Positions 1 through 64,000 of a stretch of DNA of 64,000 bases are shown here, piece by piece. The notes beneath the pieces were generated by a model. It did no database searches, was not told where the DNA came from, and was given only the letters and a program-made list of their open reading frames with translations. How positions within the stretch are numbered: the first letter of the stretch is position 1; each line of letters starts with the position of its first letter. A program made the position numbers and the translations under genes. Source of the stretch: an uncultured Christensenellaceae bacterium (GTDB lineage: Bacteria > Bacillota > Clostridia > Christensenellales > Aristaeellaceae); the NCBI GenBank assembly GCA_905234985.1, contig CAJOJQ010000012.1, positions 1-64,000 of the forward strand, read 5' to 3'.

Positions 1-26
1 TCATCGAATATCCCCGCTTGCTCCAT
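1..26 (-). CDS. 5' end of an unidentified gene running off the window
   Basis: An ATG on the minus strand at 26 opens a frame (MEQAGIFD...) that stays open to the window edge. A GGGTG-type ribosome binding site lies 8 bases upstream and a TATAAT box at 45-50 sits inside the palindrome GGTATAATACC. Only eight codons are visible, so no function can be given. A competing frame from the ATG at 33 stops after ten codons. Confidence 0.25.
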
Positions 27-280
27 CTTTCATCACCCTTTGGTATTATACCATTTCTCGACTTGATCTGCTGTTCTTTCTTAGTTTTTGGAGGTTCTCG
101 GTATTTAAAGAACTGATTACCGCCCGCCGGAGCGTGCGGGAATATGAAGCGTCCTTACGTCCTCGAAAGGAGCTGAACGAGGTCGTCCGATTCTTCTGAT
201 TGCGTGGAAAAGTCGCTATTACAGGAAAACGGATTTGAGTATAGGCTATGCCAATTTTAGACATTGAAGGAAGAATGAGT

Positions 281-991
281 ATGAAGAAGCTGTTTTCGTT
301 GATACTTGCTCTATTGTTTTTGCCTGTTATCGCACTATCAGAAATCCCATATGACCAGTTGGCTGGACTGTCCAAAGCGCAAAAGACGATCCTGAGTTTC
401 AACGTCGATATTGCGATTGCAAGAAAAGAAAACGGCGGCAATAGCGGCATGTATTCCTATGATCTGAATATGGATTTGATGGATTTATCGCTGGAAGAGC
501 TGCGCTGGATGTTTGATTATCTTCACGATAATGCCGACTTGCCAGATCAGCCGAAAAAAGAAACAATTCTGTCCCGGCACGGTATCGAAATCACGGAAAG
601 TAGAGAGATTTTCACAAAAGAAAACCGCCTGGTATTTTGTTTGTATTCCACCATTGCCCAGACAGGCCGCAAACTTGGATACGTGATGCAGGTATATAAC
701 CCAGAGATTTCCCTTGACGTTGACAATCAACGGCTGTCCTATGCCTACTTTTATATGAATTGCTATGAAAACGCGGCTGTGGATGATTTGCGCAATAGGG
801 TGGAAGAATATACGGACGTACTGATAGCCACGCTAACTGCAACCTATCCCGACTTAACCTTCGATTCCATGTGGTTCTGTTGGAAAATTCCGGCCATCCA
901 TCCAGACAACCTGTACACAGCAACATTTTGGTGTGAGAATAGTGAATCCGGCATTGTACGCGGCGAAGGAAAAGGCGTGCTGTATCAATAA
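281..991 (+). CDS. Secreted protein of unknown function
   Basis: A 236-residue protein beginning MKKLFSLILALLFLPVIALS, a typical Sec signal peptide with likely cleavage after the ALS region. The mature part (YDQLAGLSKAQKTI onward) is soluble and mixed alpha/beta, with no motif I recognise. An upstream in-frame ATG exists at 248, but AAGGAAGA lies about 9 bases before the ATG at 281, which also gives the clean signal peptide, so 281 is preferred. The gene is AT-richer than the chromosome to the right of the tRNA and lies just outside the left attachment site, which suggests accessory DNA. No neighbour gives a functional clue. Confidence 0.6.
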   Translation: MKKLFSLILALLFLPVIALSEIPYDQLAGLSKAQKTILSFNVDIAIARKENGGNSGMYSYDLNMDLMDLSLEELRWMFDYLHDNADLPDQPKKETILSRHGIEITESREIFTKENRLVFCLYSTIAQTGRKLGYVMQVYNPEISLDVDNQRLSYAYFYMNCYENAAVDDLRNRVEEYTDVLIATLTATYPDLTFDSMWFCWKIPAIHPDNLYTATFWCENSESGIVRGEGKGVLYQ

Positions 992-1182
992 AAGTCTGTT
1001 CCAGTTTTCTGAAATGGACTGAATATTTGGCAAATATAGTTTACCATGTTTGCTGAAATATATTCATTAACGGTGTCTGCGTCTGTAGTGAACGCGGCAT
1101 CGTTTTTTTTTGCGGAGGAAAGCGGGAAAACCCTGAAAACAAGAAATTCCAAACCCGACATTGGTTCGGATTTGGAATCACT

Positions 1183-1205
1183 TGGCAGGGGAAGAAGGAT
1201 TCGAA
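1183..1205. repeat. attL, left 23-bp direct repeat of the element
   Basis: Begins TGGCAGGGGAAG and ends GATTCGAA. It is identical over 23 bp to 7128-7150, which is the CCA end, acceptor strand and T-arm of tRNA-Trp. Sequence identity stops at both edges (T versus G before, T versus C after). It lies here without the rest of a tRNA, as expected for the element-distal crossover copy. Confidence 0.9.
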
Positions 1206-1313
1206 TAATAAGGACGGCGTTTTTTCTTGTTATCATACGTTATCACAAGCCTTGAAAAATAAAGGGTTCTCGGCTTTTCTGCGCTCATTTGTTATGGCTC
1301 GTTTTTGTGCGTT

Positions 1314-1342
1314 GTGGGTAAAAATGTGGGTCAAAAGTGGGT
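1314..1342 (+). repeat. Left arm-type integrase sites (three GTGGGT repeats)
   Basis: Three direct copies of GTGGGT at 1314-1319, 1326-1331 and 1337-1342, spaced 12 and 11 bp, about one helical turn, each followed by an A-rich stretch (TAAAA, CAAAA, ATAAA). The same motif in the same orientation and phase occurs at 7049-7066 near the other end. Paired arm-type repeats inside both ends are the usual layout for integrases with an N-terminal arm-binding domain, which the integrase here has. Confidence 0.6.
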
Positions 1343-1344
1343 AT

Positions 1345-1366
1345 AAAAAACCCGCCTTTCGGCGGG
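1345..1366 (-). terminator. Intrinsic terminator after the 86-aa gene
   Basis: Stem CCCGCC/GGCGGG with loop TTTC at 1351-1366; on the minus strand it is followed by six T residues (A run at 1345-1350). It ends the leftward transcript of the 1375-1635 gene. Confidence 0.85.
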
Positions 1367-1374
1367 CAACGTGT

Positions 1375-1635
1375 TTAATCGGTTTCCGTTTTCTCCGATA
1401 GAAGCGCGGCGGCTTCCTTTTCCAGCGTGTCAATACGGCTGCACACTTCGCACAGCGCATCTTCCACAGCCGTAAAAAGATACTGATAGGGTTCCGGGTC
1501 ATCCTCCAGCAGAACGATTGTTGCGTCATTAACTTGATCCACCCACTCATGAGCGAAAGCGTCTGCAATGGCTTTCAGCTTACGGGCGGCAATCTTTGTT
1601 TCGGAGATGTAGGTTTCAAAATCGAAGTCTGTCAT
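1375..1635 (-). CDS. Small acidic protein of the element, function unknown
   Basis: An 86-residue protein (MTDFDFETYISETK...) that is acidic and predicted helical, with a probable C-terminal coiled coil (VCSRIDTLEKEAAALLSEK). No recognised domain. GGAAGG lies 8 bases before the ATG. A promoter with TTGAAA and TATAAT on the same strand at 1787-1815 would give a 140-base leader, and an intrinsic terminator follows, so it is probably a monocistronic cargo or accessory gene of the element. Confidence 0.6.
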   Translation of the reverse strand: MTDFDFETYISETKIAARKLKAIADAFAHEWVDQVNDATIVLLEDDPEPYQYLFTAVEDALCEVCSRIDTLEKEAAALLSEKTETD

Positions 1636-1786
1636 GTGTATGCCTTCCTTTCTTCAATTGTCAATGTGCAGTGCTCGGGGCCGGGGGGCCTTGCCTGGCT
1701 ATTGCCGCCGCCTTTAAGGCTGCTCACAGGTACGGCCCGCGCCGGATTGCCGCCGCATTGTCTTGCGTCCCCCTTCGGACAATTGT

Positions 1787-1815
1787 ATTATACTACTAAC
1801 GTTATTAGTTTTCAA
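1787..1815 (-). promoter_or_regulatory. Promoter for the 86-aa gene
   Basis: On the minus strand TTGAAA (1810-1815) is followed after 17 bases by TATAAT (1787-1792). The leader from here to the start codon at 1635 is GC-rich (1670-1780) and holds two GCGGCGGCAAT repeats on the minus strand; I see no open frame in it and cannot assign it. Confidence 0.6.
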
Positions 1816-1894
1816 TATGTAAAAGTTTACAAACTTCTAACGCTATATTTGTATGCTTCTAACGGTAGCATTATTGAGCATGATAGTCTATAAT
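1796..1894 (+). promoter_or_regulatory. CTAACG repeats and -10 box before the RHH gene
   Basis: Direct CTAACG repeats at 1796-1801, 1837-1842 and 1859-1864; the last two share TTCTAACG and are 22 bp apart, about two helical turns. A TATAAT box at 1889-1894 precedes the RHH gene but lacks a good -35. Ribbon-helix-helix proteins commonly bind short direct or inverted repeats in their own promoter, so these are candidate operators. The leftmost copy also overlaps the spacer of the divergent minus-strand promoter, so one protein could control both directions. Confidence 0.5.
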
Positions 1895-1920
1895 GGAATT
1901 TAGGAAAGGGGGGCAAGAGT

Positions 1921-2121
1921 ATGCCGAAAAAACAAACTGAATGGACGAGGGCCTATAATGAAAAGGCTTATGATCGCCTTGCAATCACCGTTCCAAAGGG
2001 CCTAAAAGCCGCCATAGAAGCCCACGCGCGCGCCCAGGGGGAAAGTGTCAACGGGCTTGTGAATCGGCTGCTACGGGCTGATATGGGCGTTTCTGCGGAA
2101 GAATGGAAGCGGGAAGAATAA
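1921..2121 (+). CDS. Ribbon-helix-helix (Arc/CopG-like) DNA-binding protein
   Basis: A 66-residue protein with the RHH signature: a short strand (DRLAITVPKGLKAAIEAHA) followed by helix-turn-helix-like packing (GESVNGLVNRLLRAD). Such proteins act as dimers inserting a beta ribbon into the major groove, and are usually autorepressors, antitoxins or copy-control factors. A strong ribosome binding site (GGAAAGGGGGG) precedes the ATG. CTAACG repeats upstream are the likely binding sites. No toxin gene follows; a bidirectional terminator lies directly downstream. The role in the element is probably transcriptional control. Confidence 0.75.
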   Translation: MPKKQTEWTRAYNEKAYDRLAITVPKGLKAAIEAHARAQGESVNGLVNRLLRADMGVSAEEWKREE

Positions 2122-2148
2122 AAGAGCCCGGATTGCTCCAGGCTCTTT
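2121..2148. terminator. Bidirectional terminator between convergent genes
   Basis: AAAGAGCC (2121-2128) pairs with GGCTCTTT (2141-2148), with an inner GGA/TCC pair; T-rich sequence follows on the plus strand and the A residues give T residues on the minus strand. It separates the RHH gene from the convergent XRE pseudogene. Confidence 0.75.
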
Positions 2149-2150
2149 CT

Positions 2151-2353
2151 TTACTTGGGCCGAATCACGATTTCCAATCCCAACACATCAAGCCATTTCA
2201 CCAGCAGCGATAGGCGGAGTCCTTTTTCTTCCATGCCCGGAAGTATCGCTGCCCGGTGTCGGGATCGTCGGCAAGTTCGGCCATTCGCATTTGGCTGAAT
2301 CCGCGCTTCCGTCGTTCCTGGTCGATCCTGAGGATGATTTCCGCGCTGGTCAT
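2151..2353 (-). pseudogene. Frameshifted XRE-family regulator
   Basis: From the ATG at 2353 the frame reads MTSAEIILRIDQERRKRGFS, a classic XRE helix-turn-helix start, and continues to MAELADDP, but ends early at a TGA after 51 codons. The C-terminal half of such a protein (GMEEKGLRLSLLVKWLDVLG, ending EIVIRPK) is found in another frame and stops at 2151. A single indel around 2260-2290 would restore a protein of about 67 residues. It follows the 2359-3009 gene by 5 bases, so it was the last gene of the leftward operon. A sequencing or assembly indel is the alternative to true decay. Confidence 0.6.
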
Positions 2354-2358
2354 GGCCT

Positions 2359-3009
2359 TTAGTCCACGGCGTCTTTGAAAGCGTCGAAGCCGGACATGGG
2401 AAGCGCACTGTCATAGAATTCGGCTTCGCTGGAAAAATTGTATAATTTCTTGTCCACGATGGTTTGTCCCTTGCTGCCGATCACATCCGCACAGAATCCG
2501 GCCACATTATCAATCAGTCTTCGCGCCTCCGTTGCTGTCATTTTCTGATTGCACATTCTGGCGTAGTCCGTGTGGCTGCGTTCGGCAGGAAGTACACGTT
2601 TCCGCACGATTGAATCGGCAACGTCATTCAACGCAAGCAGGGCCAGATTGTTTCCGCGCATGGCCCTGGCGATGCTGTCCAGTTCGTCGTTGCTCACGTC
2701 CCCCGTGCGCATTTTCAGCGCGGTCAGCATGTTCAGCATTGCGTCCGTCGGCGGTTCCGCGATGAATTTTTCCGCCGCTTCGGCCTGCATCGCCGCCAAA
2801 ATCGGATTGATCGTGGCGACAATGGCGTCCTTTGCCCGTTCTTCTGCCTCGGTGAATCCCCGATTAGCCTCTTGGACTTGCTCGTTGTAGTATCTACTTC
2901 CCCGGTGCGCCTCCAGCCGCGCCAGCGCGGCATCATATGCGGCTCTGCGTGCTGCCTTTCCGTCACAAAAAGATTTCATAAATTCATACAATTTGACACG
3001 ATTTCCCAT
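2359..3009 (-). CDS. Element protein of unknown function, helical
   Basis: A 216-residue, strongly helical, charged protein (MGNRVKLYEFMKSFCDGKAA...) with a central segment (FTEAEERAKDAIVATINPIL) compatible with a coiled coil. AAAGGA sits about 7 bases before its ATG. It follows the DUF5681 gene by 34 bases in the leftward operon and precedes the XRE remnant. I recognise no catalytic motif. Its place beside DUF5681 suggests a phage-derived structural or packaging-related role, but that is inference only. Confidence 0.6.
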   Translation of the reverse strand: MGNRVKLYEFMKSFCDGKAARRAAYDAALARLEAHRGSRYYNEQVQEANRGFTEAEERAKDAIVATINPILAAMQAEAAEKFIAEPPTDAMLNMLTALKMRTGDVSNDELDSIARAMRGNNLALLALNDVADSIVRKRVLPAERSHTDYARMCNQKMTATEARRLIDNVAGFCADVIGSKGQTIVDKKLYNFSSEAEFYDSALPMSGFDAFKDAVD

Positions 3010-3043
3010 TGGTTTTTCCTTTCTGCCGTCTTACGGCTGTTCA

Positions 3044-3340
3044 TCAATCACCAAAAAGATTGAATTCAAAATCAGGTCGATTTTCAAAATCGTTCAGTTT
3101 GTCGGTAAACATGGGCTTTCCGCATGTCCTGTCAAGAACGATTTCAGCGCAACGCAAACGCACATTTGCAGGCGCGGATTCGTCCAAAAGAATCCCTTTA
3201 ATGGTATCCACGGCAATGTCGGAAAGCTGGTAAATCGCTTGAAGCATTTCTGTTTCCACTTCTGACCGCTTGGGCCTCCCCGATGGATTTCCGCTGGTTC
3301 CCTTCGCAAATTGTCCTGTTTTTGTCCTGTTAGCAGGCAT
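3044..3340 (-). CDS. DUF5681 domain phage-type protein
   Basis: The N-terminus carries the DUF5681 signature GQFAKGTSGNPSGRPK, found in many phage and integrative-element proteins. The rest is helical with basic and acidic faces (AIYQLSDIAVDTIKGILLDE). A TTG at 3355 would also open the frame, but GGAGG lies 9 bases before the ATG at 3340, giving 98 residues, so that start is chosen. DUF5681 proteins often sit near terminase genes, and a small-terminase or DNA-recognition role has been suggested by context; no large terminase is present here. A satellite diverting helper packaging is one possible reading. Confidence 0.65.
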   Translation of the reverse strand: MPANRTKTGQFAKGTSGNPSGRPKRSEVETEMLQAIYQLSDIAVDTIKGILLDESAPANVRLRCAEIVLDRTCGKPMFTDKLNDFENRPDFEFNLFGD

Positions 3341-3344
3341 TTTC

Positions 3345-3521
3345 TCATCCTCCAATCATTGTTACAAGCGCCACAATCAGCGCCACAGCCAGCACGCCAA
3401 CGGCACACCACAGCTTCCTGATCGTGCGTCTGTCCCGCGCCTGGAAAAGCTCAAAACGCCAAAACGGCATGTATGTTTTCCCTTCAAAGTGTTCACATAA
3501 TTCTGCATAGTCAATTTTCAT
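3345..3521 (-). CDS. Small single-pass membrane protein
   Basis: A 58-residue frame beginning MKIDYAELCEHFEGKTYMPF with a basic stretch (RDRRTIRKL) followed by one C-terminal membrane segment (CAVGVLAVALIVALVTMIGG), giving an N-in topology. GGGAGG, 9 bases upstream, lies within the last codons of the nuclease gene, and the stop falls between the TTG and ATG candidates of the next gene, so the spacing fits a tightly packed operon. No family recognised. Such short membrane proteins in phage operons include exclusion or lysis accessory proteins; nothing here distinguishes these. Confidence 0.55.
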   Translation of the reverse strand: MKIDYAELCEHFEGKTYMPFWRFELFQARDRRTIRKLWCAVGVLAVALIVALVTMIGG

Positions 3522-3526
3522 CCGCG

Positions 3527-3850
3527 TTACCTCCCTCGTTGGTACAGTTCAAGCCAATCTTCAAGCCTCATTGTCACCCTCCAGCTCTCCCGGTTTTTTC
3601 GGTGGAAAACACATGGCACACCATCATGAAAACGCTCTGCGTCCCTGATTGCCTGGTTCATTGCTTCGGATAAGTTCAATTTTTCCCGGCGTTTACATTC
3701 GACATGAACGCCGTCAAGACCGAATATATCCGGGCAACTTCCATAGCTTTGACTTGGCCCGCGCCGTACAGAATACCCGGCTTGCTGGAGGATTGTAGCA
3801 AGTTCTTCTTCCCCGCGCTTACCTTTACGCTGTGAACTCATTCCACTCAT
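3527..3850 (-). CDS. PDDEXK-family nuclease, Holliday-junction-resolvase-like
   Basis: A 107-residue protein with the resolvase/VRR-NUC-like core: KGKRGEEELATILQQAGYSV (the Glu of the first helix), PDIFGLDGVHVECKRREKL, matching the PD-(D/E)XK pattern with PD, then E-C-K as the E-X-K pair. The small size matches single-domain phage nucleases. It starts in a 4-base ATGA overlap with the replication-type gene, so the two are translationally coupled. It would cut branched or linear DNA during replication or recombination of the element; RusA-like resolution for a replicating episome is plausible. Confidence 0.7.
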   Translation of the reverse strand: MSGMSSQRKGKRGEEELATILQQAGYSVRRGPSQSYGSCPDIFGLDGVHVECKRREKLNLSEAMNQAIRDAERFHDGVPCVFHRKNRESWRVTMRLEDWLELYQRGR

Positions 3851-4539
3851 GATGTAATAGCATCCTCCTCAAAAAGATGTGAATATTTTGACTTTCGTGC
3901 TTCCTCGATCAAATCATCCCCCACGGCATCCAGTTCTCCTGGCTGATAGTTTCGTTGTGTGTACCGCTGCGCAGAAACGGTTTTCCCCGGTTTCTCCCGT
4001 CCCCATGACCTGAGAAGAGATTTCCAATCTTCCACCACCCGCCCATCCTTTGACCGCCAGCCCTGCCGTTCCATCGTTTCCCAAAATCCTTGAGCGTCAA
4101 CCGAAACAAGTCCTTTTTCTTGGCAATAGTTTTCAATTTCAGTAATGGATGGGTGGATGGATGAATTGTTAATTGGCTCATTGGATTGTTTATTGGTTGG
4201 ATTGTTTATTGGTTTTCCAGTGGTTAACGTGTCGTTATCCATTGGTTCTTCTATGCGGGGCGCATTTCGGTGATTTCGCGCCACCATCCTCCAATATTCT
4301 GAAATTCCTTCATCTGCTGATTGGCAAAGCGCTTCCAGACAATTTGAAAGACGACGTTCCAACTTTGGAAGATCGGGGATAGTATCGGGGGATATGCCTT
4401 TCACTCTCGCCGTATCCCAATGTTCCATGAAATGGCTGAAAACAGTTTCCTTTTCTTCGGGCTTGAGGCCCTCAAACATCCTAAGTCCACCGTCAGAAAG
4501 GCGACAATTTGGCACAACAGTTTTTCGTTGGTACGCCAT
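3847..4539 (-). CDS. Phage-type replication protein (DnaD/replisome-organiser-like)
   Basis: A 230-residue protein in three parts: an N-terminal helical domain (residues 1-98), a low-complexity linker rich in Asn, Pro, Ser and Thr (about 100-128), and a C-terminal domain with ITEIENYCQEKGL and GWRSKDGRVVEDWKSLLRSW, the pattern found at the end of many phage replication organisers and DnaD-like proteins. Two tandem 16-bp iterons lie inside the linker-coding DNA (4183-4214), as in initiators whose origin is inside their own gene. It lies 4 bases after the upstream gene and overlaps the nuclease gene by 4. Inferred role: opening the element's origin and recruiting host helicase loader. Confidence 0.6.
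   Translation of the reverse strand: MAYQRKTVVPNCRLSDGGLRMFEGLKPEEKETVFSHFMEHWDTARVKGISPDTIPDLPKLERRLSNCLEALCQSADEGISEYWRMVARNHRNAPRIEEPMDNDTLTTGKPINNPTNKQSNEPINNSSIHPSITEIENYCQEKGLVSVDAQGFWETMERQGWRSKDGRVVEDWKSLLRSWGREKPGKTVSAQRYTQRNYQPGELDAVGDDLIEEARKSKYSHLFEEDAITS
4172..4214. repeat. Candidate origin iterons inside the replication gene
   Basis: The 16-mer GGATTGTTTATTGGTT occurs twice in perfect tandem (4183-4198 and 4199-4214), with further ATTGG cores at 4172-4176 and 4180-4184 and another near 4240. The 16-bp period is not a multiple of three, so the repeats are not explained by a protein repeat. The region is AT-rich and codes for the non-conserved linker. This suits initiator-binding iterons of a replication origin. 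Confidence 0.55.
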
Positions 4540-4543
4540 TCCA

Positions 4544-4846
4544 TCACCGTCCGCACTTTTTTAGCACGCGCCGCGCTTCCCTGACGGCAAGAAAAATGTT
4601 TTTAGCCCGTGACTCGCTTTCGGCCACAAACGCGGCAATCTCGTTGGGATCATCCGACCGCCAAAAACCTGATTGCGACGGGCTGGAGGAGGACAAGATC
4701 GCGCATCCATCCTCGCACGGCAAACGGCGCAAATTGGCAATTATCAAGCGTGCTTCCCGATCATTGCAATTCCAAAGCTTTCGAAGTTTCTCCCGGCTGA
4801 TCGCGTTATCCCGTCCAAATGGAATATCAAGCCGATTTGCCGTCAT
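4544..4846 (-). CDS. Phage-type DNA-binding protein, winged-helix-like
   Basis: A 100-residue protein (MTANRLDIPFGRDNAISREK...) with an N-terminal segment, KLRKLWNCNDREARLIIANL, that looks like a helix-turn-helix, and a basic helical C-terminus (AVREARRVLKKCGR). The track start at 4882 is rejected because GGGAGG lies 7 bases before the ATG at 4846. It sits between the excisionase and the replication protein, a place where phages often encode a replication accessory or regulator. No precise family recognised. Confidence 0.6.
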   Translation of the reverse strand: MTANRLDIPFGRDNAISREKLRKLWNCNDREARLIIANLRRLPCEDGCAILSSSSPSQSGFWRSDDPNEIAAFVAESESRAKNIFLAVREARRVLKKCGR

Positions 4847-4848
4847 TT

Positions 4849-5031
4849 TTACACCTCCCTCTCGCTTTGAGAAACTAACCACGCTTCAAAGTCTGCCCGT
4901 CTAACGAACAATCGCCGACCAAGACGGAAAACAGGCAAAGAATCATTGTTGAGAAGCTCATACGCCCGAACACGTGAAAACCCATATTCCGTAATAAGTT
5001 CTTTCGCCCCGATGACCAGTTTACTTTCCAC
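4849..5031 (-). CDS. xis: Excisionase-like MerR/HTH_17 protein
   Basis: A 60-residue protein with the winged-helix pattern of excisionases: GAKELITEYGFSRVRAYELL (turn and recognition helix) then LPVFRLGRRLFVRRADFEAW (wing). The start is GTG at 5031 with AAAGGG 7 bases upstream. Such proteins bend DNA at attachment arms and bias the integrase to excision. It is the first gene of the leftward operon, divergent from the repressor and integrase, so its synthesis would be controlled by the same switch that controls the replication genes. Confidence 0.75.
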   Translation of the reverse strand: MESKLVIGAKELITEYGFSRVRAYELLNNDSLPVFRLGRRLFVRRADFEAWLVSQSEREV

Positions 5032-5075
5032 ATAATCACCCTTTCAATTTTTCTGTCAAATACCGGCCAGTACTC

Positions 5076-5115
5076 TTGACGCTTCTATCATACCGTGGTA
5101 TAATTGTTTTGTACA
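5076..5115. promoter_or_regulatory. Face-to-face promoters with operator: the element's switch
   Basis: Rightward: TTGACG (5076-5081), 17-base spacer, TATAAT (5099-5104), serving repressor and integrase. Leftward: TGTACA (5110-5115), 17-base spacer, TATGAT (5087-5092), serving xis and the replication operon. An inverted repeat ATACC-GT-GGTAT (5090-5101) covers both -10 boxes and is the best candidate operator for the XRE protein. Overlapping promoters make transcription mutually exclusive. Confidence 0.65.
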
Positions 5116-5156
5116 GGCGATAATAAGACATAATACAGGAAAGGATGATATAAAAA

Positions 5157-5882
5157 TTGTCTTCTGAAAACAATTATATTGAATGGGTTGGTAAAAGAGT
5201 GGAAGAATTACGCAAGTCAAACAAAATCACGCGCGAACAGTTAGAAGAAGACTGTGATCTCCCTTCAAACTGTATTCGCCAGATAGAAAGAGGGCCACGG
5301 AAAACGCTTGATATTGGCGTTCTGTGTAATCTTGCGGAATACTTCGATGTTGATCCTGAATACCTGTTGGGGGTTCAAGACTGTAAAAGGCGGGATGTTG
5401 CCGATGCATCAAAAGTGACCGGGCTTTCTTATGAGGCGGTGGATGCTTTGAAATCTATTGGCTATTTACAAAATATAGACAGGTTTCACGCCTTATCTGC
5501 TTTGATCTGCTCGCCATCTTTCGTTCCTTTACTCATTCATATAGCAAATTTCTGTACACCAATCGAGGAAGAAATACCTGGATTTAATATCTCTGTTTCA
5601 GAGGTAACTAACGCAAGCATTCAAAAATATGTTACACAAAGTCTGGAAGAAGCTCGAAAACAATGCGAAAAGAAAATGGGTTGGTATAAAGAAGTTCTCC
5701 CCATTATCCGGGTTCTTACCAGTAAACTGGCAGTCAAGGAAAAGGAAGAAGGGAAAATGTATAGCGACGAAAGACTTGTAAAGGAAGTTATTAGCCCAAT
5801 CGGATTAGACACGGACGGAAAGAACCTATTCATGGATTTTCTAAATTATTATCGGAATAAAGAAGGAAAGGTGGAAGAATGA
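5157..5882 (+). CDS. XRE-family repressor of the element
   Basis: A 241-residue protein starting at a TTG with AGGAAAGG upstream. Residues 12-66 form an XRE helix-turn-helix (RVEELRKSNKITREQLEEDC, then NCIRQIERG, ending AEYFDVDPEYLLG). The remaining 170 residues are helical and of no recognised family; there is no LexA-type Ser-Lys protease motif, so induction by RecA cleavage is not predicted. A helper-phage protein or other ligand could act on the C-terminal part, as with Stl repressors; that is inference. The stop overlaps the integrase start by 4 bases. Confidence 0.75.
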   Translation: MSSENNYIEWVGKRVEELRKSNKITREQLEEDCDLPSNCIRQIERGPRKTLDIGVLCNLAEYFDVDPEYLLGVQDCKRRDVADASKVTGLSYEAVDALKSIGYLQNIDRFHALSALICSPSFVPLLIHIANFCTPIEEEIPGFNISVSEVTNASIQKYVTQSLEEARKQCEKKMGWYKEVLPIIRVLTSKLAVKEKEEGKMYSDERLVKEVISPIGLDTDGKNLFMDFLNYYRNKEGKVEE

Positions 5883-7042
5883 TGGCAAAGAAAGCAGTTT
5901 CCGGGAATGGAAGCATCCGGCAGCGTCCCGATGGAAGATGGGAAGGGCGTATTTCCCTGGGGCGTGACGGCGGCGGGAAACGGGTTTCCAAGTCCTTCTA
6001 TGGCAGCACGCAAAAGGAAGTAGCTGAAAAAATCCGGCAAGCCACCGCGCAGAAGGATGAAGGGACATTCATTGCACCAAATAAAATGACGGTTTCTTCC
6101 TGGATGAACACATGGTTAGCTGAATACACGGGCAGTATCAAGGAAAACACGCTCGTTTCCTATCGTGTACAAACTGAACATAATATTCTGCCCCTGCTGG
6201 GCGCTGTGAAGCTGTCCGCGCTCCAGCCTCACCACGTTCAAAAGGCTGTGAATACCCTGTTCAAACGGCCTGAAAAGCCCCTTTCCGCTAAATCTATCAA
6301 GAATTGTTATGGTGTTCTTCACAAGGCTCTTTCCCAGGCTGTGCTAAATGGCTACATTGCGAAAAATCCTTGTGACGGTGTACAGCTTCCCAGGGTGGAA
6401 AAGAAAGAGATTTCACCCCTGAATGAAGCACAAATCCGTGAATTTCTGAAAGCTATCAAAGGGCACAGAAATGAAATCCTTTTCCGGGTTGCGCTGTTCA
6501 CGGGTATGCGTCAAGGGGAATTGATGGGCCTGCAATGGGAAAACGTGGATTTCAAAGCCGGGTCAATTCTTGTCTGTCAGCAAATGATTCACGAAAAGAA
6601 AAAAGACGGTGCTTATAAACTGGCCCCCACGAAAACAGACGGCATCCGCAAAATCACCCCGGCCCCCATCGTTATGGATTGGCTGAAAGAGTGGAAAAAG
6701 GAACAGGCTGTTCAGCGGCTGTCCCTGGGGGATAAATGGGGAGATGAATTTGATGGGCTTGTGTTTACGGATGAAATGGGAAAACACATGAGGAACACAA
6801 CTCTAACCCATGAGGCTACTATGCTTGGAAAGAAAATCGGAAAAGAAGGTTTCCGTTTCCATGATCTGAGGCACAGTTACGCCGTTGCGGCTATCCGTGC
6901 CGGGGATGATATGAAAACCGTTTCAAGCAACTTGGGCCACACTACAATCAGCATCACGATGGATATTTACGCCAGCTTCACCGATGACATGGCAACGGCA
7001 TCCGCAAACCGCATGAACGCCTATATCAGCGCCAATTTCTAA
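5879..7042 (+). CDS. int: Tyrosine-family integrase
   Basis: A 387-residue phage/ICE integrase. Residues 10-55 are the AP2-like arm-binding domain (GSIRQRPDGRWEGRISLGRD), 70-170 the SAM-like core-binding domain, 180-380 the catalytic domain. All catalytic residues are visible: R211 (TGMRQGE), K252, H328 and R331 (HDLRHSY), H354 (LGHTT) and the nucleophile Y364 (MDIYA). It catalyses recombination between the tRNA-Trp attB and the element's attP through 23-bp cores. Its gene ends 85 bp from attR, the normal position, and overlaps the repressor gene by 4 bases, so the two are co-expressed. Confidence 0.95.
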   Translation: MMAKKAVSGNGSIRQRPDGRWEGRISLGRDGGGKRVSKSFYGSTQKEVAEKIRQATAQKDEGTFIAPNKMTVSSWMNTWLAEYTGSIKENTLVSYRVQTEHNILPLLGAVKLSALQPHHVQKAVNTLFKRPEKPLSAKSIKNCYGVLHKALSQAVLNGYIAKNPCDGVQLPRVEKKEISPLNEAQIREFLKAIKGHRNEILFRVALFTGMRQGELMGLQWENVDFKAGSILVCQQMIHEKKKDGAYKLAPTKTDGIRKITPAPIVMDWLKEWKKEQAVQRLSLGDKWGDEFDGLVFTDEMGKHMRNTTLTHEATMLGKKIGKEGFRFHDLRHSYAVAAIRAGDDMKTVSSNLGHTTISITMDIYASFTDDMATASANRMNAYISANF

Positions 7043-7048
7043 GCTGGT

Positions 7049-7066
7049 GTGGGTAAAAGTGTGGGT
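7049..7066 (+). repeat. Right arm-type integrase sites (two GTGGGT repeats)
   Basis: GTGGGTAAAA occurs at 7049 and 7061, 12 bp apart and just after the integrase stop codon. They match the three copies at 1314-1342 near attL in sequence, spacing and orientation. Confidence 0.6.
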
Positions 7067-7091
7067 AAAAGCATATTTTTAAGCAAAGAAA

Positions 7092-7121
7092 AAGCCCTGA
7101 AACGCTTATGTTTCAAGGCTT
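7092..7121. terminator. Bidirectional terminator between integrase and tRNA-Trp
   Basis: AAGCCCTGAAAC (7092-7103) and GTTTCAAGGCTT (7110-7121) form a 12-position stem with one mismatch and a 6-base loop. T-rich sequence follows on both strands, so it can end both the integrase mRNA and the tRNA transcript. Confidence 0.8.
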
Positions 7122-7127
7122 TTCTTG

Positions 7128-7150
7128 TGGCAGGGGAAGAAGGATTCGAA
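7128..7150. repeat. attR, right 23-bp direct repeat within tRNA-Trp
   Basis: Identical to 1183-1205. On the minus strand it covers the tRNA from the T-loop (TTCGAA) through the acceptor strand to the encoded CCA, so integration leaves a full tRNA gene. Confidence 0.9.
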
Positions 7151-7201
7151 CCCTCAACAAAGGTTTTGGAGACCCACGTGTTACCATTACACCATTCCCC
7201 T
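7128..7201 (-). tRNA. tRNA-Trp (anticodon CCA)
   Basis: A 74-base cloverleaf: acceptor AGGGGAA/TTCCCCT, D stem GTGT/ACAC, anticodon loop CTCCAAA with CCA, variable loop TGTT, T stem GAGGG/CCTTC with TTCGAAT loop, discriminator G and encoded CCA. The anticodon stem TGGGT/ACCTT is weak: the outermost pair is T-T and the next a G-T wobble. It is driven by a consensus promoter and is the target site of the integrative element. Confidence 0.93.
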
Positions 7202-7214
7202 ACGCAACGGGCAT

Positions 7215-7243
7215 ATTATAACGCATGCGGGGCGCGTTGTCAA
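7215..7243 (-). promoter_or_regulatory. Consensus promoter of tRNA-Trp
   Basis: Minus strand TTGACA (7238-7243), 17 bases, TATAAT (7215-7220): a perfect sigma-A consensus, as expected for a stable RNA. Just upstream, 7270-7308 holds short GCCGGGAAAA-type tandem repeats of no known role. Confidence 0.9.
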
Positions 7244-7316
7244 CAGTTTTTTTCTGGGTTTGCGCAGAAAGCCGGGAAAAAGCCGGGAAAAGCCGGGAAA
7301 GCCGGGCGGGGTTTGC

Positions 7317-7345
7317 TTGCCATTTCCGGCGCGATTTTATATAAT
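7317..7345 (+). promoter_or_regulatory. Promoter of the P-loop kinase gene
   Basis: TTGCCA (7317-7322), 17-base spacer, TATAAT (7340-7345), 38 bases before the ATG at 7383. Confidence 0.75.
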
Positions 7346-7382
7346 GGGGAAGGAAAAAAGCGCGAAGAATCGAGGCTTGCGT

Positions 7383-8132
7383 ATGATTGAGCATCCGATA
7401 ACCATCAACGGGATCGACGTGCTGGCACGGTACAGCGAACGGGCGGTGAAAGAAATTTTTTTGCCGGTTTTGAAAAAACTGGAGAGCTTACGGAGGGAAA
7501 AGGGCGGCAGGGCGCTCATGATGCTGGCCGCACCGCCCGGCGCGGGGAAAAGCACGCTGCTCAGCTTCCTGGAACGGCTGTCCCGGGAACAGGGCATGGA
7601 AGGCGTTCAGTCCATCGGCATGGACGGCTTTCACCGGCGGCAGGAATATCTTCTATCCCACCAGATTGAACGGGACGGGCGGCTGATCTCCATGGTAGCC
7701 ATCAAGGGCGCGCCGATCACCTTTGACCTGGAAAGCCTTACGGAACGGGTGGAAAGGGTGGCGGCGGGGGAGACCTGCGGCTGGCCGAAGTACGACAGGC
7801 TGCTTCACAATCCGGTGGAAAACGCCTTGCTGGTACACGGCGATATCGTGCTGCTGGAGGGCAATTATCTGCTGCTGGATGTGGATGGCTGGCGCGATTT
7901 AAAGTCTTTTGCGGATTACACCGTTTCCATCCGCGCCGATGAAGGGCTTCTGCGGGATCGGCTCATTGAAAGGCGGATCAAAACGGGCGTGGAAAAGGAC
8001 GCCGCCACCCAATTTGTGGATTTCAGCGATATGCCCAACGTGCGCCTTTGCTTAGAAAAAACCTTGCCCGCCGACGTACAGCTGACCGTCGACGGGCAAG
8101 GAGATTATCACATCGCAAGCATTACAGGGTGA
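7383..8132 (+). CDS. Nucleoside/nucleotide kinase family P-loop protein
   Basis: A 249-residue protein of the uridine kinase/pantothenate kinase-like group. The Walker A motif APPGAGKST is at residues 50-58; SIGMDGFHRR fits the substrate-binding loop of this group and DIVLLEGNYLLLD the Walker-B-like strand. RADEGLLRDRLIERRIKTG resembles the lid region. A longer in-frame start at 7125 lies inside the tRNA and is rejected; GAGG precedes the ATG at 7383 and a good promoter is in place. Likely phosphorylates a sugar, nucleoside or vitamin-type substrate; specificity is not visible. Its end overlaps the convergent Na/Pi gene by 11 bases. Confidence 0.8.
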   Translation: MIEHPITINGIDVLARYSERAVKEIFLPVLKKLESLRREKGGRALMMLAAPPGAGKSTLLSFLERLSREQGMEGVQSIGMDGFHRRQEYLLSHQIERDGRLISMVAIKGAPITFDLESLTERVERVAAGETCGWPKYDRLLHNPVENALLVHGDIVLLEGNYLLLDVDGWRDLKSFADYTVSIRADEGLLRDRLIERRIKTGVEKDAATQFVDFSDMPNVRLCLEKTLPADVQLTVDGQGDYHIASITG

Positions 8133-9873
8133 ACCGGGCGACGTAATCCTCGTAGGCGATTTGGAAGGACAGGGACTGGGCTTCCTTGATGCGGCGCAGG
8201 CCCGCGTGAGTGTCGAAAGCGTCTTCTTCCAATTCCAGCATGGCAACGGCGATATTGGAGCAGTGGTCGCTGACGCGCTCGATGCTGGTGAGGACGTCGT
8301 TGAATACGAAGCCCTGCCGGATGGTGCAGTTGCCCTGCTGCAGGCGCTCGATGTGACGGCGCTTGGATTCGTCGCAGAGCTGGTCGATCAGCTCTTCCAG
8401 GGGTTCCACCCGGGAAGCCAGGGTCAAGTCGCTCTTTTCAAAGGCCTGGGTGGTCAGCCGCACGATCTCGCGCACAGCCGCGCTGAGTACGGACAGCTCC
8501 CGGGTGGCCTGATCGGAAAAGTCGATTTTCTTTTCGTGAATTTCCTGCGCGCTCTGGGCGATGTTCAGGGCGTGGTCTGAAATGCGCTCAAAATCCGTGA
8601 GCGTGTGCAGATATTTGGACACATCCTCGTTCTGGCGGCGGGTAAGCTCCCGTCCCGTCAGCTTCACCAGATAGGAACCCAGCGCGTCCTCGTACTTGTC
8701 GCAGTCGGATTCCATCTTTTCTACTTCCGCGAACCCTTCCTTGGAATAATTGGCCGTCAGGGAAAGGGCGGCGGAAAGGGCTTCCCGGGCGCGCTCCGCC
8801 ATGTCCACGATGGTCAGGCGGCTCTGCTCCACGGCCAGGGCCGGGTGAGTCAGGAAGCGTTCTTCCAGCCGCACGGTGAGCTGATCGGCTTCCTGGGGCT
8901 TTTCCCGAACGATGAGCCGCACCAGCTTTTCCAGCGCGTCGGTGAAGGGCAGAAGCAGCAGCACCATGGCGAGGCGCAGGACGGTGTTCACAAAGGCCAG
9001 GGAGAAGGGGTTCATAATGGCTTTCACGAAGGGGAAAACGATAAACGCTTCCACCAGATAGAACAGCGCCGCGCAGACGATCACGCTGATGGTGGCGGCC
9101 ACCAGGTAAACCGCCGCCGTGCGCTTGCCGTCGGCGTTTGCGCCCAAGGCGGAAAGCAGCACGGGGAACGCCGCGCCGATGGCGACGCCCATGAGCAGGG
9201 GCAGGGCGGATTCAAAGGTCATGGCCCCGGTCACAGAAAGGGCCTGCACGATACCGACGGCGGCGGAGGCGGACTGCAAAATGCCCGTAAACAGCGCGCC
9301 CGCCAGAATGCCGAGGATGGGGTTGGAGAGCGTCGCCAGGGTTTCGGTGAACCAGGGCTGCTTGCCAAGGTCCGAAACGGCGTTGCTCATGACGCTCATG
9401 CCGAACATGAGTACCGTAAAGCCCATCAGGATATCGCCCAAATGGTGCTGTTCCTTCTTTTTGGAAAACACCCGCAGGAACACGCCGATGATTGCCACGA
9501 TGCCGGTGAGGGTGGCGGTGGAAAGCAGGCTCAGGATGCCGGAACTGCCTTCAATGTAGCTTAAGCTGATGATCCAGCCGGTGATGGAGGTGCCCAAAAT
9601 GGCCCCCAAAATCACCCCGATGGCTTGACGCAGCTTCATCATGCCCGCGTTGACGAAGCCCACCACCATGACCGACGTGGCGCAGGAGGATTGGATCACC
9701 GCCGTGACGCCCGTGCCCAGCAGCACGCCGCGAAAGGTGGTGCTGGAGAGCCGGTAAAGCACCAGCTCCAATTGGTTTCCAGCCACGCGCTTTAAGCCGT
9801 CGCCCATGAGCGTCATGCCGAACAGGAACAGGGCAATGCCGCTGCCCAGGGAAATGATCTGCGTAATGTCCAT
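8122..9873 (-). CDS. Na+/phosphate cotransporter family protein with PhoU-like domain
   Basis: A 583-residue membrane protein of the NptA/YjbB type. The N-terminal 320 residues contain two inverted transport repeats, each with the QSS-type motif (AVIQSSCATSVMVVGF near residue 60 and GILQSASAAVGIVQAL near 215). Residues 350-583 form a cytoplasmic helical PhoU-like domain (ADFERISDHALNIAQ type motifs: LTDFERISDHALN and TSIERVSDHCSNI). It would move phosphate with sodium and be tuned through the PhoU part. Start at the ATG at 9873; the GNAT gene upstream ends 31 bases before it. An inverted repeat TCATGATG/CATCATGA lies in that gap. Confidence 0.92.
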   Translation of the reverse strand: MDITQIISLGSGIALFLFGMTLMGDGLKRVAGNQLELVLYRLSSTTFRGVLLGTGVTAVIQSSCATSVMVVGFVNAGMMKLRQAIGVILGAILGTSITGWIISLSYIEGSSGILSLLSTATLTGIVAIIGVFLRVFSKKKEQHHLGDILMGFTVLMFGMSVMSNAVSDLGKQPWFTETLATLSNPILGILAGALFTGILQSASAAVGIVQALSVTGAMTFESALPLLMGVAIGAAFPVLLSALGANADGKRTAAVYLVAATISVIVCAALFYLVEAFIVFPFVKAIMNPFSLAFVNTVLRLAMVLLLLPFTDALEKLVRLIVREKPQEADQLTVRLEERFLTHPALAVEQSRLTIVDMAERAREALSAALSLTANYSKEGFAEVEKMESDCDKYEDALGSYLVKLTGRELTRRQNEDVSKYLHTLTDFERISDHALNIAQSAQEIHEKKIDFSDQATRELSVLSAAVREIVRLTTQAFEKSDLTLASRVEPLEELIDQLCDESKRRHIERLQQGNCTIRQGFVFNDVLTSIERVSDHCSNIAVAMLELEEDAFDTHAGLRRIKEAQSLSFQIAYEDYVARFTL

Positions 9874-9904
9874 AAGCGTCCCCTTTCATGATGACTTTGC
9901 CGCA

Positions 9905-10351
9905 TCATGACAGCTTCTTTTGAAATAGCTGATCCGTCGTGCCGTAAATCGTTTCGCAATCCCCAATTTTTTTAAATCCGTACTTTTCATAAAGGCCGTA
10001 CTCGCCGCTCATAAGGTAAATATTTTCATAACCGATGGCTTTCGCGTAATTGCACGCCGCCGCGATCATCTTTTCGGAGATTCTTTTTCCCCGACTCCTT
10101 TCGTCCACGAATACAAAACCGATGAAGGGCGCGTATCCGCTGTCCTCCGGCAACTCGTCCTTCTTTGCGAACGTACAATATCCAACGATTTGGTTTTTTT
10201 CTATGGCCGCGATCACCCGTTCCGGATCCTGGAATTCGTGATTCCTCATCATTTTGGCAAGATAAGGCCCTGCTTTCCAGGAACAGGTTTCGGCGAAAGC
10301 AATCGTTTGATCCCAAAACGGATGCTCCTGCGTCATCAAAACGATTTCCAT
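9905..10351 (-). CDS. GNAT-family N-acetyltransferase
   Basis: A 148-residue single-domain GNAT protein. FIGFVFVDERSRGKRISEKM matches strand 4 and the acetyl-CoA pyrophosphate loop (usually Q/RxxGxG/A; here RSRGKRIS), and LMSGEYGLYEKYGFKKIG is the typical C-terminal YEKxGF segment. AAAGGAGG lies 7 bases before the ATG. It sits in the same direction as the Na/Pi gene with a 31-base gap and may be co-transcribed. The acceptor substrate (small amine, antibiotic or peptide N-terminus) cannot be read from sequence. Confidence 0.85.
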   Translation of the reverse strand: MEIVLMTQEHPFWDQTIAFAETCSWKAGPYLAKMMRNHEFQDPERVIAAIEKNQIVGYCTFAKKDELPEDSGYAPFIGFVFVDERSRGKRISEKMIAAACNYAKAIGYENIYLMSGEYGLYEKYGFKKIGDCETIYGTTDQLFQKKLS

Positions 10352-10506
10352 TCAAACCTCCTTTGCGCCGCGTTCCGTCAAGCCATCCTTCGCCGTAAAT
10401 TCCCATAGAATGACTCAAAATAAGTATACCATATAGAAGGAGGTTCCGCAATTTGCCGCAAACCGAAAAGTTTTACAATTCTGTGTAGAAAATGTGACGA
10501 AAGAAT

Positions 10507-10535
10507 TTGATAATCCGTGCCGCGTATGTTATAAT
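10507..10535 (+). promoter_or_regulatory. Promoter of dnaX
   Basis: TTGATA (10507-10512), 17 bases, TATAAT (10530-10535). The 5' leader contains a GTCGGCG/CGCCGAC hairpin (about 10546-10583). It does not match the SRP RNA that often precedes dnaX in Firmicutes. Confidence 0.8.
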
Positions 10536-10599
10536 GGGTGCCAGGTCGGCGGACAAGCAAAACGAGTCGCGGCACGCCGACAACCAGAGGAGGATGCGT

Positions 10600-12213
10600 A
10601 TGTATCAGGCTTTGTACCGGGTATGGCGGCCCAAAACCTTTTCGGACATGGTGGGCCAGGAAGCCATCGTGCGCACCCTGCGCAATCAGGTGATGACGGG
10701 GCGGGTGGCCCACGCCTATCTGTTCTGCGGCAGCCGGGGCACGGGCAAAACCAGTGCGGCCCGCATCCTGACCCGGGCCATCAACTGCCTGAATCCCCAG
10801 AACGGCGACCCCTGCGGAGAATGCGAAAGCTGCCGCACCATCGAGGCCGACGCCTCCTTCGACGTGTATGAAATGGACGCCGCCAGCAACAGCCGGGTGG
10901 AGGAAATTCGTGAATTGCTGGAAAAGGTGGATTATCCGCCTCAGTTCGGCAAATATAAGGTGTATATCATCGACGAAGTACACATGCTGAGCAACGCGGC
11001 GTTCAACGCGCTGCTGAAAACCCTGGAAGAGCCGCCGGAATACATGGTGTTTATCTTAGCGACCACCGAGCCGCAGAAGCTGCCCTCCACCATCCTTTCC
11101 CGCTGCCAGCGGTACGATTTCGGCCGCTATTCCGAGGAACAGATCGCCGGGCACCTGCAAAAGGTGGTGGAGCAGAGCGGGGAAACCGCCGAGCCGGAAG
11201 CGCTGGAGCTGGTGGCTCGCGCGGCGGAGGGCGGCATGCGCGACGCCCTGTCCATCCTGGATATGTGCATGGGTTCCGGGGAAAAGATCACGGAGGAACA
11301 CGTGCGCGCCGCCCTGGGCACGGCGGATCGGGCCTTCCTGTTTTCCTTCGCCGACGCTATCGCCCACCGGGACGGGGGCGAAGCCCTGCGGCTGATCGAG
11401 GAATTGATGCGCGGGGGCCGGGACGTGCAGGTGTTTTTGAAGGACGTGTCGGCGCACCTGCGCCTGCTCATGGCCGCGCTGCTGTGCGGGCCGGGGGAGG
11501 GCCTGCCGGGCGTCAGCGGCGAAAACGCCAAGCGATACGCCGAGCAGGCCAAGCAGTTTTCCCAGCAGCGCCTGCTTCGGGTGCTGGACGGCTGCATGCG
11601 CGCCGAGGCGGATACCCGCTGGGCGGCTTCGGCCCGGTCTGTGCTGGAGGTGTTCGCCCTGAAAGCCTGCGACCAGCCGGAAGAAAAGGATATGGAAGCC
11701 CTGCTGGAGCGCGTGGCAGAACTGGAACAGCGTTTATATGAGCTGGAAAAGAACGGCGTGCGCGCCGCCGCTCCGGCTGACGGCGCGCAGACGGAGAAAA
11801 AACCGGAAAAGCCCGCCGGGCCTGTGTCCCGGCCCATCGTGGAAACGCCGGTTCCCGCAGGCAGCCGCGCGCCCAAGGACGTGTGGAACGACGCGCTGAA
11901 AACCATCAAAAAAACGGAACCCGCCATTTACGGCCCCCTGTCCCGGGCCAAATACGGCGGATTCCAAAACGGCGTATACCGGGCCTTGTTCGGTCCCGGC
12001 GAAGAAATTTTTATGACTATGCTTTCCGCCCCGGAGCGGAAAGGCAAAATTGAAAACGCGCTGAACCAGGCGGGGGGCGATCACGCCGCATTTGAGGCGC
12101 TGCCCCAGATGATGCCCGCGGGCGCCGACGCCGAGGCCGAAAAACGTCAGGAAAAAAGCGTGAACGACCTGATCGACATGTTCGGCCGGAACAAGGTTCA
12201 GATCGACGAGTAA
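10600..12213 (+). CDS. dnaX: DNA polymerase III subunits gamma/tau
   Basis: A 537-residue clamp-loader ATPase. Walker A GSRGTGKT at residues 44-51, the zinc-binding cysteines C63, C72, C75 and C78, Walker B VYIIDEVHML at 121-130, sensor ATTEP and the SRC arginine-finger motif at 167-169 are all present, followed by the lid and collar domains and a tau-like C-terminal extension after about residue 370. AGAGGAGG places the start at the ATG of MYQALYRV (10600); the ATG at 10594 is too close to the Shine-Dalgarno. The usual downstream partners ybaB and recR are absent; a membrane protein gene follows 18 bases later. Confidence 0.97.
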   Translation: MYQALYRVWRPKTFSDMVGQEAIVRTLRNQVMTGRVAHAYLFCGSRGTGKTSAARILTRAINCLNPQNGDPCGECESCRTIEADASFDVYEMDAASNSRVEEIRELLEKVDYPPQFGKYKVYIIDEVHMLSNAAFNALLKTLEEPPEYMVFILATTEPQKLPSTILSRCQRYDFGRYSEEQIAGHLQKVVEQSGETAEPEALELVARAAEGGMRDALSILDMCMGSGEKITEEHVRAALGTADRAFLFSFADAIAHRDGGEALRLIEELMRGGRDVQVFLKDVSAHLRLLMAALLCGPGEGLPGVSGENAKRYAEQAKQFSQQRLLRVLDGCMRAEADTRWAASARSVLEVFALKACDQPEEKDMEALLERVAELEQRLYELEKNGVRAAAPADGAQTEKKPEKPAGPVSRPIVETPVPAGSRAPKDVWNDALKTIKKTEPAIYGPLSRAKYGGFQNGVYRALFGPGEEIFMTMLSAPERKGKIENALNQAGGDHAAFEALPQMMPAGADAEAEKRQEKSVNDLIDMFGRNKVQIDE

Positions 12214-12231
12214 TCAGGAAAGGAACTGCGC

Positions 12232-13335
12232 ATGAATTACAATCGCGGCCAATACAACGAATCGCCCATGTACAATTTAAAAAAGCGGGCGGAAAGAAAA
12301 AGGGAAGAAGAACCGGACATGGAGCAGGAAAACGGCCCGGCGCTGCAGCAGCGGCATACGGCCCTTTCCTTGCTGCTGTCCGTCGTGCTGCCCGTGCTGT
12401 TTTTGGTGAGCCTGGCGGTGCATTATACCCCGCTGCGCATCGTCTTTTTGGGGCTGACCGGGGTATGCCTGCTGGCGATGTGGCTCATGCGGGCTTTTGT
12501 GCGCAGCGCCCGGAATACCCTTACGGTAGTTTATTTGGCGCTGGCGGCGGTGATTGCCCTGGCGATGATCATCAACCGTCAGGCGCCGGAAAGCCGCGCC
12601 GCGTCCGCCGCCCAGGGACAAACCTCCCTGTATTCCAGTCAGGACGGCGTGAGCGCTTATGTGCCTGAGACGCCCGCCCCCACCGAGGAACCGGAATCGG
12701 AAGAGGATACCGCCGCCGTCGTATCGGAAACCGAGGCGCGGCTGGAAGCGTTCTTTGAGGTTTGGGCCTCCAAGAACGTGTCGGTCATGAAAGAATACTG
12801 CCTGCCCTCCTGGGTGAACGAGCAGCAGTCCGCGGAAACCGTGCTGTTTCAGATGCTCAGCCGCAGCAAGCCCGTGGGGAAGCCAGTGGTGGAAGATACG
12901 TCGGGCGGAACCGACGGCGCCAATTCCCGTATCCTGACCGTGAAAGTGGAGTTTGACGAGAACGGCGAAAGCATCGTAAAACGCATGCGGGTGATCCTGC
13001 GGAAGATCAACGGCGTGTGGTACATCGACCCCAATTCTCTGGACGGCGTGAAGGTGGACGAGGCCGCGGAGGCCGCCGCCCAGGCTAACGTCCAGAAAAT
13101 CGCCAGCACCATCGCGCCCACCGAGGTGCCGAACCCCAACGCCTCTGGCATCACCTTGTATTATAATTTGCACGGCGGCAAGTATTACCATACCAAGCCC
13201 AACTGCGAGGCTGTGGATCCCAGCTATTGGCCGCTGCTGGGTGAATTCCCCTACGAGCTGATCAACAGCAAGGAATACAGCAAGCTGCTGCCCTGCTCCA
13301 AATGCGGCGCGCCCGCACGGCCTGCGGCATACTAA
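12232..13335 (+). CDS. Membrane protein with C-terminal Ada-like zinc motif
   Basis: A 367-residue protein. After a charged cytoplasmic N-terminus, residues about 45-125 hold three hydrophobic segments (LSLLLSVVLPVLFLVSLAV, RIVFLGLTGVCLLAMWLM, LTVVYLALAAVIALAMII). A Glu/Pro-rich linker leads to a region resembling NTF2-like domains (EARLEAFFEVWASKNVSVMK) and the last 55 residues carry YYHTKPNCEA ... LPCSKCGAP, a pattern like the small metal-binding segment seen in Ada-like proteins (YH-C...CxxC). It follows dnaX by 18 bases with its own AGGAAAGG. Function unknown; topology suggests an envelope-facing domain. Confidence 0.65.
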   Translation: MNYNRGQYNESPMYNLKKRAERKREEEPDMEQENGPALQQRHTALSLLLSVVLPVLFLVSLAVHYTPLRIVFLGLTGVCLLAMWLMRAFVRSARNTLTVVYLALAAVIALAMIINRQAPESRAASAAQGQTSLYSSQDGVSAYVPETPAPTEEPESEEDTAAVVSETEARLEAFFEVWASKNVSVMKEYCLPSWVNEQQSAETVLFQMLSRSKPVGKPVVEDTSGGTDGANSRILTVKVEFDENGESIVKRMRVILRKINGVWYIDPNSLDGVKVDEAAEAAAQANVQKIASTIAPTEVPNPNASGITLYYNLHGGKYYHTKPNCEAVDPSYWPLLGEFPYELINSKEYSKLLPCSKCGAPARPAAY

Positions 13336-14171
13336 ACAGAAAGTTCCGCCGTGTAATCCGCCATGCCGCACAGGCATTGCAGCTGGGCGTACTTGATCCG
13401 CGCGCCTAAAACGGCTGTGCCTTGGGCGGCCAGCGCTTCGTTCAGGGAAAGGGACAGGCTTTCCAGCAAGTCTCCCGCGTCCTTCACTGCCTGGGGCGCG
13501 TTCTTTCCGAACTGCGCGTCGATCCTGGCTTTCAGGGCGGTCAGCGTGTCCCGTTGGGAGCGAAGGGCGGAAAGAGCCGTCTGCCGGTCCGTTTTTCCCC
13601 GATCCAGACTGTCGGACAGGGCCGCCAGCTGCTGGGACATTTGCTCCAGGGCGTCGTAAGCGTCGTTTAAGGCGGTCAATTGCTCCGGCCTGCCGTTTAG
13701 GCGCAGGGTCACTTCCGCCTGGGTGATTTCCGTCAGCACGGCGTCGATCTGATGATTGTTGCGAAGCTGGGTCATCACGGCCTGGGCGTCCGCCCGGGAG
13801 GCATAGGCGGCGGCCAGCACCCGGTATTGCCCCTGCCTGCGGATATAGCCCGCCGCCCCGCGGGTCCGATAGGATTCGGCGGAGCTTTCCGCCGCCTCCG
13901 CGCTGTCGAAGGCCCCCAATTGCAGGGCGTACCAGGTATGGCCCGGCAGGGTCAGGGTGCGTTCCTCCCGGGAAACGGCCTCCGGCGCGGGCGTTTGTGC
14001 GGCGGACGGCTGCAAAACGCCCGGGAGCAGCGGCAAGGCGGCTTCCCAAGCCTGCCTGCCGTAGATGACGGCTCCCGCGCCCAGCAGCAGGCCCGCAAGC
14101 AGCAGAAGCGCCGCCCATCCGCCCCGATTCCGCACCGGATACCGCTTTGTTTTCAATCTGCCCGCCCGCAT
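13332..14171 (-). CDS. SPOR-domain membrane-anchored protein
   Basis: A 279-residue protein with a basic cytoplasmic start, one membrane anchor (residues 19-37, WAALLLLAGLLLGAGAVIYG), a Pro/Ala linker and a SPOR domain at about 78-150 (WYALQLGAFDSAEAAESSAE; YRVLAAAYASRADAQAVMTQ). SPOR domains bind denuded peptidoglycan at division sites or in the forespore septum. The C-terminal 110 residues form a predicted coiled coil (DALEQMSQQLAALSDSL). AAGGAGG precedes the ATG. It converges with the preceding gene with a 4-base stop overlap. Beside GerMN genes, a role in spore cortex or septal wall is plausible. Confidence 0.85.
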   Translation of the reverse strand: MRAGRLKTKRYPVRNRGGWAALLLLAGLLLGAGAVIYGRQAWEAALPLLPGVLQPSAAQTPAPEAVSREERTLTLPGHTWYALQLGAFDSAEAAESSAESYRTRGAAGYIRRQGQYRVLAAAYASRADAQAVMTQLRNNHQIDAVLTEITQAEVTLRLNGRPEQLTALNDAYDALEQMSQQLAALSDSLDRGKTDRQTALSALRSQRDTLTALKARIDAQFGKNAPQAVKDAGDLLESLSLSLNEALAAQGTAVLGARIKYAQLQCLCGMADYTAELSV

Positions 14172-14247
14172 TCTCGCGCCTCCTTCCCGTCTCTTGGGGA
14201 TTGTATGCGCGCTGTAGGAATTGCATGCCTGTTTAAAAGGAGGAACT

Positions 14248-15021
14248 ATGCGCTACCATATTGATACCATTCCCGTATGGGACGCCATGAAGTTAGAGGG
14301 CGAATGCCCCCTGTGCGCACTGCGCCGCCGCAACGAGCTGATCGATGTGGACCGGTTTTTGGGCGCGTCGGTCATGGAGCCGGACACCCGCATTCAGGTG
14401 AACGCCAAGGGCTTCTGCGCCCATCATCAGGTGCTACTGTACGGGCAGAAGAACCGGCTGGGCCACGCCCTCATGATGCACACCCATCTCAAGGAAACCA
14501 TGGGCAAGCTCCATCCCATTCTGGAAGCGGCCAAGGCGGGCGCGGACAAAAACGCCGCCACCCCCGCCTTCAAGCGCCTGCTGGGCAAGGGCGAGGGCAA
14601 GGATGATCTGGCCGAAGCCGCCAAAAAGATCCGGGAAATGTCCCAGACCTGCATCCTGTGCGATACCATCGAAGAGCATACCCGCCGGTACGCCTACACC
14701 ATGCTGCACCTGTACAAAACCGACGATTCCTTCCGGAAAGCCTTAGCCGATTCCAAGGGCGTTTGCCTGCCGGATATGGCCATGCTGCTGGAAATGGCCC
14801 AGGAAGAGTTGAACGGCGAAATGCTGAAAAGTTTCGTCGGCGATTTGAGCGCGGCGGTGGAACGCAGCCTGACGAAAATGGAAAAGGATCTGGAGGGCTT
14901 TACCCTGAAATTCGATTACCGCAACGCCGACAAGCCCTGGGGCGACAGCCGGGGTTCTCTGGAGCGCACGGTGAACAAGCTGCAGGGCTGGTGCTTAGGG
15001 GAGGAACCGAATCCTAAATGA
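14248..15021 (+). CDS. DUF6062 family cysteine-motif protein
   Basis: A 257-residue protein starting MRYHIDTIPVWDAMKLEGEC, the DUF6062 opening. Three cysteine clusters are visible: CPLCALRRR (residues 20-23), FCAHH near 56 and CILCDTI near 140, suggesting metal binding. The rest is helical. AAAGGAGG precedes the ATG at 14248; the longer frame start is rejected. It overlaps the first GerMN lipoprotein gene by 4 bases (ATGA), so the two are translationally coupled. The family has no assigned function that I know of. Confidence 0.75.
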   Translation: MRYHIDTIPVWDAMKLEGECPLCALRRRNELIDVDRFLGASVMEPDTRIQVNAKGFCAHHQVLLYGQKNRLGHALMMHTHLKETMGKLHPILEAAKAGADKNAATPAFKRLLGKGEGKDDLAEAAKKIREMSQTCILCDTIEEHTRRYAYTMLHLYKTDDSFRKALADSKGVCLPDMAMLLEMAQEELNGEMLKSFVGDLSAAVERSLTKMEKDLEGFTLKFDYRNADKPWGDSRGSLERTVNKLQGWCLGEEPNPK

Positions 15022-15977
15022 AAAAAAGGATTGCAAGGGCCGCCGCGCTGCTCATGTTCTGCGCGCTGCTGCTGACCGGCTGCATGACCTCCCCGCCGGA
15101 CGCGCTGCTGCGGGAGGGAACCGAGGGCCAGCATTTGATCAGCGCCAGCACGGCGGAGCTTTCCCCGGACAGCCGGACGATCACCCTGTATTTCCGCTAT
15201 GGGGCCTCCGCTTACCTGGCCCCGGAGCAGCGGGAAATTCAGCTCAAGCGCAATGAAAGCCTGGAAAAAGCCATGGTGGAAGCCCTGATCCAAGGTCCCG
15301 ACGCCTCCGATCCGGCGCTTTCCGCCCTGTTCCCGCCGGGAACGGAGGTGCTGGCCGCCACGGCTCAGGGGGACACCCTGTTTATCACCTTCAACGAAGC
15401 CTTTTTGGGCCGCTACGCCGACGAGCCGACCGACGCCGCTTCCAGCGAAGGAACCCTGCGCCGCCAGCTTTGCCTGCAATCCTTAGCCGCCGCCCTGACG
15501 GAAGAGGGGCTGTGTACCCAGGTGCAGGTGCTGGTTTACCGCAGCGCGGTGCAGACCGCGTCCATGCGGCTGCAAAAGGGCTTTTTGAATCGGACGAACG
15601 ACGATGCGCTGCTGCCGCCCGTGACGCGTGATGAAAGCTGCCTGCTGACGCCCTACAATACGGCTTCCCTGATTTTGCAGGCGTGGCAGGACCAGGATTG
15701 GCCGACCCTCTACGATTTGACCGCCAGGGAGGGGGAAAGTGGAACCGTCCGCGCGGGGGAGCAGAACGCGTTCGCCGCCTTTGCCGCCGCCCGGTCGCTG
15801 ACGGGCTATACCCTGTCCCCGGGAAACGTGTCCTTCGACGGGCAAAGAGCGGTACTCGCCGTTTCCCTGGAAACGGGGGATCAAACCACCCAGGGCTATC
15901 CTCTGCTGTTGCTTCGGGAAGAAGGCGTCTGGAAAATGGACTACGCGCGGCTGCTGAATATGATGAAGGGAAACTAA
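15018..15977 (+). CDS. GerMN-domain lipoprotein
   Basis: A 319-residue lipoprotein: signal peptide with lipobox LLTGC (cysteine at residue 22), then one GerMN domain at about 45-195 (TITLYFRYGASAYLAPEQRE; LEKAMVEALIQGPDA; DTLFITFNEAFLGRY), the fold of the spore germination/sporulation protein GerM. Residues 205-319 form a second, NTF2-like or Lumazine-like beta region. GerM helps stabilise the SpoIIIA-SpoIIQ complex between mother cell and forespore in Bacillus. Coupled to DUF6062 by a 4-base overlap. Confidence 0.85.
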   Translation: MKKRIARAAALLMFCALLLTGCMTSPPDALLREGTEGQHLISASTAELSPDSRTITLYFRYGASAYLAPEQREIQLKRNESLEKAMVEALIQGPDASDPALSALFPPGTEVLAATAQGDTLFITFNEAFLGRYADEPTDAASSEGTLRRQLCLQSLAAALTEEGLCTQVQVLVYRSAVQTASMRLQKGFLNRTNDDALLPPVTRDESCLLTPYNTASLILQAWQDQDWPTLYDLTAREGESGTVRAGEQNAFAAFAAARSLTGYTLSPGNVSFDGQRAVLAVSLETGDQTTQGYPLLLLREEGVWKMDYARLLNMMKGN

Positions 15978-16081
15978 AAAAGTGAAAAGTGGAAAGTGAA
16001 GATTGAAATGGTTCATGTGTTCTGCTCTATTCTCTTAGAATGAATGACTAAATTTCTTTCCACTTTCCACTTTTCACTTTT
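15978..16081. repeat. Long-stem inverted repeat between the two GerMN genes
   Basis: A 21-bp perfect inverted repeat, AAAAGTGAAAAGTGGAAAGTG at 15978 and its complement at 16061-16081, separated by 62 bp. The arms are pure purine and pure pyrimidine. It fills the gap between the stop of one GerMN gene and the next start. It may be a dispersed palindromic element or a processing/terminator hairpin. Confidence 0.75.
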
Positions 16082-16110
16082 CACTTTCTGAAAAAATGGG
16101 GTATATAGCC

Positions 16111-17637
16111 ATGAACCACCGTTTGAAGCGCTTTGGCTGCCTGATCGCCGCCTGTCTTTTGATGGCGGGCTGCGCGGCCCAGGAAAGCGGGGGAACCAGC
16201 GCCCAATTGACGCTGCCCCCCGCCCAATACCGGCACGCCGCGCCGGAAAACGACACGCGCCAGGATTATGAGCAGGCCGTGGTGCTGTATTTGCCCTCCC
16301 TGGACGGAACCAAGCTGCTGGCCGTGCCCCAGACGGCGGCCTTTTCGGCGTCCCGGCAGCGTTCCCGCACGCTGTGCGAAATGCTGCTGGCCCATCCCGG
16401 CACGGAAGCCGCCGCACGGGTTGGCGGCAATGTGACCCTGGCCCTGTCCGATACCGACCCGGTGGAGGTTTCCGGCCAGGTGGTCACGGTGAGCCTGGCG
16501 GCCTCCGCCCTGCGATTGACCCACGAGCAGCTTTTTACCGTGGGCCAGGCCATCGCCAACACCCTGGGCCAGTTTGGGGATGTGCAGTATGTGAACATAC
16601 TCGTTTCCGGTGCGCAGCCGGGCATGAACATCGCCGCCACCCTGCCCGCGGGCTGCTATCAGCCCAACAGCCGGGAGGATCTTTCCGCCCTGTGGTCCAG
16701 GGTTTCCGCGCCCCTGTCCTCCGCACGGCGATCCTTTGCCGCCGCCCTGTATTACCCGGCCCCCTCTGGCAAGGGCATCCTGTGCGAGGCGCGCACCCTT
16801 TCCTTTACCGCTTCCGATCTTTCCGGCATGGCGGTGACATTGCTGGAAGCCCTGTCCGCCGGGGCGGCAGCGCTGCCCAACGTGCCCCGCTGCCCTGAGC
16901 TTGCCTCCTTCCTGCGGGAAGCGCCAACGCTTTCAGAATCGGGCGGCGTGCGGCGGCTGGTACTGCGGTTTACGGAGGACCTGAACAGCGCCCTGATCAA
17001 CGCGGGTATTACCCGGTCCGTCATGATGGCCTCCCTGTGCTGGACGCTGACCACCTTCCTGCCCGGCATCGAGGGCATTGAAATCCACATCGGCACGGAA
17101 CGCGTGAACACGCTGACGCCCTCCGGCACCTATAACGGCGCGGGGGAAATCATCACCTTCCAGGACGGCCTCATGCGGCGGCGGGATTTTTCCGGCTTTC
17201 TGCTGGAGGAATGCGCGCTGTACTTTGCCAACGCCCAGGGGAAGCTGGAAAAGACCTATCGGCCCATTCCCTATTACGAGGCGGCCAGCGCCCGGGCTTT
17301 GGTGGAGCAGCTGATGCTTGGCCCCCAGCCTTTTGACAGCAAAACCGGCCTTTCCGCCGTGCTGCCCGGCGGCCTGCGCTCCGCCGATCTTTTGGGCGTG
17401 GGCTTTGAGGATCAAACCCTGCTGCTGAACTTTTCCGCCCAGTTGGGCGCGCTGGCAAAGGATATGGACGGTGAAAATGAAGCGCTGCTGATTTACAGCT
17501 TAGTGAATACCGTGTGCCAGCTGCCGGGGGTGAAGCGGGCGGCGCTGTACGTTCAGGGCAGCCAGCCGGATTCCCTGGCGGGGGCCATCTACCTGCCCGG
17601 GGATTTCCTGCCCAATACAGATATGGTTTCAGAATAA
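16111..17637 (+). CDS. Tandem GerMN-domain lipoprotein
   Basis: A 508-residue lipoprotein with lipobox LMAGC. Two GerMN-like domains can be seen: one at about 45-190 (AVVLYLPSLDGTKLLAV; RTLCEMLLAHPGTEAA; QVVTVSLAASAL) and one near 345-500 (ECALYFANAQGKLEKTYRP; ARALVEQLMLGPQP; TLLLNFSAQLGAL). The ATG at 16111 (MNHRLKRF) gives the better signal peptide, though neither start has a strong ribosome binding site. Likely acts on the outer side of the membrane in sporulation, with the preceding GerMN protein; the middle region 190-340 looks like a further degenerate repeat. Confidence 0.82.
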   Translation: MNHRLKRFGCLIAACLLMAGCAAQESGGTSAQLTLPPAQYRHAAPENDTRQDYEQAVVLYLPSLDGTKLLAVPQTAAFSASRQRSRTLCEMLLAHPGTEAAARVGGNVTLALSDTDPVEVSGQVVTVSLAASALRLTHEQLFTVGQAIANTLGQFGDVQYVNILVSGAQPGMNIAATLPAGCYQPNSREDLSALWSRVSAPLSSARRSFAAALYYPAPSGKGILCEARTLSFTASDLSGMAVTLLEALSAGAAALPNVPRCPELASFLREAPTLSESGGVRRLVLRFTEDLNSALINAGITRSVMMASLCWTLTTFLPGIEGIEIHIGTERVNTLTPSGTYNGAGEIITFQDGLMRRRDFSGFLLEECALYFANAQGKLEKTYRPIPYYEAASARALVEQLMLGPQPFDSKTGLSAVLPGGLRSADLLGVGFEDQTLLLNFSAQLGALAKDMDGENEALLIYSLVNTVCQLPGVKRAALYVQGSQPDSLAGAIYLPGDFLPNTDMVSE

Positions 17638-17641
17638 AACG

Positions 17642-17691
17642 GCATACAAAACCGGCGCGGAGGCTTTCGCTTCCGCGCCGGTTTTGTATGC
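17642..17691. terminator. Bidirectional terminator between convergent operons
   Basis: A 20-bp perfect stem, GCATACAAAACCGGCGCGGA (17642-17661) with its complement at 17672-17691, loop of 10. The stem includes AAAA/TTTT, so T-rich 3' ends arise in both directions. It lies between the GerMN and ABC permease genes. Confidence 0.85.
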
Positions 17692-17700
17692 TGTGAAGAT

Positions 17701-18654
17701 TTACCGATCTTCCCGGAAATACGAAAGGCCCAGGGAGGACGGGGGCTGGTTTTCCCGCTTGTTGCGGATGCTGGAGATAATCAGCACCAGCACGGTGACC
17801 ACGTAGGGCAGCATTTTCAGCACCGGCTTCATGGCCATGGTGACGGTAACGCCGGGAATGTTGGTGATGAAGCTGGAGCAGGAGAACAGGAAGCCGAATA
17901 CGGTGGAGCCGATGATGGTGACCGGGGGCCGCCACAGGGCGAAGATCACCAGGGCGATGCTCAGCCAGCCGAAAGCCTCCAGGCTCAGATACGCTTCCTG
18001 GGATGCCATGTAGTCGATGATGTAGTAGAACCCGCCTAAACCCGCGATGCCGCTGCCGATGCAGGTGGCCAGGTACTTATAACGGTTCACGTTGATGCCA
18101 ACGGCGTCGGCGGTGGCGGGATTTTCGCCCACAGCCCGAAGATGCAGCCCCACTTTGGTGCGAAACAGCACCCAGCCCGCCGCGATAGCGATGATGATGG
18201 CAAGGAAGAACAGCACGCCTAAACACTGCAGGCTGTCCTGCCGCCCGGCGAAGGGCCAGCGGTAATACTGCTTGGGTCCCACCAGATAGACGGTGGCGGT
18301 CAGCTTGCTCATGATGACCTTCATCAGACCCACACCGAAGGTGGTCAGGGCCAGGCCCGTCACGTTCTGGTTGGCCCGCAGGGTCACGGTGAGGAAGGAA
18401 TAGATCAGGCCCATGAGCATGGAAAACACCAGGGCCGACAGGATGCCAAGGATCACGATCAGCACCGGCGGCAGGCCGGATTTGCCGATCAGGTTCAGCA
18501 TCAGGCAGCCGCCCGCGCCGCCCATGCACATGATGCCCGGAATGCCAAGGTTCAAGTGCCCCGCCTTTTCGGTCAGGATCTCTCCCGTGGAGCCGTAAAT
18601 GAAGGTCGCGCCGAAGGCCAGGGAGTCGATGAGGAAATTCAGCCAGGTATTCAT
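17701..18654 (-). CDS. BMP-type ABC transporter permease (second)
   Basis: A 317-residue integral membrane protein with about eight hydrophobic segments, of the BPD_transp_2 family typical of purine nucleoside and related transporters (YufQ/NupQ type). Motifs include GEILTEKAGHLNLGIPGIMC near residue 30 and VGENPATADAVGINVNRYKY near 175, the conserved coupling-loop region of this family. It is the last gene of the xpt-bmp-ATPase-permease-permease operon; its start is 1 base from the preceding stop. Function: translocation channel half for nucleoside uptake. Confidence 0.9.
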   Translation of the reverse strand: MNTWLNFLIDSLAFGATFIYGSTGEILTEKAGHLNLGIPGIMCMGGAGGCLMLNLIGKSGLPPVLIVILGILSALVFSMLMGLIYSFLTVTLRANQNVTGLALTTFGVGLMKVIMSKLTATVYLVGPKQYYRWPFAGRQDSLQCLGVLFFLAIIIAIAAGWVLFRTKVGLHLRAVGENPATADAVGINVNRYKYLATCIGSGIAGLGGFYYIIDYMASQEAYLSLEAFGWLSIALVIFALWRPPVTIIGSTVFGFLFSCSSFITNIPGVTVTMAMKPVLKMLPYVVTVLVLIISSIRNKRENQPPSSLGLSYFREDR

Positions 18655-18655
18655 T

Positions 18656-19792
18656 TTACTTTACTCCCTCCTTTTCCACCTTGCCGCTGTACGTATGGCC
18701 CCGGAAATGCAGTTCATAATTGATGAAGAATTCGCAGCCGATGATGAAGAACAGGATGATGCCGGTGATCACGCTGGGCAGCGCGCCGGATACGTTGAAA
18801 TCCTGGCTGATCTGGGCCGCGCCCTGGGAAAGCAGCTGGATCAGCCCGGCGGTCAGAATCATGACCAGGGGGTTGAATTTCGCCAGCCAGGAAACCATGA
18901 TGGCGGTAAAGCCCTGGCCGCCCACGGAATTGGTGGTGATGCTTTGATCCAGGCCCGCGCCGATGAGGTAGCCCGTCAGGCCGCAGAGCAGACCGCTTAA
19001 GATCATGGTGCGGATGATGACCTTGCGCACGCTGATGCCCACGTACCGGGCGGTGCGCTCGCTTTCGCCCACCACGCTGATTTCGTAGCCGTGCTTGGTA
19101 AAGTTCAGGTAAATGAACAGGGCGACGGCCAGGAAAACCACGATCAGGATGATGAGCAGGTAATCGTTGCCCCCCACAGTGGGCAGCTTGCCGGTTTTCA
19201 GCTTGGGCAGCGCGCCGGAGCCGTTGGTGACCCACACCTCCAGGAAGAACGCGACCAGGAAGGTGGCGATGTAGTTCATCATCAGGGTGAACAGGGTTTC
19301 ATTGGTGTTCCATTTGGCCTTGAACAGGGCGGGGATCACGGCCCACAGCGCCCCGCAGAAAAGCGCCGCCAGCAGCATCAGGATCAGCAGCAGCCATTCC
19401 GGCATTTTGCCGCCTAAGTAAAAGTCTACCGCGATGGCCCCCAGCACGCCCAGCAGCGTTTGTCCTTCCGCGCCGATATTCCAGAAGCGCATGCGGAAGG
19501 CCGGGGTCAGGGCTAAGGCGATGCCCAGCAGGATGGACAGGTTTTTCAGGTATTTCCATACTTTTCGAGGTGTGGAAAAGGAACCTTTGATGAAGGCATT
19601 ATAGAAATCCCAGATCTTTTCCGGCTTCGCCTGGAGCTTTTCGATCAGCAGGAAGGCCACCAGGCCGCACACCGTAAGGCCCAAAATCACGGCGATCAGC
19701 CGGATGGCCCAGGCGTGGAGGGGATGGATGGTGGAACGCTTGCTTAAGTGAACCAGCGGTTCTTTTACCGCGGGCGTATGCTTTGCGGTCAT
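18656..19792 (-). CDS. BMP-type ABC transporter permease (first)
   Basis: A 378-residue membrane protein of the same BPD_transp_2 family (YufP/NupP type), longer at the N-terminus because of a cytoplasmic segment. FWNIGAEGQTLLGVLGAI and SVVGESERTARYVGISVRKV are the family's conserved loops. It pairs with the 317-residue permease to make the transmembrane channel. Its ATG directly abuts the ATPase stop at 19793, and its stop abuts the next gene, indicating tight translational coupling. Confidence 0.9.
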   Translation of the reverse strand: MTAKHTPAVKEPLVHLSKRSTIHPLHAWAIRLIAVILGLTVCGLVAFLLIEKLQAKPEKIWDFYNAFIKGSFSTPRKVWKYLKNLSILLGIALALTPAFRMRFWNIGAEGQTLLGVLGAIAVDFYLGGKMPEWLLLILMLLAALFCGALWAVIPALFKAKWNTNETLFTLMMNYIATFLVAFFLEVWVTNGSGALPKLKTGKLPTVGGNDYLLIILIVVFLAVALFIYLNFTKHGYEISVVGESERTARYVGISVRKVIIRTMILSGLLCGLTGYLIGAGLDQSITTNSVGGQGFTAIMVSWLAKFNPLVMILTAGLIQLLSQGAAQISQDFNVSGALPSVITGIILFFIIGCEFFINYELHFRGHTYSGKVEKEGVK

Positions 19793-21496
19793 TTAAGCGC
19801 CCTCCTTCCGAAGCGGTTCTGTTTTGGTCATGAGCAGGCCAAGCTCTTCCTTGGTGGCGGTCCGGGCGTCCACGATGCCGGTGACGGCGCCGGAATTGAT
19901 CACCATGATCCTGTCGCACAGCGAAAGCAGCACGTCCAAATCCTCGCCCACGAAAATCACGGCCACGCCCCGTTCCTTCTGGGCGTTGAGCAGGTTGTAA
20001 ATGGTGTAGGAGGAATTGATGTCCAGGCCGCGCACGGGATAGGCCGCCATGAGTACCTTGGGCACATAGGCGATTTCCCGGCCCACCAGCACCTTCTGCA
20101 CGTTGCCGCCGGACAGACGGCGCACGGGGGTGTTGGCGTTGGGGGCGACCACTTCCAGCGCCTTGATGATTTTTTCCGCCGTTTCCAGAGGCTTTTTTCG
20201 GTCCAGGAAGCCCGCCGGGCCCTTGCGGTAGCTGCGGAGCATCATGTTATCCCGAATGCCCATGCTGCCCACCAGACCCATGCCCAGACGATCCTCCGGC
20301 ACGAAGGACAGGTGGATGCCCAGCGCCCGAATCTGCAGGGGGTTTTTGTCCCGCAGATTCACCACCTCGTCCTCGTTGAACAGCACATCCTTGGACTGCA
20401 CCCATTTCCACACGGCCTTGTTGCTCATGCCGTCGAAAGAAACGGGTTTTCCCTGTCCATCATGGAAGGTGCCTTTTGACGCCAGTTCCCGCACTTGCTT
20501 CATGGTTTTATGATAGAAGGAAACCGGCTGATTTTTCTTGGGATTGTTGAAAATGATCTCGCCGCCGCGCAGGGGCTGCAAGCCCGAAATGGACTCCAGC
20601 AGTTCCCTTTGCCCGCTGCCCGCGATCCCGGCGATGCCCAGGATTTCGCCGCCCTTGGCGGTAAAGGAAATGTTTTTCAGCACGTGGATGCCTTCCGGGT
20701 CGTACAGGTTCAGATCCTTTACGATCAGGCGGGGAACGGCGTTCTCCGGCTCGTAGCGGTCGATGTTCAGATCCACCTTTTTGCCCACCATCATTTCCGT
20801 CAGCTGGGCTTCGTTGGTGTCCTTGGTTTCCACGGTAGCGATATGCTCGCCCCGGCGCAGGATGGCCACCCGGTCGCTGACCTCCATCACCTCGTTCAGT
20901 TTGTGGGTGATGATGATAATGGCCTTGCCGTCCGCCTTCATACGCCGCAGCACGTCGAACAGCCGCACGATTTCCTGGGGGGTGAGCACGGCGGTGGGTT
21001 CGTCCAAAATCAGGATATCCGCCCCGCGGTACAGCACCTTGATGATTTCCACCGTCTGCTTTTCGGATACGGACATATCGTAGATTTTCTTCTTCGGATC
21101 AATGTGGAACCCGTATTTTTCCGCGATTTCCGTCACCCGGGCGTTGACGTCCTTCAGGTCATAGCGCCCTTCCTCCTTCACGCCCAGCACGATGTTTTCG
21201 GCGGCGGTGAACAGGTCCACCAGCTTAAAATGCTGATGAATCATGCCGATGCCGTGCTGAAAGGCGTCCTTGGGAGAGCGGATCACCACTTCCTGGCCGT
21301 CCACAAAAATTTTGCCCTCGTCCGGGAAGTAGATGCCGGAGATCATGTTCATCAGGGTGGTTTTTCCGCAGCCGTTTTCGCCCAAAATGGCTAAGATTTC
21401 CCCCCGGTACACGTCCAGGTCCACATGATTGTTGGCGACGATGCCGCCGAAGCGCTTGGTGATGCCCTTCATTTGCAGCGCAAGCTGTTTCTCCAC
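19793..21496 (-). CDS. BMP-type ABC transporter ATPase, two nucleotide-binding domains
   Basis: A 567-residue double ATPase (YufO/NupO type; usual length about 510). First domain: Walker A GENGCGKTT near residue 39, divergent signature SVSEKQTVEI, Walker B DILILDEPTAVL. Second domain: degenerate Walker A AGSGQREL and a canonical signature LSGGNVQK with QKVLVGREI. The asymmetry is normal for this family. An insertion of about 60 residues around 345-405 (KNQPVSFYHKTMKQVRELAS...) is unusual. Powers nucleoside uptake with the two downstream permeases. Confidence 0.92.
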   Translation of the reverse strand: MEKQLALQMKGITKRFGGIVANNHVDLDVYRGEILAILGENGCGKTTLMNMISGIYFPDEGKIFVDGQEVVIRSPKDAFQHGIGMIHQHFKLVDLFTAAENIVLGVKEEGRYDLKDVNARVTEIAEKYGFHIDPKKKIYDMSVSEKQTVEIIKVLYRGADILILDEPTAVLTPQEIVRLFDVLRRMKADGKAIIIITHKLNEVMEVSDRVAILRRGEHIATVETKDTNEAQLTEMMVGKKVDLNIDRYEPENAVPRLIVKDLNLYDPEGIHVLKNISFTAKGGEILGIAGIAGSGQRELLESISGLQPLRGGEIIFNNPKKNQPVSFYHKTMKQVRELASKGTFHDGQGKPVSFDGMSNKAVWKWVQSKDVLFNEDEVVNLRDKNPLQIRALGIHLSFVPEDRLGMGLVGSMGIRDNMMLRSYRKGPAGFLDRKKPLETAEKIIKALEVVAPNANTPVRRLSGGNVQKVLVGREIAYVPKVLMAAYPVRGLDINSSYTIYNLLNAQKERGVAVIFVGEDLDVLLSLCDRIMVINSGAVTGIVDARTATKEELGLLMTKTEPLRKEGA

Positions 21497-21539
21497 GTGC
21501 GATCCTCCATCCGATCACATATTGTCTGAATAAATGGAT

Positions 21540-21575
21540 TCGGACTGCCGCCTCACCAAAAAGGCGGCAGTCCGA
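21540..21575 (-). promoter_or_regulatory. Intercistronic hairpin after the binding-protein gene
   Basis: TCGGACTGCCGCC (21540-21552) pairs with GGCGGCAGTCCGA (21563-21575). No T run follows on the minus strand, so it is more likely an mRNA-stabilising or attenuating hairpin that lets the binding protein be made in excess over the ATPase and permeases. Confidence 0.65.
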
Positions 21576-21608
21576 TTGATTCACGCGCTTCGCATGAAAC
21601 GCTTTGGA

Positions 21609-22826
21609 TCAGAAACCATATTTATCGTTCAGCAGCTCAATGCCGTCGATGCGGGCATCGAAATAGGGAGCAGAACGATACATGGATTCATGGAAGTAAC
21701 CATCATAAACGATCTTGTTGCTTTCATCGAAAGAACCGTCGGTGTACTTGGGATCAGGACGCCAATCGTTGGTCAGGGGCTGACCTTTTACGGTGATGAA
21801 GCCATCGGTATCGGTGTCGAACACATGCAGCGTGCCGGCTACCATCTCCGCCATGGCGGCATCAATGGCTTCCTGGGTGCCGGGAGCGGCTACGGCTTCG
21901 TTCAGATCAGTCACGATGACGGAGCCGCCCGCGATGGTGCCCACCCAGTCGGTTTCGATTTCTTCGCCCGCGATGGTCTTTTCGATGATGTATTCAAAGT
22001 AGGGCGTCCAGTTGATGCGGGAGTAAACCAGATAGGTGGTGGGGCAGCTTTCCTTGGTGGAAATGTTGTAGCACACGTTGGGGATGCCGGCGTTTTCACA
22101 GGCGGTGGGAGCGCCCATGGAGTCGGCGTGCTGGCTGATCAGGTCGCAACCCAGGCCGATCAGGGCCTCGGCGGCAGCCTTTTCTTCTTTTTCATCATAC
22201 CAGGAGCCGGTGAACTGCACCTTCATGGTCACGTCGGGGCAGACGGACTTGGCGCCCAGGTAGAAGCTGGTGTAGCCGGACACCACTTCGGCGTAGGTAT
22301 AAGCGCCCACATAGCCCATCAGGGGCTTTTCACCCTTGAGCTGGCCCGCTTCCTTCAGCTCGTTCAGCTTCATGCCGGCGGCGATGCCCGCCAGATAGCG
22401 GCCTTCATAGATATCGGCAAAGGCGTTGTAAACGTTGTCGTAGGGCAGGGTGTGCGCCCGGTCGCCGGTGGCGTGGAAGAATTTCACATTGGGATAGGCG
22501 GCAACCGCGTCGTCAGTGTAGAACTGATGGCCGTAGCTGTCGAAGAAGATCATGTTGCAGCCTTCGTCGATCAGGTCCAGGGCGGTTTCGGCACACTGGT
22601 TGGATTCGGGCTGGTTGCGGGCGATGATGAGCTGATCCTCGCTCAGGCCCAGGTTGGCGAACACTTCGGTCACGCCGTTGATGAAGTTCATGTCATAGGT
22701 GGAATCCTCGTCGTGCAGCAGGATCACGCCCATCTTGATATCTTCCTTGGCGATGCCTTCCGCCATGGCGGGAATGATGCCCACGCACAGGATCAGGGCG
22801 AGCAGCAGAGCGAGCAATTTTTTCAT
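21609..22826 (-). CDS. BMP-family substrate-binding protein
   Basis: A 405-residue secreted binding protein. The signal peptide MKKLLALLLALILCVGIIPA ends in AMA and lacks a lipobox cysteine, unlike the usual BMP lipoproteins. The mature part has the BMP/PnrA fold: VILLHDEDSTYDMNFINGV, FHATGDRAHT, GYVGAYTYAEVVSGYTSF and LISQHADSMGAPTACENAG. It would capture purine nucleosides outside the cell for the downstream ABC transporter. Possible retention by interaction with the permeases or the wall is not visible. Located between xpt and the ATPase gene. Confidence 0.9.
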   Translation of the reverse strand: MKKLLALLLALILCVGIIPAMAEGIAKEDIKMGVILLHDEDSTYDMNFINGVTEVFANLGLSEDQLIIARNQPESNQCAETALDLIDEGCNMIFFDSYGHQFYTDDAVAAYPNVKFFHATGDRAHTLPYDNVYNAFADIYEGRYLAGIAAGMKLNELKEAGQLKGEKPLMGYVGAYTYAEVVSGYTSFYLGAKSVCPDVTMKVQFTGSWYDEKEEKAAAEALIGLGCDLISQHADSMGAPTACENAGIPNVCYNISTKESCPTTYLVYSRINWTPYFEYIIEKTIAGEEIETDWVGTIAGGSVIVTDLNEAVAAPGTQEAIDAAMAEMVAGTLHVFDTDTDGFITVKGQPLTNDWRPDPKYTDGSFDESNKIVYDGYFHESMYRSAPYFDARIDGIELLNDKYGF

Positions 22827-22872
22827 GGATGTCTCCTCCTCCAGTTGACATTGGATAAATGATTTATTTGGA

Positions 22873-23451
22873 TCAGTCGTCGGCCAGCAGGATCTTTCCG
22901 TTCTCGATGCCGGTGACGACTGCCAAAGACGTAAGATTGATGCCCATGGCGCGCAGGTTCTTTCCGCCCTGCATGAAGCCCTTTTCGATGCCGATGCCGA
23001 TGCCGACGATGGGGCAGTCCGTCTGGGCGCACAGGGCCATCATGCCCTGGCACGCCTGGCCGTCCGCCAGAAAATCGTCAATGATCAGCACGCGGCTGCC
23101 CTGGGGCAGGAATTTTTTATCCACGCGGATCACGTTTTCCCGCTTGTGGGTAAAGGAATACACCTTCGCTTCCGCCACGTCGGGGCTTTGCACCACGGTG
23201 GCGCCTTTTTTGGCGAATACCACGGGCAGGTCGTTCATGGCCCGGGCGGTGGCCAGGGCCAGGGCGATACCGCTGGCTTCCACGGTCAGGATCAGGTCGG
23301 GCTTCGCGTCCTGAAACCGGCGGGCCAGTTCTTCACCCATGCGGAAAAGCAGGCCGGTTTCAATGCGGTGGTTCAAAAACATATCCACCTTTACGATGTT
23401 CTGGCCGATGCCCTGACCATACCGGGCGATGGCTTCTCTCAGTTCCTGCAT
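22873..23451 (-). CDS. xpt: Xanthine phosphoribosyltransferase
   Basis: A 192-residue PRTase converting xanthine and PRPP to XMP. The PRPP-binding motif VLIIDDFLADGQA and the hood region VKVDMFLNHRIETGLLFRMG match Xpt; VVFAKKGATV is the flexible-loop region. The ATG at 23451 is chosen because GGAGGAG lies 9 bases before it and would be inside the gene if the start were 23472. It leads the purine uptake operon. I find no purine riboswitch in the leader, although that is common before xpt in Firmicutes. Confidence 0.93.
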   Translation of the reverse strand: MQELREAIARYGQGIGQNIVKVDMFLNHRIETGLLFRMGEELARRFQDAKPDLILTVEASGIALALATARAMNDLPVVFAKKGATVVQSPDVAEAKVYSFTHKRENVIRVDKKFLPQGSRVLIIDDFLADGQACQGMMALCAQTDCPIVGIGIGIEKGFMQGGKNLRAMGINLTSLAVVTGIENGKILLADD

Positions 23452-23621
23452 GAACCGCGCCTCCTCCGTCAATTTCTGTCAAAAATCCGAACATTTTGAA
23501 GAAATACAGCTCTATTGTACTGGAAAAGCTGAAAAATGCAACCCCTTTTCCAAAATAATTTTTGCACCCGTGCGGATTTTCACTTATTCGCCCATATTGT
23601 ACATGAAAAAAGAATATCCAC

Positions 23622-23683
23622 AGGATATAGCACTGGAAAACGTCTGGCAAACCCTTTTCAATTCCGCCAAAGTGCGCTATAAT
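23622..23683. promoter_or_regulatory. Divergent promoters between xpt and the secreted-protein genes
   Basis: Minus strand: TTGCCA (23645-23650), 17 bases, TATCCT (23622-23627), toward xpt. Plus strand: TTTTCA (23655-23660), 17 bases, TATAAT (23678-23683), toward the gene at 23796. The two promoters lie back to back only 4 bases apart. The rest of the 344-bp gap shows no open frame and no conserved riboswitch core. Confidence 0.55.
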
Positions 23684-23795
23684 AAATTGGAAAAAGCGGG
23701 AAGAAAGGAACGCGATGGAAAATATTCCTGTTTCCCTGCAAGAAAAAGGTTTCGTTTTTCGTTATGATTCATGAAAGCCGAAAGGATGTGGCAAC

Positions 23796-25238
23796 ATGCG
23801 CGGACGCGTGCGTATCTTCTCTCTTCTGATGGCGGCGGTGCTGTGGCTTTCCTGCCCGGGAGCGCTGGCGGAATTTTCTCCCCGGTACGAGCAGCTTGCC
23901 GCCGGGGATCACATGACGCTGGAGATTTCGGGACAGCTGAACAGCCTGTCCACCCTGAGCAGCCGGTCCCTGGAAATCGTGAACGGATGGCTGGAGGGGC
24001 TGGCCCTTCGGGTATCCGCCGGGAGGAGGGACGCGGTGGCCGTCATGAAGAACGGGGAAAGCCTGATTTCCGCTTTCGTGGAACGGCAGGCGGGGTATAC
24101 GCTGACGGCGTTCCAGCCCTCCGGCGAGGCTTATCTGACGGACCCCGCGGGGCCGGACGCCTTGCAGCTGATCGGCGGGGAGACCACGCAGCTTCCCGAT
24201 CTGACCGTGCTGCCCGCCCTGTACATGAAGGCCGCGCCCGCGCTGTACGCCGCGCTGGAAAACTACGTGACGCCCAAAAAAGTGCGGGAATCCACTTCCA
24301 TCAAGAACGCCAACGCCGCCGCGTTCTACATAAATTATCAGTTTCCGGACGGAAAGTTCAACGAGGCCTGGCCGGAGACGCTGGAAGCGATCCTGCCGTA
24401 TGTAAAGGAAGCGTTCAAAATGCAGCCGGACCTGTACGAGGATATGGAAGGGCTGCTGAGAGGCCTTACGTTTTCGGACGAATGCCGGTTCAAGCGCTTC
24501 CTGGATAAGGAAGGGAACGAGCTGGGGTTCCAGTTTACCGGCAAGGCCGAAAGGGACGGCGACAAGCGCAAGGTGACGATGTACGGCGGCTATACGCCGG
24601 GCAAGGGCGGCTACGTTTCGGTGAATTTGGCGGGGGTCGGATCGAAAAACAGCCTGAAAGGCAGCCTGAGCGTAAAGCTGACCACCAAACAGAACGTGAC
24701 CACCCTCGACGCGGAAGGCAGCCTGAACCGCGTCCTGAACGGGAGATCCACGGCGTATACCCTGAACGCCGCGCTGAAAAACGAAACGGGCGAGGAAGAA
24801 GAACACTGGACGGGCAAAATCACCTGTTCGGAAAAGGAACACGGGATCAAAACCGCCTGGACCCTGTCGCCGGATATGACCTTTACCGAAAACGGGCTGG
24901 AGGGCGACGTGAGCGTGCAGCGGAAAACCGGATCGGACGTGACGCTGGAAGCCCGGATACACGCGCTTTTGACCGTCGGGGAAGAGGAAGGCGCCTTCGG
25001 AATCCACAGCGCCAAGGATTTGCGGGGGCTGACGGAGGAAAAGGCCCGCGCTTCCGCGCTTTCGGAGCTGGCCCCTCTGACGGGCGCGCTGGCCCCCCTG
25101 GCGGCGGAGCTGAAGGAAGATGAACGGACGCTGCTTTTGCACGAACTGCGGACGAACGCATGGATGAACGGCCCTTCCGTTCCCGTGCCGGACGCTGTGG
25201 AAGATAGCTGGATCGTGGAGGAGGATGATCTGGAATGA
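23796..25238 (+). CDS. Secreted protein of unknown function A
   Basis: A 480-residue protein with a clear signal peptide (RVRIFSLLMAAVLWLSCPGA, ending ALA) and a beta-rich mature region of alternating polar/apolar strands (LEISGQLNSLSTLSSR; GSLSVKLTTKQNVTTLDAEG), with a helical insert near residues 180-230. No cysteine-based lipobox and no catalytic motif. AAAGGA lies 10 bases before the ATG. It overlaps the next gene by 4 bases, and the two share length and organisation, so they look like distant paralogues. A binding, shielding or surface role is possible; no function can be claimed. Confidence 0.65.
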   Translation: MRGRVRIFSLLMAAVLWLSCPGALAEFSPRYEQLAAGDHMTLEISGQLNSLSTLSSRSLEIVNGWLEGLALRVSAGRRDAVAVMKNGESLISAFVERQAGYTLTAFQPSGEAYLTDPAGPDALQLIGGETTQLPDLTVLPALYMKAAPALYAALENYVTPKKVRESTSIKNANAAAFYINYQFPDGKFNEAWPETLEAILPYVKEAFKMQPDLYEDMEGLLRGLTFSDECRFKRFLDKEGNELGFQFTGKAERDGDKRKVTMYGGYTPGKGGYVSVNLAGVGSKNSLKGSLSVKLTTKQNVTTLDAEGSLNRVLNGRSTAYTLNAALKNETGEEEEHWTGKITCSEKEHGIKTAWTLSPDMTFTENGLEGDVSVQRKTGSDVTLEARIHALLTVGEEEGAFGIHSAKDLRGLTEEKARASALSELAPLTGALAPLAAELKEDERTLLLHELRTNAWMNGPSVPVPDAVEDSWIVEEDDLE

Positions 25239-26752
25239 AACGTGGAATCGCGCTGCTGCTGGCGCTCCTGCTGCTGGCGGCGGCCGCCATGCCCGCCCTT
25301 GCGGATGATTATACCCTGGCGGAAAAATTTTATCAGCAGGCGGTGAAGGAATCGGCGTTCCGGGGCACGCTGACCCTGTCGGCGTCCGGCGCGGGCACCC
25401 GGGCCGTTGATACGGCTCTTTGGACGGCGATCAAAAGCCTGGCTCCTCGGCTGAGCCTATCTTTGGAGCATGCCACCACGCCTTATAAGGACGAAGGCCA
25501 GGCCACCCTGACCCTGACGCTGGACGGCGCGCCCAACGGAAAGCTGACCTATATGTACGACGAACAGCTGATGGCTTTCGGCGGCACGGTGCTGGGCGGC
25601 GATAACGTGTACTATTCCGCCGCCCGGGACTGGAACCTGGCCGAGCTGCTCAGCGGGCTGCTGTCCGACGGCAGCGGCTGGCCTCCCGTTTGGCAGATGG
25701 CCCTCGCGGTGGAAAACGCCCCGGCGGAATGGAAGGCCCGGGCCGAAAGCCGCATCGCCGTGTATAAAACAAAGCTGAACCTGTGGCTGAACGGATACGC
25801 CCAGTTTTCCACCGGCCGGGACGGCAACACGATGTATTCTCAGCTGGCGTGCGCCATTCCCGCCCAGGCGCTGAAAGCGGAAATCAAGCAGTTGATGGTG
25901 GACTTTTATAACGACGCGGAGCTGCTGACCCTGCTCAAGGAAGTGGTTTCCGCCCAGGAAGCCGCCGCGTACCTGCAGCCCTCCATGATGAACGACCTGT
26001 TCTCCATGCTGGACGCCATGCAAATGAGCGGCGACCTGGAAGTGGTGCAGCGCTACGATATTTCCGCATCGCCCCTGCTGCTTCAGCTTTCCGTGCCCCT
26101 TGGCGCGGGCGGCGCGCTTTCCCGGCTGACGGTTTCCTGCGCCTATGAGGAGGGCGGCCAGAACTGGCGGCTTTCCGGCAGCATGAACAGCGGCGCGGAA
26201 TTCGACGCGTCCTGCCTGATCTCCAATGAAACCATCTTTACCGGCAGCGTGAAGCTGACCTTGCCGGAGGAGGACGAGAGCTTCGTGGTGAGCGATCAGG
26301 CGGCGATGAAAACGGTGGCCTTCGATTATAACCTGATCTGGGAACCGGGGGAGGACGTCTATACTCTGTCCACCGACCGCCTTTCCCGGGAAATCAAGGG
26401 AAGCCTGCTGATTCGCCCCGTGGAGGGAGATTTGCCCGAGCAAAGCCTGACCCTGGAACTTACCATGTCCTCCGGCAGCGCCAAGCGCTCCGCCACCCAG
26501 CTGAACGGCAGCCTGACTTGGCGCGACCTGGAAAGCGGCGCGTCGCTCGGCGCGATCCTTACCAGCAAAACCGCTGCGCCCTTCGCCTATACCGCGCCGT
26601 CCTCCCTGACCGGAACCCTGCGCGTGGATCAGCTGAGCGCAGAATCCCTGAAAGCCGTGGTTCAGTTCTGGGCGCAGAGGACGCAGAGCTATTTCGCTTC
26701 CCTGGCGCAGGGCGGCAGCCTGCTTTCGCCCATCGTCACCGTCCAGCCCTGA
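25235..26752 (+). CDS. Secreted protein of unknown function B
   Basis: A 505-residue protein with signal peptide (GIALLLALLLLAAAAMPALA) and a mature region that begins helical (YTLAEKFYQQAVKESAFRG), then beta strands, a helical insert near 205-270 (ALKAEIKQLMVDFYNDAELL), then more strands (SGDLEVVQRYDISASPLLLQ). The order matches protein A. It starts in the ATGA overlap with gene A, so both are made from one mRNA in a fixed ratio. No cysteine pairs, repeats or active-site motif seen. Confidence 0.65.
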   Translation: MKRGIALLLALLLLAAAAMPALADDYTLAEKFYQQAVKESAFRGTLTLSASGAGTRAVDTALWTAIKSLAPRLSLSLEHATTPYKDEGQATLTLTLDGAPNGKLTYMYDEQLMAFGGTVLGGDNVYYSAARDWNLAELLSGLLSDGSGWPPVWQMALAVENAPAEWKARAESRIAVYKTKLNLWLNGYAQFSTGRDGNTMYSQLACAIPAQALKAEIKQLMVDFYNDAELLTLLKEVVSAQEAAAYLQPSMMNDLFSMLDAMQMSGDLEVVQRYDISASPLLLQLSVPLGAGGALSRLTVSCAYEEGGQNWRLSGSMNSGAEFDASCLISNETIFTGSVKLTLPEEDESFVVSDQAAMKTVAFDYNLIWEPGEDVYTLSTDRLSREIKGSLLIRPVEGDLPEQSLTLELTMSSGSAKRSATQLNGSLTWRDLESGASLGAILTSKTAAPFAYTAPSSLTGTLRVDQLSAESLKAVVQFWAQRTQSYFASLAQGGSLLSPIVTVQP

Positions 26753-26813
26753 CCGAGGCAAGAAATGACACTTTTCCTGCCTGAAAACAGCAAGATTCAT
26801 GCCTGAAATGTCA

Positions 26814-26842
26814 TTGCGAAAATACGCAGGGGATGCTATAAT
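26814..26842 (+). promoter_or_regulatory. Promoter for secreted protein C
   Basis: TTGCGA (26814-26819), 17 bases, TATAAT (26837-26842). Just before it, AATGACA (26763) and TGTCATT (26809) form an inverted repeat and TGCCTGAAA occurs twice, possibly the end structure of the preceding mRNA. Confidence 0.7.
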
Positions 26843-26918
26843 AATACCGTAAGCACACGATAGCATCGTGGAGAAATAACCGGCCAACGCCGGAAAGAAA
26901 AGAAAGGGGAAACCTGAA

Positions 26919-28241
26919 ATGAAAAAAATCCTTGCTCTGCTGCTGGCGCTTGTGATGGCGCTGGGCTGCGTCGGCGCTTTCGCTGAGGAAACCGCCAGCG
27001 AAAACACTGAAAACACCATTACCATTCCCTCCTTCACCCTGTCCTTTGAATCCAAGGCGGACATCGAAAAGCTGGTCTCCCTGCTGCCCCTGCTCGGCGT
27101 CGACGAAGCCACCGCAGCCCAGATGCAGTCCATCCTGCCCCTGCTGGCCCATACCAACGGCCAGATCGTTTTCGCCAATAACGGCATTCAGCTTGACCTG
27201 GGCCTGCAGGGCCAGAAGCTGCTGACCGTGGCCGGCGAACAGACCGAAGACGGCTTCGCCCTGGCCAGCGATATCCTGCCCAGCTACGTACTCACCCTGG
27301 CCAACGATACCATCAAGGCCATCATGGATCAGTTCACTTCCCAGGCGGAAGGCGCCATGGCCAATGTGAACATGGAAGCCCTGATGACGAACATGACCGG
27401 CTACATGAAGCAGTACATCGCCTCCGTGAGCGCGGCCGTGAAGCCCGGCGAAGCCGAAATGGGCGAATTCGCTTTTGAAGACCTGGACCTGACCTTCAAT
27501 TGCCGCATGCCCATCGAAATCGACATGGAAGCCATCAAGACCGCCGTGCTGACCCTGATGGAACAGATCAAGAGCGATGAAAACGTGGCTTCTCTGATCA
27601 GCGCTCTGGGCACCATGGGCATGACCACGGCAACCGCCGAGAATCCCGAAATCGTTACCCCCGAAGTGACCGTGTACGCCTACACCAACGTGGATGAAGA
27701 AGGCAACAGCGACGGCACCACCCTGGTGACCGTGGAAACCGTTGTTACCGCCGAAGGCGAAACCGTGACCGTGGATGTGTCCGTACTGGTGGAAGAGAAC
27801 GCCGTGACCGTGGGCGTGACCATGGTGGAACAGGAAGTCAGCTGCACCGTGCATGTTGAACCCACTGAAAAGGGCGCTTTCATGTTCTTCGTGTTTGAAG
27901 GCCAGGGCATTGAAGCCGCCGAAACCCTGAACGTCACCATCGACGACGAGATCAAGCTGGAAACCGAAGCCTACCTGATGGATCTGGAAAACGCCATTTT
28001 CAGCGAAGTGGTCACCTTTGCCCAGGGCGGTGAACGCGACTTTGCCGTGCTGGATGAAAACAAGACTGTGGTTCCCGTGGAACAGCTGATGGCCGATTCC
28101 GAAGGCGAAATCGCTGGCGCTCTGCTGGGCGACGTGATGAGCAACGGCCTGGGCGCTCTGATCACCAAGGTTTCCGAGATCATGCCCGAAGAAGTTGGCG
28201 CCCTGATGACGCTGCTCTCCGGCGGCCAGGCTGCGGAATAA
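26919..28241 (+). CDS. Secreted protein of unknown function C, likely highly expressed
   Basis: A 440-residue acidic secreted protein (signal MKKILALLLALVMALGCVGA, then FAEE). The mature chain alternates helices (IEKLVSLLPLLGVDEATAAQ) with long beta-rich Val/Thr/Glu stretches (NSDGTTLVTVETVVTAEGET). It has its own promoter, a strong AAAGGGG ribosome binding site and strikingly uniform codon choice (GCC, ACC, CTG, GAA), unlike proteins A and B, which suggests high expression. It has an intrinsic terminator. It may be a third member of the same secreted family; identity is too low by eye to be sure. Confidence 0.65.
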   Translation: MKKILALLLALVMALGCVGAFAEETASENTENTITIPSFTLSFESKADIEKLVSLLPLLGVDEATAAQMQSILPLLAHTNGQIVFANNGIQLDLGLQGQKLLTVAGEQTEDGFALASDILPSYVLTLANDTIKAIMDQFTSQAEGAMANVNMEALMTNMTGYMKQYIASVSAAVKPGEAEMGEFAFEDLDLTFNCRMPIEIDMEAIKTAVLTLMEQIKSDENVASLISALGTMGMTTATAENPEIVTPEVTVYAYTNVDEEGNSDGTTLVTVETVVTAEGETVTVDVSVLVEENAVTVGVTMVEQEVSCTVHVEPTEKGAFMFFVFEGQGIEAAETLNVTIDDEIKLETEAYLMDLENAIFSEVVTFAQGGERDFAVLDENKTVVPVEQLMADSEGEIAGALLGDVMSNGLGALITKVSEIMPEEVGALMTLLSGGQAAE

Positions 28242-28262
28242 TCCCTGATTTCAATACCCCGT

Positions 28263-28286
28263 GCCGTCCGGGTTCGCCCGGACGGC
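28263..28286 (+). terminator. Intrinsic terminator after secreted protein C
   Basis: GCCGTCCGGG, loop TTCG, CCCGGACGGC, then GCTTCTTTTC. A 10-bp perfect stem with a stable tetraloop. Confidence 0.85.
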
Positions 28287-28320
28287 GCTTCTTTTCGACA
28301 AAACGGAGGTCGTTCGCGCC

Positions 28321-29073
28321 ATGCAGGATTTTTCATTGCCCCAGGCACAGCCCTTTGATTTTCCGGAGGGCGACCACGGCATTCTTTTGATTCACGGCTT
28401 TACCGGTTCGCCCGCCCACATGCGCCTGCTGGGCGAGGGCTTAAGGGGAAAAGGCTTTGCCGTGCGGGGCGTCCTGCTGCCGGGCCATGGACAAACCCCG
28501 GAAGCCATGGGCAAGGTCAAATGGCGGGACTGGGTGCTGGCCGTCCGGGAAGCGGCGGCGGACATGCGGGGGAAATACCGCCGCTTCACCGTGGCGGGCC
28601 TTTCCATGGGCGGGTGCCTTGCCCTGATGATCGCCGAACAGATGCAGGCGGACGCCTGCGTGACCATCGCCGCGCCCATGAAAACCGTCAATCGCCTGCG
28701 CGTGCTGGCCCCCATGGCGGCCTTCGCCCATCCCATGATCCATAAGCAGGCGGACGGCGCGCGGGCCACCCTGAACCAGGATTATGATATCGGCTATACC
28801 AGCTATCCCACCGCCAGCGTGGGCCAGTTGAGCGCCGTCATCCGCCGGGCCAAAAGGGATTTGCATTTGATTCATTGCCCCCTGCTCACCGTCCAGTCCC
28901 ACGGCGATAAAACCGTCACCCCGGACAGCCCGGCCCTGATCCTGGGCGGCGTTTCCAGCACGGTCAAAGAAACGCTGTGGCTGGACAGCGCGCCCCACGT
29001 TTGCACCATTTCCCCGGAATACGAAAAAATCGTAAACGGCATGGCGGATTTTTTGAAAAAGTGGGTGGAATAA
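28321..29073 (+). CDS. Alpha/beta hydrolase, carboxylesterase-like
   Basis: A 250-residue hydrolase of the Est30/monoacylglycerol lipase type. Oxyanion segment LLIHGFTGSP (residues 22-31), nucleophile S95 in GLSMGG, acid in SHGDKTVTPD and histidine in SAPHVCTISPEYEKI complete the triad. CGGAGG precedes the ATG at 28321; the upstream in-frame start would overlap a terminator and is rejected. Cytoplasmic; it would hydrolyse short-chain esters. It lies between the secreted-protein cluster and the rimP operon with no evident partner. Confidence 0.88.
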   Translation: MQDFSLPQAQPFDFPEGDHGILLIHGFTGSPAHMRLLGEGLRGKGFAVRGVLLPGHGQTPEAMGKVKWRDWVLAVREAAADMRGKYRRFTVAGLSMGGCLALMIAEQMQADACVTIAAPMKTVNRLRVLAPMAAFAHPMIHKQADGARATLNQDYDIGYTSYPTASVGQLSAVIRRAKRDLHLIHCPLLTVQSHGDKTVTPDSPALILGGVSSTVKETLWLDSAPHVCTISPEYEKIVNGMADFLKKWVE

Positions 29074-29159
29074 GGGCCGGAACCAAATACGGTTGCCCAA
29101 AAACAGGCCCCGTTTTCACTTCAAATTGCCGAAACTTCGGATATTTCTTTGGAAAACGC

Positions 29160-29382
29160 TTGTATTTAAGCAGAACGTATGGTATACTACCCGTTGGAAT
29201 CTGTCAAAAAGATGGCAGAGTCCGGCAACCAGGTTTAACAGTGCCTTTTTAGAAAGAAGGGTTTAACGAAGAGTGGGAGCTGCAAGCAGGAAGACGCGGG
29301 TGCGGACGCTTTATTTCGTGCCCCTGTGTTTTCCAAAGCCTGCGGCGGAATCCCGCTCTTTTCTATTTCAAAGGAGCGAACG
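29160..29382 (+). promoter_or_regulatory. Promoter and structured leader of the rimP-truB operon
   Basis: TTGTAT (29160-29165), 17 bases, TATACT (29183-29188). The 190-base untranslated leader contains a 12-pair stem, GGAAGACGCGGG (29289-29300) with 29323-29334 (three G-U pairs), and a small GCGG/CCGC hairpin followed by TCTTTTCT (about 29341-29362) close to the rimP ribosome binding site. The leader may attenuate the operon or be an autoregulatory site; I match it to no named RNA family. Confidence 0.55.
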
Positions 29383-29871
29383 ATGCCTCAAAAGAACCTG
29401 AACATGCAGAAAATCACCGAGATCTGCGAAAAGACGGCCCGGAAATTCGATTACGAGCTGTGCGACGCCGCCATGGAGAAGGAACCTACCGGTCGATATC
29501 TGCGCATCTACATCGACAAAGAGGGCGGCATCACCCTGGACGACTGCGAAAAGTTCCATCGGGCCGTGCAGCCCAGCCTGGAAAGTTTCGACTATGATTT
29601 CCTGGAGGTCTGCTCCCCGGGCATCGACCGGCCCCTGAAAACCAAGCGGGATATCGAAAAATCCCTGGGGCTGCTGGTGGAAGCCCGGCTGTATAAGCCC
29701 ATCGACGGCAGGAAATCCGTGCAGGGCCTGCTGCGGGAAATGGACGAAAACCACGTGCTGCTGCAAAGCGGAGAGGAAGCGGTGGAGCTGCCCCGCAAGG
29801 CGGTGGCCCAGGTGCGTTTGGTGCCCGATTTGAGCGCCCTGGACGAAGACGAGGAAGAAACGTCCCTGTAA
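29383..29871 (+). CDS. rimP: Ribosome maturation factor RimP
   Basis: A 162-residue RimP (30S subunit maturation). The conserved core EVCSPGIDRPLKTKRDIEKS and the N-terminal LRIYIDKEGGITLDDCEKF are typical, followed by the C-terminal Sm-like domain (QGLLREMDENHVLLQSGEEA). AAGGAGCG lies before the ATG at 29383; the longer start is rejected. First gene of the nusA-infB operon, its normal place in Firmicutes. The extreme C-terminus is acidic. Confidence 0.95.
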   Translation: MPQKNLNMQKITEICEKTARKFDYELCDAAMEKEPTGRYLRIYIDKEGGITLDDCEKFHRAVQPSLESFDYDFLEVCSPGIDRPLKTKRDIEKSLGLLVEARLYKPIDGRKSVQGLLREMDENHVLLQSGEEAVELPRKAVAQVRLVPDLSALDEDEEETSL

Positions 29872-29907
29872 CAAGGGATGAGTACATAAAGAAAGCAGGA
29901 GGATAAA

Positions 29908-31074
29908 ATGGCACGCAAATCTGAAATGATGGAAGCAATCGAAGCGCTGGCAAAGGCGAAGGATATCAGCGTGGATCAGATCATGGAAGCGGTGGAGGAC
30001 GGTCTGAAGGCCGCTTACCGCCGGGAAATGAAGCGGGGCGCCAATACGCCCATGAACCTGTCCGTGGTTTTCTCCCGGGACAAGGACGCTCAGATCTTCG
30101 CGCGCAAGGTAGTCACGGAAGAAGTAGAGGACGAAAGCCAGCAGATTTCCCTGGAAGAAGCCCGCGCCCTGGGTCCCAATTATGAGTTAGGGGACATCGT
30201 GGAAATCGACGTGACCCCCGCCGACTTTGGCCGCGTGGCCGCCCAGACCGCCAAGCAGGTGATCCGCCAGAAGCTGCAGGACGTGGAAAAGGGCAAGATC
30301 TACGACGAATACATTGAGAAAGAAAATGAGATTCTCACCGGCATCGTGGAGCGGGTGGACGCCAAGGGCGTGCAGGTGGAATTGGGCCGCACCCAGGGCT
30401 TCCTGGACAGCAGCGAATTCATGCCCGGCGAGGAATACCGCCCCGGCGACCATATCAAGGTATACGTTTTGCAGGTGTACCGCACCAACCGGGACGTGAA
30501 CCGCACGCCTCAGGTGGCGGTCAGCCGCATTCATCCCGGCCTGGTCAAGCGCCTGTTTGAAATGGAAGTGCCGGAAATCGCCACCGGCGTTGTGCAGATC
30601 AAGTCCATCGCCCGGGAAGCGGGCAGCCGCACCAAGATGGCCGTGGCCTCCATGGACGCCATGATCGACCCCGTGGGCGCTTGCGTCGGTCCCCGGGGCG
30701 CGCGCGTGGACAAGGTGGTCAGCGAGCTGAAAAACGAAAAGATCGACATCATCAAATGGTCCGCCGACCCGGCTGAATTCGTGGCCAACGCCCTGAATCC
30801 CGCTTACGTGGAACGGGTGCTGCAAAGCAACGAGGAAAAAATCTGCCGCGTGGTGGTGCCGGATAACCAGCTGAGCCTCGCCATCGGCAAGGAAGGGCAG
30901 AACGCTCGCCTGGCCGCCAAGCTGACCGGCTGGAAGATTGATATCAAGTCCCAGACCCAGTACAACGAGCTGCTGGGCAACGAAGCGCCCGTCCTGCTGG
31001 AGGGCAACGGATCGGTGATTGCCGACGCTGCCGAGGATTACGATCGGCTGCCCGTGGATGACGACATCGAATAA
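29908..31074 (+). CDS. nusA: Transcription termination/antitermination factor NusA
   Basis: A 388-residue NusA: N-terminal RNA polymerase-binding domain (1-130), S1 domain (about 135-200; [20 protein letters not shown]), and two KH domains ([20 protein letters not shown] near 250 and [20 protein letters not shown] near 325). There are no C-terminal acidic repeats, as usual in Firmicutes. GGAGG lies 7 bases before the ATG. It modulates pausing, termination and rRNA antitermination. Confidence 0.97.
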
Positions 31075-31089
31075 TCAGAGGATGGTTCC

Positions 31090-31368
31090 ATGAAGGAAAA
31101 GAAAGTGCCCATGCGCATGTGCGTGGGCTGCCGGGAAATGAAGCCCAAGAAGGAGCTTCTGCGGGTGGTGCGCTCCCCGGAGGGCGCGGTTTCCATCGAC
31201 TTAACGGGCCGCAAGCCGGGCCGCGGGGCGTATGTGTGCCACTCGGCGGAGTGCCTGAAAAAGGCCATCAAGCAGCGGCAGCTGGAGCGGGCATTTGAAT
31301 GCGCGCTGGGGGAGGAAACGCACGCGTCCCTCCTGCGCGAATTGGAAATGCTGGAGGCCAAGGCATGA
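31090..31368 (+). CDS. rnpM: YlxR/RnpM family RNA-binding protein
   Basis: A 92-residue basic protein with the YlxR motif pair: PMRMCVGCREMKPKKELLRV and GRKPGRGAYVCHSAECLKKA. YlxR has been renamed RnpM for its effect on RNase P in Bacillus. It lies between nusA and the L7Ae-like gene, the standard order, with the next start overlapping its stop by 4 bases. Four cysteine/histidine residues suggest possible metal binding. Confidence 0.93.
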   Translation: MKEKKVPMRMCVGCREMKPKKELLRVVRSPEGAVSIDLTGRKPGRGAYVCHSAECLKKAIKQRQLERAFECALGEETHASLLRELEMLEAKA

Positions 31369-31682
31369 CCAAAGCGGACGGCCTGCTGGGCCTTGCCAGC
31401 CGCGCCGGACAAATCACCTTGGGCGCTGATTTGGCGCTTCGGGAGATCAAAGGCGGCAGGGCCGGGGCGGTGCTGCTGGACGCGGGCGCGTCCGACGGCA
31501 CCAGGAAAAAAATCCTGGACGCCTGCGCCTATCGCGGCGTTCCGGCGTATATACTGCCAATAGATACCCTTTCCCGCGCCTGCGGGAAGGACGGGCGCAT
31601 GGCCGCCGCCCTGAAAAAGGGCAAGCTGTGCGGCAGGATTATGGAATTGCTTAACGAGGAAAAGGATAAATTACAAGGCTAA
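31365..31682 (+). CDS. L7Ae-like K-turn RNA-binding protein YlxQ
   Basis: A 105-residue L7Ae/L30e/YlxQ protein: [60 protein letters not shown]. It binds kink-turn RNA. The start is the ATG in the ATGA overlap with rnpM, not the earlier in-frame ATG at 31299. Its TAA overlaps an ATG (TAATG) that is a possible but less likely start of infB. Confidence 0.9.
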
Positions 31683-31702
31683 TGCGGGGGTGCAAGCATC
31701 GA

Positions 31703-34663
31703 ATGACCAAGGTGAAACTGGCTGAGGCCACAAAGGAAATCAATCAGCAGGCGGGCACGATTCTGGAAGAAGCGTCGCGCATCCGGAGAAGTCTGGAGGG
31801 CGTGCTTGGCATGCTGCGCAAGCAGGAAGCCAAATTCCAGCGGGAAGAGGAAGAAGAAAAGGCTCGTAAGCGCCAGGAGGAGCAGGCGGAGCTTGCGAAA
31901 CAGCATACGAAGGCCTGGACCATGCCCGACGAGGATGAACCGGCAGCCCCTGCCGCCGTCGAATCGAAACGGAGCGAAGAAAAGCCTGCCGCACAGGCAG
32001 CGGCTGTAAAGACGCCCGAACCGGCCAAAGAAAAGAAGGAAGAAAAACAGGAGGCCACACCCGCGCCCGCGCCTGCGCAAAAGCCCCAGGCCGAGCCGGA
32101 AAAGCCTGCTCCCGCCGCGCCCGCCCCGAAAGCGGAAGCGCCCAAGCAGGAAAAGCCCGCCGAAATGATGCCAGCTTCGGCCAAACCTGCGGAAGCGGCA
32201 AAGCCCGCGGAAGCCAAACCGGCCCCCGCGCCCGCTGCCCGGCCCGTGCCCGCGCAGCCCCAGCGACCCGTTCAGCAGACAGCGGCGCGTCCCGTGGGCG
32301 CGCCCCAGCAGGGTCAGCGTCCCCAGGGACAGTATGGCCGCCCCGTGAACGGGCAGGGTCAGCCCTTTAACCGTCCCGCGGGTCAGCAAGGCCAGTATGG
32401 CCGTCCCGTAAACGCCGCGCAGGGCCAGGGTGCGCCCCGTCCCGCAGGCGCGCCTTACGCCCGTCCGGCTGGCGGCGCGCCTTATGGCCGTCCCGCCGGT
32501 GCGCCCGGTCAACCCTTTAACCGTCCTGCCGGTCAGCAGGGTCAGCCCTTCAACCGCCCTGCCGGCGGCGCGCAGGGTCAGCCCTTTAACCGTTCCGGCG
32601 CCTCCGGCGGCGGCGGTCCCCGTCCCGCTGGCGGCCCTCGGCCCCAGGGCGGCGGCGCGCGTCCCGCTGGCGGTGGCCGCAGCCGCGGCCCCGAACTGAC
32701 CCCCGTGGTGGAAAAGGAGAGGGTCAGCAATTACGATCCCAACAAGAAGCAGTATATCCGGCAGCATGACCCGGAGCATGTGGCGAAGAACCGCAAGCAA
32801 TTGCAGAAAGAATCCTTCCCCGGCTACGACGACGAGACCGTGCGCGGCGGCAAGAAGGCCCGCAGCAACAAGAAGCAGCTTTCCGCCCAGCAGATGATGG
32901 CCCCCATCAAGATCGAAAAGGCTTTCATGACGGCGGAAACCATCACGGTGAAGGACCTGACCGAGCGCATCGGCAAGCCCGCCGGCGAAATCTTAAAGAA
33001 GCTTCTGATGTTAGGCATTATGAGCAACATCAATTCCGAGCTGGATTACGATACCGCTTCCCTGGTCTGCTCCGAATTCGGGGTGGAACTGGAAATGAAG
33101 CTGGATAAGACCGCCGAGGACGCTCTTTCCGAAATCGACGTGGAGGATTCCGAAGAAGACCTCCAGCCCCGTCCCCCCGTCATCACCATCATGGGCCACG
33201 TGGACCACGGCAAAACGTCCCTGCTGGACTACATTCGCAAGGCCCACGTCACCGCCACCGAGGCGGGCGGCATCACCCAGCACATCGGCGCTTACACCGT
33301 CAAGCTCAACGGTCGCCAGATCACCTTCCTGGATACCCCTGGCCACGAAGCCTTTACCGCCATGCGTATGCGCGGCGCGCAGGCCACGGACATCGCCGTG
33401 CTGGTGGTGGCGGCGGACGACGGCGTGATGCCTCAGACCGTTGAAGCCATCAACCACGCCAAGGCCGCCAACGTGCCCATCGTGGTCGCCATCAACAAGA
33501 TGGATAAGCCCGGCGCGAACCCCGACCGCATCATGCAGGACCTGACCAAGTACGAGCTGGTGCCCGAGGATTGGGGCGGCAGCACCATCATGGTGCCCGT
33601 CAGCGCCATCACCGGCGAGGGCGTGGACGACCTGCTGGAAATGATTCTGTTGCAGGCCGATACAATGGAGCTTCGCGCCAACCCCGACCGTATGGCCAAG
33701 GGCGTTATCATCGAAGCCAAGCTGGATAAGGCCCGGGGCCCCCTGGCCACCGTGCTGCTCCAGAACGGCACCCTGAAAATCGGCGACAACATCGTGGCGG
33801 GCATGGCCTCCGGCCGCGTCCGCGCCATGGTGAACGACCGGGGCGAGCGCGTGCAGACCGCCGGTCCCTCCACCCCTGTGGAAATCTCCGGCTTCAACGA
33901 AGTGCCCCTGGCGGGCGATGAAATGTTCGCCGTGGCGGACGACCATCTGAGCCGTCAGGTGGCCCAGGAGCGCCGCGACAAGGTGAAGGCCGCGCGGGTC
34001 AACACCACCAAGGTGAGCCTCGACAATCTGTTCGCGGGCATCGCCGAGGGCAAGGTGCAAAACCTGAACATCATCATCAAGGCCGACGTGCAGGGCAGCG
34101 TGGAAGCCGTGAAGCAGGCTTTGGAAAAACTGTCCAACGACGAAGTGAAGGTGCGCGTGCTGCACAGCGCGGTCGGCGCTGTTACTCAGGACGACGTGAA
34201 CCTGGCCTCCGCTTTCAACGCCATCATCATCGGCTTCAACATCCGCCCCGATTCCACCGCCCGGGACGCCGCCGAGCGCGAGGGCGTGGATATCCGCCTC
34301 TACCGCATCATCTATCAGGCCATCGAGGACGTGGAAAAGGCCATGAAGGGCCTGCTGGCTCCCGAATTCAAGGAGAACCTGCTGGGCCACGCCCAGGTGC
34401 GCAGCACCTTCAAGATCACCGGCGCGGGCACCATCGCGGGCTGCTACGTCACCGACGGCAAAGTCCAGCGCAACGCCTCTGTGCGTTTGCTGCGGGATAA
34501 CGTGGTGGTCTTCGAGGGCAAGCTTTCTTCCCTCCGCCGCTTCAAGGACGACGTGAAGGAAGTGGCCTCTGGCTACGAGTGCGGCGTGGGCCTGGAAAAC
34601 TACAACGACGTAAAAGAGGGCGACGTTGTGGAATGTTTCGTGATGGAAGAAATTGAGAGGTAA
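31703..34663 (+). CDS. infB: Translation initiation factor IF-2
   Basis: A 986-residue IF-2, much longer than the roughly 700-residue forms of many Firmicutes. A short N-terminal helix ([20 protein letters not shown]) is followed by a Lys/Glu/Ala/Pro-rich linker and then a Gly/Gln/Arg/Pro-rich repeat region (units such as GQPFNRPAG and QYGRPV, coded by about 32280-32690). The IF2_N module ([20 protein letters not shown]), G domain ([29 protein letters not shown]) and domains II-IV follow. The start at 31703 is preferred over 31682 because GGGGGTG then lies 10 bases upstream. Confidence 0.96.
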
Positions 34664-34916
34664 GGGGAGGTTATGGCGGGAAACCTTTCTTTCAGGCGAA
34701 AGAAAGGTTTCCCGTGCCCTTCCAAAGAAAGCCTTCTTCGGGATGGAAGAAAGACGATTTTTCTTTAATCGATTCCCCGTGAAGCGCATTTATGAAAACG
34801 GATGGCAAAGAACTGTTGCTCCCTTTATTGCTTTCTTGGAAGGGGGTGTGGGGGAAACCGTTCTTTGGCATCCAAAGAACGGTTTCCCCCACAAAATATT
34901 TGAGAGGAACAAGGCA
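34664..34916. repeat. Hairpin-rich spacer with 70-bp repeat, copy 1
   Basis: A 253-bp gap inside an otherwise compact operon. It holds two long hairpins: GGGAAACCTTTCTTTC with its complement (34678-34713, loop AGGC) and a 19-bp perfect stem at 34850-34890 (loop CAT, extendable to 22 bp). The 70 bp at 34821-34890 recur with 8 differences at 39447-39516. TTGAGAGG occurs on both sides (34653-34660 and 34900-34907), resembling a target duplication, but the left copy is inside infB and its stop codon lies within the segment, so this may be chance. Confidence 0.75.
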
Positions 34917-35294
34917 TTGAGCAGTTTTCGGATTGACAGGATTTCAGAAGAAGTGCGCCACGCCATCGATGCCATTATCCGGGACATGAACGACCCCCGG
35001 ATCAGCGGCACCTACGCCGTGACCCGGGCGGATGTGACCCGTGATTTGCGCTGGGCCAAGGTGTACGTCAGCGTCTTAGAGGACGACAAGGCGGACGACA
35101 TGATCAAGGCGCTGAAAAAGGCCGCCGGGTTCATTCGCCACGAATTGGGGGCGCGGGTTGACCTGCGCTATACCCCGGAGCTTTTATTTGAACGGGACCG
35201 TAACATCGCCTACGGCGCGCATATCGCCCAGGTGCTGAAAGAAGTGGCCCCTGCCAGAGAGGAAGAAGAACATGACGATGGCGCAGAACCGTGA
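34917..35294 (+). CDS. rbfA: Ribosome-binding factor A
   Basis: A 125-residue RbfA: FRIDRISEEVRHAIDAIIRD, NDPRISGTYAVTRADVTRDL, AKVYVSVLEDD and GARVDLRYTPELLFERDRNI. It binds 30S precursors for 16S 5' maturation. No ATG is available near the conserved start; a TTG at 34917 with AGAGGA about 9 bases upstream fits the family start exactly, whereas the long frame from 34653 runs through repeat DNA. The ribosome binding site lies at the edge of the inserted repeat spacer. It overlaps nrnA by 23 bases. Confidence 0.9.
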   Translation: MSSFRIDRISEEVRHAIDAIIRDMNDPRISGTYAVTRADVTRDLRWAKVYVSVLEDDKADDMIKALKKAAGFIRHELGARVDLRYTPELLFERDRNIAYGAHIAQVLKEVAPAREEEEHDDGAEP

Positions 35295-36264
35295 TTTCTG
35301 CCCCGAAATGCTGTCCGCGCTGCAAAATGCGAACAGCATTTTGTTATGTTCCCATGCCCAGCCGGACGGGGACGCCATCGGCTCCACCCTGGCTATGGGC
35401 TTGGGTTTGCGTTTCCTGGGAAAAGAAGTGACCCTGTTGGACGCCGATCCGGTGCCGACGCAGATGTGTTTTCTGCCCGGCGCGGACGGTTTTGTCCAGC
35501 CGGAGGCGGTACAGGGCAAAGCCTTTGACGTATCACTGGCCATCGACACCGCCACCGTGGAGTTGTTGGGGGCCAGCAAGGACGCTTTTTTTGCCGCGCC
35601 CGTCACCCTGGTCATGGATCACCACCCGGACAATCCCCGCTATGCCATGCTGAACGTGGTGGACGGTAAGGCTTCGGCGGCGGGCTGCGTGGTGTACCGG
35701 TGCCTGCGGGCGCTGAATATCCCGCTCAATAAAGAAATCGCCGCCTGCCTGTACTGCGCCCTCAGCACGGACACGGGCAATTTCCGCTTTCAGAACACCA
35801 ACGCCGAAACCTTCTCCATTATGGCGGCATTGATGGAAGCGGGGCTGGACTTGCCCGCCGTGGCAAGGCCTATCCATCAGCTCCGGGAGGAACCCCACCT
35901 GCGGCTGCTGGGCCGGGCGCTTTCTTCCCTGAAAATCTTTGCCGGGGGAAAATGCGCCTGCATGAAGCTGACCCAGGAAGATTATAGAGCGGCGCAAGCC
36001 CTGCCGGAACACAACAGCAACATCGTCAATTACGCCCTGGATATTCCCGGCGTGGAAATGGCCTTCCTGGCCGAGGAACGGGAAAACGGCATGGTGAAAG
36101 CCAGCCTGCGGGCCGTTCCGCCCTGGAACGTGGCGGAAATCGCCAAAGCTTTCGGCGGCGGCGGGCACAAGCTGGCCGCCGGCCTGCGGCTGCCCGGCAC
36201 GCTGGACGGGCTGTGCGCCGGGCTGGAAGAAAAAATGCTGCTTTTGGTTGAGGGTCAGCCATGA
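35272..36264 (+). CDS. nrnA: DHH/DHHA1 phosphoesterase, NrnA-like
   Basis: A 330-residue DHH-family enzyme: CSHAQPDGDAIGSTLAMG (metal ligands of motif I), VMDHHPDNPRY (DHH motif), STDTGNFRFQNT, and the DHHA1 substrate-binding GGGGHKLAAG. NrnA degrades nano-RNA and converts pAp to AMP, and related enzymes hydrolyse pApA, the product of c-di-AMP breakdown. Located between rbfA and truB as in many Firmicutes. GAGGAAG precedes the ATG at 35272. Confidence 0.93.
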   Translation: MTMAQNRDFCPEMLSALQNANSILLCSHAQPDGDAIGSTLAMGLGLRFLGKEVTLLDADPVPTQMCFLPGADGFVQPEAVQGKAFDVSLAIDTATVELLGASKDAFFAAPVTLVMDHHPDNPRYAMLNVVDGKASAAGCVVYRCLRALNIPLNKEIAACLYCALSTDTGNFRFQNTNAETFSIMAALMEAGLDLPAVARPIHQLREEPHLRLLGRALSSLKIFAGGKCACMKLTQEDYRAAQALPEHNSNIVNYALDIPGVEMAFLAEERENGMVKASLRAVPPWNVAEIAKAFGGGGHKLAAGLRLPGTLDGLCAGLEEKMLLLVEGQP

Positions 36265-37133
36265 ACGGATTTATCAATCTATTGAAGCCTCCCGGCATGT
36301 CCTCCGGAACGGCGGTAGCCATTGTGAAGCGCCTGACCAAGGAACGGGTGGGCCACGCGGGCACCTTAGACCCCGAAGCAGCCGGTGTGCTGCCCATCAT
36401 GGTGGGCAGGGCAACGCGGCTTTTGGACTGCTTTCCCGATCACAGCAAAAGCTATGTGGCTGAAATCGCCTTTGCCGGGGCCACGGACACTCAGGACGCC
36501 CAGGGAACGATCATAGAACCCAAGCAACGGGTGCCGGAACGGGAGGAGATTTTGGCTGTGCTGCCGCAATTCCGGGGCACGATCATGCAGCGCCCCCCGG
36601 CCTATTCCGCTTTGAAAAAGGACGGCGTGCCCCTGTACGCCTTGGCCCGCCAGGGAAAGGCGGTGGAAACCCAGGCCCGGGAAACCGTCGTAAGCCTATT
36701 GGAATTGGGCGAAAGAACGGGGGAGAATGGGTATATGCTGTCCATCGACTGCGGCAGCGGCACCTATATCCGCACCCTGTGCCACGACATCGGTCAAGCC
36801 CTGAACGCCCCCGCTCATATGCGGTTTTTGCTGCGCACCCGTCACGGGGAGTTTACCATCGAAAACGCCGTGATCATAGAGGAAATCATGGGAGCGGAGA
36901 ACCTGGAAAAATATCTTTTGCCGCTGGATTTTCCCTTGGGGGCGCTGCCTGCGCTGCAATTGCCGGAAAGCTATTGGAAATTGGGGCGAAACGGGGGAAA
37001 GCTGCCCGCCAGACTGAAACTGGAGCTGGACGAAAAAGAACGCTGCCGCGTGTACGCGGAAGAAGAATTATTGGGCGTCGCACACCGGGACGGGGATATC
37101 CTGCGCTTTGACGTGGGGTTGACGGGAGGATAA
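36261..37133 (+). CDS. truB: tRNA pseudouridine-55 synthase
   Basis: A 290-residue TruB. The catalytic aspartate is D37 in HAGTLDPEAAGVL; KSYVAEIAFAGATDTQDAQG, RPPAYSALKKDGVPLYALAR and SIDCGSGTYIRTLCHDIG are the other family motifs, followed by a short PUA-like C-terminal segment. It starts in a 4-base overlap with nrnA. ribF, which often follows, is absent. Confidence 0.96.
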   Translation: MNGFINLLKPPGMSSGTAVAIVKRLTKERVGHAGTLDPEAAGVLPIMVGRATRLLDCFPDHSKSYVAEIAFAGATDTQDAQGTIIEPKQRVPEREEILAVLPQFRGTIMQRPPAYSALKKDGVPLYALARQGKAVETQARETVVSLLELGERTGENGYMLSIDCGSGTYIRTLCHDIGQALNAPAHMRFLLRTRHGEFTIENAVIIEEIMGAENLEKYLLPLDFPLGALPALQLPESYWKLGRNGGKLPARLKLELDEKERCRVYAEEELLGVAHRDGDILRFDVGLTGG

Positions 37134-37137
37134 GAAC

Positions 37138-37929
37138 ATGGAGATACGGGAACAATTGTCCAAAATCCGCTGCTTTCTGCTGGATATGGACGGCACTTTT
37201 TACTTGGGGAATCAGCTGATCGACGGTTCCCTGGATTTCCTGGACAAGCTAAAAGAAACCGGGCGGCAATGCCTGTTTCTCACCAACAATTCCTCCAAAT
37301 CAGCGTCCTTTTACAAGGAAAAGCTGAAAAGAATGAACGTGCCGGAGGAATTTCGCAACGTACTCACCAGCGGCCAAGCCACGGCCCGGTACGTGACCGC
37401 CCGTTTTCCCGGGAAAAAGGCGTTTCTGCTTGCAAACGCCATCGAGACGGAAGAAATGCGGGCCTTGGGCGTGGAAATCGACCAGGAACATCCGGATTAT
37501 GTGCTGATCGCCTTTGACACGGAACTGGACTATAAAAAAATGACCATGCTGTGCGACCACGTGCGGGCGGGCCTGCCCTACATCGCCACTCACCCGGATT
37601 TCAACTGCCCCACGGAAACAGGCTTCATTCCCGACATCGGGGCCACCATCGCCTATGTGAAGGCCAGCACGGGCCGGGAGCCGGACGTGATCATCGGCAA
37701 GCCCAACAGCGGCATCGTGGAAGAAACGCTCCGGGCCACAGGGCTGCAAAAGGAAGAAATGGCTATGGTGGGGGACAGGCTGTATACCGATATCGCCACC
37801 GGGGTGAATTTCGGCATGCTGTCCATCCTGGTCATGAGCGGTGAAACCACCGCCCAAATGGCGGCTGAATCGCCCATCAAGCCGGGGCTGACCTTCGGGC
37901 GGCTTTCCGACATGATTGAGTACCTATAA
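37138..37929 (+). CDS. HAD-IIA family phosphatase
   Basis: A 263-residue HAD hydrolase of the NagD/AraL/PGP group: motif I LLDMDGTFYLG, motif II FLTNNSSKS, GKPNSGIVEETL and motif IV MVGDRLYTDIATG. The C2-type cap lies between motifs II and III. It follows truB by 4 bases and is probably co-transcribed. Substrates of this group are sugar phosphates or glycerol phosphate; a damage-control (metabolite repair) role is likely but not proven by sequence. Confidence 0.9.
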   Translation: MEIREQLSKIRCFLLDMDGTFYLGNQLIDGSLDFLDKLKETGRQCLFLTNNSSKSASFYKEKLKRMNVPEEFRNVLTSGQATARYVTARFPGKKAFLLANAIETEEMRALGVEIDQEHPDYVLIAFDTELDYKKMTMLCDHVRAGLPYIATHPDFNCPTETGFIPDIGATIAYVKASTGREPDVIIGKPNSGIVEETLRATGLQKEEMAMVGDRLYTDIATGVNFGMLSILVMSGETTAQMAAESPIKPGLTFGRLSDMIEYL

Positions 37930-37935
37930 CCTACA

Positions 37936-38063
37936 GGTAGGAAGTAGGAGGTAGGAAGTAGGAGGTAGGAAGTAGGAGGTTTATATAGTCGTATACAATA
38001 TAGCAGTTCGGTTTTGATCGAACATTTAAAGTTATCATTTCAAAACCTCCTACCTCCTACCTG
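37936..38063. repeat. Tandem 14-mer repeats and inverted arm
   Basis: GGTAGGAAGTAGGA is repeated three times in tandem (37936-37977), then about 65 bp later a pyrimidine-rich arm, AAACCTCCTACCTCCTACC (38043-38061), can pair with it. This purine arm / pyrimidine arm design is the same as at 15978-16081. It lies between the HAD gene and the ABC permease gene and may act as a terminator or be a dispersed repeat. Confidence 0.7.
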
Positions 38064-38082
38064 ATCTTTCATAAGGAGTCAC

Positions 38083-38823
38083 ATGAAGAAGCTGTTTCGC
38101 CGACTGCTGATCGGCGCGTTCTGGATGGTTGTCTGGTGGGCCATCGCCTTAGCGGTGGGCCTGCCCAAGCTGCTGCCGGGTCCCCCGGAAACGGTGGAGG
38201 CCCTTTTTCGCTTGGCCGGAACAGCTGCTTTCTGGCGCGGCGTGGGGCTGACCATGCTGCGGGTTGCCCTGGGCTACCTGCTGGCGGTGCTGACCGGCAC
38301 AGCATTTGCGGCGGTCTGCTGGCGGTTCAAGGGGGTGGACGCGCTTCTTTCTCCCCTGCGCACGGTCATTAAGGCCACGCCCGTTTCCTCTTTTATCCTG
38401 CTGGTGTGGCTGTGGCTGCAGCGCGCCCATGTGCCGGTATTCATTTCCTTTTTGATGGTGCTGCCCATCATCTGGACCGCCGTGCAGGAAGCCCTGGGCG
38501 CGGTGGACGGAAATTTGAAGGAAATGACCAATATGTACCGCTTTTCCCGTTGGCAGAAGATGCGTTATTTATACGCCCCCAGCGTGAAGCCCGCGTTCAT
38601 GGCGGCGGCGCTGACGGGCTTGGGTTTTGCCTGGAAAAGCGGCATCGCGGCGGAGGTCATCGCCCTGACGCCTGATTCCGTGGGCAAGCATTTGAGCGAC
38701 GCCAAAAATTATTTAGAATACCCCGATCTTTTCGCCTGGACGCTGACGGTGATCCTGCTTTCCATGCTGCTGGAGGGGTTGCTGAAAGCGGCGGCCCGGC
38801 GCGGAAAGGGGGCGAAGAAGTGA
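38083..38823 (+). CDS. SsuC/TauC-type ABC transporter permease
   Basis: A 246-residue membrane protein with about six hydrophobic segments and the BPD_transp_1 signature of nitrate/sulfonate/taurine permeases: FWRGVGLTMLRVALGYLLAV near residue 50 and the EAA-like loop EMTNMYRFSRWQKMRYLYAP near 150. Substrates of the group include sulfonates, thiamine precursors and riboflavin-like compounds. It overlaps the ATPase gene by 4 bases. No periplasmic binding protein gene lies nearby. Confidence 0.85.
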   Translation: MKKLFRRLLIGAFWMVVWWAIALAVGLPKLLPGPPETVEALFRLAGTAAFWRGVGLTMLRVALGYLLAVLTGTAFAAVCWRFKGVDALLSPLRTVIKATPVSSFILLVWLWLQRAHVPVFISFLMVLPIIWTAVQEALGAVDGNLKEMTNMYRFSRWQKMRYLYAPSVKPAFMAAALTGLGFAWKSGIAAEVIALTPDSVGKHLSDAKNYLEYPDLFAWTLTVILLSMLLEGLLKAAARRGKGAKK

Positions 38824-39389
38824 TTCAGCTTACTAACGTCACCGCCGGTTATCCCGGCAAAACAGTGCTGCGGAATGTGACCCTTTCCCTGCCGGAAAAA
38901 GGAGCCGTCGCAATGATGGCCCCCAGCGGCTTTGGTAAAACCACCCTGCTTCGAGTGCTGGCGGGGCTGCTGAAACCCCAATCCGGCACAATTTCCGGGC
39001 TGGAAAACAAAAAAATCGCCTTCCTATTCCAGGAGGACCGCTTGCTGCCCTGGCTGACGGCGGAAAAGAACGTTTCCATCGTAAGCTCCGCCGAAAAAGC
39101 TCGGTTCTGGCTGAACGCAATGGAAATCGGCGACCCCGCGCAATATCCCCATGAAATGAGCGGCGGCATGCAGCGCCGGGTCGCGCTGGCCCGGGCCATG
39201 GCCTTCGGCGGCGGCCTGCTGCTGCTGGATGAACCCTTCAAAGGCATGGACGAAGCCCTCCGCGCCCGCATCGCCGCCCGCGTCAAGGATCAATTTCCTC
39301 TCACCGTGCTTTCCGTCCACGATCAGGAAGAAGCGGAACTCATGGGCGCAAGCATCCTACGTCTTGACCAAATGATGAATCAGCATTAA
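38820..39389 (+). CDS. ABC transporter ATPase partner of the SsuC-type permease
   Basis: A 189-residue ATPase, short for the family (about 230-260). It starts at GTG in a GTGA overlap with the permease stop. Walker A APSGFGKTT (the usual second Gly position is F), Q-loop FLFQEDRLLPWLT, signature MSGGMQRRVALARAM, Walker B LLLLDEPFKGMDE and switch His SVHDQEEAELM are all there; only the C-terminal regulatory tail is missing. It pairs with the preceding permease; the binding protein must be elsewhere. Confidence 0.85.
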   Translation: MIQLTNVTAGYPGKTVLRNVTLSLPEKGAVAMMAPSGFGKTTLLRVLAGLLKPQSGTISGLENKKIAFLFQEDRLLPWLTAEKNVSIVSSAEKARFWLNAMEIGDPAQYPHEMSGGMQRRVALARAMAFGGGLLLLDEPFKGMDEALRARIAARVKDQFPLTVLSVHDQEEAELMGASILRLDQMMNQH

Positions 39390-39446
39390 AAAACGCCTCG
39401 ACTGCGCTTTTTGATTATAAAGAGAAAAGAACAATTTTTTATGGAG

Positions 39447-39516
39447 CCCTTTATTGCTTTCTCGGAAGGGGGTTCGGGGGAAACCACTCTTTGGCATCCA
39501 AAGAGTGGTTTCCTCC
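39447..39516. repeat. 70-bp hairpin repeat, copy 2
   Basis: Matches 34821-34890 at 62 of 70 positions. Shared cores are CCCTTTATTGCTTTCT and GGAAGGGGGT, then a stem at 39476-39494/39498-39516 with loop CAT. Relative to copy 1 the stem changes CCGTTC/GAACGG to CCACTC/GAGTGG, two compensatory pair changes. It lies just beyond the stop codon of the convergent sipL-like gene, where it may also terminate transcription. Confidence 0.8.
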
Positions 39517-39524
39517 GAAAATTT

Positions 39525-41057
39525 TTACCTTTTATAGGCCAGCACCGGCGTTCCGGTGCGGGGTTCTGCTTCCAACGATGGATTGAGGCGCTTGATTTCC
39601 TCCACCGGCAGGCGGCAGCGCTTGGCGGCGTCCCACAGGGTTTCGCCGGGCTGGAGATAATACAGGGTGACGCCCCGGAAGGTTTCTTGAGCGGGCACCT
39701 CCTGGATGTCAACCAGCACCTGGGCTTCATGCTTGCGCACGCCGTCGGCGTTCAGGCGCAGGATGTATTTGAGTTCCGCTCGGTCGCCGGTCACGGCGCT
39801 GGGATCCACCTGGGAGGCGGTGAGGGACAAATGATCCTCCGGCATGGCCTGGGTGTCAAAAAGAATGTGGAAGGGTTCTTCTTGCCGCACGGAAACAGGG
39901 GCGGCGCTGTCGTCGGTTTGATAGATCAGGGTAATATCGAGAATGCCGTCCGCCGCCAGCTTATCCTTCTGCCGGGCCGCTTCCACCAGCACGGGGCGCA
40001 CAAAGGCCAGCAGCGCCGTTTTCATCCGGGGGCTGCCCTCCGGCAGGGCCAGCACCGTGCGCCCGCTTTCCGCCGCCGTTTCGTTCACGGTGCCGTCCCG
40101 GAAAACGATCTGCTGGGCGTGGGTTTCCAAAGCGTCTCCTTCGGTGGTGAACACGTCCTTGAGGACGGTCATGGCGCTGTCCTCCACGGCGGTCATTTCC
40201 GTGGTCAATTGGATTTCCGCCCGCATGACGCGGCCGTTTTCCGCCTCCTGACTCAGCACCGCCACGTCCCGAACCAGCGTGCGGGCGGTCAAAGCATTTC
40301 CGAGAGCGCCGGACAGGGTCACCTGCTGTTCATAGGGCGCGGTGTGCCGGGTGTATACCAGGGAACGGCCCGGGAGATCGGAAGCGTGGCAGGCCTCGAC
40401 GGTCACGGTGCCGGTGACGGTGGCCGTGCCGTCGCTGCCCGCCAAAATGTCCTCCACCTGGGCCTGGGCGGTGGCAAACAGGGTGTCCTTGATTTTCAGC
40501 ACGTCGGACAGCTCAAATTCCTCCCGCAGCAGGGTTTGGTTTTCCCCTTCGCCCACCGTGCGCTGCATGGAAATGGTTTCCGTGGCCTTCTGCACCGGCG
40601 CGTCCGGGGATGCGTCCTGGATAAAGGACACGGTGCGGGGCAGGGCCGCTTCCGCGTTCAGGTTCACGACGGCCTGGAGCAAAAGCCTGCCGTTGAAAGC
40701 CTTTGCCGTCACCCGCTGCACCTGCGCCCGGGGCTTCAGCCGCACGGCGGCGCTTTGAGTTTCCTCCGCGTTCAGGGGCATGGCCTGGGAAAAGTCCGCC
40801 GAGGCTTCCAGGGCGTTCACATGGGCCAGGTCTCCCTGGGCGTACAATACGTGAAAGTTCACCCGCCCGTCCGCCGTGATGCGGTTGCCCGCCAGCTCGC
40901 CGCCGTTGACCTGCACCGTGGCGTCGGTATAATACACCCGCGCTTCCTCCCGCAGGCCCCCCGGCAAGGCCACCTCCGCTTCCACCGTCATTTGGGTGGG
41001 CCGGGCGGCAATGATCTGCTCCGTTTCCATATTTTCACGAATCCATTGCATTTCCAT
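39525..41057 (-). CDS. SipL-like SPOCS/LysM spore coat morphogenetic protein
   Basis: A 510-residue protein with successive SPOCS (DUF3794) domains at roughly 20-130, 165-290 and 310-430 (for example ADGRVNFHVLYAQGDLAHVN; KIKDTLFATAQAQVEDILAG; ADGILDITLIYQTDD) and a C-terminal LysM domain (YYLQPGETLWDAAKRCRLPV, residues 455-505). The length and order match SipL of Clostridioides, which uses LysM to bind the SpoIVA ATPase and localise the coat around the forespore. This is a strong marker that the host sporulates. Monocistronic; regulation by mother-cell sigma factors is expected but no such promoter was identified. Confidence 0.9.
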   Translation of the reverse strand: MEMQWIRENMETEQIIAARPTQMTVEAEVALPGGLREEARVYYTDATVQVNGGELAGNRITADGRVNFHVLYAQGDLAHVNALEASADFSQAMPLNAEETQSAAVRLKPRAQVQRVTAKAFNGRLLLQAVVNLNAEAALPRTVSFIQDASPDAPVQKATETISMQRTVGEGENQTLLREEFELSDVLKIKDTLFATAQAQVEDILAGSDGTATVTGTVTVEACHASDLPGRSLVYTRHTAPYEQQVTLSGALGNALTARTLVRDVAVLSQEAENGRVMRAEIQLTTEMTAVEDSAMTVLKDVFTTEGDALETHAQQIVFRDGTVNETAAESGRTVLALPEGSPRMKTALLAFVRPVLVEAARQKDKLAADGILDITLIYQTDDSAAPVSVRQEEPFHILFDTQAMPEDHLSLTASQVDPSAVTGDRAELKYILRLNADGVRKHEAQVLVDIQEVPAQETFRGVTLYYLQPGETLWDAAKRCRLPVEEIKRLNPSLEAEPRTGTPVLAYKR

Positions 41058-41124
41058 ATCGTTCCCTCCTATCGCTCCTGTCCATGGTTATGCAGCAGGG
41101 GGGGAGAATATACGCTTTTGATTC

Positions 41125-41177
41125 TTGACAAAATGAGGACGGTTGATTATAATAAAAGTAAACGATCGTTTACTTTT
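41125..41177 (+). promoter_or_regulatory. Consensus promoter with 24-bp perfect palindromic operator
   Basis: TTGACA (41125-41130), 17 bases, TATAAT (41148-41153), immediately followed by a perfect 24-bp palindrome at 41154-41177 whose core is GTAAACGATCGTTTAC. The palindrome covers the expected transcription start. The form is typical of TetR-family operators. No TetR-type gene is in the neighbourhood. Confidence 0.85.
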
Positions 41178-41212
41178 TGATCGTTATGAAAACGCCGGGG
41201 GAGGGGAAACCC

Positions 41213-41851
41213 ATGGAGAAGGGAAACATCGTGATCCGCAGGGAAGAGGAAAAGGATTATCGCGCGGTGGAAAATTTGGTGCGGGAAGCCTTCTGGAACG
41301 TGTACAGGCCGGGCTGTCTGGAGCATTTCGTGCTGCATCAGCTTCGGAACGATCCGGCCTTTGTACCGGAGCTGGATTTGGTCATGGAAAAGGACGGGGA
41401 GCTGATCGGGCAGAACATGTTCATGCGTGCCTGCATCCAGGCCGACGATGGCAGAAGCGTTCCCATCATGACCATGGGGCCTATCTGCATCGCGCACAAA
41501 TACAAGCGGCAGGGATACGGAAAGATTCTGCTGGACGAATCCCTGAAACGGGCGGCGGCTCTGGGCTGCGGCGCGATGTGCTTTGAGGGCAATATCCTGT
41601 TTTACGGCAAAAGCGGCTTTTCCTATGCCAGCCATTTCGGCGTCCGCTATCACGGCTTGCCGGAAGGGGCGGACGCTTCTTTCTTCCTGTGCAAAGAGCT
41701 GATTCCCGGCTATCTGAACGGAATTACCGGGGTATACGCCCCGCCGGAAGGATATTTTGCCGCGGAACGGGACCCGGAGGCCTTTGAAGCCTTTGACGCT
41801 CAGTTCCCGTCCAAGGAGAAATTGAAATTACCGGGACAGTTGTTTGGATAA
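41213..41851 (+). CDS. GNAT-family N-acetyltransferase under operator control
   Basis: A 212-residue GNAT protein: IVIRREEEKDYRAVENLVRE, PICIAHKYKRQGYGKILLDE (the acetyl-CoA loop RQGYGK) and FEGNILFYGKSGFSYASHFG. The 60-residue C-terminal extension (GYLNGITGVYAPPEGYFAAE) is as in YhbS-like acetyltransferases. GGAGGGG precedes the ATG at 41213. It is driven by a consensus promoter that carries a perfect palindromic operator, so expression is probably induced by a small molecule. Confidence 0.85.
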   Translation: MEKGNIVIRREEEKDYRAVENLVREAFWNVYRPGCLEHFVLHQLRNDPAFVPELDLVMEKDGELIGQNMFMRACIQADDGRSVPIMTMGPICIAHKYKRQGYGKILLDESLKRAAALGCGAMCFEGNILFYGKSGFSYASHFGVRYHGLPEGADASFFLCKELIPGYLNGITGVYAPPEGYFAAERDPEAFEAFDAQFPSKEKLKLPGQLFG

Positions 41852-41864
41852 ATTGCTGTACAAT

Positions 41865-41898
41865 AAAAGGGTTACCGCTGTTTCGCGGCAGCCCTTTT
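41865..41898. terminator. Bidirectional terminator
   Basis: AAAAGGGTTACCGC (41865-41878) pairs with GCGGCAGCCCTTTT (41885-41898), one mismatch. It lies between the GNAT gene and convergent sdaAA and gives a T-rich end in both directions. Confidence 0.8.
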
Positions 41899-41916
41899 AA
41901 ACTGGATTGCTTTTTC

Positions 41917-42795
41917 TTAGCCGAAAACCTGTTTTTGCAGCCTTTGGCCCGTGGGGGTCGCCGCTAAGCCGCCCTTGGCCGTTTCTTTCAGGGAATCGGG
42001 CAGGGCGTCGCCCACCCTGCGCATAGCGTCCAAGCATTCGTCGGCGGGGATTTTGGCTTCGATGCCAGCAAGAGCCAAATCGGCGCTGGAAAAAGCGATC
42101 ACAAGGCCCGATACATTCCGCTTGATGCAGGGGATTTCCACAAGACCGGCCACGGGGTCGCACACCAGCCCCAATTGGTTGGCGATGGCGATGGCGCAGG
42201 CGTCGGCGCACTGGGCGGGGGCGCCGCCCATCAGCTCCACCAGGGCCGCGGCGGCCATGGCGGCGGCGCTGCCGCATTCCGCCTGGCACCCGCCCTGAGC
42301 GCCCGCTACGCTGGCGCGCCCGGCAATCACCATGCCGAAGGCCCCGGCGGTGAACATGGACATGACCACGTCCTTTTCGTCAAAGCCCCGATCTTCCCAC
42401 AGGGATACGAGACATCCCGGCAGGATGCCGCAGCTGCCCGCCGTGGGGGCGGCCACGATCCTGCCCATGGAGGCGTTGCACCCGGCCACGGAAAGCGCCC
42501 GGGAAATGGCTTTGGACAGCAGGGTGCCGCACAAGCCGCCGGCCTTTTGCTCGGCGTAGGCTTTCATTTTGTAGCCCTCGCCGCCGGTCAGGCCCGACAT
42601 GGATTTTTGGTTTTCCTCCTGGCCCGCTTTCACGGATTCCCGCATTACCAGGAAATCCAGCTCCATTTTTTCATACAGCTCCATGGGGGAAACCTCCATG
42701 GCCTCGGCCTGATCCGCAAGCACCAGCTCGCTGATTTTCACGTTTCTTTTTTCCGCTTCCCGCACCAGCTCGCCGATGGAATCATAAGTCAGCAT
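41917..42795 (-). CDS. sdaAA: L-serine dehydratase, alpha subunit
   Basis: A 292-residue iron-sulfur enzyme subunit, L-serine to pyruvate plus ammonia. GRIVAAPTAGSCGILPGCLV is the family hallmark; cysteines in SVAGCNASMG, GSCGILPGC and in the C-terminal AGLVEIPCIKRN are candidates for the [4Fe-4S] ligands. It follows the beta subunit gene by 13 bases in the same direction, the usual two-subunit arrangement in Firmicutes. Confidence 0.95.
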   Translation of the reverse strand: MLTYDSIGELVREAEKRNVKISELVLADQAEAMEVSPMELYEKMELDFLVMRESVKAGQEENQKSMSGLTGGEGYKMKAYAEQKAGGLCGTLLSKAISRALSVAGCNASMGRIVAAPTAGSCGILPGCLVSLWEDRGFDEKDVVMSMFTAGAFGMVIAGRASVAGAQGGCQAECGSAAAMAAAALVELMGGAPAQCADACAIAIANQLGLVCDPVAGLVEIPCIKRNVSGLVIAFSSADLALAGIEAKIPADECLDAMRRVGDALPDSLKETAKGGLAATPTGQRLQKQVFG

Positions 42796-42808
42796 ATGTT
42801 TCCCCCTG

Positions 42809-43477
42809 TCAGATACGGCGCACCAAAATGGCGTTGGAAACGTGTTCGATGTTCCGGATGGCGCCGATCAGGTTTTCCGGCGGCTGGCCGTCGATTTCGA
42901 TGGTCATGATGGCGTCGCCGCCCTTGCGCTGCCGGGTCAGATGGAAGCTGGAGATGTTTAGGTCCGCGTATTCAAAGTGCATGAGCTGGGTCACGGCGGC
43001 GATAACGCCGGGCTTGTCCCGGTGCATGACCAGGATGGTGTTGTTTTCCCCGTTGAACTCCACCTTCATCCCGTCGATCTGGTTCACCAGAATGTTGCCG
43101 CCGCCCACACTGGCCCCCTGCATTTCGCCCTCGCCGCCGTCCTCCAAATAATAGTGGATGCGGGCGGTGTTGGGATGCGCCCCCTTGATATCTTCCTTGA
43201 TAAAATCAAAGGCGATGCCCCGATCCCGGGCGATGTTAAGCGCGTCCCGAATTTCGGGGGAATAACTGTGATAGCCCATGATGCCCGCCAGCAGCGCCCG
43301 GTCCGTGCCGTGGCCCTTGTAGGTCTGGGCGAAGGAGCCGGACAGGGTGATTTCCACCTTGCGCAGCTTCCGATTGTCGATCAGCTTATTGGCTACCCGG
43401 CCCAAGCGCACCGCCCCCGCCGTGTGGGAGCTGGAGGGGCCGATCATCACCGGGCCGATGATATCAAAAACGTTCAT
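42809..43477 (-). CDS. sdaAB: L-serine dehydratase, beta subunit
   Basis: A 222-residue subunit with IIGPVMIGPSSSHTAGAVRLG (the conserved substrate-binding SSSHTAG) and a C-terminal ACT domain (TILVMHRDKPGVIAAVTQLM). GGGGAG about 7-8 bases before the ATG at 43477 decides the start; the track start at 43504 would place this site inside the gene. Translated first, followed by sdaAA. Confidence 0.94.
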   Translation of the reverse strand: MNVFDIIGPVMIGPSSSHTAGAVRLGRVANKLIDNRKLRKVEITLSGSFAQTYKGHGTDRALLAGIMGYHSYSPEIRDALNIARDRGIAFDFIKEDIKGAHPNTARIHYYLEDGGEGEMQGASVGGGNILVNQIDGMKVEFNGENNTILVMHRDKPGVIAAVTQLMHFEYADLNISSFHLTRQRKGGDAIMTIEIDGQPPENLIGAIRNIEHVSNAILVRRI

Positions 43478-43557
43478 GCGCATTCTCCCCGCCGCTGTCC
43501 GCACGGAATGGAGGAACAGCGTTTTTTATAGGATGCCCGGCATTGGGGCGGATATGA

Positions 43558-44985
43558 TCATTTTCTTCCGGCTTTCATTTCCTTCTTTTGCTCGTACATC
43601 AGGTGGTCCGCCTTGCGGAACACGTCGTCCACCGTGTCCTCCCCATTGTAGAGGGCGTAACCCACGGCGGCGTTGACCTTTTCCCAGGGTTCGCCTTCGG
43701 CTGCAGCCGCCGCGGCGCGGAACTGGGCGATCCGCTCCTCGATGGCGTCGTAATCCCGGCCCTTGACCACCACCACAAACTCGTCGCCGCCGAAGCGGTA
43801 AACGGGGGAGTGGGAGAACGCTTCGCAGATCAGGGAACAGGTTTTCTGAATGGCGATGTTTCCCCGTTCGTGGCCGTAGGTATCGTTCATCTTTTTCAGG
43901 TCGTTCATATCCACCATCACGATGCCGTACCGCGCGTCGCCCCGCTCCATTTCCTCCGTCAGCTTGATCGCCTGCTGATCGTAGGCCAGTTTGCTGCCCA
44001 CGCCGGTCAGCGCGTCCCGGTGGGCCAGCTCGTTCATTTCGTCCGCTTCGATCCTGGTTTTGGTCAGTTCCTGGGTGGTGGTTTTCAGGTTGTCGATATA
44101 GCCGTGAATATCCTGCACCATTTCGCGCATGGAGGAATACAGGGATTGAATTTCATCCTTGGATTTGATGGGCAGATGATCCAGCTCGCTGTGGTCTTCC
44201 TTCTGGGCGCTGTAATGGGCGGCGGCGCTGCTGAGGAGATTGATGGGCCGAATAATGAACCAGTTGACCGCCAAAATGCCGATGACGCACACGAAAATGG
44301 TGAGCAATACCAGCGCCCCGGTGTAAAAGAGGATGAACTGGCTCTGCTGGGCGCGAATGGTTTCCATGGAGATATCCCCCATGGCATAGCAAATGACCGA
44401 ACCATCCGCGTCGAACACCGGCGCTCCGGCGGTAACGAGCCAGCCGTAGGCCTCCGTATCGGTAATATAGGGCTTAAAGCCGATGGAGGGGTTCTGCAGC
44501 AGTTCCTGGTTATCGGCATACAGCGGATCAATGCAGCCGGGCGGGCAGGCGTCCTCATAAGCGCCGTCCACCAGGTAAATAAACGATTCTGACGGCACGT
44601 CCAGCGTGGCCAAGTACAGGCAGTCCACGTCGTTTATGTCCTGGATGCTTCTGAGCTGCTGCCGCAGGAATTGAAAAGCCTCCGTCTGCTCCAAATGGGC
44701 GTACAGGCTGATATAGGCGTCAAACTCCGGCGTGCCCCAGGATTCGCTGTCCACCCGATCCGGCGTGGCGTTGAAGATTTCCATGATGGCGGCCTTCAGC
44801 GTCGCGGCCCTTTCCGTATCCAGCACCGCCGCCATGGTACGGGTCAGGTCGTTGGCCCGGTTCCGGTAGGAATCGTCCGCGATTCGGCTGATGGCCATGC
44901 TGCATATCACGGTCGCCACGATACTGAGGATGGCGGCGATCAGGACGATCAGGATCACTGTTTTCTTTCGCAAAGAAAATCTCAT
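43558..44985 (-). CDS. Membrane sensor diguanylate cyclase
   Basis: A 475-residue protein: first membrane segment (residues 9-31, TVILIVLIAAILSIVATVIC), an extracellular sensor of about 190 residues (Cache-like: VDCLYLATLDVPSESFIYLV ... GSVICYAMGDISMETIRAQ), second membrane segment near 225-250, a HAMP-like stretch and a C-terminal GGDEF domain with an intact active site YRFGGDEFVVVV. No EAL domain. It would make c-di-GMP in response to an external ligand. GAGGG precedes the ATG at 44985. Confidence 0.92.
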   Translation of the reverse strand: MRFSLRKKTVILIVLIAAILSIVATVICSMAISRIADDSYRNRANDLTRTMAAVLDTERAATLKAAIMEIFNATPDRVDSESWGTPEFDAYISLYAHLEQTEAFQFLRQQLRSIQDINDVDCLYLATLDVPSESFIYLVDGAYEDACPPGCIDPLYADNQELLQNPSIGFKPYITDTEAYGWLVTAGAPVFDADGSVICYAMGDISMETIRAQQSQFILFYTGALVLLTIFVCVIGILAVNWFIIRPINLLSSAAAHYSAQKEDHSELDHLPIKSKDEIQSLYSSMREMVQDIHGYIDNLKTTTQELTKTRIEADEMNELAHRDALTGVGSKLAYDQQAIKLTEEMERGDARYGIVMVDMNDLKKMNDTYGHERGNIAIQKTCSLICEAFSHSPVYRFGGDEFVVVVKGRDYDAIEERIAQFRAAAAAAEGEPWEKVNAAVGYALYNGEDTVDDVFRKADHLMYEQKKEMKAGRK

Positions 44986-45055
44986 GGTTTTCCCTCGTTT
45001 TAACCTCAAAATGTGGTGGGTTTTCGTCATTTATCCAAGCAAACCCACAACATAT

Positions 45056-45084
45056 ATTATATAGGAACCGCCAATAAATGGCAA
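45056..45084 (-). promoter_or_regulatory. Promoter of the diguanylate cyclase gene
   Basis: Minus strand TTGCCA (45079-45084), 17 bases, TATAAT (45056-45061). Confidence 0.75.
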
Positions 45085-45103
45085 GAGAAAAAAACATGCA
45101 AAA

Positions 45104-45129
45104 GAAAAAAGAGAAGCGGGGGGCTTCTC
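45104..45129 (-). terminator. Terminator of the asd-dapA-dapB operon
   Basis: GAGAAGC (45111-45117) and GCTTCTC (45123-45129) form the stem; on the minus strand it is followed by TTTTTTCTTTT. Confidence 0.85.
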
Positions 45130-45146
45130 TCATAAGAAACGAAAGA

Positions 45147-45899
45147 TCAGTTTTCCAGCATGGCCTGAGCCAGGGCGTCCATATCATATTCGCCGGGCTT
45201 TTGGGTGCTGATGAAACGGGCGGCGCGCAACGCGCCCCGGGCGAAAATGGAACGGTCCTGCGCGGAATGGGTGAGGGAAAATACCTCGGAGGGGCCGTAA
45301 AAGCCCACCTCGTGGTCGCCGGGCACGCTGCCGCCCCGGATGGCGTGAACGCCGATCTCGTTCTTTTCCCGCTTCTGGGTGCGGCCGTTGCGGCCGAACA
45401 CAGGCAGGGTATCGGGGCTGCTCACCGCGTCGTACAGCATGAGCGCCGTGCCGCTGGGGGCGTCGATCTTCTGGTTGTGGTGCTTTTCGATGATCTCAAT
45501 ATCGAAATCCGGCAAAAGCTTCGCCGCCTGGCGGGCCAGGGTGCGCAGCACGTAAACGCCCACGCTCATGTTGGCGCTGCGGAACACGGGCACCGTTTTC
45601 GCGGCTTCCCGGATGGCGTTCAGGTCTTCTTCATTGTAGCCGGTGGCGGCCAGCACCAGGGGCAAGCGATGCTCCCTGGCATAGGAAAGCAGGGCAGGCA
45701 GCCCTTCCGGCCGGGAAAAATCCACGATCACGTCCGCTTCCTCCTGTACCAGGGAGAAGGAGGGATACACGGGAAAATCGCTCCACTTTTCAGCCCGCAC
45801 GTCCACGCCGGCCACGATCACAGCCTGTTCGTCCTCCGCCAATTGCGCCACCTGACGGCCCATGCGGCCGCACGCGCCGGATAACAGAATCTTCAGCAT
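45147..45899 (-). CDS. dapB: 4-hydroxy-tetrahydrodipicolinate reductase
   Basis: A 250-residue DapB. N-terminal dinucleotide-binding SGACGRMGRQVAQLAEDEQA, catalytic segment IEKHHNQKIDAPSGTALML and SANMSVGVYVLRTLARQAAK are all conserved. It acts after DapA in the diaminopimelate/lysine pathway. It is the last gene of the operon, and its start overlaps the dapA stop by 7 bases. Confidence 0.96.
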   Translation of the reverse strand: MLKILLSGACGRMGRQVAQLAEDEQAVIVAGVDVRAEKWSDFPVYPSFSLVQEEADVIVDFSRPEGLPALLSYAREHRLPLVLAATGYNEEDLNAIREAAKTVPVFRSANMSVGVYVLRTLARQAAKLLPDFDIEIIEKHHNQKIDAPSGTALMLYDAVSSPDTLPVFGRNGRTQKREKNEIGVHAIRGGSVPGDHEVGFYGPSEVFSLTHSAQDRSIFARGALRAARFISTQKPGEYDMDALAQAMLEN

Positions 45900-46768
45900 A
45901 TCAAACCTGCCTTTTGCATTTCTTCTTTCAGCATGTGTCCGTGTTCGGGGGAGAGGGGGGTGAGGGGCAGCCGCACTTCATTGCGGCACAGGCCCAGGGC
46001 CGCCGCCGCCGCCTTCACGGGAATGGGGTTCACTTCTAAGAACAGGGCGGTAATCAGGGGCAGCCAGCGCAGGTTCAGCTTCGCGGCTTCATCGATGGGC
46101 AGGCGGCAAATATCGCCCATGGCCTTAGGGGCGATGTTGGCCAGCACGGAAATAGCGCCTAAGCCGCCCACGGCCCGCACCGGGGCGATGATTTCGTCCG
46201 AGCCGGAATAGAAAGCGATTTTGTCCCCGCACAGGCGAATCATGTCCATGATCTGGGTCATGTTGCCGGAGGCTTCCTTCATGGCGATGATGTTGGGTTC
46301 GTTGGCCAGCGCTTCCAGGGTCTTAGGCTGCATGTTCAGCCCCGTGCGGGAGGGCACGTTGTACACGATCACCGGCAGCGCCCCGTCCCGGGCGATGGCG
46401 GTATAGTGGGCGATCAGCCCGTTCTGGGTGGTTTTGTTGTAATAGGGGGTCACGCAGAGCTGGGCGTCCGCGCCAAATTCTTTCGCCCGGCGTGCCTTTT
46501 CGATCACGTCTTTGGTGTTGTTGCCGCCGGTGCCCGCGATGACGGGAATGCGGCGGTTCACCTGACGGATGATGAAGGAGAGCACATCCTCCCATTCTTT
46601 TGCCGTCATGGTGGAGGGTTCACCGGTGGTGCCGCAGGCGACGATGGCGTCCACGCCCTCGCTGACCTGGAATTCCACCAGGTTTTTCAGGGCGTCATAA
46701 TCCACTTCGCCCTTTTTGAAGGGCGTGATCAAGGCTGTGGCGCAGCCTGTGAACAGCACGTTGGACAT
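45893..46768 (-). CDS. dapA: 4-hydroxy-tetrahydrodipicolinate synthase
   Basis: A 291-residue DapA condensing pyruvate with aspartate semialdehyde. Schiff-base lysine K164 in IIAMKEASGN, Y136 in VYNVPSRTG, R141 and the CGTTGE loop at 45-50 are present. It lies between asd and dapB; the asd stop is 3 bases before its start. DAP is needed for peptidoglycan and, via dipicolinate, for spores. Confidence 0.96.
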   Translation of the reverse strand: MSNVLFTGCATALITPFKKGEVDYDALKNLVEFQVSEGVDAIVACGTTGEPSTMTAKEWEDVLSFIIRQVNRRIPVIAGTGGNNTKDVIEKARRAKEFGADAQLCVTPYYNKTTQNGLIAHYTAIARDGALPVIVYNVPSRTGLNMQPKTLEALANEPNIIAMKEASGNMTQIMDMIRLCGDKIAFYSGSDEIIAPVRAVGGLGAISVLANIAPKAMGDICRLPIDEAAKLNLRWLPLITALFLEVNPIPVKAAAAALGLCRNEVRLPLTPLSPEHGHMLKEEMQKAGLIC

Positions 46769-46771
46769 GGT

Positions 46772-47863
46772 TTACTCCTTTCTCTGGATATATCCCTGCG
46801 CGCAGAGCAGCTCGGCGGACAGCACGCCGCCCCCGGCCGCGCCGCGCAGGGTGTTGTGGGAAAGGCAAACGAACTTATAATCGAAAATGGGGTCTTCCCG
46901 CAGACGGCCCACGGAAATGCCCATGCCCCGCTCAAAGTCGCGGTCCAGACGGGTCTGGGGCCGGTCCGGCTCCTCCATATAGCGGATGAAGGGGGTGGGG
47001 GCGCTGGGGAGCTTCAATTGCTGGGCCACGGTTTCATAGTGTGCCCAGCGGTCCAGCATTTCTTCCATGGTGGGCTTGCGCTCAAAGGATACGCTCACCG
47101 CCGCCATGTGGCCGTCGGCCACGGGCACCCGCAGGCACTGGGCGCTGATGACGGGAAGCTGACAGAGTTCGATGGCATTGCCCTCGGCGTTCAGCTTGCC
47201 CCAGATTTTCCGGGGTTCCTGTTCGCTCTTTTCTTCCTCGCCGCCGATGTAGGGGATCACGTTGTCCAGGATCTCCGGCCAGCGGTCAAAGGTCTTGCCC
47301 GCGCCGGAAATGGCCTGATAGGTACACACGAACACGTTCTTGGGGCCGAAATCCATGAGCGGCGTCAGGGCGGGCACGTAGCTCTGGATGGAGCAGTTGG
47401 GCTTCACGGCGATGAAGCCCCGCTGGGTGCCAAGGCGCTTGCGCTGGGCGGGGATCACGGCGGTGTGGGCGGAATTGATCTCGGGGATCAGCATGGGCAC
47501 GTCGGAAACCAGGCGGCACGCGCTGTTGTTGCTCACCACGGGGGTTTCGGCCTTGGCGTAGCTTTCTTCCAGCTCGCGGGTGGCCTTTTTGTCCATGGCC
47601 GTGGCGCAGAACACAAAATCGACCTTGGAGGAAACCTCTTCCACGTTCGCGGCGTCCATGACAGTCATATTCGCGGCCTTTTCGGGAATGGGCCAGGAGA
47701 AGGCCCAGCGGCCCTCCACGGCCTCCCGGTAGGTTTTGCCCGCGCTGCGGCCGCTGGCGGCCAGGGCGGAAATTTCAAACCAGGGATGGTTTTCCAGCAG
47801 GGATACGAACCGCTGGCCCACCATGCCGGTGGCGCCGATGATCCCAACGCGATACTTTTCCAT
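46772..47863 (-). CDS. asd: Aspartate-semialdehyde dehydrogenase, long (archaeal/fungal-like) type
   Basis: A 363-residue enzyme, NADPH-dependent reduction of aspartyl phosphate. Nucleotide-binding [20 protein letters not shown], catalytic cysteine in [19 protein letters not shown] and the active-site [10 protein letters not shown]-like segment [14 protein letters not shown]. The sequence pattern is that of the second ASADH class found in archaea, yeast and some Clostridia rather than the typical 330-residue bacterial form. The start at MEKYRVGI (47863) is preferred. First gene of asd-dapA-dapB. Confidence 0.93.
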
Positions 47864-47928
47864 AATGCACATCCTTTCTTCATCCTATCCTATGCGGAGC
47901 GTAAAAATCGGGTAACCGGGGCAATATT

Positions 47929-48636
47929 TCAAAAATGCACCCGGCGGCGGACTTCCTCCCGCACGGACCGGTTGCCATTGATGAAAAACAGGGAAAGGGA
48001 AATGAACAGGCAGGGGGCCAGCACGAAGGGGGACCAGGCCAGTTCCCCCGGCATGCCCTTAGCCCGGGCGTGAAGCAGCTCAATGATTAGACATTCCAGG
48101 GCGCACCCCGCGAAAGAAAACGCCAGAAGGGTGAGCTTGTTGAGCCATCCCCGCCGCCACAGCACCGTGATCAGGGTAATGATGAGCGCGGCCAGCGCCA
48201 GGGAGGGCAGGGCGATGGGGAAAAACCAATCGCCGGAGTTGCTCAGCCTCTCCACCAGGAACAAATAGCCGTTCAGGCACAGGAAGGATGTTCCAATGGC
48301 GGAATAGGTATGATACCGGGGCATCGCCAGCGGCACGGCCACCGACAGGAACAGCATGATCAGCGCGCCGGAGGCGTAGCCGCTCCAGGTCACGCCGCCC
48401 GTTACCAGCAGATCAATCACCAGGCACAGCCCGGCGGGAGCCAGCAGCATCAGGGCCGCCAGCATGAGCAGAAACCGCTTGCTGCGCTTCAATTCTTGCT
48501 CCGGCGTGCGCACGGGGTAGGCCTTGGGCGCGGCGGGTTTTTCCGGCTCCGCCGGGTCGTAAACCGGCGTTTGGCACAGGGGACAGCGCTTTTCTCCTGG
48601 CCCTAACTTCACGCCGCAGTGTACACAGTAAGCCAT
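47929..48636 (-). CDS. Zinc-ribbon membrane protein (DUF6320-like)
   Basis: A 235-residue protein starting with a zinc ribbon, MAYCVHCGVKLGPGEKRCPL (two CxxC pairs), a Pro/Ala linker, then six hydrophobic segments between residues 54 and 222 (FLLMLAALMLLAPAGLCLVI; GALIMLFLSVAVPLAM; and so on). It starts 3 bases after the stop of the acyltransferase gene, so the two form one translational unit. Function unknown; in this pairing it could present or export a lipid product of the acyltransferase. Confidence 0.75.
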   Translation of the reverse strand: MAYCVHCGVKLGPGEKRCPLCQTPVYDPAEPEKPAAPKAYPVRTPEQELKRSKRFLLMLAALMLLAPAGLCLVIDLLVTGGVTWSGYASGALIMLFLSVAVPLAMPRYHTYSAIGTSFLCLNGYLFLVERLSNSGDWFFPIALPSLALAALIITLITVLWRRGWLNKLTLLAFSFAGCALECLIIELLHARAKGMPGELAWSPFVLAPCLFISLSLFFINGNRSVREEVRRRVHF

Positions 48637-48639
48637 GCT

Positions 48640-49920
48640 TCAATCATCCTCCATGTTGCTTTCCACCGTGACCGGCACGCCCTTCTCCACCAGAAACCGC
48701 AGCATTTCCCGGGGCAGGGTGGTTTCCCGGATGTTGCTGGAAAAAATCAGGCGCAGCTCGTCGCCCGTGGTGACGGAGGCGCAGTTGCACAGCGGCGCGG
48801 AGGGCGGCCCCAACTGGAACTCAAACCGGCGGATCAGCCGGTCCGTGCCCGTGGGCAATTCGGTGCGGCCCAAATTGGTGAGGGTGGACGTCACCAGCCG
48901 GTCGCCCGCCTTGCGGAAAATGCTGCTGATGACCCAGTTTTTGATGAACCGGGGCACCAGACGAACCAGCAGGTTCTTTTCGTCCGCCACGTTGGTGGCG
49001 ATCACGGCGCTGAGCAGCTTGGGGTTCACGGCGTACTTCATGTAGGCGTGTACCTCGCCCACGATTTCCTCGAAGGCGTAGGCTCCTAAGCGCGGATCAA
49101 TGCCGGGATTGACGAAGGTGGAAAAATTGCGCATGGTGGGCGAAGGGTAAAAGGCCCGCATGTTCACCGGCACGGACACCCGCAGGGGCTTTTTGCGCCG
49201 GGGGCGCTGGGCCTCCTGGCTTTGGTAGGCCGTCCACAGCATCACGCTCACCAGATATTCCGTCACCGTGGCGTTCAGCTTCTTTGCTTCTGCCAGCAGG
49301 GGCGCGCAGGGGATGGACGCGGCGATGATGTGCAGGGTGTGGGGAATTTCGCGGGTGGCGGGGAAGTGATACGCGGGTTCTTCCTTCCGGGAGGCCCGCA
49401 CGTGAGGCAGGGGCATGCGCAGAAATGCGTCCTGGGTTTCCTCCGGGCTGGACTTGTCCAGGGGACGCACCGCGCCGCGGTCGAACTGCACCCTCTTCCC
49501 GCCCAAGCGCAGGTATTCCACCGCCAGGGTCTTGATGAAGGTAAGCCCCCCGCTTCCGTCCGTCAGCGCGTGGAAAAATTCTGCCGAAATGCGGCTGCGG
49601 TAATAGAATACCCTGAGCAGATACCCGTGATCCTGATGGAAACGGAAGGGCATGCAGGGATGGCCCGCGTCCTGCCGCACGGTGAGCGGTTCCCGAATCT
49701 CCTCTAAGTAATACCAGAACAGGCCGGACCGCATGCGCACCTTCAGGGAAGGAAAGCGGGGCAAAATATTGTCCACCGCCTGCTGCAAGCGCTTGGGGTC
49801 CACCGTCTCGGTCAGCTCCACCGAAATGCGGAAGGCACTGCTCCACCGGAAGGAGGAAACCGCCGGATACAGCTTGCCCGCGTTATCCAGCTTGAACCAA
49901 CGCTTTCCGCGCAAAGCCAT
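48640..49920 (-). CDS. Condensation-domain-like acyltransferase
   Basis: A 426-residue protein of the CoA-dependent acyltransferase/condensation superfamily (alcohol acetyltransferase-like). The active-site motif HxxxDG is present as FHALTDGSGG, and the C-terminal LTNLGRTELPTG and ASVTTGDELRLIFSSNI match the structural DFGWG-side region. The start at 49920 (MALRGKRWFKLD) has GGAGGGGG just upstream. It would transfer an acyl group to an alcohol, amine or glycolipid. It is followed 3 bases later by the zinc-ribbon membrane protein, an arrangement worth noting. Confidence 0.8.
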   Translation of the reverse strand: MALRGKRWFKLDNAGKLYPAVSSFRWSSAFRISVELTETVDPKRLQQAVDNILPRFPSLKVRMRSGLFWYYLEEIREPLTVRQDAGHPCMPFRFHQDHGYLLRVFYYRSRISAEFFHALTDGSGGLTFIKTLAVEYLRLGGKRVQFDRGAVRPLDKSSPEETQDAFLRMPLPHVRASRKEEPAYHFPATREIPHTLHIIAASIPCAPLLAEAKKLNATVTEYLVSVMLWTAYQSQEAQRPRRKKPLRVSVPVNMRAFYPSPTMRNFSTFVNPGIDPRLGAYAFEEIVGEVHAYMKYAVNPKLLSAVIATNVADEKNLLVRLVPRFIKNWVISSIFRKAGDRLVTSTLTNLGRTELPTGTDRLIRRFEFQLGPPSAPLCNCASVTTGDELRLIFSSNIRETTLPREMLRFLVEKGVPVTVESNMEDD

Positions 49921-49941
49921 TCCCCCTCCCGTACTGGCACA

Positions 49942-49970
49942 GTATACCATAAACGGACTCGCCGCACAAG
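49942..49970 (-). promoter_or_regulatory. Promoter of the acyltransferase operon
   Basis: Minus strand TTGTGC (49965-49970), 17 bases, TATACT (49942-49947), 22 bases before the start codon. Confidence 0.65.
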
Positions 49971-50047
49971 GCACTGAAAGGATTTGTGTGAAAGTTTATG
50001 CAGGATTCACGATCAGGCGGGATTTGTCAAAATATTTGGTACGGCTA

Positions 50048-50076
50048 TGGACGAAAAATGCAAATCATGCTATAAT
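50048..50076 (+). promoter_or_regulatory. Promoter of the first NlpC/P60-like gene
   Basis: TGGACG (50048-50053), 17 bases, TATAAT (50071-50076). Confidence 0.6.
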
Positions 50077-50134
50077 ATGCCATCCGTTGGCAATCGCGCG
50101 GAGAGAAGAAAACGGAAGAAGGTTGAAATTGTTG

Positions 50135-51055
50135 ATGAAAAAATGCATCGTTTGGACGCTTTTGCTGATCCTCCTATGCGGCGCTTGCGTGAGCGCGAAC
50201 GCGGAATTGGAAAAAAATCCTTTGCTGGACGCGGCTTTTTCCGCACTGGAGAAGGACAATATTTTTCAGCGCCGCTATAACGAGCTGACCGGGTCCAACG
50301 TGGAATCCCTGTTCGAGTTGGGCGTGCCCTACTTTTTCGGCCAGCAGGTGAGCAACGGCAAGCTGCTGAACAAAACGTATCTCGTATCCAAATATCCGGA
50401 ATACGCCATCAAAAAATGCTTAGAAGTCACCAAGACTTTCGTGAAAGGCGATCTGTATATTTATGGCTTTGACTGCTCCGGCTATACGCGGTGGATCTAC
50501 GACCAGTGCGGCCTGGGCATGCATCCCGGCCTGCAGGATATGATCACCAAGGGCCAATACCGGCAGTATCACCTGTATAACGGCGGCAAAAACTGGACGA
50601 GCCAAAAGAAAGTCATGCCCGCCTATAACGAGCTGAAAAACACCCTGCAAGTGGGTGACCTGCTGGTGACGAAGCATTCAGCCCGCCATATCATGATGTA
50701 CATTGGCACCCTTTCTGATTACGGCTTCACGGCGGAGGAAGTGCCCGATCTGGCCCCCTACCTGGACAATCCCCTGGTGATCCACTGCGGCCCCAGCCCC
50801 TTCTACGGCGAGCGCTTCCAGAAGCTGATCGACGAAAACCCCGAGCGCTATGGCCGCTGCCATACCACCAACGGCGGCGTGGAGGTTTCCATTTTGGGGG
50901 TGAAGCCCGAGGAAGCCACCTATCACACCACTGTGTTCCATACGAAAATTTACAGCGCCGATTACGATTATTTCCTGATCGACGACGGCAATTACATGCT
51001 GACGCTGCGGGACATTGATAACGCCACCTCCTTCTGCTGGTACAGAATGCATTAA
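50135..51055 (+). CDS. Secreted NlpC/P60-like cysteine hydrolase, paralogue 1
   Basis: A 306-residue secreted protein (signal KKCIVWTLLLILLCGACVSA, then NAE). The core resembles NlpC/P60 enzymes: catalytic cysteine in YGFDCSGYTRWIYDQCGL, histidine in HSARHIMMYIGTL and a third polar residue probably H in NPLVIHCGPSPF. VGDLLVTK is the usual strand before the histidine. It would cleave peptidoglycan stem peptides or act as an amidase. Start chosen at the ATG giving the signal peptide; GAAGG is 12 bases upstream. The next gene is a clear paralogue. Confidence 0.8.
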   Translation: MKKCIVWTLLLILLCGACVSANAELEKNPLLDAAFSALEKDNIFQRRYNELTGSNVESLFELGVPYFFGQQVSNGKLLNKTYLVSKYPEYAIKKCLEVTKTFVKGDLYIYGFDCSGYTRWIYDQCGLGMHPGLQDMITKGQYRQYHLYNGGKNWTSQKKVMPAYNELKNTLQVGDLLVTKHSARHIMMYIGTLSDYGFTAEEVPDLAPYLDNPLVIHCGPSPFYGERFQKLIDENPERYGRCHTTNGGVEVSILGVKPEEATYHTTVFHTKIYSADYDYFLIDDGNYMLTLRDIDNATSFCWYRMH

Positions 51056-51103
51056 AAAATTCGTTTCCCTGCGAAGCAATTTTTTCGCAGGGCACAATTC
51101 TGT

Positions 51104-51259
51104 AAAGAAAGGATGAGCGCACGGGCGCAGCCGTGGCGCGTCCCGCCGCTTCCGTATGGATAAGCGGCGGGCATCCAAAAGAAAGGATGAGCGCACGGGC
51201 GCAGCCGTGGCGCGTCCCGCCGCTTCCGCATGGATAAGCGGCGGGCATCCAAAAGAAAG
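51104..51259 (+). repeat. 74-bp tandem duplication with hairpin between paralogues
   Basis: Two direct copies of a 74-bp unit, 51104-51177 and 51178-51251, differing at one base (CCGTATGG versus CCGCATGG), and the first 8 bases of a third, AAAGAAAGG, which forms the ribosome binding site of the second gene. Each unit has a hairpin CCCGCCGCTT, loop of 10, AAGCGGCGGG. A separate CCCTGCGAA/TTCGCAGGG hairpin lies at about 51067-51092 before the array. Confidence 0.85.
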
Positions 51260-51269
51260 GAAACGCCGA

Positions 51270-52148
51270 ATGAAAAGGATCATTGCGCTGGCGCTGCTTT
51301 TGCTGTGCATGGCGAGCCTGTGCCCGGCTCAGGCGGAAGTGGAGCGCAGCCCCTTCCTGGACAACGCCCTCGCCGCCCTGGAAAAGGGAAATATTTTTAT
51401 CGCGCGCTACAACGCCATCACCGGGGCGGAGGTGGAGGCCCTGTTTGAATTGGGCATTCCCTATCTGTTCGGCGGTACGGAAGGCGGTGGCGTGTTCAAC
51501 AAATGGCCCGAATACAACAAACGCCTGTGCTGGCAGAATTCCCAGTTTTTCGTCAAGGACAAGGTGTACATCAACGGCTTTGACTGTTCGGGCTTCACCC
51601 GCTGGGTCTACCACAAGTGCCACCTGCCTGCCCACGATACGCTGAACAATATCGCTCTGAATTACAGCGTATATAATAACAATTACGTATATTCCCAGCG
51701 CCCCGGCCAGCATTTGCCGCCCTATGAGGAGCTGGCCGCGTCCCTGCGGGTGGGGGATTTGTTCATCATGAAGCGCCCCGATTCCGCGTACCGCCACGTC
51801 ATGATGTTCATCGGCACCCTGCGGGATTACGGCTTTACGGCGGAGGAAGCGCCCGACCTGGCCGACTATCTGGATTTTCCCCTGGTGATCCATTGCAGCG
51901 CCCATCCCCAGTTTGGTGAGCGCTTCCAGCAGTTCATCGACAGCCACCCGGAGGGGTACGGCAACTGCCTCACCACCGACGGCGGGGTGCAGGTGTCTAT
52001 CATCGGCGTGCCGCTGGAAAAGACGCCCTATCACACCCACGTGCAGAATACCGATTTTTCCTATTTCCTGCTGCCCGACGGCTCCATCATGACGGCGCTG
52101 AACGTGTTCGGCCTGACCTCCTACTGCTGGTACAGGATGAACCCTTAA
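51270..52148 (+). CDS. Secreted NlpC/P60-like cysteine hydrolase, paralogue 2
   Basis: A 292-residue secreted protein (signal IIALALLLLCMASLCPAQA). It parallels paralogue 1 along its length: FLDNALAALEKGNIFIARYN, LFELGIPYLFGG, catalytic NGFDCSGFTRWVYHKCHL, VGDLFIMKRPD, RHVMMFIGTLRDYGFTAEEA and LVIHCSAHPQFGERFQQ. The C-termini also match (YCWYRMN versus FCWYRMH). Start at 51270 because AAGAAAGG precedes it and a signal peptide begins there; the longer frame reads through the 74-bp repeats. Probably a recent gene duplication. Confidence 0.8.
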   Translation: MKRIIALALLLLCMASLCPAQAEVERSPFLDNALAALEKGNIFIARYNAITGAEVEALFELGIPYLFGGTEGGGVFNKWPEYNKRLCWQNSQFFVKDKVYINGFDCSGFTRWVYHKCHLPAHDTLNNIALNYSVYNNNYVYSQRPGQHLPPYEELAASLRVGDLFIMKRPDSAYRHVMMFIGTLRDYGFTAEEAPDLADYLDFPLVIHCSAHPQFGERFQQFIDSHPEGYGNCLTTDGGVQVSIIGVPLEKTPYHTHVQNTDFSYFLLPDGSIMTALNVFGLTSYCWYRMNP

Positions 52149-52501
52149 TCCTTTAAGTACGCCCGGTGTTCCCCCGGAAAATCCCGTTTCAGGTTCCGGT
52201 CGGCCTTTTCCCGGTACGCCCGCTCGAATTCCTCCGCCTTCACGCCGCAGCACAGCAGCACGTCCGTCAAATACATGAACACATCCGCCATTTCCTCGCA
52301 GAAATGGGCGCGCACGGTATCGTCGTCGACCACCGCCTGCGCGCCTCTTTTTTTCAGGATGGCGGACACTTCCCCGATTTCCTCCACGGCGTAAAGCAGA
52401 TGATGCTTGGCGGTTTCGGGGCTGTCGCCCTCCCAAACGCCCTTGTATTTCTCCTGCAATGCAAGCTGAATGTTCATGAAATCCTGCACGGTCATGCCCA
52501 T
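52145..52501 (-). CDS. MazG-like nucleotide pyrophosphohydrolase
   Basis: A 118-residue all-alpha NTP-PPase fold protein. Metal-binding residues are in LLYAVEEIGEVSAILKKRG (ExxE) and HFCEEMADVFMYLTDVLLC (ExxD). Single-domain MazG proteins hydrolyse NTPs or dNTPs to limit damaged nucleotides. GAGGAAG is 9 bases before the ATG. It converges with the NlpC paralogue 2 with a 4-base stop overlap. Confidence 0.88.
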   Translation of the reverse strand: MGMTVQDFMNIQLALQEKYKGVWEGDSPETAKHHLLYAVEEIGEVSAILKKRGAQAVVDDDTVRAHFCEEMADVFMYLTDVLLCCGVKAEEFERAYREKADRNLKRDFPGEHRAYLKD

Positions 52502-52547
52502 GGTATATCTTCCTCTCGTTGTTATTCGCTCGTCATTATACCATAGT

Positions 52548-52955
52548 TCACTTCTTCCAGCTATACTGCGCCTGTTTTTTTAAGGTTTCTTCGTCCTCCC
52601 CGTCCCGGACGCGGCGGGCGGCGACCACCCGGCGCTCGTTATCGTAATCCACGCAGGTGACCAGCAGAAGCAGCTGATCGTCGGGCCGCACGTCGATGGG
52701 GCAGGAAAGAACGGAGGCGTTGGACAGCGCGTTTAGCGCGGTTTGCCGCTCCTGGATGTCGGACGACAGGAAAGAAAAGAGATTGACGTAATTCCTGACC
52801 GGTTCCACGATGTTGACGGTGCCCACGGCGAAGATCACATACCGCCCGTCCTCGTACAGGGTATCGAAGGTGACAAAGGGATGGGTCCGGTAAAAGCCGA
52901 TGTTTTCGTAATTGCGCAGACAGCCGAACCTGACAGGGTATAGTAACCCCGTCAA
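52548..52955 (-). pseudogene. 5'-truncated class B sortase
   Basis: The frame encodes the C-terminal 130 residues of a class B sortase: FGCLRNYENIGFYRTHPFVT, LYEDGRYVIFAVGTVNI, LLLLVTCVDYDNERRVVAAR, with the catalytic cysteine (TCVDYD) and arginine (RRVVAAR). The N-terminal half with the signal anchor and the catalytic histidine motif (YGHxM) is missing; homology stops abruptly near 52930 and is replaced by unrelated, repeat-containing DNA. The apparent start is a TTG without a good ribosome binding site. It is therefore a remnant and should be inactive. Confidence 0.75.
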
Positions 52956-53032
52956 GTTCGACGGTTATCCATCACGAATGTAATATGCAGTTTCAAGCGC
53001 CCCGCAGGACGCAAAAAGGGCGCAGTTAGCCT

Positions 53033-53061
53033 GTGCCGTGCCGTGCCGTGCCGTGCCGTGC
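53033..53061. repeat. GTGCC microsatellite
   Basis: Five perfect GTGCC units and GTGC (29 bp) in the gap between the sortase remnant and the FAD oxidoreductase gene. It suggests slippage or past rearrangement at the breakpoint. The rest of 52956-53167 contains no frame or known site that I see. Confidence 0.85.
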
Positions 53062-53167
53062 GAGAGTACGCTTAAATTGCATAACTGTCAAGCCCTTTTC
53101 TGAAATGGTAACAGCGCTTCGGGGTTCCAAATCATGATCTCCCGAAAGGCCGCTTCCCCAATGGACG

Positions 53168-54478
53168 TTACACAAACTCCGCGCCGCGCTTTATCATTTC
53201 GGCGCGGATCAGGCGGCCGTCGTTCAGGCCCAGGGCGGCGGCGATCCCGGCGGCCTCGCCCAGCGCCCGGCAGGTGGGAATGATCCGCAGGGAGGACTGG
53301 GCGATGAACTCTGCCCCGATGTTCCTCCCGGCGGCCAGCAGATTATCCACGCCCTTCACGATCAGGCTGCGGAAGGGGATTTCATAATACTTGCGCGGTT
53401 CGTCCTCCTTCCGGGCCAAATCCTGGTTCACCAGCTTCCTGCCGTGTACGTCCACGGGATAATTGGTCTGAGCGATAGCGTCGTCGAACTTGCGCCAGAA
53501 AAAAGCGTCTTCCGTCGTCAGCACGTATTCTGTCACGGCGCGGCGGCCCTCCCGAATGCCCACCATGGGGGAGATTTGCGCGATATAAGCGTTTTCAAAT
53601 CCCGGCAGGTGCTTTCGGTAGAAACGAAGATGCCGCAGGATGCGCAGCTTGCCTTGCACCTGAACGGCGCTCTGGTTCTCCGCGCTGGTAATATCGTCGA
53701 TGTCAAAGAATTCGGGACAGTTGAACGCGATCACGTCCCCGCGGCCCGGCACGGTGAAAAACTGCCAGTATAGGGCGTCTTCCCGCGACAGCTCCCCGTC
53801 CTCCGCCGCTTTCTGGAAAAGGGGGTTCAGCTTCCAGCTTCCCTGGCCGAAGGTGGCCGCGCCGTCGTAATTTTCGGGGCGCGGCGCGTTTGGCGTGCCG
53901 CGAATTTCCGCAAGGAAGCGCCAGAACCGATCCGTGTCGATGCCGCCGATCATGTAGCGGAGGGAACAGGGCTGGTTCCGGTGATTTTCTTCGTCGCCGT
54001 GCATGGTGGCAAGGCCCGCGAAATGGCAAACCAGGGCGTCGCCCGTGGCGTCGATATACCGGCGGCTCGCCCGCACGGTGCTGCTGCCGCTGGCGTTGCT
54101 CACGTTCACGCCGGTGATATGGCCGTTTTCCTTTTCCACCCCCGTTATCATGGTGTGGTAGAGCATTTTCACGCCCCGCTCATAGAGCATTTCCTCCAGC
54201 ACCACCGACAGCATGACGGGATCGAAAAAGCACCTTTTGTCCCCGTCGCTTGCGTTCTCCCGGCGCAGGCGGTCGATGATCTCCAGTCCGATATAGGAGC
54301 ATTGGGGCCTGCCGGGAATGCCGGGGGACATGAGGGGCGTGACCAGCCCCAGGGCGCTGCTGCCGCCCGCGCCGCCAAACTGTTCCACCGCCAACACCTT
54401 CGCGCCGCTGTCCGCCGCGGCGATGGCCGCCGCCGCTCCCGCTGTTCCCGCGCCCAGCACCACCACGTCATATTCCAC
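53168..54478 (-). CDS. FAD-dependent oxidoreductase
   Basis: A 436-residue flavoprotein of the FAD_oxidored (PF12831-type) group. The N-terminal Rossmann motif is VVVLGAGTAGAAAAIAAADS with the acidic end VEQFGG, and the second FAD contact is DNLLAAGRNIGAEFIAQSSL with RIIPTCRALGEAAG at the C-terminus. Related proteins act on sugars or polyols, often in carbohydrate gene clusters. No partner is close here. Cytoplasmic, no signal peptide. Confidence 0.85.
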   Translation of the reverse strand: MEYDVVVLGAGTAGAAAAIAAADSGAKVLAVEQFGGAGGSSALGLVTPLMSPGIPGRPQCSYIGLEIIDRLRRENASDGDKRCFFDPVMLSVVLEEMLYERGVKMLYHTMITGVEKENGHITGVNVSNASGSSTVRASRRYIDATGDALVCHFAGLATMHGDEENHRNQPCSLRYMIGGIDTDRFWRFLAEIRGTPNAPRPENYDGAATFGQGSWKLNPLFQKAAEDGELSREDALYWQFFTVPGRGDVIAFNCPEFFDIDDITSAENQSAVQVQGKLRILRHLRFYRKHLPGFENAYIAQISPMVGIREGRRAVTEYVLTTEDAFFWRKFDDAIAQTNYPVDVHGRKLVNQDLARKEDEPRKYYEIPFRSLIVKGVDNLLAAGRNIGAEFIAQSSLRIIPTCRALGEAAGIAAALGLNDGRLIRAEMIKRGAEFV

Positions 54479-54537
54479 CGTTCAGCCCTTCTTTCTTTTC
54501 TGTCTTTTCGGTTTTATTCGTCAAGCCGCAAGAAAAA

Positions 54538-54564
54538 CCCTGCATGGCACGAATCCATGCAGGG
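54538..54564. terminator. Bidirectional terminator after gdhA
   Basis: CCCTGCATGG (54538-54547) pairs perfectly with CCATGCAGGG (54555-54564), followed by CTTTTT on plus and TTTTTC on minus. Confidence 0.88.
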
Positions 54565-54602
54565 CTTTTTCAGTGATAATGTACAAACGGGAATATTTCC
54601 GA

Positions 54603-57510
<2,908 letters not shown>

Positions 57511-57513
57511 GGT

Positions 57514-58197
57514 TTACGCCTCCTTCGCGGCCCGGCGGTACTTGATATAAGCCAAAGCAATCGCCAGTGCGCCGCTGGGGATAATCATGAAGCTGGTGGA
57601 GGAGGTGAGGGAGGGAACCAGGGTGAACAGCACCGTCATCACCGTCAGGGGAACCAGCGCCAACAGGGGGCTTTTGCGGAAATACTTATACGCCATGGCC
57701 CCGAACAGGGCGGGCACCACGTTGGCGAAGGCGGGCTGGAGGGCGGGGCTTTGCAGCACGGGCTGGAGGGGGATCATGAGCAGCACGCCCAGCGCCAATA
57801 CTAAGATGGTGACAAGCGAGGACGCGGCGATGGACAGGGTGGAAATCACCTCGTTTTCCGCCGTGCCCGTTTTGGCGTCCACCAGCTCCTTGGCGTTGAC
57901 GGCGCAGGGAATTTTCATGTTGATGAGGTTGCCGGTGATAAAGGCTAAATAACTGCCGCCCGCGCCTAACATGGGAGTGTACACCAGGAATTCCACCACG
58001 CTGCTCACCGTCCATACCAGGCCCACGGAAAGGAAGCCCTTGGCGGCGGCCTGCATATCCGGCATGGCCCCTAACACCGCGCCGATCACAAAGGGCGCGC
58101 CCAAAAGGAGAATCAGCGTCAGCACCGAAACCACACGGCCCAGCCGGTGGGTGGATTTGAGGTATTTTTCATAATACGCTTCATGATTGTTCGTCAT
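57514..58197 (-). CDS. Multi-pass membrane protein, transporter-like, unknown
   Basis: A 227-residue protein with about six hydrophobic segments (VVSVLTLILLLGAPFVIGAV; FLSVGLVWTVSSVVEFLVYT; and others). GGSYLAFITGNLINMKIPCA lies at the middle and resembles a substrate loop. It sits between a DUF5058-like membrane gene (gap 13 bases) and the M20 peptidase gene (gap 3 bases). The trio is best read as a two-part transporter importing or exporting small peptides or amidated amino acids that the peptidase then hydrolyses. Confidence 0.75.
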   Translation of the reverse strand: MTNNHEAYYEKYLKSTHRLGRVVSVLTLILLLGAPFVIGAVLGAMPDMQAAAKGFLSVGLVWTVSSVVEFLVYTPMLGAGGSYLAFITGNLINMKIPCAVNAKELVDAKTGTAENEVISTLSIAASSLVTILVLALGVLLMIPLQPVLQSPALQPAFANVVPALFGAMAYKYFRKSPLLALVPLTVMTVLFTLVPSLTSSTSFMIIPSGALAIALAYIKYRRAAKEA

Positions 58198-58210
58198 TGC
58201 TTTTTCCCCC

Positions 58211-58960
58211 TTATCCCACGATGACCGCCGCCAGCATGCCGCACAGCATGCTGCCCGCGATGGAGAAGTTATCCAGCCACGCCATGTTCTTCTTTTCGGC
58301 CAGATAAGTAAACAGAGCCATCACCAGGGCCGATACGCCCGCCGTCAGCAGGGGCGACCAGTCACCGGCGAAGGAAAAGGCCCCTTTGCCGGAAATGAAC
58401 GCGCCCAAATAGCTGCCGATGTAGGCGCTGACCATGCCGATGAACATGGCCGCCATGGCGTGGTCGCCAAAGCCGCCCTTTTTCTTCTCTCCGGCGTCCT
58501 TGCCGCTGCTTTGCAGGCGGTTCAGATAACGCCGGTTGAACAGGGCGGACAGCACCATGCCCCACATGATGCACACGCTCATGAGCAGGGCGATGGTGGA
58601 AAAGGCCTGGGCCGTCATGGGATCGCTGCCCAAACGGACGCCCAACTGCTCCGCCGCCGCGCTTGCCACCTGGGTTTCATAGTGCAGCGCGCCGATCACC
58701 GACAGGCGCAGCCAGGGCCAGGGCGTGCCGAGGCTGCCGCTTAAGGCCAGCACCCCAAGCAAGATGCCCACGCTGGGCAGCAGGGAAAAGGTGACGCTGG
58801 AAAAAAGGGCGCGCTTCATGCGCACCGTGTCCATGCCCAGCGCCTTGCCCGCCCGCCAGGCGCGCACCAGAAAAATGACGCATACCACGGCGATAAAAGC
58901 GACGATGGCGCCGCAGATCAAATACAGCGCCCCACCGTTCAATTGTTCCAAAATCGACAA
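58211..58960 (-). CDS. DUF5058-like integral membrane protein
   Basis: A 249-residue protein with about seven hydrophobic segments. The start is a TTG at 58960: AGGAGG sits 9 bases before it, and the residues after it (SILEQLNGGALYLICGAIVA) begin the first membrane segment; the ATG at 58978 contains the Shine-Dalgarno itself and is rejected. SALFNRRYLNRLQSSGKDAG is a charged cytoplasmic loop. Together with the next two genes it forms an operon of two membrane proteins and a peptidase. Confidence 0.75.
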   Translation of the reverse strand: MSILEQLNGGALYLICGAIVAFIAVVCVIFLVRAWRAGKALGMDTVRMKRALFSSVTFSLLPSVGILLGVLALSGSLGTPWPWLRLSVIGALHYETQVASAAAEQLGVRLGSDPMTAQAFSTIALLMSVCIMWGMVLSALFNRRYLNRLQSSGKDAGEKKKGGFGDHAMAAMFIGMVSAYIGSYLGAFISGKGAFSFAGDWSPLLTAGVSALVMALFTYLAEKKNMAWLDNFSIAGSMLCGMLAAVIVG

Positions 58961-58994
58961 TGCCTTGAACCTCCTCATTACAGAAATCCGGAAC

Positions 58995-59023
58995 ATTATA
59001 CCATCGACGCATCAAAAAAACAA
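58995..59023 (-). promoter_or_regulatory. Promoter of the DUF5058-M20 operon
   Basis: Minus strand TTGTTT (59018-59023), 17 bases, TATAAT (58995-59000). Confidence 0.65.
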
Positions 59024-59076
59024 CAAGGTGCAAAAATCGCTTTTTTGTGCTACAATAAGGCTGGAGGGGGAACAGC

Positions 59077-60423
59077 ATGAAGGAACAAAAGCGCGAAGGG
59101 TACATATTCAATTGGTATTTTCCGCCGCTGGGCCAGCGCATCATGAAAACCAGCCTTGCGGTGTTCATTTGCCTCATGTTTTATTGGCTGCGGGGCTACC
59201 GGGGCGGGGAAATGCCCGCCGAGGCGTGCATCACCGCCATCATCTGCATGCAGCCCTATGTGCATGACACTGCCGCTTACGCCCGGGACCGATTCATCGG
59301 CAGCTTCATCGGGGCGTTCTGGGGGCTGATGTTTCTGCTGGTGCTGCTGGTTTTCCCTAACTTGGGGAAAACGCCGCTGCTGCTGTATCCCATGATGGGC
59401 GTGGGCGTGCTGATTTCCCTGTACAGCGCGGTGGTCATGCGCCGCCCGGACACGTCGGGCCAGGCCGCCATCGTGTTCATCTGCGTGGTGATCGCCTATC
59501 CGGAGATCGAAGCGCCCTTGCAGCAGGCTTTTCACCGGATGCTGGACGTGCTGGTGGGCACGGCGGCGGCCATCGGGGTGAACGTGCTGCGCTGGCCCAG
59601 GGAAAAGCGGCGGGATCGGCTGTTTTTCGTGCGCACCCGGGATATCGTGCCCGATCAATTGGCCCAAATGCATTCCGCCGTGCTGTTTCGGCTCAATTAC
59701 CTGTTCAACGACGGGGCGAAGATCTGCCTCATGTCCGAACACGCCCCGGCGTTCCTGCTGTCTCAGCTGGGGAACGCCAGGGTGAACGTGCCGCTGATCG
59801 TCATGGACGGGGCGGGCATTTACGACGCGCAGGAAAACGAATACTTAGCCGTGGAAACGCTGCCGTCCGCATCCTCCGCCTGGCTCATGGAAAGGCTGAA
59901 CGAGCTGAACGCAAGCTATTTTGTATACACCGTACACAATCACCGCACCTGCATTTTCCACCAGGGCAGGCTGAGCAAGGGGGAAAAGCTTGTATATGAC
60001 CGCATGAAGCGCTCCCCCTACCGCCATTATCTGGAGGGCGACAGCTTTAACCCGGAGGAAATCGTATGCATCAAGGTGATCGCCGCCACTGTGGAAACGG
60101 ACGGCATCCTGGTTTCCCTCCATGACGCCCTGCCCCATTGGGGCCTGCGGGCCGCCATGCGCGCCCAGGCGGGCTTGCCCGGCAGCGGAAGCCTGTATTT
60201 CTATTCCGCCGACGCCACCATGGAGCGGGCGGAAGAAAGGCTGCTGTGCATGCTGCGGGAAAAGGAAGCCGATTTGCAGCCCGTGGAGATGTTTTCCGCC
60301 ACAGGCTACGCTACGGAACACGACGCGGTACACTTGGTGCAGGAACTGGGCAAGAGCTACGAACCGGTGGCGCTTTTCGCCCTGCTGGAGGGATGGAAAA
60401 AGCGGCGCAACGGCTTGAAATAA
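59077..60423 (+). CDS. FUSC-type membrane protein fused to a degenerate HAD-like domain
   Basis: A 448-residue fusion. Residues 1-175 are a FUSC/aromatic-acid-exporter module with about five membrane segments (AVFICLMFYW; RFIGSFIGAFWGLMFLLVLL; MLDVLVGTAAAIGVNVLRWP). Residues 235-440 resemble a Cof-type HAD phosphatase: VNVPLIVMDGAGIYD at the place of motif I, LMERLNELNASYFVYTVHNH (motif II region) and SYEPVALFALLEGWKKRR at the end. Motif I has a first Asp (D244) but Ala at the second Asp, and no GDxxND motif is visible, so it is probably a binding, not a catalytic, domain. GGAGG lies before the ATG. Confidence 0.75.
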   Translation: MKEQKREGYIFNWYFPPLGQRIMKTSLAVFICLMFYWLRGYRGGEMPAEACITAIICMQPYVHDTAAYARDRFIGSFIGAFWGLMFLLVLLVFPNLGKTPLLLYPMMGVGVLISLYSAVVMRRPDTSGQAAIVFICVVIAYPEIEAPLQQAFHRMLDVLVGTAAAIGVNVLRWPREKRRDRLFFVRTRDIVPDQLAQMHSAVLFRLNYLFNDGAKICLMSEHAPAFLLSQLGNARVNVPLIVMDGAGIYDAQENEYLAVETLPSASSAWLMERLNELNASYFVYTVHNHRTCIFHQGRLSKGEKLVYDRMKRSPYRHYLEGDSFNPEEIVCIKVIAATVETDGILVSLHDALPHWGLRAAMRAQAGLPGSGSLYFYSADATMERAEERLLCMLREKEADLQPVEMFSATGYATEHDAVHLVQELGKSYEPVALFALLEGWKKRRNGLK

Positions 60424-60476
60424 TGATAAGAACAGGCCCCGGAGCGTCGGCTTCGGGGCCTGCGTCAAAAGGATAT

Positions 60477-62405
60477 TCAATTGCCCATGCTGTGCAGCTC
60501 CGCGTCGTCGAGCTTGCCCCAGGCCCCCGCGCCGTCGCATTGGACGTGGATGCCCACGGTCAAAAGATCCCCTTCCCGCACGCGAATGCCCTCGATGATC
60601 GGCGTATTCCATACGTTCCATTGGGTGACGGTGGCGGGCACGGCGGACACAGTTTCCCCGTTGATTTTCACATAGCTGTAAATAGTTGTGTTGCCCGCGT
60701 CGCCGCCCTGGATGGAAATGGTATAGGCGTATTTTCCCGCCGGCAGATCAGAAACATCCTGTTCTAAATCGAAGCTGACGGAATTGGCCCTGGCGGAATA
60801 GAAATGCCAGTGCCGGGAGCCGGTCATGGAGTCGATGGGCTTATCCTCGGCGTACAACTCATCCGCCCCGGCGTAGTCGACGGCCCTCCACATGCTCAGG
60901 TCGTCTTCCTCAAAGCTGCCGTTGGCGAGATAATTGAACTGAACCAAATGCAGGTTCAGCACGGCTTCCATGCCGTCCGCCTTGCCGTGGAGCACATGGA
61001 CGCCGGGGCCTTCCGCTTTTAGCAGGGACGCGGGAAGGATCTTCCAGGAAACCGGGATCTCCTTCCGGGAATTATCGTTCATCACGGCGGTCACGGTATC
61101 GGGCAGAACGACGTCCCCGTTAATGTCGCAGTACAGCTCCGCTTCCTCCAGGGCAGCCACCCGCAGGGCGGTTTCCCGACCGGTTTTCACCAAGTTGAAC
61201 ATGGCGAGAGAGGGGAGAGCATGGCCTGAAAAATCGAACAGGGCCTGATTGTCGCAGGCGCTGCCGCCGTAATATTTTCCCGCGTCGTTGGGGTCGTATT
61301 CCCCGGCGTAGCTGGTGGCCCAGCCGGAGCCGTATTGCTCCCATTTGGCGGAATTTTCTTCCCAGGAGGCGGTGCCCACCGGCGCCCAGGCCCCTTCCCA
61401 GTAGCACACGCCGACGCCGCCCACGTCCGCCATGGCCTGCACCACGTCGGTAAACGCGTTCACCTGGCCCTGTACGGTCAGGGGATAGGGCGGGTATTGC
61501 ATGCTGCCCTCGCCGAAGCTGTTGCCGCTGAAATCCCCGTCCGCCCCCGTCCAGGCATAGCTGGTTTCCATCACCATCACCTTTTTGCCGTAGGTTTCCG
61601 CGATTTCGGAAAGCACGGCCTTCAGGTTCTCCATGGAACCGTGCCAGAAGGGGTAATAGCTGGAGCCGAACACGTCGTAGTCCAGGCCCTGACGCGCTAA
61701 ATTCGCGGCCCAGGAACGGTAGGCGTCCCCGTTTTCCGGATTGGAGAAGTGGACGGCGACCAGCGCGCCGGGGTACGCCTCCCGCACCGCCCGGCTGCCC
61801 GCGCTCATGAGCGCGCAAATGTTGGGCCACCGTTTTTCGCCGCACAGCTGGCCGTTGGTTTCGTTGCCCAGCTGCACCATGGCGACGGAAACGCCCGCGT
61901 CCCGCAGCTTTACAAGGCAGTCCTGGGTATATGCCTCAACGGCAGCCGCCTTTTCGCCGATCTTCATGCCCTTCCAGGCTTTGGGCGCCATCTGCTTGCC
62001 GGGGTCGGCCCAGAAATCGGAATAATGGAAATCCACCAGCAGGGGCAGGCCCGCCGCCGCGGCCCGTCTGCCGATTTCCACCGCCGCGTTGATATCGCAG
62101 TTGCCGCCGCCGTAGCCCCGGCCCTGGCTGTCAAAGGGATCGTTCCATACCCGCACGCGAATCAGGTTCACCCCGTTTTCCGCCAGCAGTTCAAATAAAT
62201 CCCGTTCATCGCCCGCCGCGTCATAGTATTTGACGCCGGACGCTTCCTCCGCCAGCACCGAGGACACGTCCATGCCAAGGAAAAAGCTCTCCGGCAGGTT
62301 TTCCACTCTGCGCACGAACAGGGCTTCTTCCTCCGCCATGCCGGGCAGCGCGCAAAGCAGCAGCGTCGCCGCCGTCAGAAAGGCTATACACTTTTTGAAA
62401 CTCAT
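60477..62405 (-). CDS. Secreted GH53 arabinogalactan endo-beta-1,4-galactanase
   Basis: A 642-residue secreted enzyme. Signal peptide (residues 1-24, FKKCIAFLTAATLLLCALPG). GH53 domain at about 38-410: acid/base E182 in MVQLGNETNGQ, nucleophile E280 in KVMVMETSYAW, plus LIRVRVWNDPFD and VDFHYSDFWADPG. It is followed by an Ig-like Big_4 segment (430-495) and a C-terminal carbohydrate-binding-like module (500-642: YLANGSFEEDDLSMWRAVDY; LEQDVSDLPAGKYAYTISIQ), CBM61-like in position. It hydrolyses beta-1,4-galactan of pectin side chains. GGAGGG precedes the ATG at 62405; the longer start is rejected. Confidence 0.93.
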   Translation of the reverse strand: MSFKKCIAFLTAATLLLCALPGMAEEEALFVRRVENLPESFFLGMDVSSVLAEEASGVKYYDAAGDERDLFELLAENGVNLIRVRVWNDPFDSQGRGYGGGNCDINAAVEIGRRAAAAGLPLLVDFHYSDFWADPGKQMAPKAWKGMKIGEKAAAVEAYTQDCLVKLRDAGVSVAMVQLGNETNGQLCGEKRWPNICALMSAGSRAVREAYPGALVAVHFSNPENGDAYRSWAANLARQGLDYDVFGSSYYPFWHGSMENLKAVLSEIAETYGKKVMVMETSYAWTGADGDFSGNSFGEGSMQYPPYPLTVQGQVNAFTDVVQAMADVGGVGVCYWEGAWAPVGTASWEENSAKWEQYGSGWATSYAGEYDPNDAGKYYGGSACDNQALFDFSGHALPSLAMFNLVKTGRETALRVAALEEAELYCDINGDVVLPDTVTAVMNDNSRKEIPVSWKILPASLLKAEGPGVHVLHGKADGMEAVLNLHLVQFNYLANGSFEEDDLSMWRAVDYAGADELYAEDKPIDSMTGSRHWHFYSARANSVSFDLEQDVSDLPAGKYAYTISIQGGDAGNTTIYSYVKINGETVSAVPATVTQWNVWNTPIIEGIRVREGDLLTVGIHVQCDGAGAWGKLDDAELHSMGN

Positions 62406-62436
62406 GATGATTTCCCTCCTTGGTATATTTGCGTCT

Positions 62437-62458
62437 GCGTTCCCTCTTGCGGGAACGC
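62437..62458. promoter_or_regulatory. Inverted repeat in the divergent GH53/pentapeptide region
   Basis: GCGTTCCC, 6-base loop, GGGAACGC. It overlaps the -35 box of the rightward promoter and lies 32 bases upstream of the GH53 start, so it may be an operator or an mRNA hairpin. Confidence 0.5.
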
Positions 62459-62475
62459 GCGGCATTGGGTACAAT
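62447..62475 (+). promoter_or_regulatory. Promoter of the pentapeptide-repeat gene
   Basis: TTGCGG (62447-62452), 17 bases, TACAAT (62470-62475). Confidence 0.6.
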
Positions 62476-62506
62476 AGAGAAAACAAAGGGGAAAGGGGAG
62501 AGGCGC

Positions 62507-63160
62507 ATGCTTTCGCCCAACGTACCGGAAAACCTGACGGATGCAATGTTAGAGGAAGCCGTCTCCCGCGCCGTGGAGGATGGGACGGACGTGGAAGCCT
62601 GCCGCTTTTACGGGGACAGCCTGCCGGAGATTCCGGGGGAGGTGCTGGAGTTTTCCGGCTGCTTCTTTGAAAAGTGTACGTTCCGGCCCTGCGGGGCGGA
62701 GCGGCTGGTGTTCGTGGACTGCGTGCTGGAAAAATGCGATTTAAGCGGAATGCGGTTTGAAAAGTGTACCTTCCAGCGGGTCGGCTTCCGGAACTGCCGC
62801 ATGACGGGGGCGCAGTTTACGGCTTCTCCCCTCATGAACGTGACGTTTGACGGGTGCCTAATGGATTACGCGGGCTTTGCTGAAATCAAGGCCCAGCACG
62901 TGCTGTTTTCGGCGTGTATCATGAAGGAATGCGGCGTTTACCGCTTTCGCTGGCAGGATTGGGCGCTTCGTGCCTGCAATCTGAACCGGGCGGAGATTCG
63001 GGAAACGGCCATGAAGGGCATGGACGTGACCTCCTGCGAAATCGAAGGGATCGCCGTGGATATCCCTTCCCTCCGGGGGATGAAGGTCAGCCGGGAACAG
63101 GCCCTGGGCCTTGCCGCCCTGCTGGGCCTGGTGATCGAGGATGCGTCACAGCCATTATAG
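62507..63160 (+). CDS. Pentapeptide-repeat protein
   Basis: A 217-residue protein with a right-handed beta-helix of pentapeptide repeats from about residue 45 to 195 (FSGCFFEKCTFRPCG; FVDCVLEKCDLSGMRFEKCT; FRNCRMTGAQFTASPLMNVT; ACNLNRAEIRETAMKGMDVT). Cysteine is frequent at the repeat i-2 position. GGGGAG precedes the ATG at 62507. Some relatives protect DNA gyrase from quinolones or toxins (Qnr/MfpA), but many are of unknown role, and the repeat pattern alone does not show which. Confidence 0.88.
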   Translation: MLSPNVPENLTDAMLEEAVSRAVEDGTDVEACRFYGDSLPEIPGEVLEFSGCFFEKCTFRPCGAERLVFVDCVLEKCDLSGMRFEKCTFQRVGFRNCRMTGAQFTASPLMNVTFDGCLMDYAGFAEIKAQHVLFSACIMKECGVYRFRWQDWALRACNLNRAEIRETAMKGMDVTSCEIEGIAVDIPSLRGMKVSREQALGLAALLGLVIEDASQPL

Positions 63161-63243
63161 CAAAAAACCAGCGGCGGGAAAAGGGAATTTTTTCCGGGCT
63201 TCCGTGAATGCCGAAAAAACCCGCATTTTGGACAAATAGCGCA

Positions 63244-63272
63244 TTGACAAAGGCAGGAAAAAACATTATACT
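63244..63272 (+). promoter_or_regulatory. Promoter of the pyrimidine leader
   Basis: Consensus TTGACA (63244-63249), 17 bases, TATACT (63267-63272). Confidence 0.85.
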
Positions 63273-63284
63273 TTCCACGGTTCA

Positions 63285-63392
63285 TATCTTTAAGGCGGTA
63301 CAGAGAGACCGGCAAGAGACGATGGAACGCTTTTGCAGTATGGGCGCGAAGCGCCGTGAAGGGTTCTGCTCTGTACGGGCAGGGCCATTTTT
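63285..63392 (+). promoter_or_regulatory. PyrR-type attenuator
   Basis: The segment TTTAAGGCGGTACAGAGAG then ACCGGCAAGAG (63290-63318) matches the PyrR binding-loop consensus of Firmicutes. GTACAGAG (63298-63305) is perfectly complementary to CTCTGTAC (63369-63376), the antiterminator pairing. GCTCTG (63368-63373) also pairs with CAGGGC (63380-63385) and is followed by TTTTT, the terminator. The two pairings share bases and exclude each other, as in pyr operons: with UMP/UTP, PyrR holds the loop and the terminator forms. Confidence 0.78.
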
Positions 63393-63395
63393 GTT

Positions 63396-63763
63396 ACTAC
63401 TCAGCCTAACGGCTTCGTAGTAACGCGCGGGCGGGTATTGCATACCCCCCGCGAATCCGCAGCATCAAAGGTCGCAACTCCCCTTCATGGGGAGATTGCT
63501 CCCTTTCGGCTGATCTCACCACGGGCGAAACTCCCGCCACAGGCGGTCGCCCGTGGTTCGTCCCCCTAAAATTCCTTCGGAATTTCCGGGCGGAAAAACC
63601 GCAAGGTAGGACAATTTCTTTCAGTCGTCTCCGCTCCTTACAGAAATTTTCCGTCCTCCCGGCGTACACGCCGCCGGTGCGGATTTCAGTCAAGGGGCGT
63701 GCCCCTTGACAATCCCCCGTTGACACCGTTTCTTCGGTGGTTCTCAAGGGGAGGCTAAGTAGT
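63396..63763. mobile_element. 368-bp structured MITE-like insert in the pyr leader
   Basis: Bounded by an imperfect 11-bp terminal inverted repeat, ACTACTCAGCC (63396-63406) and GGCTAAGTAGT (63753-63763). The inside is noncoding with many hairpins: ACCACGGGCGA/TCGCCCGTGGT, CAAGGGGC/GCCCCTTG, TTACTAC/GTAGTAA and others. No target duplication is clear. Its antisense 134-codon frame is Arg-rich and has no homology-like features. It separates the attenuator terminator from the permease gene by over 400 bases. Confidence 0.65.
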
Positions 63764-63829
63764 GTCTTTTTTTCTGGGTATTGACGCTTCGGCGTTGATA
63801 TAAAAATCATGGACAGGGGGAGAATACCA

Positions 63830-64000
63830 ATGAAACTTGTCTACGACATTGCCGACAAACCGCCCATCAAAAAGAATCTGATCTATGCCTTCCAGCAGCT
63901 GCTGGCCATCATGGCCGCCACTTTGCTGGTGCCCATCCTGGTGGACGGCACGGGCGTTTACATGAGCCAGCCTGCCGCGCTGTGCGGCGCGGGCGTGGGC
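63830..64000 (+). CDS. pyrP: Uracil-type nucleobase permease, N-terminal part
   Basis: The first 57 codons only: MKLVYDIADKPPIKKNLIYA then FQQLLAIMAATLLVPILVDG. The PIKKNLxYAFQQLLAI opening and the first membrane segment are typical of solute carrier family 23 (NCS2) uracil/xanthine permeases. GGGGGAG lies 9 bases before the ATG. A PyrR attenuator upstream supports uracil as the substrate. The gene runs off the window. Confidence 0.85.
   Translation, partial: MKLVYDIADKPPIKKNLIYAFQQLLAIMAATLLVPILVDGTGVYMSQPAALCGAGVG

Follow-up and report, generated by a model that had tools for sequence, protein, structure and literature searches.

The window analysed here is a 64,000-bp stretch of contig CAJOJQ010000012.1 from an uncultured Christensenellaceae bacterium. 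It contains an element of 5,945 bp (start to start) located between perfect 23-bp direct repeats, attL (1183..1205) and attR (7128..7150). The first-pass annotation had described sharp 23-bp boundaries and an intact, re-formed tRNA, and both descriptions hold; its length of 5.97 kb includes both repeat copies. ARAGORN placed an intact tRNA-Trp(cca) at 7128..7201 on the minus strand, and attR is the 3' end of this tRNA.

As in PICIs, the att repeats of the integrase are accompanied by an intact attB in a relative. This empty site lies on contig C193 of G008, a genome of the same genus, and holds the 23-bp sequence in a single copy. C193 matched window positions 100-1205 at 98.9 % over 1,108 bp and positions 7297-9971 at 95.9 % over 2,675 bp. 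When the window flanks were joined (215 bases), they aligned with the G008 site without gaps, and the left flank is thus chromosome. On the same ground, a further element left of attL was rejected, and the possibility raised at first pass, that virion genes continue beyond attL as part of the same element, was checked and does not apply.

Repeats resembling GTGGGTAAAA (at most one mismatch) are found just inside both ends, where five of the six matches in the element are placed, compared with three matches in the 56,001 bp outside it. Three copies are at 1314..1346 (plus strand), the corresponding end of the related stretch L009 has two (4094 and 4106), and two GTGGGTAAAA repeats are at 7049..7070 (plus strand). 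They are likely integrase arm sites. The G+C content is 0.48 in the element and 0.595 in window positions 8001-64000.

The genes are arranged on two strands, with the integrase and the repressor divergent from the excisionase, replication and proposed packaging genes. This is the arrangement of PICIs, and the resemblance to Gram-positive phage-inducible islands suggested by the first-pass annotation was upheld. The plus strand encodes a repressor (HTH_19/HTH_3; 5157..5882; PF12844, 1.8e-09) and a full-length tyrosine integrase (5879..7042; PF00589, 9.6e-24; PF14659, 3.6e-13). Between the excisionase and repressor genes, a divergent control region (5032..5156) includes a conserved stretch common to L009. 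On the minus strand, it is followed by an excisionase-like HTH_17 protein (4849..5031; PF12728, 6.5e-07; phrog_66, 2.4e-05), a 112-aa early-operon protein (4544..4882; phrog_2113, 1.9e-07; 63 % in L009), the replication-type protein p230 (3847..4539; phrog_15768, 2.7e-07), an Hjc/PDDEXK Holliday-junction nuclease (3527..3850; PF24608, 7e-09; phrog_244, 2.6e-23), a 58-aa ORF (3345..3521; 33 % match to the ORF in the corresponding position of L009), a DUF5681 protein (3044..3355; PF18932, 4.2e-08) and p216 (2359..3009). The integrase, excisionase and repressor proposed at first pass were all confirmed by family matches, as were the Hjc/PDDEXK and DUF5681 families.

Three further genes lie toward attL. 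A small HTH-like regulator, named by eye (2151..2414, minus strand), has a reading frame apparently split over two frames, which may reflect decay or an assembly error, and its 51-aa piece matched nothing in Pfam or PHROGs. At the distal end, a 66-aa ribbon-helix-helix protein (1921..2121, plus strand; RHH_5, 8.6e-05; phrog_13890, 2.4e-18) is recurrent in the family, with relatives in L009, L145, L157, L158 and L170. An 86-aa ORF (1375..1635, minus strand), regarded as cargo, gave no useful family match with Pfam, PHROGs or NCBIfam.

Searches of 10 ORFs against Pfam and PHROGs (at E values up to 0.1) and against NCBIfam gave no match to relaxase, TerL, capsid, portal, tail or lysis families, and neither did Pfam searches of the repressor and integrase. 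The expectation that the unit carries no structural, packaging ATPase, lysis or conjugation gene was therefore borne out in these databases. Between the att sites, the structural, TerL and lysis genes of a complete prophage are absent, and the ORFs searched include neither the relaxase nor the mobilisation gene of an integrative mobilisable element. A primase family, which would be usual in a PICI, was also not found among the window ORFs searched (Pfam, PHROGs and NCBIfam). The whole element had no blastn match among plasmids.

The DUF5681 protein had been singled out at first pass as the only packaging-like protein, and its genomic context in prophages strengthens that view. Besides the window's own, 15 places with DUF5681 were located, and seven stretches were fetched and read. 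In three of the seven (L147, L148 and L149), which are prophage stretches of the same bacterial family, the DUF5681 relative is directly before TerL (phrog_38, 5.4e-69 to 8.3e-65), followed in L148 by a portal gene. Of the others, L145 is itself a small element, L146 breaks off at a contig edge, TerL is about 4 kb away in L151, and L150, not being resolved, was left out of the TerL-adjacent count. The window protein alone matched a TerS family weakly (phrog_2538, E = 0.098), and a profile of DUF5681 gave a moderate, short match to a TerS alignment (71.7 %, 37 columns). Based on the prophage position and the profile comparison, we propose that DUF5681 is a small terminase (TerS). The TerL class paired with it, phrog_38, was not found in the draft genome that carries the element and was found in only one of 29 genomes of the genus. 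TerL-type matches to phrog_2 (E of 1e-20 or better) were present in 26 of these 29 genomes, but also in 11 of 14 control genomes.

Relatives of p216 were found in four bounded small elements (L009, L157, L158 and L175), in an element-sized stretch with uncertain ends (L176) and in two small contigs (L122 and L174); the context of another relative (L159), cut by a contig end, could not be read. Where the context was readable, p216 relatives are found in small elements of this kind, usually near TerS, and no virion gene was noticed beside them. This association looks new, and the protein is a candidate packaging or capsid-redirection factor. It matched no known packaging family in Pfam or PHROGs, and comparison with solved structures gave matches at chance level. 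Its helical structure model is of low confidence (mean pLDDT 63, pTM 0.39) and was built from an alignment of two sequences; its use was therefore limited to two long N-terminal helices. Two p216-like ORFs beside TerS in MT837714 (L123) and MT837364 (L124) were also considered. Shuffled sequences scored at least as high in 218 of 998 and 814 of 995 cases, respectively, and these ORFs were therefore left out of the count of relatives. Pattern scans of IMG/VR yielded no relative of p216 or p230 and two distant ones of the integrase, and tblastn searches of phage records with p230 and p216 found no match.

In the case of p230, the C-terminal part is common to DnaD-like loaders (phrog_15768 was also matched by the loader of L158) and its end is a near-copy of the DnaD tail of the host itself. 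Such a host-like tail looks new. For the window, L009, L044, L048 and L031, the best tail match is with the genus of the element itself; exceptions are L157 (74 with genus g1 versus 68 with its own) and L047 (91 with g7 versus 66). The replication proteins of L145 and L158 are without a DnaD-like tail. Because 15 of the 25 host tails compared are from g1 and the three g1 proteins are mutually related, the tail match should be read as a trend rather than as a set of independent cases.

As regards the gene order at tRNA-Trp, for which the first-pass annotation had suggested a search, L009 (RUG563) has a largely similar layout. L009 has the same 23-bp repeats (3963-3985 and 11247-11269), with non-element DNA on both sides. 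Much the same layout was observed in bounded sisters at tRNA-Leu(taa) (L157), tRNA-Leu(gag) (L158) and tRNA-Val (L145); L145 contains Hjc and DUF5681 with no p216 match. Recognised TerS proteins of several families are present: phrog_4044 in L009 (3e-09), phrog_1206 in L145 (7.7e-08), phrog_2538 in L157 (1.5e-06), phrog_51 in L158 (9.2e-27), phrog_606 in L114 (1.3e-14) and PDB 3zqp in L176 (7.1e-11). Within what was searched or read, TerS was not found in L174 or the element of genome G011. At tRNA-Trp, L114 and L010 contain primase/helicase genes.

The human-faecal contig MT838598, an unannotated 'Bacteriophage sp.' record of 5,080 bp, resembles the element in that DUF5681 (53 %) adjoins a p216 relative and no virion gene was noticed. 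It differs in having a VapE-like helicase rather than p230 and no visible integrase, and its 124-bp terminal repeat suggests a circle. Its p216 relative was missed by tblastn and rests on separate comparisons. The MT83xxxx records probably belong to the virus-particle study PMC8361208, the main text of which gives a BioProject and no MT83xxxx accessions. As this link is only probable, MT838598 was not counted as an encapsidated example.

Together with the complete integrase gene, the pair of att sites and the empty site, these features make it probable that the element is a minimal PICI-like phage satellite. Gram-positive PICIs (SaPI-like) share with it the int and repressor genes on one strand, the excisionase, replication and TerS-like genes on the other, the att repeats, and the lack of virion genes and TerL. 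PICIs usually carry their own primase or Pri-Rep. The element is not a textbook PICI, having p230 and Hjc without primase or Pri-Rep and p216 in place of known capsid-redirection genes; its helper and packaging are presumed. A pri gene of PICIs is named in part of PMC11364771, and at 5.9 kb the element is small against the PICI average of 9.5 kb stated in a section of PMC10803314. According to the same paper, the PICMI satellites of Vibrio are very small and have a reduced gene set, as does the present element. The PICMI model combines int, alpA and prim with insertion at fis; the present element is without prim, is located at tRNA-Trp and carries a TerS-like gene. Among Streptococcus satellite phages (Javan group), the two records inspected have a similar map, and nine of the 13 phage records matched by the L009 TerS are named Streptococcus satellite phages. 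However, the TerS candidate of the window is of the DUF5681 type, the hosts are uncultured Clostridia and the replication genes differ.

We infer a satellite lifestyle with helper, induction and encapsidation, in which a helper phage would relieve the repressor, and integrase and excisionase would cut the element out. p230 would bind the element origin and its DnaD-like tail would recruit the host helicase-loading machinery, so that no primase of its own would be needed. The Hjc-type nuclease would resolve branched DNA, and the DUF5681 protein, as TerS, would direct the helper TerL to satellite DNA. p216 may help packaging, possibly by adapting the capsid or the terminase of the helper to a 6-kb genome. 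Carried in helper particles, the DNA would then integrate at tRNA-Trp.

The element could instead be a decaying prophage, inserted at tRNA-Trp and left with its early operon and TerS after loss of the late genes. DUF5681 relatives adjoining TerL, the split regulator and the distant p230 relatives in two prophage-looking stretches (L047 and L048, ORFs named by eye) fit such a history. We regard it as very unlikely, since a largely similar compact layout is seen again at several tRNA genes, in other genera and with repeats of its own, so that it seems to be passed on as a unit, and since the remaining main ORFs are intact, as are both att sites. Nor are homologues confined to complete prophages, as a deletion remnant would have it: outside the window, the two nearest relatives of p230 (66-74 % identity) lie in the bounded small elements L009 and L044, and no virion gene was noticed next to the p216 relatives with readable context.

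An integrative element that excises and replicates but is not packaged, spreading by natural transformation or the conjugation of another element, with DUF5681 as a DNA-binding regulator, is unlikely. In its favour, packaging was not observed, the four ORFs of L044 (67 % p230 relative) that were searched in PHROGs include no recognisable TerS, and part of PMC13376191 reports competence-driven satellite spread in Streptococcus thermophilus. This explanation leaves unaccounted for the TerS place of DUF5681 in three prophage stretches and the recognised TerS of other families in other elements, and the ORFs searched gave no relaxase or mobilisation family. It is highly improbable that the DUF5681/TerS and p216 pair acts mainly against phages, blocking helper or competitor, rather than in packaging. 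Satellites can carry interference genes, tail-assembly blockers included (as stated in part of PMC11364771), and p216 is without a packaging family match; but it also matched no defence family in PADLOC (a search without DUF5681), and the TerS-like position fits packaging directly.

The minimal PICI-like satellite reading suggests that a group of rumen and gut bacteria harbours a very small TerS-bearing satellite; as far as the literature was searched, no satellite described for this group was recognised. More tentatively, and with the odds somewhat against it, the elements could make up a satellite lineage of uncultured Clostridia that has not been described before. It would be marked by a satellite-specific p216 that works with any TerS in the neighbouring slot and maybe reshapes helper packaging by a novel route, and it would replicate via the near-copy of the host genus DnaD tail as a docking peptide tying satellite to host. 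p216 offers a marker in the search for further elements of this type, and DUF5681, a family without assigned function, gains a testable job as small terminase. The DnaD-tail match suggests a route by which a primase-less satellite takes over host replication and why such a satellite may be confined to one host genus.

The window spans positions 1-64,000 of contig C12 (CAJOJQ010000012.1; 80,794 bases), in a 3.57-Mb draft genome of 97 contigs. The element is bounded by a perfect 23-bp direct repeat (1183-1205 and 7128-7150), the right copy being the 3' end of an intact tRNA-Trp, as the first-pass annotation had read it. Because only 1,182 bp of contig precede attL, the empty site was sought in other genomes and was found in G008, of the same genus. 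Window positions 100-1205 aligned there at 98.9 % identity (1,108 bp) with the tRNA directly after, and the right flank at 95.9 % (2,675 bp). The joined window flanks aligned to this site without gaps, which sets the element length at 5,945 bp and identifies the DNA on its left as chromosomal; virion genes beyond attL had been named as one of the observations that would speak against a satellite. Near each end the element contains copies of GTGGGTAAAA, in the position expected for the arm sites of a tyrosine integrase.

Repressor and integrase genes run rightward, towards tRNA-Trp. Leftward run the genes for an excisionase-like HTH_17 protein, a 112-aa protein (phrog_2113), the replication-type protein p230 (phrog_15768), an Hjc/PDDEXK nuclease (phrog_244), a 58-aa ORF, DUF5681 and p216, the candidate packaging or capsid-redirection factor; a ribbon-helix-helix gene and an 86-aa ORF occupy the far end. 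A small HTH-like regulator beside p216 (2151-2414) is apparently split across two frames, either by decay or by an assembly error, which look alike here. Relaxase, TerL, virion and lysis families had no match among the element ORFs searched. The initial description of the element was correct.

A related element lies at tRNA-Trp in RUG563 (L009; 7.3 kb), between repeats identical to those of the window. Identity to the window proteins was 97 % for the integrase, 75 % for Hjc, 71 % for both the excisionase and p230, 65 % for the repressor and 26 % for p216. The region matching the place of DUF5681 encodes a 157-aa HTH protein with TerS matches (phrog_4044, 3e-09). Thirteen phage records matched this protein: nine Streptococcus satellite phages, three unannotated human-faecal contigs and a 31-kb rodent-faecal viral record.

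Other occupants of tRNA-Trp were also observed. C-terminal integrase fragments with 94-99 % identity to that of the window sit there near contig ends (L011 and L060 on one contig, G020:C6; L064 on G027:C211); the L011 fragment is preceded by an unrelated ORF. In L113 (G009:C40), ParA- and ParB-like ORFs and a large surface protein, named by eye, adjoin the tRNA, and the site may therefore be used by several kinds of element. An element of about 15.5 kb lies between tRNA-Trp att copies in G011:C156 (L117:6016-10362 and L170; about 7.72-23.3 kb). It encodes a 1,448-aa tape-measure protein (phrog_58, 4.1e-61), flanked by excisionase and helicase-primase, and a protein closely related to the ribbon-helix-helix one in the window; capsid, portal and terminase were not noticed. 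Tape-measure genes are already published for PLE and cf-PICI satellites, according to an excerpt of PMC12987554. L114:345-6394 (G028:C77) is a small tRNA-Trp element with an integrase of 52 % identity, a TerS (phrog_606) with a 300-aa neighbour, and a primase-helicase (phrog_1883); its contig stops at the left and no attL was seen. It is closer to a standard PICI.

DUF5681 was matched in 11 of 300 family genomes, the source assembly included, and its surroundings were read in seven stretches (L145-L151). TerL (phrog_38) is the next gene in L147 (5.4e-69), L148 (8.3e-65; a portal follows) and L149 (1.8e-68). It lies about 4 kb away in L151. Of the other stretches, L145 proved to be a small element, L146 is cut off by the contig edge and L150 gave no clear reading. 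Alignments of DUF5681 and HTH-TerS proteins have a C-terminal segment of 37 columns in common (hhalign 71.7 %, E 3.5e-05). On DUF5681 with terminase, the literature searched yielded one Salmonella phage paper.

A TerS was assigned in 8 of the 12 elements or contigs described (window, L009, L044, L114, L117/L170, L122, L145, L157, L158, L174, L175 and L176): through DUF5681 in the window, L145 and L122, and by family or structure match in L009, L157, L158, L176 and L114. L145 has a second TerS (phrog_1206). None was found in the ORFs searched or read of L044, L117/L170 and L174, and L175 had no assignment. No p216 match was found in L145 or L044.

Profiles of p216 gave matches in 4 of 308 genomes of the family and in 4 of 396 of the order, the source assembly being in both counts. 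Outside the window, the matches lie in G017 (the L009 locus), G078 (L157) and G275 (L158 and L159, the latter cut off by a contig end), and further in G432 (L174), G409 (L175) and G443 (L176). L157 and L158 are repeat-bounded at tRNA-Leu genes, with TerS at most one gene from p216. In L175 an 83 % repeat bounds the element at tRNA-Arg and a 193-aa gene with no family assignment adjoins p216. The TerS of L176 resembles PDB 3zqp and lies about two genes from the p216 relative; the ends of this element are uncertain because its 20-21 bp repeat occurs three times. The L174 contig, 5.4 kb long, carries Hjc, p216 and ribbon-helix-helix genes. Capsid, portal and tail genes were not noticed beside p216 relatives when ORFs were read by eye, with PHROGs behind six ORFs of L157 and four of L158, and reading only for L174-L176. 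The faecal contig MT838598 (5,080 bp) has a 124-bp terminal repeat and encodes a VapE-like helicase; DUF5681 there adjoins a p216 relative that scored 52.6 bits, against 8.2 for the best of 997 shuffles.

In L157 and L158 (phrog_351) and, by eye, in L176 and the phage record MT837714 (L123), TerS is preceded, immediately or at a distance of one gene, by a sigma-factor-like gene that may serve as a late-gene switch. No such gene was recognised in the element of the window. In MT837364 (L124), a 7-kb faecal contig, TerS is closely followed by tail-assembly-like ORFs and a tape-measure protein, by eye; neither TerL nor a capsid gene was noticed in between.

TerL of the phrog_38 class was not found in the source assembly and was found in 1 of 29 genus genomes. 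The phrog_2 class was matched in 28 of the 29 at E 0.001 and 26 at 1e-20, with a profile that also matches 11 of 14 control genomes; the best match in the source assembly (C13, 5.3e-39) adjoins a portal-like ORF, named by eye. TerL matches in these genomes identified no helper phage.

The relatives lend good support to the satellite reading. In the strict sense the element does not count as a PICI, since the primase usual there is missing and its packaging is a prediction; the PICI and PICMI features compared come partly from general background and partly from excerpts of PMC10803314, PMC13376191 and PMC11364771. In the literature searched on Clostridia PICIs, satellites and terminase, SatelliteFinder and phage DnaD tails, no recognisable description of the lineage was found; p216 has no name by which it could be looked up.

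The family phrog_15768 is common to p230, proteins of L157, L044 and L123, and the DnaD-like loader of L158; the N-terminal part of p230 had no family assignment. The 8.6-kb element L044:3098-11754 (G009:C30) sits at tRNA-Arg between 48-bp repeats and carries a p230 relative (66-67 %), exonuclease VIII, an SSB-like ORF and an ERCC4-type nuclease. Something matched p230 in 26 of 29 genus genomes; outside the three elements, the matches in the genus were limited to about residues 174-224. In the source assembly the match is the extreme end of a 484-aa DnaB_2/DnaD protein, with an AAA+ loader as the next gene. This host tail hardly varies among the 15 genomes of the genus that were read. The three genus p230 elements scored 120, 149 and 140 against their own host tail and at most 76 against tails of other genera. 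The own-genus tail was also the best match for the replication proteins of L048 and L031, but not for those of L157 and L047. In genus g32, the tail is absent from the three hosts read and from 3/3 such replication proteins. In Bacillus subtilis, single-stranded DNA is bound by the DnaD tail, which also contains a DnaB-interaction region (excerpt of PMC10201434). The helicase loader DnaI is hijacked by a known phage protein (PMC4887207). By inference, p230 recruits the helicase-loading machinery of the host.
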